Shown here: positions 1 through 32,067 of the stretch, piece by piece
Layout of the letters: the number at the start of each line of letters is the position of its first letter
How positions within the stretch are numbered: position 1 is the stretch's first letter
Assembly: GCA_023512415.1 (NCBI GenBank)
Contig: JAILZQ010000016.1
Coordinates: forward strand, 1-32,067
Reading direction: 5' to 3'
Source of the DNA: Geminicoccaceae bacterium
GTDB taxonomy: Bacteria; Pseudomonadota; Alphaproteobacteria; Geminicoccales; Geminicoccaceae
Length of the DNA stretch: 32,067 nt
The notes under the pieces: model-generated
Database searches by the model: none
What the model was told of the DNA's origin: nothing
What the model saw: the letters and a program-made list of their open reading frames with translations, nothing else
Made by a program: the position numbers and the translations under genes

Positions 1-1
1 A

Positions 2-187
2 AGTGACAGATACACCGGCGTGCGCAGCGCCCGCAAGCACCTGCTGTGGTATTTGCGCGCGCTGGGCGGGCCGCCCGCGGCGCAGCAGCGCCTGCGCGAC
101 GCTGTGGTCGAAGCCGAGACCTGTGCCGCGCAGCTGCGCGCGGTGCAGGCGTTTTTCGATGACTGTGCTCTGCCCTTGGCCGCATGA
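2..187 (+). CDS. dusB: tRNA-dihydrouridine synthase B, C-terminal fragment (5' end outside window)
   Basis: Frame from base 2 reads SDRYTGVRSARKHLLWYLRALGG...AFFDDCALPLAA*, typical of the DusB C-terminus (R/H-K-H-L-x-W-Y motif). Its stop overlaps the fis start (ATGA), the conserved dusB-fis order. Confidence 0.8.
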   Translation, partial: SDRYTGVRSARKHLLWYLRALGGPPAAQQRLRDAVVEAETCAAQLRAVQAFFDDCALPLAA

Positions 188-423
188 ACCCACCCACCTT
201 GCCCGATTGCGTGCGGGCCAACCTCGAGGCCTACTTTGCCAATCTGGGTGACACCGAACCCGCCAACCTGCACGACATGCTGGTGCGCGCGGTCGAAAAG
301 CCGTTGCTCGAAGTCGTCATGGCGCGCGCGCGCGGCAACCAGTCGCGCGCGGCGCAGTGGCTGGGCCTCAACCGCAACACCCTGCGCAAAAAGCTGCTGG
401 AACATGGCCTGCTCGACGGCTGA
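184..423 (+). CDS. fis: Fis family DNA-binding transcriptional regulator
   Basis: 79 aa; C-terminal HTH NQSRAAQWLGLNRNTLRKKLLEHGLL is diagnostic of Fis; located between dusB and purH. Confidence 0.92.
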   Translation: MNPPTLPDCVRANLEAYFANLGDTEPANLHDMLVRAVEKPLLEVVMARARGNQSRAAQWLGLNRNTLRKKLLEHGLLDG

Positions 424-463
424 GCCGCCACCGTACGTTTGACCCATCCCCGAGGACCCCACG

Positions 464-1993
464 ATGAGAGCCCTGATCTCCGTATCCGACAAGACTGGCG
501 CGCTGGAGCTGGCGCGCGCGCTGCACGCGCTGGGCGTGACGCTGATTTCCACCGGCGGCACGGCCCGGCTGCTGGCCGACGATGGCCTGCCCGTGACCGA
601 GGTGGCGGAGGTGACCGGCTTTCCCGAGATGCTCGACGGCCGCGTCAAGACGCTCCACCCGAAGATCCACGGCGGGCTCCTCGCCACGGACTCGGCCGAG
701 CACCGGGCGACCCTCGCCGCACACGGCATCGCGCCGATCGACCTCGTGGTGGTCAACCTCTACCCGTTCGCCGCGGCCCGCGCCGCCGGTGCCGAGTTCG
801 CCGCCTGTATCGAGCAGATCGACGTGGGCGGCCCGGCCATGTTGCGGGCCGCCGCCAAGAACCACGAGCGGGTCGCGGTCCTCGTCGACCCCGCCGACTA
901 TCTCGACTTCCTGGGCGAACTCGCGGCCAACGGGGGGACCTCGCTCGACACGCGCCGCCGGCTCGCCGCCAAGGCCTTCGCACTCACCGCGGCCTACGAT
1001 GCGGCGATCGCCGCGTTCCTCGAGGAGGCGCGCGGCGAGCTGTTCCCGGAGCGGCTGGTTCTCGCCGCCGAGCGGGTCGAGCGGCTGCGCTACGGTGAGA
1101 ACCCGCACCAGGCAGCCGCTCTTTACCGCACGAGCGAGCTGCGCCCCGGGGTCGCCGCGGCTCGCCGGCTGCAAGGCAAGGAGCTCTCCTACAACAATCT
1201 CCTCGACGCCGACGCGGCGCTGGAGGCGGTGGCCGAACACGCCGATCCGGCGGTCGTCGTGGTCAAGCACGCGAACCCCTGCGGAGCGGCCGTCGGGGCT
1301 TCGCTGTGCGCGGCCTGGGAAAAGGCCTTCGCCTGCGATCCGGTCTCCGCCTTCGGCGGCATCGTCGCGGTCAACCGGCCGCTCGACGCGGCAACCGTGG
1401 AAGCGATGGCGGCGACCTTCCTCGAGGTGATCGTAGCACCCGCTGTCGAGGCGGAGGCGGTGGCTCGGCTCGCGCGCAAGCCGAGCGTGCGGGTGCTGGT
1501 GACCGACCGGCTGCCCGATCCGGCCGGACGGGGGCTCGGAATCCGCTCGCTCGCCGGTGGGCTGCTCGTCCAAACGCGCGACACCGGGCGGGACGAGCCC
1601 GGTTCCTGGCGGGTCGTGACCCGTCGGGCGCCGACCGTGGCCGAGTTGGCCGATCTCGCCTTCGCTTGGAAGGTGGTCCGTCACGCCCGCTCGAACGCGA
1701 TCGTCCTGGCCCGCGCGGGTGCCACCGTGGGCATCGGGATGGGCGAGACGAGCCGGGTGGACGCGGCCCGCCACGCGGTCGAGCGGATGGAGCGGGGCCC
1801 CGGCCGCGGCCCCTGCGTGGTCGCCTCGGATGCTTTCTTTCCCTTCCCGGACGGGCTCGAGGCGGCGATCGCCGGCGGCGCCACGGCCTGCATCCAGCCG
1901 GGTGGGTCGAAGCGCGACGGCGAGGTGATCACGGTGGCCGACCGGGCAGGGCTCGCGATGGTCTTCACCGGCCGCCGCCACTTCCGCCATTGA
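464..1993 (+). CDS. purH: Bifunctional phosphoribosylaminoimidazolecarboxamide formyltransferase / IMP cyclohydrolase
   Basis: 509 aa; [59 protein letters not shown] and FTGRRHFRH motifs. May be a hybrid of two genomes (see findings). Confidence 0.95.
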
Positions 1994-3574
1994 CCGGCGC
2001 GGCGGCGGGCGACCCGGGATCGGCTCCCGAGCTGCCGGCCGGTTGGCCGCCTCGCGGCCGAGCGCGAGCCACCCGACGCCACGGACCGCGGCCGCCGCAG
2101 CGAGCGCCGACACGAGCGCCAGGAGCAGGATGGGGATCTCGACCACGCGACCTCTTCCGTTTCCGCGAGGCGAGCATGGCCGGCAACGGTTGAGGAATCG
2201 TTAACGGTAGCTGTCGCCACCAGGGAGCAGAGCGCGGTGCGCAGGATGGCTTCATCGTGGCGGACCCCGTCTGCGCAAGATCCTTCTCGCTGTGAGACAC
2301 GCGGGTGATCTTCGCAGCTCGATTCGGTAAGCGCCATGACCGGCGAGGACCCGGTTCGACGGACGTCCAGTCGCAAGCGTGAGCTACCGTCTCGCCCATC
2401 AAAAAGTCCTCGACCTCCGAAGAAAATGGCGTCGCCGCCCGCTCACGTTCGCCTAGAGCAACTCGTGACGTTCGTGCTGACGCTTCACCCGTTCCGTGAC
2501 GGGATTGGCGAGCGGAGGCACCATGTTCGAGCGGGTTTGCGCCGGTCGCGTCCATTGGGTACGCACCCGGGAACGAACAGAAGCGTGTTCGGGAAACAAA
2601 CGCGTGTTTCGCTCCCTTCGAGAGAAAGAACTTTTTCGGGTTCGGCCCGATCGGGACATCGAAATTTTTACTCCGCCGTCAAAGATGTATCGCACTCGGT
2701 CGCCGATGACCGCATACGATCGATCCGCTGGTTGGTCGGCATCACAAGCCGAGATCGAGACCACCGTCCTAGGGCATTTTCTCCCGGCCTCGGGTTCGAA
2801 GACCGCTTTTTCGGCGCGATCGAAGCTGTGGAAATTCGCGTACTTTGCGACGCCCCACGACCGCAGCCTAACGACTCGCCCTGTCTCGAGGTCAGCACGG
2901 CCGCGGGGCGCTTGGTCGGCGGCTCGGGACGGCTCGAAGGATAAAGATTGAGCGCTGATTTCTCGACCAAATCCCTTTCTCCTCCGCGCCGACCGTGCGC
3001 ATCGCCATGGCAGAGGCGCACTTCCTGCCGCCGGCGGTCGACCCTGTTCGGCCGGTGCTGTTCCAGTTCTCCTTCGACCGCGCCGGACCGCGTTACACCC
3101 GGAACGGGCGCCTCGCCCCCAGGCGCAGCCGGAGCCGCCGCGTCGGCCGCGCGATCTGTTGCCCTGGCTGCGCTGGCGGATCGGCTGCGCCCTGCCCGGC
3201 CGGGTGTGCATCCAGGGTCGAGGGTGACGAGCGCCGGACCCGCTCGACGTGCCTCGGGCGGCCTCGACGCTCCGTGATCGTGTTTTGGTCGTTAACCTTT
3301 CGTTGGGGATCCTGTGCCACGATCCGAGCCGAACCCGGAGGTCGGCGTGGTGCTCTCGCTGTCGTCGTGGTCGAGGTCCGCGGCAGGACGGGGCGTGGCC
3401 GCATGGCGGCGCGTCCTGTCGCTGCTCGTGCGCTTCCTGCTCGGCCGTTGCTCGGGCTGGCGGCCTTCGATGGTCGTCGCGGGCCCACGGGTCGGCCTCG
3501 CTGAGCCGCGCCGGTCAGCGGTGGCGCAGCGCGGGGCCCGGGCGCGAACGGCCTCCTCGCCCGGCGGCGGCCCG

Positions 3575-4900
3575 TCAGCCGCGGATCGCGTCGGGACGGC
3601 TCGGCTCCCGCCCCTCGGAAGGCCGGAGCGGGCTCGCCAACACCTTGTCGATCCGCCGGCCGTCCATGTCGACCACCTCGAAGCGCCAGCCCAGGGCTTC
3701 GCAGGCGTCGCCGGCCCTGGGCAACCGGCGCAACCGGTCGAGCACAAGGCCGGCCACCGTGTGGTAGTCGCGCTCCGCCGGCAGTTCGAGGCCCAAGAGT
3801 TCGGCGGCGGCGTCGATCCCCTTGGCGCCGTCCAAGAGCCAGGAGCCGTCGGGTCGGCGGACCGCGCCCGGTTCGCCGGCGGCACCCGGCGTCGGCAGCT
3901 CACCGGCGATCGCGCCCAAGACGTCGGCGCTCGTCACCAGGCCCTCGCAGGTACCGTACTCGTCGACGACCAGGACCATGTCGAGGTCGGTGGTGCGCAG
4001 GGCCGCGAGGGCGGCGAGCACGTCGGCTCCCTCGTGGACCGCCGGCGGGGTGCGCGCGAGGCGCGCCGGATCGGGCGTCCGGCCGGCGGCGAGCTCGGCC
4101 ATCACGTCTTTGGCGCGCAGCACGCCCGTGACCTCGTCGACCCGGCCGCGGCCGACCGGCAGCCGGCTGTGCGGGCTCGCGGCCAAGCGGCCGAGCAGCT
4201 CGTCGAGCGGTCGGTCGAGGTCGAGCCAGTCGATCTCGTGTCGCGGCGTCATGATCGCCCGCACGGGCAGGTCGCCGAGCCGCAGCACGCGGCCGATCAT
4301 CCGCTTCTCCTCGGGCTCCACCACTCCGGCACTCGCCGCCTCGGCGACCAGTGCCCCGATCTCGTGCTCGCTCAGCGCCTCGGCCGGCTCGGCCACCGGG
4401 CGCAACAGGCGGAGCACGGCGCGCGAGGAGCGCTCGAGCAGTGCGACGAGCGGAGCGGCCAACCGGGTGAACAGCAGCATGGGTCCGGCCACCCGCGCGG
4501 CGATCCGTTCCGGCCGGGCGAGCGCCAGCTGCTTGGGGACGAGCTCGCCCAGGATCAATGTGGCGTAGCCGATCGCCAGGACGACCACGCCGACCGAGAC
4601 GAACTCGGCGGCCTCGGGGGTGACGCCGAGCTCGACGAGGCTCGCCGCCAACCGTCGCGCCAAGGTCGCCCCGCCGAACGCGCCGGCCAAGAGGCCCAAC
4701 AAGGTGATGCCCACCTGAACGGCCGACAAAAGACGCGCGGGGTTCTCGGCGAGAGCCGCGGCGCGCGCCGCGCCGGGTTCGCCACCCTTGGCCATGGCCT
4801 CGAGACGGGCCCGGCGCGCGCGCACGATCGCGAGCTCCGACATCGCGAAGAAGCCGTTGAGCAGGACGATCAGGATCAGGACCAGAAGCTCGAGGAGCAC
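3575..4900 (-). CDS. Hemolysin family / CNNM-CorC-like membrane protein (DUF21 + CBS pair + CorC_HlyC)
   Basis: 441 aa: MLLELLVLILIVLLNGFFAMSELAIVRARRARLE (DUF21), ILGELVPKQLALARPE, CBS region IMTPRHEIDWLD...SRLPVGRGRVDEVTGVLRAKDV, C-terminal CorC/HlyC-like domain. Confidence 0.9.
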   Translation of the reverse strand: MLLELLVLILIVLLNGFFAMSELAIVRARRARLEAMAKGGEPGAARAAALAENPARLLSAVQVGITLLGLLAGAFGGATLARRLAASLVELGVTPEAAEFVSVGVVVLAIGYATLILGELVPKQLALARPERIAARVAGPMLLFTRLAAPLVALLERSSRAVLRLLRPVAEPAEALSEHEIGALVAEAASAGVVEPEEKRMIGRVLRLGDLPVRAIMTPRHEIDWLDLDRPLDELLGRLAASPHSRLPVGRGRVDEVTGVLRAKDVMAELAAGRTPDPARLARTPPAVHEGADVLAALAALRTTDLDMVLVVDEYGTCEGLVTSADVLGAIAGELPTPGAAGEPGAVRRPDGSWLLDGAKGIDAAAELLGLELPAERDYHTVAGLVLDRLRRLPRAGDACEALGWRFEVVDMDGRRIDKVLASPLRPSEGREPSRPDAIRG

Positions 4901-4915
4901 GCCGGCCTCCGACGA

Positions 4916-6097
4916 TCAGCCGGCGGCGAGCGCCTCGACCGCCGCCTCCACGCCGCCCCGGCCGTGCGGCACATCCGTCTCGGCCAAGGCGAGCGCGAGC
5001 ACGCCCAGAGCACCCAGGATCATCGCCTCGTCGAGGTCCCCCATGTGCCCGATTCGCAGCAGGCGACCGCGGAACGGCCCGATGCCGCCGCCGAAGGCCA
5101 CGCCGTAGCGCTCGCGGCAGCGCTCGCGCAGTCTTTCCGGTTCGATCTCGGGAGCGAAGGTGAGCGCGGTCACGGTGTCGGCACGGGCCTCCGGATCGCG
5201 GCAATGGAAGCCGATCGCCCCCGCCTCCGCCCAGCTGGCGACCGCCGCGCGCACCGCCCTGGCGAGCCGGAGGTGGCGGGCGTGGACCGCGGGCAGCCCC
5301 TCCTCGGCGAGCATGTCGAGCGCTTCCCGGAGCCCGAAGATCATCTGCACGGGCGGGGTGCCGTAGAAGCGCTCGTAGGATTCGGTCCCGTCGCGGCCGC
5401 GCCAGTCCCAATATTTTCGGGGCAGGCCACCGGTCCGCGCGACCTCGAGGGCCCGGGGGCCGGCGGCCACGAAGGACAGGCCGGGCGGCAACATGAGCCC
5501 CTTCTGCGAGCCCGCGACCAACGCATCGACACCCCAGGTGTCCATCTCGAGCGGGATCGCGGCCAGGGACGCGATCGCGTCGACGACGAGGAGTGCGGGA
5601 TGCCCGGCGGCGTCGAGCGCCGCGCGGAGCGGGCGGGGATCGTGGCGGATGCCGGTCGAGGTCTCGACGTGGACGGCCAGGAGACAGCGGATGCGCCGCT
5701 CGCGATCGGCCCGGAGAGCGGCCTCCACCGCCTCGGGCTCGATCGATCGACGCATGTCGGTCGGGATCCGGACGACACGGATGCCGAGGGCCTCGGCCAT
5801 CTCCGCCCAGCCCGTCGCGAAGCGGCCGGTCTCCGGGACGAGGACCATCTCGCCGGGGCCGACCAGGTTGACGAGCGCCGCCTCCCAGGCGCCGTGGCCG
5901 AGCGCCGCATAGGCGTAAACGCGGCCCCGGGTCCAGCAGAGCCGGGCGAGGTCGTCGAGACAGGAAGCGACGAGCTCGGCGAAGGCGCGGGTGCCGAAAT
6001 CGACGCTCGGCCGGTGCATGGCGCGCAGCACGCGCTCGGGGATGTTGGTCGGCCCGGGCAGCTGCACGAGCCCGCGTCCGCGGCGGATCAAGCGCAC
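4916..6097 (-). CDS. Class V aminotransferase (alanine/serine-glyoxylate aminotransferase-like)
   Basis: LVQLPGPTNIPERVLRAMHRP...VDAIASLAAIPLEMDTWGVDALVAGSQKGLMLPPGLSF: SxK PLP-lysine context SQKGLM. ORF is open upstream to 6271; GTG at 6097 chosen because homology-like sequence begins there; start uncertain. Confidence 0.85.
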   Translation of the reverse strand: MRLIRRGRGLVQLPGPTNIPERVLRAMHRPSVDFGTRAFAELVASCLDDLARLCWTRGRVYAYAALGHGAWEAALVNLVGPGEMVLVPETGRFATGWAEMAEALGIRVVRIPTDMRRSIEPEAVEAALRADRERRIRCLLAVHVETSTGIRHDPRPLRAALDAAGHPALLVVDAIASLAAIPLEMDTWGVDALVAGSQKGLMLPPGLSFVAAGPRALEVARTGGLPRKYWDWRGRDGTESYERFYGTPPVQMIFGLREALDMLAEEGLPAVHARHLRLARAVRAAVASWAEAGAIGFHCRDPEARADTVTALTFAPEIEPERLRERCRERYGVAFGGGIGPFRGRLLRIGHMGDLDEAMILGALGVLALALAETDVPHGRGGVEAAVEALAAG

Positions 6098-6478
6098 CTC
6101 GTTCGCCGGTGGAAACGTCTCCGACAGTGCCGGGGGCGGCCGCGGTGCGCAAGCGGAGGAGCCGCCGGCCTCGCTCCGCGGGTCGCACCTACCGCCGGAT
6201 GCCGGCCCGGAGGCCCCCGCCGCAACCGCGCGCGACTGCCCGTAGCGACGGGCAGGGCCTCCCCGCGGCACGATCGCCGACTTGCCCGCGAGGGCCCCCG
6301 AGCGAGGGACCCGCGCCGCAGGATCGTCGCGAACCGCTCGTCGACCGCACCGGTCGCGTGGCGGAACGGACCGGGCGCCGGGCTCGGCGCGAGACAGCCG
6401 CGGGATTCGCCGGGCGGCGGCTGATCCGGGGGCGGCTCACGGCGTATCGGCGAAGGGAAAGCCCGACGGAGCGCTGCC

Positions 6479-6961
6479 GTGAGCCCGCGTCCGACTGCCT
6501 TGTTGTGGCTTGTGCTGTTCGCTTTGGCGACGCCCCTGCGCGCCCAGCCAGTCGCCCTCGATCCCACGCTCGTCGCGCGGACCGGGCGCCCGAACGATCG
6601 CCTCCTCTGCCCGGAGGGGTTCTGCCGCGCGCCGGCCGACGCGCCGGCGCCGATCCTCGAGGCCGCCCCCGAGCGCGTGCTCGCGGCCTGGAAGGCGGTG
6701 ATCGAGGCGGCGCCGCGGACCACCCTCCTCCATGTCGACACGCGCGAGCTGCGGCTCGTGGCCGAGCAGCGCTCCCGGCTTTTCGGCTTCGTCGACACGA
6801 TCGCCGTCAAGGTGCTGCCCCTACCGGACGGGCGCACGAGCTTCGCCGCCTACAGCCGCTCCGAGACGGGCTATTGGGACCTGGGCGTGAACGCCGCCCG
6901 ACTCGAGGAGTGGAGCCGAGCGGTGGTCGAACGCTCGACGGCGCCGCCACCCCGCTCCTGA
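6479..6961 (+). CDS. DUF1499 family exported/lipoprotein-like protein
   Basis: 160 aa with N-terminal signal-like segment; RPNDRLLCPEGFC...DTREL...FGFVDTIAVKVLP...SRSETGYWDLGVNAARLEEW resembles DUF1499 proteins. Confidence 0.7.
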   Translation: MSPRPTALLWLVLFALATPLRAQPVALDPTLVARTGRPNDRLLCPEGFCRAPADAPAPILEAAPERVLAAWKAVIEAAPRTTLLHVDTRELRLVAEQRSRLFGFVDTIAVKVLPLPDGRTSFAAYSRSETGYWDLGVNAARLEEWSRAVVERSTAPPPRS

Positions 6962-7151
6962 GTCTCCCGCTCCCTGGCGGTCGTCGGTATCCCGACCAGC
7001 CCGCCCTCGGCCAGGGTCGGGTCTCCGTTGACCTTTCCGTGACAGAGCGGGCGGCGCGGATGGTCGTCGGTCCGGGCCGGCTTGCGGTGCGGGCCGGAGC
7101 CTGGCTCCTTGGCACGGCTGCGGCACGGGAGACGGGAGGGAGGACCGGGCG

Positions 7152-7958
7152 ATGCGGCGTGCGGGTGGCGATCTCCTGGTCCGGTTGCGTCGGCCGCTGG
7201 CCGCGACGGCCGCCTTCGCCTTGTTCTTCTCGGCCTGGGAGATCTCGGTCCGTTTGCTCGCCGTGCCCGACTACCTCTTGCCGCCGCCTTCCCTGGTCGC
7301 GAGCGAGCTCGCCGGCCGCTGGCCGCGGGTGCTCGATGCGGCGCGCGTGACCGGCTCGGAGATCCTCGCGGGCTACGCCCTCGCGATCCTCGTGAGCGTG
7401 CCGCTCGCTCTCCTGATCGCCGGATCGCGGCTGGTCGAGCGCACGATCTACCCGCTCGTCGTCTTCCTGCAGATCGTCCCCAAGATCGCGATCGCTCCGC
7501 TCTTCATCATCTGGTTCGGCTTCGGCTTCACACCGAAGCTCCTGCTCGTCTTCCTGCTCTGCTTCTTCCCGATCGTGGTGGGCGCTGTCGCGGGCTTCAA
7601 ATCGGTCGATCCGGACGTGTTGGATCTCGGCCGGTCGACCGGGGCGAGTGCGTGGCGACTGTTCACGAAGATCCGCCTGCCGCAGGCGCTCCCCGAGCTC
7701 TTCACCGGGCTCAAGGTCGGGGCGGCACTCGCCGCGACCGCCGCGGTCGTGGCCGAGTTCGTCGCCTCCAACCGCGGCCTCGGCTACCTGCTGCTCGAGT
7801 ACAACGGCAACCTCGAGACCGCGATGGTCTTCGCCGTGATCATCGTCCTCGCGCTCATGGGCCTCGCCCTCTACGGCCTGGTCGAGCTCGTCGAGCGGTT
7901 CGCGATCCCCTGGCACGCCCGCCAGAGGGGTGTGGGCGAGCCGCTGCCCGGCGCTTGA
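7152..7958 (+). CDS. ABC transporter permease, NitT/TauT/SsuC type
   Basis: 268 aa, multiple TM segments; EAA-like loop DPDVLDLGRSTGASAWRLFTKIRLPQALPELFTGLKVGAALAATAAVVAEF. Confidence 0.9.
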   Translation: MRRAGGDLLVRLRRPLAATAAFALFFSAWEISVRLLAVPDYLLPPPSLVASELAGRWPRVLDAARVTGSEILAGYALAILVSVPLALLIAGSRLVERTIYPLVVFLQIVPKIAIAPLFIIWFGFGFTPKLLLVFLLCFFPIVVGAVAGFKSVDPDVLDLGRSTGASAWRLFTKIRLPQALPELFTGLKVGAALAATAAVVAEFVASNRGLGYLLLEYNGNLETAMVFAVIIVLALMGLALYGLVELVERFAIPWHARQRGVGEPLPGA

Positions 7959-8132
7959 GTTCCGGTCGGCCGCTCGAAGTCCCGGCCGATCGGCACGCTC
8001 CCGGGCTCGGCCACGCTCCGGCCCTGCGTCGCCCGCGGGTCGGGCCACGGGTTGCGAGAATGGTCGAGCGGGCATCCGGCGCCTAGAGTTCGGCGAGAAC
8101 CGAGTCGGCTTCGGTCGGACAGGGGGGCGCAC

Positions 8133-9107
8133 ATGAGAAAACTCGCAAGTGGCCTGGTCGGGGCGCTTCTGTTGGCATCGGCGACCGGGTCCGCCACCGC
8201 GGCCGACAAGGCGTCCTTGATCTTGAATTGGTATCTGGGCGGGCTGCACACGCCGTTCTATCTGGGTGTGGCCAACGGCTGCTACGCTCGCGAGAACGTC
8301 GAGCTCACCATCGAGGAGGGGCGCGGCTCGGTCCGCGCCGTGCAGGTGGTGGGGGCCAAGGGCGCCACCTTCGGGATGTCGGATGCCGGCTCCTTGATGA
8401 TCGGGGTGAGCCGCGGGACGCCCTTGAAGGCCGTGATGTCGCTCCTGAACACCTCGGGCTTCGCGATCATCAGCCTCGAGAAGGTCGGCATCCGCACGGC
8501 CAAGGACCTCGAGGGCAAGAAGCTCGCGGTCTCGCCGGGCGACGCCTTGACCCAGCTCTTCCCCGCGGTGGTCAGGGCCAACGGGCTCGATGCGAGCAGG
8601 ATCGAGCTCGTCTTCATGGACCCGCCGGCCAAGGTGCCGGCCACCCTCGAGGGCCGCACGGACGCGCTCTTGGGCGGGATCGACGATCAGTTCTTCTTGA
8701 TCGAGGCGCAGGGCCACAAGGCCGCCGGCCTGCGCTTCGCCGATCTCGGTGTCAACACGGTCGGGATGACGATCCACGCCCACGAGGACACCATCCGCGA
8801 CCGACCCGACCTCGTCCGCCGTTTCGTCGAGGGAACGGTGTGCGCGTGGGAAGCGGCCAAGGCCGATCCCGACGCGGCGGTGGCGGCCGCCCTCGCGGTC
8901 AAGCCCGACCTCGACCGCGAATCCACCAAGAAGCAGCTCCTGGTCGACCTCGACCTGCTCGATTCGCCCGCGACCCGCGGCAAGGGCATCGGCTACGCCG
9001 CGGCCGAGGACTGGGAGCGGACCAAGGAGCTGCTCGTCCAGTACCGCGACCTGAAGACCGACCGGCCGGCCATGTCGTTCGTCACCAACGATTTCCTGCC
9101 GCGGTGA
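8133..9107 (+). CDS. ABC transporter substrate-binding protein (NMT1/THI5-like)
   Basis: Signal peptide MRKLASGLVGALLLASATGSATAADK then LILNWYLGGLHTPFYLGVANGCYARENVELTIEEGRGS, typical of NMT1/THI5-like binding proteins. Confidence 0.9.
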   Translation: MRKLASGLVGALLLASATGSATAADKASLILNWYLGGLHTPFYLGVANGCYARENVELTIEEGRGSVRAVQVVGAKGATFGMSDAGSLMIGVSRGTPLKAVMSLLNTSGFAIISLEKVGIRTAKDLEGKKLAVSPGDALTQLFPAVVRANGLDASRIELVFMDPPAKVPATLEGRTDALLGGIDDQFFLIEAQGHKAAGLRFADLGVNTVGMTIHAHEDTIRDRPDLVRRFVEGTVCAWEAAKADPDAAVAAALAVKPDLDRESTKKQLLVDLDLLDSPATRGKGIGYAAAEDWERTKELLVQYRDLKTDRPAMSFVTNDFLPR

Positions 9108-10018
9108 GCGCCGCGCTCGCGCACCTCGCGAGGGGGAGCGCGCCGGGGCCGAGCCCGCTCGAGCGTGCGATGATCGGCCTTTCCGGTGTGGCCAAGACCT
9201 TCCGCCGCGACGGCCTCGAGACCCGGGCGCTCGGCCCGCTCGACCTCGAGGTCGCGGTGCACGAGTTCTTGGCGATCGTCGGGCCCTCCGGCTGCGGCAA
9301 GAGCACGCTCCTCAGGATCGTGGCGGGCCTCCTGACGCCGAGCGAAGGCCGGGTGACGGTGGGCGGCCGGCGCGTCACGGGACCGGTGACGGAGCTCGGG
9401 ATCGTCTTCCAGAAGCCCGTGCTCCTGCCCTGGCGGGACCTCTTGGGCAACGTCCTCGTCCAGGTCGAGCTGCGCGGCCTGCGCGGGCCCGGCTGGCGGG
9501 CCCGGGCGGAGGAGCTGTTGGCGGCGGTCGGCCTCGCGGGCTTCGAGAGCCGCTGGCCGCACGAGCTCTCGGGCGGCATGCAGCAACGCGCCGCCTTGGC
9601 CCGCGCGTTGATCCACGACCCGCCGCTGCTGCTCATGGACGAGCCGTTCGGCGCGCTCGACGCCTTGACCCGCGAGCAGCTGCGGATCGACCTCGAGGAG
9701 CTGTGGCTCACGACCGGGAAGACCGTGCTGTTCGTCACCCATTCGATCGACGAGGCGGTCTTGCTCGCCGACCGGGTCGTGGTGATGGGCCCGCGGCCCG
9801 GGCGGATCGAGCGGATCGTGCCGGTGCCCCTCGCCCGCCCGCGCGGGCTCCAGGCGCGGCGCGAGCCCGGCTTCGAGTGGATCGTCCGGACGATCACCGA
9901 CGTCTTCTTGGCGCGGGGCGTCCTGCACGGTGGCCGCGTTTCGTTGGCCGCAGCCGGGACGTCCGCGACACGAACACGCGCGAATGCGAGCGCCGGGGCG
10001 AGCAGGGAGGAGCTATGA
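9104..10018 (+). CDS. ABC transporter ATP-binding protein, NitT/TauT type
   Basis: Walker A GPSGCGKST, signature LSGGMQQR, Walker B LLLMDEPFGALD, switch H VTHSIDEA. GTG start at 9104 overlaps the previous stop in frame; ATG at 9170 is the alternative. Confidence 0.92.
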   Translation: MSAALAHLARGSAPGPSPLERAMIGLSGVAKTFRRDGLETRALGPLDLEVAVHEFLAIVGPSGCGKSTLLRIVAGLLTPSEGRVTVGGRRVTGPVTELGIVFQKPVLLPWRDLLGNVLVQVELRGLRGPGWRARAEELLAAVGLAGFESRWPHELSGGMQQRAALARALIHDPPLLLMDEPFGALDALTREQLRIDLEELWLTTGKTVLFVTHSIDEAVLLADRVVVMGPRPGRIERIVPVPLARPRGLQARREPGFEWIVRTITDVFLARGVLHGGRVSLAAAGTSATRTRANASAGASREEL

Positions 10019-10692
10019 CACTCTTCGGCGAGGGCTTCATCGCCATCTGGTCGAACATCCGGGAAGAAGGGCTCGAGACCTTCTACGCCTGGCACGACAA
10101 CGAGCACGTGGCCGAGCGGGTCGGGATCCCGGGCTTCCTGCGCGGCCGCCGCTACGTCGCGGTGGACGCCCCGGTCCGCTTCTTCATGTGCTACGAGACG
10201 GTGAGCCCCGAGGTCCAGGTCGGCACCGACTATTTGAACCGCTTGAACGCCCCGACCGAGTGGACGCGCGCGGCCCTTCCCTATTTTTGCGACACGACCC
10301 GGAGCCTCACCCGCAAGATCTTCAGCCAGGCGAAAGGCGACGGGGCCGAACTCGTCGCGGCCGGGATCGACGCGCCGGGCGGAGCGCTCGCCGAGTTGCG
10401 CCGGCGCCTGTTCACCGGGCTCCTTCCCGAGCTCTACCTGGAGCCCGGGATCGCCGGCGTGCATTGGTGCGAGACCAACCGGGCCGGCTCGACGATCGAG
10501 ACCGCCGAGAAGAAGGGTCGGGCGGTGGGCGTCTGCGACGCGGTGGTGCTGATCGAGAGCTCGCGGCCCGGCCCCGCCCGCGCGGCCCGCGAGCGCCTCG
10601 CCGAGGTGCTGGCAGCCGTTCCCGGCGTGACGACCCCGGTGGCTCCCGGCCACTTCCGGCTCGAGTTCGAGAAGGTCAAGCTCGCCGTCTGA
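10015..10692 (+). CDS. Uncharacterised protein co-encoded with the ABC importer; possibly a dimeric alpha/beta-barrel-like fold
   Basis: ATG overlaps the ATPase stop (ATGA at 10015-10018). 225 aa; MTLFGEGFIAIWSNIREEGLETFYAWHDNEHVAERVGIPGFLRGRRYVAVDAPVRFFMCYE. No precise family recognised. Confidence 0.75.
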   Translation: MTLFGEGFIAIWSNIREEGLETFYAWHDNEHVAERVGIPGFLRGRRYVAVDAPVRFFMCYETVSPEVQVGTDYLNRLNAPTEWTRAALPYFCDTTRSLTRKIFSQAKGDGAELVAAGIDAPGGALAELRRRLFTGLLPELYLEPGIAGVHWCETNRAGSTIETAEKKGRAVGVCDAVVLIESSRPGPARAARERLAEVLAAVPGVTTPVAPGHFRLEFEKVKLAV

Positions 10693-10712
10693 GCCCGGTC
10701 AGCCGTCCGGGC
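10693..10712 (+). terminator. Possible hairpin terminator after the ABC operon
   Basis: GCCCGG-tcagccgt-CCGGGC, 6-bp perfect stem immediately after the stop at 10692; no T-tract. Confidence 0.3.
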
Positions 10713-10888
10713 CTGCCCGCACGGGAGCAGCGGGGTCGAGGCCGGGCGGCGCGGCGATCACGGCGGACAGCGAGCGTGGCCGGTGGGGCGGCGCGCCGAG
10801 CTCGGGGCGGGTCGGTGAAGCAGTGGTGGGCGAAGCCGGCGCGGGCGACGCGGCGCTCGGGTGGAGCGATGTTCCGGGGCGACCCGCG

Positions 10889-11809
10889 TCAGTCGGGCCG
10901 GAAGCAGCACAGGAGCTTGATCTCGACCACCCGGCCCTCGGCCTGGCGCTGGTCGGGTGGCGCCATCCCGGCTTGGAAGCGGCCGGCCAGCCGCTCCGCC
11001 GGCAGGCCCTGGCGGGCGAGTGCGTCGACCACCACCGCCATCCGCAGGAGCGCCTTCTCCCAGGCAGCCACCTCTACGCCAGCGGGCGAGGCGGCTGCTG
11101 CTGCGAAACTTTCGACCAGGATCAGCCAATCGCGATCGGCCGGCACGTTGCGGAGCGCCTCGGCGAGACCCACGACCGCGCGCTCGAGCTGGCGTTGCCC
11201 CTCAGGGTCGAGTTCGGTGCCGCCGGGCGGGAACGCGACCTCGCCCGCGAACAGGAACCCACCCCCCGATCGGCCCGCTTGGAGCGCTTGGTCGAGGCCG
11301 GCCACTGTCGACGCCCGGTAGCGGGTGCGGGTGTCGGCCTGCGCCGCGACCGCGTCGGACAGGCGCAGCGACAGATCCTGGATCTGTGCGTCGGCGAGCG
11401 CCAGCTGCCGCTCGGCCGACCACCAGAGCGCGGTCGCGCCGAGGCTAACGAGCGCGAGCGCGATCACCGCGAGAACCGCGCCGAAGGGCCAACTCCCCGA
11501 GCGCGGCGTGAGCCGCGGGCTTCGCCCCTTTGGCCGGGGGCGTGCCGAGGCCGCCGTGTGGCGTTCGGCCCGCTCGCGCGCGGAGCGGAACGCGCTTTCG
11601 TCGTAGGCGCGGCGGCGCACCGGGTCGCGCAGCACTTCGTAGGCTTCGACGAGGTGACGGAAGCGGTCCTCGTCGGCCTCGGGCCCGCCCTGATCGGGAT
11701 GCCAGAGCTTGGCACGCTCGCGGAACGCGGCCTTGAGCTCCTCGGCCGAGGCATCGCGACCGACGCCGAGTGCCCGGTAATAGCCCTTGGGGTCGTCGAC
11801 CGGATCCAT
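10889..11809 (-). CDS. J-domain protein fused to a TM segment and OmpA/MotB-like C-terminal domain
   Basis: 306 aa: DPKGYYRALGVGRDASAEELKAAFRERAKLWHPDQGG (J domain, HPD present); TM WPFGAVLAVIALALVSLGATALWW; C-term FLFAGEVAFPPGGTELDPEGQRQLERAVVGLAEAL...WLILVESFA...ALARQGLPAERLAGRFQAG...GRVVEIKL resembles OmpA-like domains. Confidence 0.8.
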   Translation of the reverse strand: MDPVDDPKGYYRALGVGRDASAEELKAAFRERAKLWHPDQGGPEADEDRFRHLVEAYEVLRDPVRRRAYDESAFRSARERAERHTAASARPRPKGRSPRLTPRSGSWPFGAVLAVIALALVSLGATALWWSAERQLALADAQIQDLSLRLSDAVAAQADTRTRYRASTVAGLDQALQAGRSGGGFLFAGEVAFPPGGTELDPEGQRQLERAVVGLAEALRNVPADRDWLILVESFAAAAASPAGVEVAAWEKALLRMAVVVDALARQGLPAERLAGRFQAGMAPPDQRQAEGRVVEIKLLCCFRPD

Positions 11810-11933
11810 GCCACGCCCGTGCCAGGACCGGCGCTCTATAGGCGGCGGCGCGCCGGCTCGGCAACCGCACCCGACGGCTTGCCGCCACCCGCCGCCACGG
11901 TCATGGTCGACCCCGGAACGAACGAGGCGAGGC

Positions 11934-12527
11934 GTGCCGACGCGGCTCCTGCGGATCCTGACCGGGTTCGTCGCCACCGTGCCCCGCTCGTCGCCGCGTC
12001 GACGCCGGCGGCCGGCGGACCGGCAGCGGGCTCGGGTCTATCGCTGGGAGCAGGCGGTGGTCTTTCCGGGCCGCGACGGGCTTCTCGACCTGGCGGCCTG
12101 CCGGTCCCTGGTCGAGGCGGTCTATCGCTGGGCGGAAGCCGACCGGGCCGGCACACCGGGGTGGGCGCCACCGCGGGTGACCGACGGGCGCGGTCGCCGC
12201 CACGCCTGCGGCTCGCGCGAGGTCGTCAAGCTGCCGCGCTGGGCCCGCACCGCACCGATCGTCCTGCACGAATGCGCGCACGGGCTCGCCGCCGACCAGC
12301 ACGGCCCGTGCTTCGTGGCAGCCTACGTCGCGCTCCTCGAACGGTTCCTGGGTATGGACGGCGCGGCGTTGCGGGCTAGCCTGGCAGCCGCCGGGATCGC
12401 CTGCGGCGAGGCTCGCTACGGCCCGGCCGGCCGCCTCGAGCTGCGCGCCGCTCAGGCCGGCCGCTCACCGACGAAGGTCATGAAGCGTTCGACCCGGCCA
12501 TCCGCACCGAAGGCCAAGACGTCGTAG
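11934..12527 (+). CDS. Putative small zinc metallohydrolase (HExxH-type)
   Basis: APIVLHECAHGLAADQHGPCFVAAYVALLERFLG: HECAH with downstream HGPxFVAAY. GTG start preceded by a gaggcgag purine-rich site; start uncertain. Confidence 0.65.
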   Translation: MPTRLLRILTGFVATVPRSSPRRRRRPADRQRARVYRWEQAVVFPGRDGLLDLAACRSLVEAVYRWAEADRAGTPGWAPPRVTDGRGRRHACGSREVVKLPRWARTAPIVLHECAHGLAADQHGPCFVAAYVALLERFLGMDGAALRASLAAAGIACGEARYGPAGRLELRAAQAGRSPTKVMKRSTRPSAPKAKTS

Positions 12528-12910
12528 CGGTCGGGCGTGGGCGAGGGCATGCCCGGCGAGCCCGCGGGCATGCCGGGCACCGCGAGCCCCCTCACCCACG
12601 CCGGCCGATCGGCCTGGAGGCGGCGGATGGCCAGCGCCGGCACGTGGCCCTCGACGAGGAGGTCCGCGAGCCGCGCCGAATGGCAGCCGGCGAGCTCCTC
12701 GGGTATGCCGAGCCGGGCGCGGATCGGGGCGAGGTCGGCGTGCTCGCTCGTCCGGGTCGAAAAGCCCTGGGCCTCGAGATGGCGGGCCCAGAGCGTGCAG
12801 CAGCCGCAGCCGCGCAGCTTCCAGATCTCGACGAGCGGTGCCGCCGCGGCGGCGCGCGGCGCGAGGGCGGCCGTGACGGCGAGCAGGAGTGCGCGGCGGC
12901 CGAACGGCAT
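12452..12910 (-). CDS. DUF411 family metal-associated protein, signal peptide
   Basis: MPFGRRALLLAVTAALAPRAAAAAPLVEIWKLRGCGCCTLWARHLEAQGF: CGCC motif and DUF411-type sequence, adjacent to copper genes. Confidence 0.85.
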   Translation of the reverse strand: MPFGRRALLLAVTAALAPRAAAAAPLVEIWKLRGCGCCTLWARHLEAQGFSTRTSEHADLAPIRARLGIPEELAGCHSARLADLLVEGHVPALAIRRLQADRPAWVRGLAVPGMPAGSPGMPSPTPDRYDVLAFGADGRVERFMTFVGERPA

Positions 12911-12922
12911 GGGCGATCTCCC

Positions 12923-14353
12923 TCAGGCGACCTCGACCAGGGCCATCATGCCCGAGCCCTGGTGTTCGAGCACGTGGCAATGCAGCATCCAAAGGCCCGG
13001 ATTGTCGGCCACGAACGCGACCTCGACCCGCTCGCCCGGGGCCACGAGCACGGTGTCGCGCCAGGGCCGGCCGAGCTCCTCGCGGCCGTCGCGGGCGAGG
13101 ACGCGGAAGGCGTGGCCGTGCAAGTGGATCGGGTGCGGGAAGGCGGTCCGGTTGAGGATCGCGAGGCGGTAGCTGCGGCCGAGCGCCAGGCGCAAGAGCG
13201 GCGGCTCGTGGCCGTGCCCGTGCTCGGCCATCGCGCGGCCGTTGATGGTCCAGAACAAACCTCGGCCGAAGAGCGCCCGAAGCTCGCGCGGGTCGGGAGG
13301 CGGCAGTCGCGCGGCGGGCGCCCGGCCGCGCATCATCGTCGCCATCATGCCGCCGTCGAGCACGAGCTCGTGCTCCTGCGCTGCGGCCAGGTCCGGCTCG
13401 GCCAGGGGGTTCGCCGGAAGCGCGGGCGGCGGCCCACGGTCCACGGCGGGCGGCGGCGCCTCGTTGCGGGTCACCGCGAGCGACGTCACCCGGTAGGTCC
13501 CTTGCGGGTCGCCCTCGTCGAGGAGGTCGATCCGCGCGAGGCGCACCGCCGGCACGTCGAGCACCAGATCGGCACGCTGGCCGGGTGCGAGGAGGAGCGG
13601 GTCCTCGATCCGTCGGGGCGCCAGCGGGTGGCCGTCGAGCGCCACGAGCCACGGCTCGGCACCCTTGAGGCGCAGCGCGAAGATCCGCGCGTTGGCGGCG
13701 TTCAGCAGCCTGAGCCGGAGCCGCTCGCCGGGCCGCACCTCCAGCCGCTCGACCACCCTGCCGTTGACCGTGACGGTGTTGCCGTAGGCGCCCGCGTGCG
13801 AAGCGTCGTGCGGGCTCGGGCGCACCTCGTTGACCGCGTCCGGCCCGAGCCGCCAATCGTCGAGCACGAGTGCCAGCTCGCGGTCGACCGGCCAGCGCTC
13901 GGGCTCTTCGACCACGAGGAGGCCGTAGAGGCCACGGCCGACCTGTTCGGCGCTGCGAAGGTGCGGGTGGTACCAGAAGGTGCCCGCATCCGCGAGCGGC
14001 AGCTCGTAGCGGAACCGACCACCCGGTGGGATCGGCGGTTGGCTGCTACCCGGGACCCCGTCCATGCCGACCGGGACCCTGAGCCCGTGCCAGTGCACCG
14101 TCGTGGGCTCGGGCAGGCCGTTCTCGACCTCGACCACGAGCCGCTCGCCCTGCCGCCCGCGCAGCGTCGGCCCCGGTACCGAGCCGTCGTAGGCCCAAAC
14201 CTCCGTCGAGGGCCAGCCCTCGCCGACGAGCTCTACGCGAGCGGGTGCGGCGCGCAGGCGCAGCGGCTGCAACCCTGCACCGGCCAGGCGGGCGAGCGGT
14301 GCGGTCGCCGCCGCGGCGAGCAGCGCTCGGCGGGCGAGCCGCGGCCCGTTCAT
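12923..14353 (-). CDS. Multicopper oxidase
   Basis: 477 codons; copper motifs HWHGLR, WYHPH, HPIHLHGHAF, HCHVLEHQGSGMM; Met-rich GGMMATMMRGR. Start overlaps the copA stop (14350-14353). Confidence 0.93.
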   Translation of the reverse strand: MNGPRLARRALLAAAATAPLARLAGAGLQPLRLRAAPARVELVGEGWPSTEVWAYDGSVPGPTLRGRQGERLVVEVENGLPEPTTVHWHGLRVPVGMDGVPGSSQPPIPPGGRFRYELPLADAGTFWYHPHLRSAEQVGRGLYGLLVVEEPERWPVDRELALVLDDWRLGPDAVNEVRPSPHDASHAGAYGNTVTVNGRVVERLEVRPGERLRLRLLNAANARIFALRLKGAEPWLVALDGHPLAPRRIEDPLLLAPGQRADLVLDVPAVRLARIDLLDEGDPQGTYRVTSLAVTRNEAPPPAVDRGPPPALPANPLAEPDLAAAQEHELVLDGGMMATMMRGRAPAARLPPPDPRELRALFGRGLFWTINGRAMAEHGHGHEPPLLRLALGRSYRLAILNRTAFPHPIHLHGHAFRVLARDGREELGRPWRDTVLVAPGERVEVAFVADNPGLWMLHCHVLEHQGSGMMALVEVA

Positions 14354-16806
14354 GCCGCGGTATCCCGTGCCGGCCGCCAGCGGCGGAGGCGCAGCGCATT
14401 GGCCACGACCGAGACGCTCGAGAGCGCCATGGCGGTGCCGGCCAGGGCCGGTGAGAGCAGGCCGAGTGCCGCGACGGGCAGGCCCAGGAGGTTGTAGAGG
14501 AAGGCCCAAACGAGGTTCTGGCGGATCGTCCGGCGGGTCGCGGCGGCGATCTCGAGGGCAGCGGCCACGAGCCGAGGGTCCGGGCGCAAAAGGGTCAGGC
14601 CGGCGGCAGCACGCGCAGCGTCCGCCCCGCCTCCCATCGCGACCCCCACATCGGCGGCTGCGAGCGCCGGGGCGTCGTTGACCCCGTCCCCGACCATCGC
14701 CACGACCCGCCCCTCGGTGCGGAAGCGCGCGATCGCCGCGACCTTCTCGGCTGGCAGGAGCGGTGCTTCGACGCTCGGGATGCCGACCGCACGGGCGACC
14801 CGCTCGGCGGTCGCGCGCAGATCGCCGGAAAGGAGTGCCGTCGCGAGCCCGCGCCGGTGGAGGGCGGCGACCGCTTCGGCTGCCTCGGGCCTGAGCGCGT
14901 CCTCGAGCCCCAAGAGGCCCGCGAGCTCGCCGTCGACCGCCACCCAAGCGAGGCTGCGGCCGGCGGCCGCTTCGGACCGGGCGCGTTCGGCGAGCGGTGC
15001 GGTTGCGATCCCGACTTCCTCGAGGAGTTCGGCCCGACCGATCCGGATCACCCGCCCCTCGACCCGCGCGACGAGACCGACACCGGGCCGGGCCTCGAAG
15101 GTCTCGACCGGGGGCAATGCGAGGCCGCGCTCGGAGGCTGCTCGCAGGATCGCCCGACCGAGCGGGTGCTCGCTGCCCTGCTGGGCGGCGGCCACGAGGC
15201 GCAGGAGCGACTCCTCCGAGCCGGTCAGGGGATGCACGGCGACCAGCTCGGGCCGGCCGACGGTGAGCGTGCCGGTCTTGTCGAAGGCCACGAGGTCGAC
15301 CGCGTGCGCGCGCTCGAGGGTGGCGATGTCGCGGATCAAGATGCCGGCACGCGCCGCCGCCCCGGTCCCGGCAACCAGGGCTGCGGGTGTGGCCAGACCC
15401 AGCGCGCAGGGGCAGGCGATCACCAGCACCGCCACGGCAGCCGGCAAGGCCCGGTCGAGGCCACCCCCGGCGGCGAGCCAAGCGAGGAACACGAACGCCG
15501 CGAACGCGACGACCGCCGGCACGAAGACCGCGCTCACCCGGTCGACCAGCCGCTGGATCGGTGCCTTGCCGGCTTGCGCCCGTTCGACGAGCTCGGTGAT
15601 CCGGGCGAGCGTGGTGTCGCTGCCGACCCGCTCGGCCACGCAGCGCAACAGCCCGCTGCCGTTGATCGAGCCGGCGATCACCCGATCGCCCGGGCCCTTG
15701 CGCACGGGCAAGCTCTCGCCGGTCAAGAGCGACTCGTCGAGCTCGCTCACACCGTCGAGAATGCGGGCGTCGACCGGCACCCGCTCGCCCGGGCGGATCA
15801 CCAGCCGATCCCCGACCGCGACCTCCTCGACCGGCAGCTCGACCTCGCGACCGGCGCGCACGACCCGTGCGGTTTCGGGCGCCAGCGCGGCGAGTTCGCG
15901 CAAAGCGGCAGCGGCGCTCGCCTTGGCCCTGGCCTCGAGCCAGCGGCCGAGCCGGACCACGGTGATGATGGCCGCTGCCCCCTCGAAATAGAGCCGACCG
16001 CGCGCCGCCTCGCCCTCGAGCAAAACGAGCACGAGTCCGTGCAGGAAGGCCGCACTCGTGCCGAGCGCCACGAGCAGGCTCATGTTGCCGGTGCCGGCCC
16101 GCAGCCCCGACCAGGCGTCGCGGTAGAAGCGCGCGCCGAGCAGGAACTGGACCGGGGCGGCGAGCGCGAGCTCGAGCCACGGGCTCGGGTGCAGGTGGAG
16201 GGCCAAAGGGGCGGCGAGCATCGGCAGGACGAGGGGCGCCGTGAGCAGCGCGGCCAGGACGAGCGCCACGCCCTCGCGCCGGCGGGCGGCACGTTCGGCG
16301 GCCGCTGCCCGCTCGGCCTCGAGACCGCGCCCGCCCTCGAGCGCCGCCCGGTAGCCGGCCTCCCGGACGGCCGCCACGAGTGCCGCCGGGATCGCCGGAT
16401 CGGCCAGATGACGGACCTCGGCGCGTTCGCTCGCGAGGTTGACGCTCACCTCGAGCACGCCCGGCACGGCGGCGAGCGCCCGCTCGACCCGGCCGACGCA
16501 GGAGGCGCAGTTCATCCCGCCGATCGCGAGCCGGCTGGTCCGCTCGCGCACCGCGTAGCCGGCCGAGCGGACCGCCTCCACGAGATCGGCCGGGGCGGCC
16601 GGCGGGTCGGCGAGCAGGAGCTCGGCCCGCTCGGTCGCGAAGTTGACCTCGGCCGCAGCGACCCCGGGCAGACGCCCGAGCACGCGCTCGAGGCGGGTGG
16701 CGCAGGCCGCACAGCTCATGCCGGCGATCGGCAGGGCGAGTCGGCGCTCGCGCCGGGCGGCCGGCGCCGCGGCGGGCTCCGGTCTCGTCTCGGCGAGCGT
16801 TTCCAT
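14350..16806 (-). CDS. copA: Copper-translocating P1B-type ATPase with two N-terminal HMA domains
   Basis: 818 aa; two CxxC HMA motifs (GMSCAACATRLE, GMNCASCVGRVE), TM CPC motif (VIACPCALGLATP), DKTGTLT, GDGVNDAPAL. Confidence 0.93.
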   Translation of the reverse strand: METLAETRPEPAAAPAARRERRLALPIAGMSCAACATRLERVLGRLPGVAAAEVNFATERAELLLADPPAAPADLVEAVRSAGYAVRERTSRLAIGGMNCASCVGRVERALAAVPGVLEVSVNLASERAEVRHLADPAIPAALVAAVREAGYRAALEGGRGLEAERAAAAERAARRREGVALVLAALLTAPLVLPMLAAPLALHLHPSPWLELALAAPVQFLLGARFYRDAWSGLRAGTGNMSLLVALGTSAAFLHGLVLVLLEGEAARGRLYFEGAAAIITVVRLGRWLEARAKASAAAALRELAALAPETARVVRAGREVELPVEEVAVGDRLVIRPGERVPVDARILDGVSELDESLLTGESLPVRKGPGDRVIAGSINGSGLLRCVAERVGSDTTLARITELVERAQAGKAPIQRLVDRVSAVFVPAVVAFAAFVFLAWLAAGGGLDRALPAAVAVLVIACPCALGLATPAALVAGTGAAARAGILIRDIATLERAHAVDLVAFDKTGTLTVGRPELVAVHPLTGSEESLLRLVAAAQQGSEHPLGRAILRAASERGLALPPVETFEARPGVGLVARVEGRVIRIGRAELLEEVGIATAPLAERARSEAAAGRSLAWVAVDGELAGLLGLEDALRPEAAEAVAALHRRGLATALLSGDLRATAERVARAVGIPSVEAPLLPAEKVAAIARFRTEGRVVAMVGDGVNDAPALAAADVGVAMGGGADAARAAAGLTLLRPDPRLVAAALEIAAATRRTIRQNLVWAFLYNLLGLPVAALGLLSPALAGTAMALSSVSVVANALRLRRWRPARDTAA

Positions 16807-17220
16807 GGTCGAGCAGTCCTCTCGGCCGCCGCGCGGCGGAACCCTGCGGCCCGTCTCGACGCCCCGGCCGACCGTGCGGCGGCTCGTCGCGCGCTAAAGT
16901 CGATAAATACGCATCCTCGAGTGGCCCGGCAACCAGCAGGCCGGCGAGGCCGGGATCCGGACCGGCCACGGTCGAGGCGACGGCACCCGGGGGGGTTCCG
17001 GCGCGGAGCTCGGGCACGGCCCGGCTGCGGCGAGCCGCAGAGCGAGGAGGGTCGGGACCGGCCGGGGCTGCGCACCGCTCGCCTTTGCAGCGAGGGGCTT
17101 GTCTCCCTTCTGCACCTTGCCGCGCGAGCCTGCATCCCCGTGGAGGCGATCTGCGCTCGCGACGCTTGACCGCGCCATCGGAGCGACGGCCTATGGTGTC
17201 GGCCAGGGGAGGATCGAGCG

Positions 17221-18561
17221 ATGGCGACCGCACGCATGGCCGTTCGGGCGGCCAATCTCGGGCTCGAAGAGGCGGTCGCCGACGCCGAGGCGCGCTACGT
17301 CGCGGCCCGACCGAAGAGCCGGGCGATCTTCGAGCAGAACCTCGAGGCCATGCCCGGCGGGAACACCCGCACGGTCCTGTTCTTCCGGCCTTTCCCGATG
17401 GTGATCGCCCGAGGCCACGGGGCGAGGCTGGTCGACGTCGACGGCCACGAATATGTCGATTGGCTCGGCGAATATTCCGCCGGCCTCTACGGCCACAGCC
17501 ATCCGGTTATCCTCGCGGCGATCCGGGAGGCGCTCGAGGACGGGATCGCGCTCGGCGGACCGAACCGCTTCGAGGGTCCGCTCGCGGCCGAGCTCTGCCG
17601 CCGGTTCCCCTCGCTCGAGCTTGTGCGCTTCTGCAATTCCGGGACCGAGGCCAATCTCTTCGCGATCGCCGCGGCGCGCGCCTTCACCGGGCGGCCGGCG
17701 GTCATGGTGTTCGAGCACGGCTATCACGGCGGGGTCTTCTATTTCATCCCGGGCGCCGACCGGATCAACGCCCCCTTCCCCTGGGTGCTCGCCCCCTACA
17801 ACGACCTCGACGGCACGCTCGCTCTGCTCGAGGCGCACGCCCACGAGCTCGCGGCCGTGCTCGTCGAGCCGATGCAGGGCAGTGCGGGTGCGCTGCCGGC
17901 GGAGCCCGGGTTCCTTCGAGCGCTGCGCGAGGCCTGCAGCCGCTACGGCATCTGCCTGATCTTCGACGAGGTGATGACCTCGCGGACCAGCGCCGGCGGG
18001 CTGCAGGCGCGGCTCGGAATCACCCCGGACCTCACTTCGCTCGGCAAATATCTGGGCGGCGGTCTCACCCTTTCGGCGTTCGGTGGCAAAGCCGCGATCA
18101 TGGCCCAGTTCGACCCCCGCCGGCCGCAGGCGATCCCGCACGCCGGCACCTTCAACAACAACGTCTTGGCGATGGCCGCCGGGCTCGCGGGACTGCGGAA
18201 GCTCGCCACGGCCGAGGCGTTGGAGGCGCATTTCCGGCGCGGCGAGCAGCTCAAAGAGAAGATCAACGCGCTGGCCGCCCGGCACGGGCTGCCGTTCCAA
18301 TGCACCGGATGTGGATCGATCCTCGGCCTGCACTGCCAGGGCGGGACGCTGCGCTCGGGACGCGATCTGGCCGCGCAAGATCCGCTCCGCCGCGAGCTGT
18401 TGCAGCGTCTGCTCCACTACGACCTGCTGGAGCGGGGGCACTATCTGGCCCGGCGCGGTTATCTCACGCTCTCCTTGCCACTCACCGAGGCGGACGAGCG
18501 GAGCTTCCTTTCCGCGATCGACGAGTTCCTCTCGGTTCGGCGCAATCTGCTGCTCGCCTGA
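17221..18561 (+). CDS. Class III aminotransferase, glutamate-1-semialdehyde 2,1-aminomutase-like
   Basis: 446 aa; MPGGNTRTVLFFRPFPMVIARGHGARLVDVDGHEYVDWLGEYSAGLYGHSHP, FCNSGTEANLFAIAAARAFTGRPAVMVFEHGYHGG, IFDEVMTSR, SLGKYLGGGLTLSAFGGK, HAGTFNNN. Confidence 0.88.
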   Translation: MATARMAVRAANLGLEEAVADAEARYVAARPKSRAIFEQNLEAMPGGNTRTVLFFRPFPMVIARGHGARLVDVDGHEYVDWLGEYSAGLYGHSHPVILAAIREALEDGIALGGPNRFEGPLAAELCRRFPSLELVRFCNSGTEANLFAIAAARAFTGRPAVMVFEHGYHGGVFYFIPGADRINAPFPWVLAPYNDLDGTLALLEAHAHELAAVLVEPMQGSAGALPAEPGFLRALREACSRYGICLIFDEVMTSRTSAGGLQARLGITPDLTSLGKYLGGGLTLSAFGGKAAIMAQFDPRRPQAIPHAGTFNNNVLAMAAGLAGLRKLATAEALEAHFRRGEQLKEKINALAARHGLPFQCTGCGSILGLHCQGGTLRSGRDLAAQDPLRRELLQRLLHYDLLERGHYLARRGYLTLSLPLTEADERSFLSAIDEFLSVRRNLLLA

Positions 18562-18565
18562 GCCG

Positions 18566-19930
18566 ATGGCGGAGGGAGCCGGGATCGGCGCGGGTGCGAC
18601 CTCGGCCGCGAGCCTGCCCGCCGACGAGCGGCCGCCCGCGGTGTGGGTACCGCCCCTGGCCGATGCCCGGCCGCGGAGCCTCTGCACCGATTGCGGGCTG
18701 TCGCGGATGCGGATCGCCAAAGCCTGCGGGCGGGCCTGCCAGTTCATCGCCCCCGACTACCCGGCTGCGGAGGTAGCGGTCCACGGCCGGGCGCGCGATC
18801 CCGAGCGGGCCGACGAGCTGCATTTCGGGCCGTTCCGGCGGATGCTGCGCGCCCGTCTGCTGCCGCCCAGGGCCGGCGCGCAGTGGACCGGGATCGCCAC
18901 CCGGCTCGGCGAACGGCTGCTCGAGACGGGGCGCGCCGAGGCCGTGCTCACCGTCGCACCGACACCCGGCGATCCCTGGCGGCCGCGGCCGGTGATCGTG
19001 ACCCGGCCCGAGGGCATGGCCGCGTGCCGCGGCATGCGGATGGGCTTCGCACCCACGCTGGCCTTGCTCGAGCCCGCGCTGGCCGCGGGCTACCGGAGGC
19101 TCGCGCTGATCGGCATCCCCTGCCAGGTCCACGCGCTGCGCAAGATCGAGGCCGAGCTCGGCCTCCAGCGCCTGTGGATCGTGGGCACCCCCTGCTCCGA
19201 CAACACGACGACCGAGCGCTTCCACGAGTTCCTCGCGCTGCTCGACCCCGAGCCCGGGCGCATCACCTACCTCGAGTTCCGCGCCGACTACCGGGTCGAG
19301 CTCCGCTACGCCGACGGCCGGGTGCGCTTCGTGCCGTTCCTCGAGCTGCCGATCGCCCGGCTGCCCCCCGACTTCTTCCCGCTCACCTGCCGGACCTGCG
19401 TCGATTACACGAACGTCTTGGCCGACCTCACGGTCGGCTACATGGGCGGCTCGGGTAGCCAGTGGCTGCTCGTCCGCAACGATCGCGGCGAGGAGCTGTT
19501 GGGCCTGATCGAGCCGGAACTGCGCATCGAGCCGCTCGAGAGCCGCGGCCGCCGGGCGGGCCCGGTGCGCGCCTATGCCGAGAACGTCGCACGCGCCGCG
19601 GGCGGCCTGCCCCTGCGGCGGATGCCGGACTGGGTCCGGCCGATCGCCGGGCGCGTTCAGCGCTGGTTCGGCCCCAAGGGCCTCGAGTTCGCCCGCACCC
19701 GGGTCGAGATGAAGGCGATCGAGACCGTGCTCCATCTCCGCCACGCCGCCCGCGCAAAGATGAAGACGATGATCCCGGCGCACGTCTGGCGGCTCGTGGC
19801 GCCCTACGGTCTGGCACCGGAACCCGGGGAGCGGGCGACACCCCGCTCCCCGGGCCACAACGCAGCTCAGGCGGCGACCGCAGCCGGCCTCGCCCCGCCT
19901 TCCGGGGCGAAGGCGAGCCCGCCCGCGTAG
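18566..19930 (+). CDS. FrhB-family Fe-S/flavin reductase, BciB / 7-hydroxymethyl chlorophyll a reductase-like
   Basis: LCTDCGLSRMRIAKACGRACQFI; GAQWTGIATRLGERLL; LIGIPCQVHALRKIEAELGLQRLWIVGTPCSDNTT; LTCRTCVDYTNVLADLTVGYMGG, matching the recalled BciB/HCAR pattern. 3' end overlaps dabA tail-to-tail. Confidence 0.78.
   Translation: MAEGAGIGAGATSAASLPADERPPAVWVPPLADARPRSLCTDCGLSRMRIAKACGRACQFIAPDYPAAEVAVHGRARDPERADELHFGPFRRMLRARLLPPRAGAQWTGIATRLGERLLETGRAEAVLTVAPTPGDPWRPRPVIVTRPEGMAACRGMRMGFAPTLALLEPALAAGYRRLALIGIPCQVHALRKIEAELGLQRLWIVGTPCSDNTTTERFHEFLALLDPEPGRITYLEFRADYRVELRYADGRVRFVPFLELPIARLPPDFFPLTCRTCVDYTNVLADLTVGYMGGSGSQWLLVRNDRGEELLGLIEPELRIEPLESRGRRAGPVRAYAENVARAAGGLPLRRMPDWVRPIAGRVQRWFGPKGLEFARTRVEMKAIETVLHLRHAARAKMKTMIPAHVWRLVAPYGLAPEPGERATPRSPGHNAAQAATAAGLAPPSGAKASPPA
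19823..19854. terminator. Perfect 13-bp stem hairpin, candidate bidirectional terminator
   Basis: CCCGGGGAGCGGG-cgacac-CCCGCTCCCCGGG; lies just downstream of the dabA stop (minus strand) and inside the 3' end of the convergent FrhB-like ORF. No T-tract. Confidence 0.55.
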
Positions 19931-22248
19931 CGCCAGGCGACCGCTCCGGTCTCGTCCAGGACCAGGAGGTGGAGCCAGCGCTGGTCCAAGAGCGCGCGCA
20001 ACCCCTCGTGCCGGGCGACGATGGCGCGGATCGCTTCGACCGGAGCTTCGACCACGACGGTGAGCCGCAGCGGCTCGTGGACGAAGCGTGCGCCGTCGTG
20101 CACCGACTGCCAAGGCAGGCCCACCCGCAGATCGCCGCCATTGCCCTCGAGAACGCCGATCCCGCCCACGACGTTGTGCAGGAGCTTGTTGCCGCCGCCG
20201 AAGAGCGCCGGTGCGACCACCGAGCCGTAATATTGGAGGGAAATCCACGAGGCGACGATCACGGGTGCGGTCAAGATCAGCTCGAGCGTGGCGAAGCCCG
20301 GATCGCGCCGGTGATCGTACTCGTGCAGGAAGGCCCGGCCGCCGAGGGCGAGGCCGCGGCTGCGCGCCCGGGGCGCGGCGATGAACGCGGCGCAGCCCGC
20401 GAGCCCCCATTCGGGCCGCACCTCCGACCAATCCCGCCCGCGCGCGAGCAGATCCTCGGAGGCCTTCGCCCGCGGCAAGGTGAGCACCCGCTCGGCCCGG
20501 GCGAGCGCACCCGCCCGCTCGAGCCACCCCTTGACCCGCGCCACCGCCTCGGCGGGTGCGGGATGGTCGAGGAACAGGGTGAGCCGATCGCTCGTGGTGT
20601 CGTGCAGCCCGGCCAGGAACACCGTGTCCTCGGGAATACCCGCACCTTCGGCCGCGAGGCCCGCGCGCACCTCGGGATCCTGGAGGAGGGCGGCCAGGAG
20701 CCGGGCGCTCTCCGCACCGTGATGGCCACCGCACGCTCCGCAGGCGAGCGCGCTCGCGTGCGGGTTGTTGGTGACGTGGGCACCGTGGCCGATCAGGAGC
20801 ACGATCGGGGCCAACGGCTCGGGCAGCGACATCGCCTGGAGAACGCCCCGGGCCAGCGCCAGCTTCTCGGCCGCGGCGAGCGGCGGGTCGAAGACCGGGG
20901 CGGGTTCCTCGGCCGCCGGGCGGCCGCGCCGCAGCGCGTCGCCGAAGAGCTTGCCGGCATAGAGCGGTCCCGCCGCCTCGACGAAGGCGAAGCAGGAGAT
21001 CGCCGCGCGTTGGAACCGACCCCAGGCCCGCTTCGCCCGTGCCGCGATCCGCCGATCGGCCTCGTCCGCGGCCGGCGCCCGGCTCGACAGGGTGGGCGAG
21101 AGCAGGACCGGCAGATGGTGCTCCGCGACGTCCGAGCCGCAGCGCCGATGGGTGAGGGGCAGGCCGAAAAAGCCGGCGAAGCCCGCGGTCGCGATCCCCG
21201 GGTCGAGCGATTCGAGCGCCCGCCGGAACGGCTCCGAACGGACGTCGATGCAGAACACCGCCTGCAGGGCCGGCCGGTTCGAGGCCGCGTCCGGCGCGGC
21301 TGCGGGAAGACGGGTCGAAAGCTGGCGCTGGAACGCCCGCTCGGCCGCCTCTTGGAGGATCGAATCGACGATCTGCGCCGGCGTCGGCCGGAGCGGGGCG
21401 GCATGCGCCTCCCGGACCGCGAACCAGCGCTCGGCGAGCTGCTGGCGATATTGCAAGTGGAGCGCCTCCTCGAAGGCGGCCCGCACGGCGAGCAGCACCA
21501 GCGCGGTCTCGTCGAGGCCGCCCTGCCGCTCCGCTTCCCACCCCGCCAGCCGGGCGAGCTGGGCCCATCCCGCGATGCGCGCGAGCAGCGCGTGGAACCA
21601 GGTGTGGAGCGCGGCATCGGGCATGCCGAGGGCATCGGCGGCCAGCAGGAGCGCCCGCTCCGGCCGGTCGGGGAGGCCGGCCACGAACGCGGCGAACCCC
21701 CGAAGGCCGATGATCTCGGGCACGAGATCTCGGCTCGCCCAGGACCGCCAGGAGGCCCAAGCATCCTGGCCGGGCGGCGACGACCAGAGCGCCTGACCCC
21801 GGTCGAAGAACGCGGCGGCCCAGGCACCGATCCGCTCGCGCACGAGCTCGGGCCAGTCGACCCCGGAGATTTCGAAGGCGAGCTCAGCCACCGTCGGAAG
21901 GGTCGGAGGCGGCGGGCTCGGGCTCCGCGCGGCGGCCAGCAAGGCCTCGAGCGAGCCCGGCCGGCCGGGCTCGGTGCAGGCGGCAAGCGCCTCCTCCAGA
22001 TCCTCCGCCCGGATCTCGCCGGCCTCGATCCGCTCGAGATACCAGCTGCGCGGCATCGTCACCCGCACGCCCGCGACCCGACCGAGCCGTGCTGCGACCC
22101 GGGCGAGCGTCTCGCCCGCCTGGCCGAGGAACGGGTTCACGGCGACCGTGGCGTCGAGCGGCCAGGCGGGCGGCAGGGCGCGGACCGCGGCCTCGGCGGC
22201 GCGCAGGACGGCACCCAGCCGGGGCGGGACGATCTCGGGCATGGTCAT
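19867..22248 (-). CDS. dabA: Inorganic carbon transporter subunit DabA (DUF2309, zinc-binding)
   Basis: 793 aa; AVNPFLG, VFCIDVRSEPFRR (C-x-D) and IGHGAHVTNNPHASALACGACGG, where His and Cys are 15 residues apart as in characterised DabA. ATG preceded by AGGAGA. Confidence 0.9.
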   Translation of the reverse strand: MTMPEIVPPRLGAVLRAAEAAVRALPPAWPLDATVAVNPFLGQAGETLARVAARLGRVAGVRVTMPRSWYLERIEAGEIRAEDLEEALAACTEPGRPGSLEALLAAARSPSPPPPTLPTVAELAFEISGVDWPELVRERIGAWAAAFFDRGQALWSSPPGQDAWASWRSWASRDLVPEIIGLRGFAAFVAGLPDRPERALLLAADALGMPDAALHTWFHALLARIAGWAQLARLAGWEAERQGGLDETALVLLAVRAAFEEALHLQYRQQLAERWFAVREAHAAPLRPTPAQIVDSILQEAAERAFQRQLSTRLPAAAPDAASNRPALQAVFCIDVRSEPFRRALESLDPGIATAGFAGFFGLPLTHRRCGSDVAEHHLPVLLSPTLSSRAPAADEADRRIAARAKRAWGRFQRAAISCFAFVEAAGPLYAGKLFGDALRRGRPAAEEPAPVFDPPLAAAEKLALARGVLQAMSLPEPLAPIVLLIGHGAHVTNNPHASALACGACGGHHGAESARLLAALLQDPEVRAGLAAEGAGIPEDTVFLAGLHDTTSDRLTLFLDHPAPAEAVARVKGWLERAGALARAERVLTLPRAKASEDLLARGRDWSEVRPEWGLAGCAAFIAAPRARSRGLALGGRAFLHEYDHRRDPGFATLELILTAPVIVASWISLQYYGSVVAPALFGGGNKLLHNVVGGIGVLEGNGGDLRVGLPWQSVHDGARFVHEPLRLTVVVEAPVEAIRAIVARHEGLRALLDQRWLHLLVLDETGAVAWRYAGGLAFAPEGGARPAAVAA

Positions 22249-22276
22249 GATCGGTCTCCTCGGAATGGAGGTTCGG

Positions 22277-23833
22277 TCAGGCGGCCCGCGCCGTGCGCAG
22301 GTCACCGATCAGCCGGTCGACCAGGGCGTCGAGGTAGAGGCCGTTGGCGAGATGGACCCGCAGCCCGGTGACGGCGGGATGGTGGGCCCAGCGGGGCAGG
22401 GTCGTCTGGGCCAGGGCCACGCCGGCGAACGAGAGGATGACGAGCGCCATGAGCGCCCAATCCAGGGTCGTGGGCGGAGGCGGCGGCGGCAACAGCCCCG
22501 CCACGAGCCAGCCGGCGAGGCTCTGGAAGACCAGATAGCCCAGCACCGCGAGGAGCGAGGCGAGCGCGGTCCGCCGGGCGAGGGCGGCCGGGGCCGCATC
22601 GGCCAGGCCCTGGGCGAGCAGGTAGGCGACACCGAGCACCAAGACCCCGCCCAGGACCAGGGCCTGCGGCGGCTTGTCGAGCGCGACCTGCAGCGGCACC
22701 GCCGCGAGGTAGACGAGGAGGGCCACTCCTCCGGCGAGGAGGACGGCCCGGCCCCCGGGCACGGCGACCGGACCGGGCCGGCGCTGGGCCGCGACGACCT
22801 CGACCGCGGTACCGGCGGAGAGGAAGGCGTGCGCCTTGTAGAGCGAGTGGGCGAGCAGGTGGAGAAGGGCGAGCGGCCAGAGCCCGAGCCCGCATTCGAG
22901 GATCATGAAGCCCATCTGGGCGACCGTCGACCAGGCGAGCGCGGTCTTGACCGCCGGCTGGGTGAGCATGACGAGGCTGGCCACGAGCGCGGTGAACCCG
23001 CCCAGGAGCACGAGGGCGGCGAGCGCCCCGGGGGCCAGCACGAGCAGATCGGCGAAGCGCAGGAGGAGGAAGCCGCCGATGTTGACGATCCCGGCATGGA
23101 GGAAGGCCGAGACCGGGGTCGGCGCTTCCATGACCCGCACGAGCCAACCGTGGAACGGCAGCTGGGCGGTCCGCACGAGCGCGGCGGCGGCGAGCAGGCC
23201 GGCTGCGAGCAGCGCCGCGGGCGGCACCTCGCCGGTCCGCGCCGCGGCCGCGATCGCGTCGATCGCGCTCGTCTCGAAGCTCCAGACGAGCAGCAGGAGA
23301 GCCGTGGCGAGCGCGGTGTCGGCCAGCCCCGCCACGAGCCGGGCTTGGCGGGCCGCCCGCCGAGCCTGCGGCCGCTCCGGGTAGAAGAGCAGCAGCCGGC
23401 CGAGCCCGGCGCCGACCGCCACCCAGGCCGCGAACAACACGGGCAAGCTGCCGGCCTGCACGAGCAGGAGGACGGCCGCGAGGGTGAGCGACATCCAGCC
23501 GGCGAAGGCACCCTCGCGCGGCTCGCCGTCGAGCTGGACCCGGGCGTAGCGGATCACGACCCAGCCGACGAAGCTCACGAGGAGGAGCATCGGCACCGAG
23601 AGCGCGTCGCGGGTGAGAGCCAGGACGACCGGACCCTCGCCGATGCCGACCGTGGCGGGTCCAGAGACGACCAACAGCCCCGCGGTGGCGATCGCCGCGA
23701 GGAGCGCCGCGGCGGCCGCCGCTTCGGCGAGGCGGGGGATCGGGTGCGGTCGGGGACCGGGTCGGAAAAGGCCGGCGAGGCCGGCCACGGCCGGCAGGAT
23801 CGGGGCCAGGAGCGGCAGGAGATCGAGGCTCAT
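22277..23833 (-). CDS. dabB: DabB, NuoL/MrpA-like proton-conducting membrane subunit
   Basis: 518 aa polytopic protein; PLMLLVSFVGWVVIRYARVQLDGE, PFHGWLVRVMEAPTPVSAFLHAGIVNIGGFLL, LALLHLLAHSLYKAHAFLSAG; 28 bp upstream of dabA. Confidence 0.9.
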   Translation of the reverse strand: MSLDLLPLLAPILPAVAGLAGLFRPGPRPHPIPRLAEAAAAAALLAAIATAGLLVVSGPATVGIGEGPVVLALTRDALSVPMLLLVSFVGWVVIRYARVQLDGEPREGAFAGWMSLTLAAVLLLVQAGSLPVLFAAWVAVGAGLGRLLLFYPERPQARRAARQARLVAGLADTALATALLLLVWSFETSAIDAIAAAARTGEVPPAALLAAGLLAAAALVRTAQLPFHGWLVRVMEAPTPVSAFLHAGIVNIGGFLLLRFADLLVLAPGALAALVLLGGFTALVASLVMLTQPAVKTALAWSTVAQMGFMILECGLGLWPLALLHLLAHSLYKAHAFLSAGTAVEVVAAQRRPGPVAVPGGRAVLLAGGVALLVYLAAVPLQVALDKPPQALVLGGVLVLGVAYLLAQGLADAAPAALARRTALASLLAVLGYLVFQSLAGWLVAGLLPPPPPPTTLDWALMALVILSFAGVALAQTTLPRWAHHPAVTGLRVHLANGLYLDALVDRLIGDLRTARAA

Positions 23834-23916
23834 CGGCGGGCTCCCGCGAGGGTCACGTCCGGCGAGCCTTATCCAGCGGGAACAGCCTCTTGAAAATTAC
23901 AATGTTTTGGCCGATC

Positions 23917-23935
23917 CGTTCGATCGGATCGAACG
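23917..23935. promoter_or_regulatory. Perfect inverted repeat abutting the LysR start codon; candidate operator
   Basis: CGTTCGATC-G-GATCGAACG (9-bp arms, 1-nt centre) directly before ATG at 23936, in the roughly 100-bp divergent dabB/LysR intergenic region. Confidence 0.45.
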
Positions 23936-24847
23936 ATGAGCCTCAACTACCACCATCTCCGCCTGTTCCGCGCGGTCGCCCTGGAGGGCAACCTGACCCG
24001 CGCGGCCCAGCGGCTCGGCCTCTCGCCCTCCGCCCTCTCGGCCCAGCTCAAGGCGCTCGAGGATCGGCTCGGCCACGCGCTCTTCGAGCGTCGCGGCCGC
24101 GGCCTCGTGCTGAGCGAGGCGGGGCGGATCGCCCTCGAGCACGCCGAGGTCATCTTCCGGACCGGCGAGGATCTCGTCGCCACGCTGCGCGGCCACGGCC
24201 GAGCGCGGGAATTGCTGCGTGTCGGTGCGCTCGCCACCCTCTCGCGCAATTTCCTCGTGGGCTTCCTGCGGCCGGTGATCGGCCGGAGCGAGGTCGAGGT
24301 GGTGATCCGGATCGGCAGCCAGGCGGAGCTCCTGCGCGGGCTCGAGAGCCTCGCCTTCGACCTCGTCCTGACCACCCTGGCGCCGCCACGCGAGCGCGGC
24401 TCGCGGTTGGTGGTCCATCGCCTGGCCGAAATGCGGGCGAGCCTGGTCGGCACCCCCGACCGGCTCGGCTCGCCCGTGCCGCTGCTCGAGGCGCTGCTGG
24501 CGCGGGAGCCGCTCGTCCTGCCGACGCCCGAGACGGGGCTGCGGACCGCGTTCGACGCGCTCCTCGCTCGGCTCGCCATCCGCCCGGCGATCGCCGCGGA
24601 GGTCGAGGACATGGCGACGATGCGGCTTTTGGCGCGGGCCGATGTGGGTGTGGCCCTCCTGCCGCCCGTGGTGGTGCGCGACGAGCTCGCCCGTGGTGAA
24701 CTCGTCGAAGCACGGGCGCTGCCCGAAATCGTCGAGACCTTCTGGGCGGTCGAGCTCGGCCGACGCTTCGCGAGCCCGCTCGTGCGCGAGCTCCTGGCCG
24801 GTGCCGAGGCGCCGGCGCCGGACCCGGCTCAGCCGGCGAGGCTCTGA
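23936..24847 (+). CDS. LysR family transcriptional regulator (NhaR-like N-terminus), divergent from dabBA
   Basis: MSLNYHHLRLFRAVALEGNLTRAAQRLGLSPSALSAQLKALEDRLGHALFERRGRGLVLSEAG: LysR HTH. Confidence 0.9.
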   Translation: MSLNYHHLRLFRAVALEGNLTRAAQRLGLSPSALSAQLKALEDRLGHALFERRGRGLVLSEAGRIALEHAEVIFRTGEDLVATLRGHGRARELLRVGALATLSRNFLVGFLRPVIGRSEVEVVIRIGSQAELLRGLESLAFDLVLTTLAPPRERGSRLVVHRLAEMRASLVGTPDRLGSPVPLLEALLAREPLVLPTPETGLRTAFDALLARLAIRPAIAAEVEDMATMRLLARADVGVALLPPVVVRDELARGELVEARALPEIVETFWAVELGRRFASPLVRELLAGAEAPAPDPAQPARL

Positions 24848-25749
24848 CCCGCGGCGTTGAAGGTGTAGCCCAAGAAGTCGCGCAACGCCCGGGCGGCCGG
24901 GCCGGGCTCGGCGCCACGCCGCCAGGCGAGGCCCACGTCCATCGTCGGGACGGGCTCGGCCACGTCGCGGGTCTCCAGCCTGAGCCCCTCGAGCGACCAG
25001 GGGCGGTAGACCATGTCGGAGAGGATCCTCACGCCCATCCCGGCCGCGACCATGCTGCGCACCGCCTCGACCGAGCTCGTGCGGAAGACGACCTTCGGCA
25101 TCCAAGGCGTGCGCGCCCAGTAGCGCCGTGCGGTGAGTTCGGCCTCGTCGACCGTGAGCATGACATAGCGCTCTTGCGCGATCTCCTCGAGCGGCACGGT
25201 CGCGAGGGCCGCGAGGCGGTGGCCGGTGGGCAGCCAGAGGCGCCGGCGCGAGCGGATCAAGGTCTCGTGGGCGAGCCGCGCCCGGTCGACCAGGTTCGAG
25301 GTCAAGAGGACGGCGAGCTCGAGTTCGCCCTCGCCGAGCCGGCGCTCGATCTCGGGGCGCGGGGCTTCGACGAGCTCGACGTCGATCCTCGGGAAGAGCC
25401 GGGCGAAGCGGGCGAGGTGCGCCGGCAGGAAATAGCCCGCCACCGTGTAGGTAACGCCGACCCGCACCCGGCCGTCGACCTCGTCCTTGGGGGCGAGGCG
25501 GGCGCGCAGGGCACCATCGACCGCGGCCACCACGTTGCGCGCATGCTCGACGAAGCGCGCGCCCTCGGGGGTGAGGCGCATGCCGCGCGTCGTCCGCTCG
25601 AACAGCCGATGACCCAACAGCTCCTCGAGCTCGCCCACGGCCTCGCTCACCGCCGAGGGCGAAAGGGCGAGCTCGGAGGCGGCGCGCGAGACCCGGCCGG
25701 CCGCGGCGACGGCGAGGAAGGCACGGACCTGGCGAAGCGTGAGGCTCAA
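24829..25749 (-). CDS. LysR family transcriptional regulator, divergent from the TorT/ABC operon
   Basis: LSLTLRQVRAFLAVAAAGRVSRAASELALSPSAVSEAVGELEELLGHRLFERTTRGMRLTPEG: LysR HTH. TTG start at 25749 fits the domain boundary; ORF open upstream to 25938. Confidence 0.88.
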   Translation of the reverse strand: MSLTLRQVRAFLAVAAAGRVSRAASELALSPSAVSEAVGELEELLGHRLFERTTRGMRLTPEGARFVEHARNVVAAVDGALRARLAPKDEVDGRVRVGVTYTVAGYFLPAHLARFARLFPRIDVELVEAPRPEIERRLGEGELELAVLLTSNLVDRARLAHETLIRSRRRLWLPTGHRLAALATVPLEEIAQERYVMLTVDEAELTARRYWARTPWMPKVVFRTSSVEAVRSMVAAGMGVRILSDMVYRPWSLEGLRLETRDVAEPVPTMDVGLAWRRGAEPGPAARALRDFLGYTFNAAGQSLAG

Positions 25750-25829
25750 CCCGGAGGCCCTTCGGAAAAAGCGAAAAGGAGCGTCGGCACTTCCTGTTTC
25801 ACAAACGCGCCGCGCTCGGCAAGAGTGCC

Positions 25830-25850
25830 GGCACGGCGACCGGCCGTGCC
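25830..25850 (+). promoter_or_regulatory. Leader hairpin upstream of the TorT-like gene
   Basis: GGCACGGC-gaccg-GCCGTGCC, 8-bp perfect stem, about 30 nt before the ATG at 25880. Confidence 0.35.
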
Positions 25851-25879
25851 CTGCCACGGCCCCTGGAGGGAGGAAAAGG

Positions 25880-26959
25880 ATGCGGCGCAACGCTCTGGGC
25901 GCGGGCGCGGCGGCGCTCGCCCTGATCGTGTGCGGCACGGTGGTGCGAGGCCACGCGGCCGACTGGTTCCCCTACAAGGTCGAGGTCTGGGACCCGCCCT
26001 TCGACATGGCGAGCCCGCGGAAGACGGTCGACTACGTGCCCCTACCCAAGGCCTCGAGGCCCTGGAACCTGTGCGTCTCTTTCCCGCACATGAAGGACGC
26101 CTATTGGCTCGCGGTCGATTACGGCGTGGTCGAGGAGGCGCGCCGGCAAGGCGTGAACCTCCAGCTCGTCGAGGCCGGCGGCTACACCGAGCTCGCCAAG
26201 CAGATCGCCCAGATCGAGAACTGCGTGGCGGGCGGTGCCAACGCCGTGATCATCGGCGCGATCTCCTACGACGGGCTCAACAACCTCGTGGCCGAGATCC
26301 GCAAGAAGAACGTGCCGGTGATCGACGTGATCAACGGGATGAGCTCGCCCGAGCTCTCGGCCAAGTCGCTGGTCTCCTTCGGCGAGATGGGGGCCAAGGC
26401 GGGCGAGTTCTTGGCCAAGCGGCACCCCGCCGGCAGCCCCAAGGTCAAGGTCGGCTGGTTCCCGGGCCCGGCCGGTGCCGGCTGGGTCGAGGCCGGCAAC
26501 AAGGGCTTCCTCGACGCGATCAAGGGCTCGGCGATCGAGGTGGTCGAGACCAAGTACGGCGACACCGGCAAGGAGGTCCAATCGAAGCTCGTCGAGGACA
26601 CGCTCGAAGCGCACCCCGACATCGCCTACATCGTGGGCACCGCGGTCACCGCCGAGGCGGCGATCCCGATCGTCCGCACGCGCGGGCTCCAGGACAAGGT
26701 CAAGATCGTCTCCTATTACTACACGCCGGGGGTCGATCAGGGCATCCGCCGGGGTCAGATCCTCGCCGCCCCGACCGATTCGCCGGTGATCCAAGGGCGG
26801 ATCGCGGTCGACCAGGCGATCCGCATCCTCGAGGGCAAGGACTACCTCAAGCACGTGGGCCCCGCTCTGTTCGTCGTGACCCAGGACAACATCAAGGGGT
26901 TCGACACCGCCTCGACACTCGCCCCGCCGACCTTCAAGCCGACCTTCAAGGTGCCCTGA
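25880..26959 (+). CDS. TorT-like periplasmic substrate-binding protein of an ABC transporter
   Basis: Signal peptide then ADWFPYKVEVWDPPFDMASPRKTVDYVPLPKASRPWNLCVSFPHMKDAYWLAVDYGVVEEARRQGV, resembling TorT; followed by sugar-type ABC genes. RBS gggaggaaaagg. Confidence 0.82.
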   Translation: MRRNALGAGAAALALIVCGTVVRGHAADWFPYKVEVWDPPFDMASPRKTVDYVPLPKASRPWNLCVSFPHMKDAYWLAVDYGVVEEARRQGVNLQLVEAGGYTELAKQIAQIENCVAGGANAVIIGAISYDGLNNLVAEIRKKNVPVIDVINGMSSPELSAKSLVSFGEMGAKAGEFLAKRHPAGSPKVKVGWFPGPAGAGWVEAGNKGFLDAIKGSAIEVVETKYGDTGKEVQSKLVEDTLEAHPDIAYIVGTAVTAEAAIPIVRTRGLQDKVKIVSYYYTPGVDQGIRRGQILAAPTDSPVIQGRIAVDQAIRILEGKDYLKHVGPALFVVTQDNIKGFDTASTLAPPTFKPTFKVP

Positions 26960-26994
26960 AGCGGGCGCACGGCCGCGAGCGACGCGAGGGTCGG

Positions 26995-28500
26995 GTGGCT
27001 GCGGCGCCGCTCCTCGAGCTGCGCGGGGTCTCGAAGGCGTATCCGGGCGTGCTCGCGCTCGACCGGGTCGACCTCGAGCTCCGCGCCGGTGAGGTGCACG
27101 TCCTCTTCGGCGAAAACGGCGCCGGCAAGTCCACGCTGATCTCGCTCGTGGCCGGCGTGCAGACGCCGGATACGGGCGAGATCCGGCTCGCCGGGACGGC
27201 GGTCCGCTTCGCTTCCGTGCACGAGGCGCGCCGGGCCGGGGTCTCGGCGGTGTTCCAGGAGTTCTCGCTGGTCCCGCAGCTCACCGTGGCCGAGAACATC
27301 GTGCTCGGCGACGAACCTCGGCGCGGCCTCCTGCTCGACGTGGCCGCGGCGCGGCGGATCGCCCGCGAGCTCCTCGACCGGCTGGGCTTCGCCCTCGACC
27401 CGGACGCCCGAGTGGAGGGCCTCACCCGCGCCGAACAGCAGATGGTCGAGATCGCCAAGGCGTTCCGCAGCGAGCCCAGGGTCCTCGTCCTCGACGAGCC
27501 GACCGCGTCCTTGACCGAACGGGAGGCCCGGCGGCTGCTCGCCCTCGTCGAACAGCTCGAGGCCCAGGGGGTGGGGGTCCTCTACATCACCCACCGGATG
27601 GGCGAGATCCGCCGGATCGGCGATCGGGTCACGGTCCTGCGCGACGGGCGGAAAATCGCGACCGTGCCGGCCACGACCGCCGAGGACGAGCTCGTCCGGC
27701 TGATGACCGGGCGGACGATCGAGCAGATCTTCCCGCCCCTGCCCCCCGCGCCGGCGGGCGCGACGGTCCTGCGGGTCGAGGACCTCACGACCCGCTCGGG
27801 GAGCGTCGTGGCAGCCAGCTTCGCGCTCTGTGCGGGGGAGATCTTGGGGTTCGCGGGCCTCGTCGGCTCGGGCAAGTCGGAGGCGGCACGCGCCGTCTTC
27901 GGCATCGAGCCGATCGCCTCCGGCCGGCTGCTGCTCGACGGGGCGCCGGTCGACATCGTGACCCCGGCTGCGATGCTCGCCCGGGGCGTGCTCTACCTGC
28001 CGCCCGACCGACGCGAGGAAGGGCTCGCGATGGTCAGGCCCGCGCGCGAGAACATGACGATGGCCGCGCTCGACCGGCCCGAACTCGGTCCCGGGCCCTG
28101 GCTCGGCCCGTTCCGCGAAGCCCGCCTCGCCCACGAACTCGCGCGGCGGATCGAGCTCCGGCCCGCCGCCCCCGAGCGCACGGTCGAGCTCTTCTCCGGC
28201 GGCAACCAGCAGAAGGTCCTGCTCTCCCGGGCGCTGGCCCGGCCGGTTCGGCTCTTGATGCTCGACGAGCCCACCGTGGGCGTCGACATGGCCACCCGAG
28301 CGGCGATCTACCGGCTCGTCGTGGAGCTCGCCGAGCGGGGCACGGCGATCCTCCTCGTCTCCTCCGATCTGCCCGAGATCCTCCACCTCTCCCATCGCGT
28401 GCTCGTCTTCCATCGCGGCCGGGTCCGCGCCGAGCTCGTCGGCGCCGAGATCGGCGAGGAGGCGGTGCTGCAGCATTTCTTCGAGCGCGAGGCGGCATGA
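26995..28500 (+). CDS. Sugar-type ABC transporter ATP-binding protein (tandem ATPase, RbsA-like)
   Basis: ELRGVSKAYPGVLALDRVDLELRAGEVHVLFGENGAGKSTL; VLVLDEPTASLT; second half FSGGNQQKVLLSRAL, LLMLDEPTVGVD. GTG start at 26995. Confidence 0.92.
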   Translation: MAAAPLLELRGVSKAYPGVLALDRVDLELRAGEVHVLFGENGAGKSTLISLVAGVQTPDTGEIRLAGTAVRFASVHEARRAGVSAVFQEFSLVPQLTVAENIVLGDEPRRGLLLDVAAARRIARELLDRLGFALDPDARVEGLTRAEQQMVEIAKAFRSEPRVLVLDEPTASLTEREARRLLALVEQLEAQGVGVLYITHRMGEIRRIGDRVTVLRDGRKIATVPATTAEDELVRLMTGRTIEQIFPPLPPAPAGATVLRVEDLTTRSGSVVAASFALCAGEILGFAGLVGSGKSEAARAVFGIEPIASGRLLLDGAPVDIVTPAAMLARGVLYLPPDRREEGLAMVRPARENMTMAALDRPELGPGPWLGPFREARLAHELARRIELRPAAPERTVELFSGGNQQKVLLSRALARPVRLLMLDEPTVGVDMATRAAIYRLVVELAERGTAILLVSSDLPEILHLSHRVLVFHRGRVRAELVGAEIGEEAVLQHFFEREAA

Positions 28501-29537
28501 TCGAGACCGACCGCGCCACCGCGCTCGCCGCACCGGGGCCGGCCGAAAGGGTGCGGTTGTTGCTCGTGCGCCTGTTCGTCCGGCTGGGCGTTCTGCCGTT
28601 CCTGTTGCTCATTGCGGTGATCGTCTTCGCGTCGTTGTCCGAGAATTTCTTGACGGTCCGCAACCTCACCAACGTCGTCCGCCAGGCGGTCTATCTGTTG
28701 ATCGTCTCGCTCGGCCAGATGCTGGCACTCTTGACCGGCGGCTTCGACCTCTCGGTCGGCACGATCCTGGCACTGACCTCGGTGGTGAGCGCGTCGGCCA
28801 TGGCCGCGGCGCACGCGGCCTTTCCCGAACTGCCCTGGCTCTCGATCGCGCTCGGCTCGATGGCCGGCCTCGCGGCCGGGACCGCGATCGGGGTCGCGAA
28901 CGGGCTCGGCGTGGCGCTCTTCGGCGTCTCGCCCTTCATCATGACCCTCGGCATGGCCTCGGTCGGCTTCGGCATCGCGCTTTATTTGACCGGGGGCGTT
29001 CCCGTTTACGGGATGCCGGTCCTGTTCGGCGAGGTCTTCGGCTTCGGCACGCTCTTGGGCGTGCCGGTTCCGATCCTGATCGCTGCGCTTCTCGTCCTCG
29101 TCATGCTCGTGCTCGTCTACCGCACGCGGCTCGGCCGCTCGTTCTACGCGGTGGGCGGCAACATCAAGGCGGCTCGCCTCTCGGGCATCGACACCCGCCG
29201 GGTGCTGTTCACGACCTACGTGCTCTGCGCGCTCGCCACCTCGATCGGCGGGCTCTTGCTGACCGCTCGTCTGGACACCGGCGAGGCCAACATCGGCGCC
29301 TCGATGCCGCTCGAATCGATCGCCGCCTGCGTGATCGCCGGTGTGTCGCTGCGCGGCGGGGTCGGTCGGGTCGAGAACGTGGTCTTGGGCGCCCTCTTCA
29401 TCGTGCTCGTCCAGAACGGGATGAACCTCGCCCGGATCGAGTCCTACCTCCAGACCGTGGTCCTCGGCCTCCTGTTGATCCTCGCCGTCATCGCCGACCA
29501 GCTCCGGCTGCGGGCGATGGCGAGCCTGCGCGCGTGA
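28497..29537 (+). CDS. Sugar-type ABC transporter permease (RbsC-like)
   Basis: 346 aa polytopic; NLTNVVRQAVYLLIVSLGQMLALLTGGFDLSVGTILAL; GRSFYAVGGNIKAARLSGIDTRRV; ATGA overlap with the ATPase. Confidence 0.92.
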   Translation: MIETDRATALAAPGPAERVRLLLVRLFVRLGVLPFLLLIAVIVFASLSENFLTVRNLTNVVRQAVYLLIVSLGQMLALLTGGFDLSVGTILALTSVVSASAMAAAHAAFPELPWLSIALGSMAGLAAGTAIGVANGLGVALFGVSPFIMTLGMASVGFGIALYLTGGVPVYGMPVLFGEVFGFGTLLGVPVPILIAALLVLVMLVLVYRTRLGRSFYAVGGNIKAARLSGIDTRRVLFTTYVLCALATSIGGLLLTARLDTGEANIGASMPLESIAACVIAGVSLRGGVGRVENVVLGALFIVLVQNGMNLARIESYLQTVVLGLLLILAVIADQLRLRAMASLRA

Positions 29538-30289
29538 GGGCAGCTCCGATGGTGCCGATCAACTGCGACATGGGCGAAAGCTTCGGCCTCTGGCGGATGG
29601 GCGACGATGCCGGGCTCATGCCGCTCGTCGACCTCGCCAACGTCGCCTGCGGCTTCCACGCCTCCGACTTCGAGCACATGCACGCGACCGTGCGGCTCGC
29701 CAAACGCCACGGCGTGAAGGTGGGGGCGCACCCCTCCCTGCCGGATCGGCAGGGCTTCGGCCGGCGTGCGATGGTGATGCGCCGCGACGAGCTCGCCGAC
29801 TGCATCCTCTACCAGGTGGGCGCCCTCACCGCCTTCCTGCGCGCCGAAGGCATCGAGCTCCACCACATCAAGCCGCACGGGGCCCTCTACGGGATGGCCG
29901 CGCGCGATCCCGAGGTGGCGCACGCCATCTGCGACGCCGCTTCGGTGTTCGGCATGCCGATCCTGGGCATGGCCGGCACCGAGCACGAGCGCATCTACCC
30001 GGCCCGCGGCCTCCGGCTCGTGCGCGAGTTCTACGCCGATCTCGACTACGACGAAGCGGGCCGGCTCGTGATCACCCGCGAGCACCACGCGGTCGATCCG
30101 GACGAGGCGGCGGCGCGGGTGGTGCGTGCCGTGAAGGAGGGGGTGGTGCGCTCGACCGCGGGCACGGACGTCCCGGTCGTGGTCGAGACCGTCTGCGTCC
30201 ATTCCGATACACCGAACGCGGTCGCGATCGCCGGAGCCGTGCGCGCGGCGCTCGCCGCTCTCGGCGGCGCGGCCAACCAGGAGAGCTGA
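29534..30289 (+). CDS. pxpA: 5-oxoprolinase subunit A / LamB-YcsF family
   Basis: VPINCDMGESFGLW, LANVACGFHASD, GVKVGAHPSLPDRQGFGRR, HHIKPHGALYG are hallmark LamB/YcsF motifs. GTG at 29534 or ATG at 29549 start. Confidence 0.92.
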   Translation: MRAAPMVPINCDMGESFGLWRMGDDAGLMPLVDLANVACGFHASDFEHMHATVRLAKRHGVKVGAHPSLPDRQGFGRRAMVMRRDELADCILYQVGALTAFLRAEGIELHHIKPHGALYGMAARDPEVAHAICDAASVFGMPILGMAGTEHERIYPARGLRLVREFYADLDYDEAGRLVITREHHAVDPDEAAARVVRAVKEGVVRSTAGTDVPVVVETVCVHSDTPNAVAIAGAVRAALAALGGAANQES

Positions 30290-30293
30290 GAAC

Positions 30294-30536
30294 ATGGCCA
30301 AGAAAGAAATCCTTTCGCCCCTGCCCGGGACCTTCTACCGCCGGCCGGCGCCCGACCAGCCGCCCTACAAAAGCGAGGGCGATCCGGTGGCGGTGGGCGA
30401 CGTCGTGGGCCTCGTCGAGGTCATGAAGTCGTTCAACGAGGTGAAGAGCGAGGTCGAGGGCAAGCTCGTGCGCTTCTTGGTCGAGAACGAGGATGCGGTG
30501 ATGGCCGGCCAGCCGCTCGCCGAGCTCGAGGGCTGA
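30294..30536 (+). CDS. Small biotinyl-carrier (acetyl-CoA carboxylase BCCP-like) protein
   Basis: 80 aa; GDPVAVGDVVGLVEVMKSFNEVKSEVEGKLVRFLVENEDAVMAGQPL: biotin attachment context with MK. Confidence 0.88.
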   Translation: MAKKEILSPLPGTFYRRPAPDQPPYKSEGDPVAVGDVVGLVEVMKSFNEVKSEVEGKLVRFLVENEDAVMAGQPLAELEG

Positions 30537-30541
30537 GCGCG

Positions 30542-31906
30542 TTGGCGATCCGCACCCTCCTCGTCGCCAACCGCGGCGAGATCGCGCTCCGCATCCAGCG
30601 GGCCGCGCGCGAGCTCGGCATCCGCGTGGTCCAGGCCCATTCGGCGGCGGATCGCGATTCCCTGCCGGTGCGGCTCGCCGATGCGGCGGTCGAGATCGGC
30701 CCGCCACCGGCCAAGAAGTCCTATCTCTCGATCCCGGCGATCGTCGAGGCGGCGAAAAAGGTCGGCGCGGACGCCGTACACCCCGGCTACGGCTTCCTGG
30801 CCGAGAACGGCGAGTTCGCCGATGCCTGCGAGGTGGCCGGCCTCGTCTTCGTCGGTCCCACGGGCGACACGATCCGGGCGATGGGCGACAAGGTCGAGGC
30901 GCGCCGGCTCGCCGCCGAAGCGGGCGTGCCCACCGTGCCCGGCAGTGCGGGGCGGATCCACGAGCTCGAGGAGGCCCGCGAGGTCCTCGCGCGTACCGGC
31001 TTCCCGGTGATGATCAAGGCCGCGGCCGGTGGCGGCGGACGCGGGATCCGCATCGCGCGCGACGCGGAGGAGCTCGCCCGGCTCTGGCCGCAGGCGCGCG
31101 CGGAGGCCCTGGCCGCCTTCGGTGACGGCGGGCTCTACCTCGAGAAACGGATCGAGCGGGCCCGCCATCTCGAGGTCCAGGTGCTGGGCGACGGCCGGCA
31201 GGTGATCCACCTCTTCGAGCGCGACTGCTCCCTGCAGCGCCGCCGGCAGAAGCTCTGGGAGGAGGCCCCGGCCGTCCGGCTCGATCCCACGGTGCGCGAG
31301 CGGCTGTGCGCCGCCGCCGTCCGGCTCGCCGAGCGGGTCCACTATCGTGGGGCCGGCACGGTCGAGTTCCTGTTCGACGAAGACCGCGGAGAATTCTACT
31401 TCCTCGAGATGAACACCCGCATCCAGGTCGAGCATCCGGTGAGCGAGGAGATCACCGGGGTCGACCTGGTCAAGGCGATGCTCGAGATCGCGGGTGGTGC
31501 CCCCCTGCCCTTCCGCCAGCAGGACGTGGTCCCGCGCGGGCACGCGATCGAGGTGCGGATCAACGCCGAGGACCCGGGGCGCGATTTCGCCCCGCATCCC
31601 GGGCGGATCGCGAGCCTCGAACTGCCGGGCGGGCCCGGGGTGCGGATCGACACCGCACTCTACGCTGGCTACGAGGTCCCGCCCTTCTACGATTCCCTGC
31701 TCATGAAGCTGATCGCCCGCGGCCGCGACCGCGCGGAGGCGCTCGCTCGGCTCGAGCGGGCCTTGGGAGAACTCGCGATCGGTGGGATCCCGACCACGGC
31801 GGGGCTGCACCGGCTCCTGGTCCGCGCACCCGAAGTCCGGGGCTGGGACGTGCACACGGCCTGGCTCGAGCCCTGGCTCGAATCGAACCGAGAAAAGCTC
31901 GCGTGA
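30542..31906 (+). CDS. accC: Biotin carboxylase
   Basis: 454 aa; TLLVANRGEIALRIQRAARELGI, HPGYGFLAEN, VMIKAAAGGGGRGIR, FLEMNTRIQVEHPVSE. TTG start. Confidence 0.92.
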   Translation: MAIRTLLVANRGEIALRIQRAARELGIRVVQAHSAADRDSLPVRLADAAVEIGPPPAKKSYLSIPAIVEAAKKVGADAVHPGYGFLAENGEFADACEVAGLVFVGPTGDTIRAMGDKVEARRLAAEAGVPTVPGSAGRIHELEEAREVLARTGFPVMIKAAAGGGGRGIRIARDAEELARLWPQARAEALAAFGDGGLYLEKRIERARHLEVQVLGDGRQVIHLFERDCSLQRRRQKLWEEAPAVRLDPTVRERLCAAAVRLAERVHYRGAGTVEFLFDEDRGEFYFLEMNTRIQVEHPVSEEITGVDLVKAMLEIAGGAPLPFRQQDVVPRGHAIEVRINAEDPGRDFAPHPGRIASLELPGGPGVRIDTALYAGYEVPPFYDSLLMKLIARGRDRAEALARLERALGELAIGGIPTTAGLHRLLVRAPEVRGWDVHTAWLEPWLESNREKLA

Positions 31907-32067
31907 AGGAGGTGGCGGTGGCGAGGACGGAATCGCGATATTCCTTCGGCGGTGACGAGCATCTCTTCGTCGAGATCGACGAAGAGATGTCGCTCGAGGC
32001 CTTCTTCAAGAGCCTTTCGGTCTGCACCGCGATCGAGGAGGCCGGCATCCGGGGTGTGACCGAGATC
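31903..32067 (+). CDS. pxpB: 5-oxoprolinase subunit B / KipI family carboxyltransferase domain protein, N-terminal part (runs off window)
   Basis: VKEVAVARTESRYSFGGDEHLFVEIDEEMSLEAFFKSLSVCTAIEEAGIRGVTEI, consistent with PxpB/KipI N-terminus; operon context; GTG overlaps accC stop. Confidence 0.75.
   Translation, partial: MKEVAVARTESRYSFGGDEHLFVEIDEEMSLEAFFKSLSVCTAIEEAGIRGVTEI
31960..31989. repeat. Perfect 14-bp inverted repeat inside the pxpB coding sequence
   Basis: CATCTCTTCGTCGA-ga-TCGACGAAGAGATG read directly. Confidence 0.85.

Follow-up and report, generated by a model that had tools for sequence, protein, structure and literature searches.

What might a protein be doing that carries a DnaJ-type J domain at one end, an OmpA-like domain at the other, and a single membrane-spanning helix between them? 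Such a protein, here termed J-OmpA, is encoded within a 32,067-nucleotide stretch of DNA from a Geminicoccaceae bacterium, the whole of which is referred to as the window. A preliminary description, made from the sequence alone, had placed the open reading frame at positions 10889-11809. Those coordinates are exact, but no strand had been given; the gene, encoding 306 aa, is on the minus strand, and the plus strand of this same interval is an unrelated frame. Overlooked as well were an invariant Cys-Cys pair at the C terminus, the origin of the OmpA-like domain from the PRK09039 family, and a conserved, divergently oriented gene next door.

The J-OmpA gene and its parts

Features of the gene, and of its upstream flank, are as follows:

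10889..11809, minus strand: the J-OmpA gene, with ATG at 11809 and stop at 10889-10891; orthologues are of matching extent
11594..11788, minus strand: J domain, residues 8-72 (Pfam DnaJ, 1.7e-18), with HPD at residues 37-39 (11693-11701), seen in 20/20
11489..11593, minus strand: basic, variable linker, residues 73-107, as indicated by charge, fastest evolution, and low pLDDT at 93-106
11420..11488, minus strand: predicted single transmembrane helix, residues about 108-130, from hydropathy and charge bias (20/20) and a helix in the model
11255..11419, minus strand: helical stalk, residues 131-185, the helix spanning 109-182 in the model, partly at low confidence
10910..11254, minus strand: OmpA/MotB/PRK09039-type domain, residues 186-300, from profiles, AlphaFold and Foldseek, with the DAP-site Asp and Asn replaced and Arg256 kept
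10904..10909, minus strand: invariant Cys301-Cys302, the protein's only cysteines
11834..11866, minus strand: promoter-like footprint, GGTTGCC (11860-11866) and then CTATAG in CCTATAGAG (11834-11842)
11934..12527, plus strand, start codon predicted: divergent neighbour, an unclassified HExxH protein, with HECAH at 12267-12281 and a further His at 12300-12302

J-OmpA genes were found in 22 genomes. Twenty of these genes can be read whole, that of genome G002 being cut by a contig end and that of G030 apparently being split over two contigs, and it is these 20 which are compared here. The proposed N-terminal J domain with intact HPD is evident in the window protein (Pfam match over residues 10-70, above cut-off), and both domain and invariant HPD are found, by Pfam and alignment, in 20/20. 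So too with the basic linker and single membrane helix that had been suggested to follow. That is, the window protein possesses one hydrophobic segment, at about residues 108-130. Net charge is +7 over the 30 residues leading up to this segment and -2 beyond it, and in all 20 proteins a single hydrophobic segment likewise follows a stretch of net positive charge. The 19-residue hydrophobic core of this segment contains no Asp or Glu in any of the 20 proteins.

Hydropathy and charge together suggest a topology with the basic side inward, i.e., with the J domain on the cytoplasmic side of the membrane. The idea that J-OmpA places an Hsp70 recruiter at the envelope is supported in this way, at the level of sequence, by a J domain with its HPD and by a membrane segment with positive-inside bias. 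A full-length AlphaFold model gives the J domain, the membrane helix, and the OmpA domain each with confidence, but not their arrangement relative to one another (pTM 0.45).

The OmpA-type domain, its origin and its altered residues

The C-terminal region had been described as OmpA/MotB-like, and both profiles and predicted structure bear this out. The Pfam OmpA profile matches residues 193-277 of the window protein at 8.7e-5, its 23.2 bits falling just below the curated cut-off of 27.2, with the best family member reaching 1.6e-9. NCBIfam PRK09039 matches residues 137-291 at 5.3e-17. An AlphaFold model of residues 186-304, a check that the preliminary description had itself proposed, is confident (pLDDT 90, pTM 0.84), and the PDB structures that Foldseek ranks nearest to it are the periplasmic domains of OmpA, PorE, TagL, MotB, and Pal, at TM-scores of about 0.6-0.7.

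PRK09039 (NCBIfam NF006542-NF006546) is a MotB-like, peptidoglycan-binding family of which the C-terminal OmpA-type domain, along with part of the stalk, aligns with J-OmpA, the Trp and Arg of a WEL...R helix being common to both. The OmpA part of J-OmpA is, as judged from these matches, a descendant of this family. J-OmpA is not, however, a PRK09039 equivalog, as it scores 62.6 bits versus a curated cut-off of 305, and PRK09039, unlike J-OmpA, has no J domain, retains its DAP site in full, and is free of Cys in this domain. As to the PRK09039 genes themselves, one genome, G005, has an apparent operon (L201:4516-10698) consisting of a weak MotA/ExbB-like gene, PRK09039, and the gene of a coiled-coil protein of 1202 aa that has an OmpA domain at its C terminus. 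In other genomes, too, a PRK09039 gene is paired in a similar way with a long OmpA-type frame.

DAP is contacted in TagL by Asp486, Asn494, Leu497, and Arg501, with mutation of Asn494, Leu497, or Arg501 having abolished cell-wall binding (PMC8253398). The corresponding positions were compared between the 20 J-OmpA proteins and 32 PRK09039-like domains, the latter from the same as well as from other orders. The Asp is present in 0/20 versus 32/32, and the Asn likewise in 0/20 versus 32/32. The Leu is found in 8/20 versus 31/32, being Lys in the window protein, while the Arg is kept in 20/20 and 32/32. J-OmpA, that is, does not carry the Asp, Asn, Leu, and Arg combination of a peptidoglycan-binding DAP site.

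Envelope or peptidoglycan state had been proposed to be coupled to DnaK via J-OmpA. Because the DAP-site Asp and Asn are absent from all 20 proteins, this peptidoglycan link is not supported, and from the lost residues we infer that J-OmpA would not bind the cell wall; another mode of such binding may be compatible with loss of the DAP contacts. To view J-OmpA instead as a peptidoglycan-anchored J protein, as first suggested, is to emphasize its OmpA/Pal/MotB fold and its universally retained Arg. We consider this to be very unlikely, however, given that the remaining contacts are gone or loose and that change of the matching Asn, Leu, or Arg was enough to abolish binding by TagL.

What has been gained instead is Cys-Cys, a pair with which the last strand ends in 20/20 J-OmpA proteins versus 0/32 PRK09039-like domains. 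These are the sole cysteines in 18 of the 20 proteins, the other two each carrying one more, in the membrane helix. The pair may form a vicinal or an inter-subunit disulfide, or may bind metal.

Distribution of the family and its gene neighbourhoods

Orthologues were found by whole-genome search in the same genus and family, and a profile of the OmpA part finds J-OmpA in 22 of 32 genomes searched of the order (10 of 16 genera), with the order sampled here as a single family only. There is a gap in E-values between J-OmpA, at 2.7e-26 or better, and PRK09039-like proteins, at 4e-17 or weaker. Outside of the family, no J-OmpA was found in a class sample of 385 genomes, where every match belongs with the weaker group (best 7e-17), and at 1e-18 a phylum sample of 399 genomes returns only the window's own match. 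The architecture had been called rare, and among these class and phylum genomes it indeed is confined to one order, though the surveys are samples and rare cases may exist in other orders.

A tree of the OmpA domain separates all J-OmpA rows from the PRK09039-like domains by a branch supported at 100/100, and because of this branch a single origin is likely, i.e., J-OmpA likely constitutes one monophyletic family. Invariant in 20/20 are the HPD, Arg256, Ala280-Gly281, and Cys301-Cys302. Values of dN/dS of 0.10-0.16, versus the two closest relatives, indicate purifying selection; the J domain evolves slowest and the linker fastest, and GC at the three codon positions of the gene is 0.81/0.54/0.86. 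The window being a draft contig, one might worry that a J-domain gene and an OmpA gene have simply been joined wrongly, by chance or in assembly. The orthologues refute this, as 20 genomes, the single-contig G005 among them, share this open frame and purifying selection acts upon it, so that the chance of an artefact is negligible.

The gene divergent from J-OmpA encodes an HExxH protein whose core, DGRGRRHACGSR...HECAHG...HGP, is strongly conserved. A Pfam scan assigns it to no family, and its TIGR04338 match (1.1e-6) is weak, far below cut-off. The two genes stand head-to-head in 17 genomes, the window included, and in many genera, while most other neighbours differ. Their presence also is correlated, with the HExxH gene found in 17/22 genomes with J-OmpA versus 2/10 without (Fisher p 0.005, kinship uncorrected), and in one of the latter two the contig ends at that gene. 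The pair may be viewed, for example, as a functional one, with DnaK, recruited by J-OmpA, delivering or remodelling substrates for a putative metallopeptidase, or with one of the two proteins regulating the other. From a different perspective, however, divergent pairs can persist for their shared promoter region alone; the HExxH gene was not found beside J-OmpA in G006, G012, and G020, its motif is degraded to HRCLH in G021, and the protein's activity is putative, its family match being weak. A functional pairing seems to us quite unlikely.

The promoter-like footprint upstream of J-OmpA has about 17-18 nt between GGTTGCC and CTATAG, and CCTATAGAG ends 24 nt before the ATG. This pair of elements is kept with few base changes in 5/5 aligned members of the genus, the rest of the intergenic stretch being variable; a strict sigma-70 scan of the region gives no match.

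Other neighbours were considered and set aside. A downstream PhzF gene is conserved in nine other genomes but is absent beside the window gene, and so was rejected as a functional partner. A link to copper was rejected as well, as copper genes adjoin J-OmpA mainly within the genus, plus in one further genome (G016). The window itself holds a likely copper cluster at 12452-17233 (minus strand), encoding a DUF411 protein, a multicopper oxidase, and a P-type ATPase with two HMA domains. At 7152-9928 (plus strand) are ABC transporter genes, with permease-like and ATPase-like frames flanking the gene of an NMT1/THI5-type binding protein.

Another reading begins with the nearness of the OmpA domain to PRK09039. 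J-OmpA could be a partner subunit of a complex formed of PRK09039 and a MotA/ExbB-like protein, pairing with its PRK09039 paralogue via its OmpA fold or stalk and bringing DnaK there. In G020 and G030, which are of one genus, a PRK09039 gene indeed comes directly before J-OmpA on the same strand, and in G005 the PRK09039 gene directly follows the gene with the weak MotA/ExbB match. That match, however, is below its cut-off and is of one locus only, and in the other genomes read the PRK09039 and J-OmpA genes are not adjacent. Further, MotB-type stator subunits have an acidic residue in the membrane helix, which J-OmpA lacks (0/20), and J-OmpA therefore is unlikely itself to be a MotB-type proton subunit. 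Partnership with such a complex is, overall, unlikely, if with a real chance of being correct.

A probable role at the inner membrane

What we think probable is that J-OmpA is an inner-membrane class C J protein which recruits DnaK, and whose periplasmic domain has been repurposed from DAP binding. The N-terminal J domain, on the cytoplasmic side, would be expected to stimulate the cell's DnaK, as may be argued from what J domains are established to do and from the precedent of DjlA. The single membrane helix would serve as anchor in the inner membrane, with periplasmic stalk and OmpA-fold domain probably setting the protein's place in the envelope. That domain would have come from a MotB-like PRK09039 ancestor, losing its DAP site and acquiring a vicinal pair of cysteines where its last strand ends. 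Rather than DAP, it most likely recognizes another protein or a second copy of itself, or else is responsive to thiol redox or to metal. The net effect would be DjlA-like, with DnaK brought to a particular membrane complex. A narrower proposal, and an unlikely one, is that J-OmpA is switched from outside, the periplasmic Cys-Cys determining by its thiol state or its metal loading whether DnaK is engaged at the inner membrane, and at which site.

Among known proteins DjlA, a membrane-anchored class C J protein, is similar in having a single membrane helix, a cytoplasmic J domain, and an expected DnaK partner; it acts on a membrane signalling pair via DnaK, its J domain being required (PMC11709261), and in Caulobacter it is induced together with an envelope pump (PMC10754441). 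Its order is different, however: a short periplasmic N terminus, then membrane helix, TerB, and finally the J domain, at the C terminus. In J-OmpA this order is reversed, with N-terminal J domain and a folded periplasmic domain, and Pfam scans find no TerB match in it. In DjlB and DjlC of E. coli, as in J-OmpA, a J domain comes ahead of a membrane anchor (PMC8215388). They are tail-anchored, though, hence without a folded domain beyond the membrane, and they work with HscC, whereas only one full-length Hsp70 was found in the source genome of J-OmpA. The periplasmic domains of OmpA, Pal, MotB, and TagL have the same fold, but in J-OmpA the DAP contacts are lost and a membrane helix and J domain stand in front. 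By the features tested, J-OmpA is a class C J-domain protein with an OmpA-type domain, and is neither a DjlA, a PRK09039 equivalog, nor a MotB-type subunit.

The openly licensed literature searched holds no description of this protein or architecture; one elsewhere is possible. J-OmpA looks like a new, lineage-specific way to post DnaK at the membrane. A cell-wall-binding fold has apparently been joined to a J domain once, its wall-binding site then lost and its cysteine pair invariant, and therefore the residues to test can be read from the sequence itself. J-OmpA bears on how class C J proteins come to their sites of action, and could show how Hsp70 is steered to envelope complexes from the periplasmic side.

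The source genome, a 95% complete assembly, has one full-length DnaK, with adjoining dnaJ, and five J-domain matches. No DjlA (TerB plus J in one protein) was found in it, since its TerB domain comes without a J domain. Among TerB loci of the order's genomes there are nine DjlA-like frames (HMM), in 5/22 genomes with J-OmpA versus 4/10 without. Replacement of DjlA by J-OmpA was rejected on this basis, there being no clear exclusion; because a DjlA-like gene is present as well in five of the genomes that carry an orthologue, J-OmpA is not simply a DjlA substitute. In G018 (contig C2) the J-OmpA gene (377194, L057) and a DjlA-like TerB plus J gene (383103, L217) lie about 5 kb apart.
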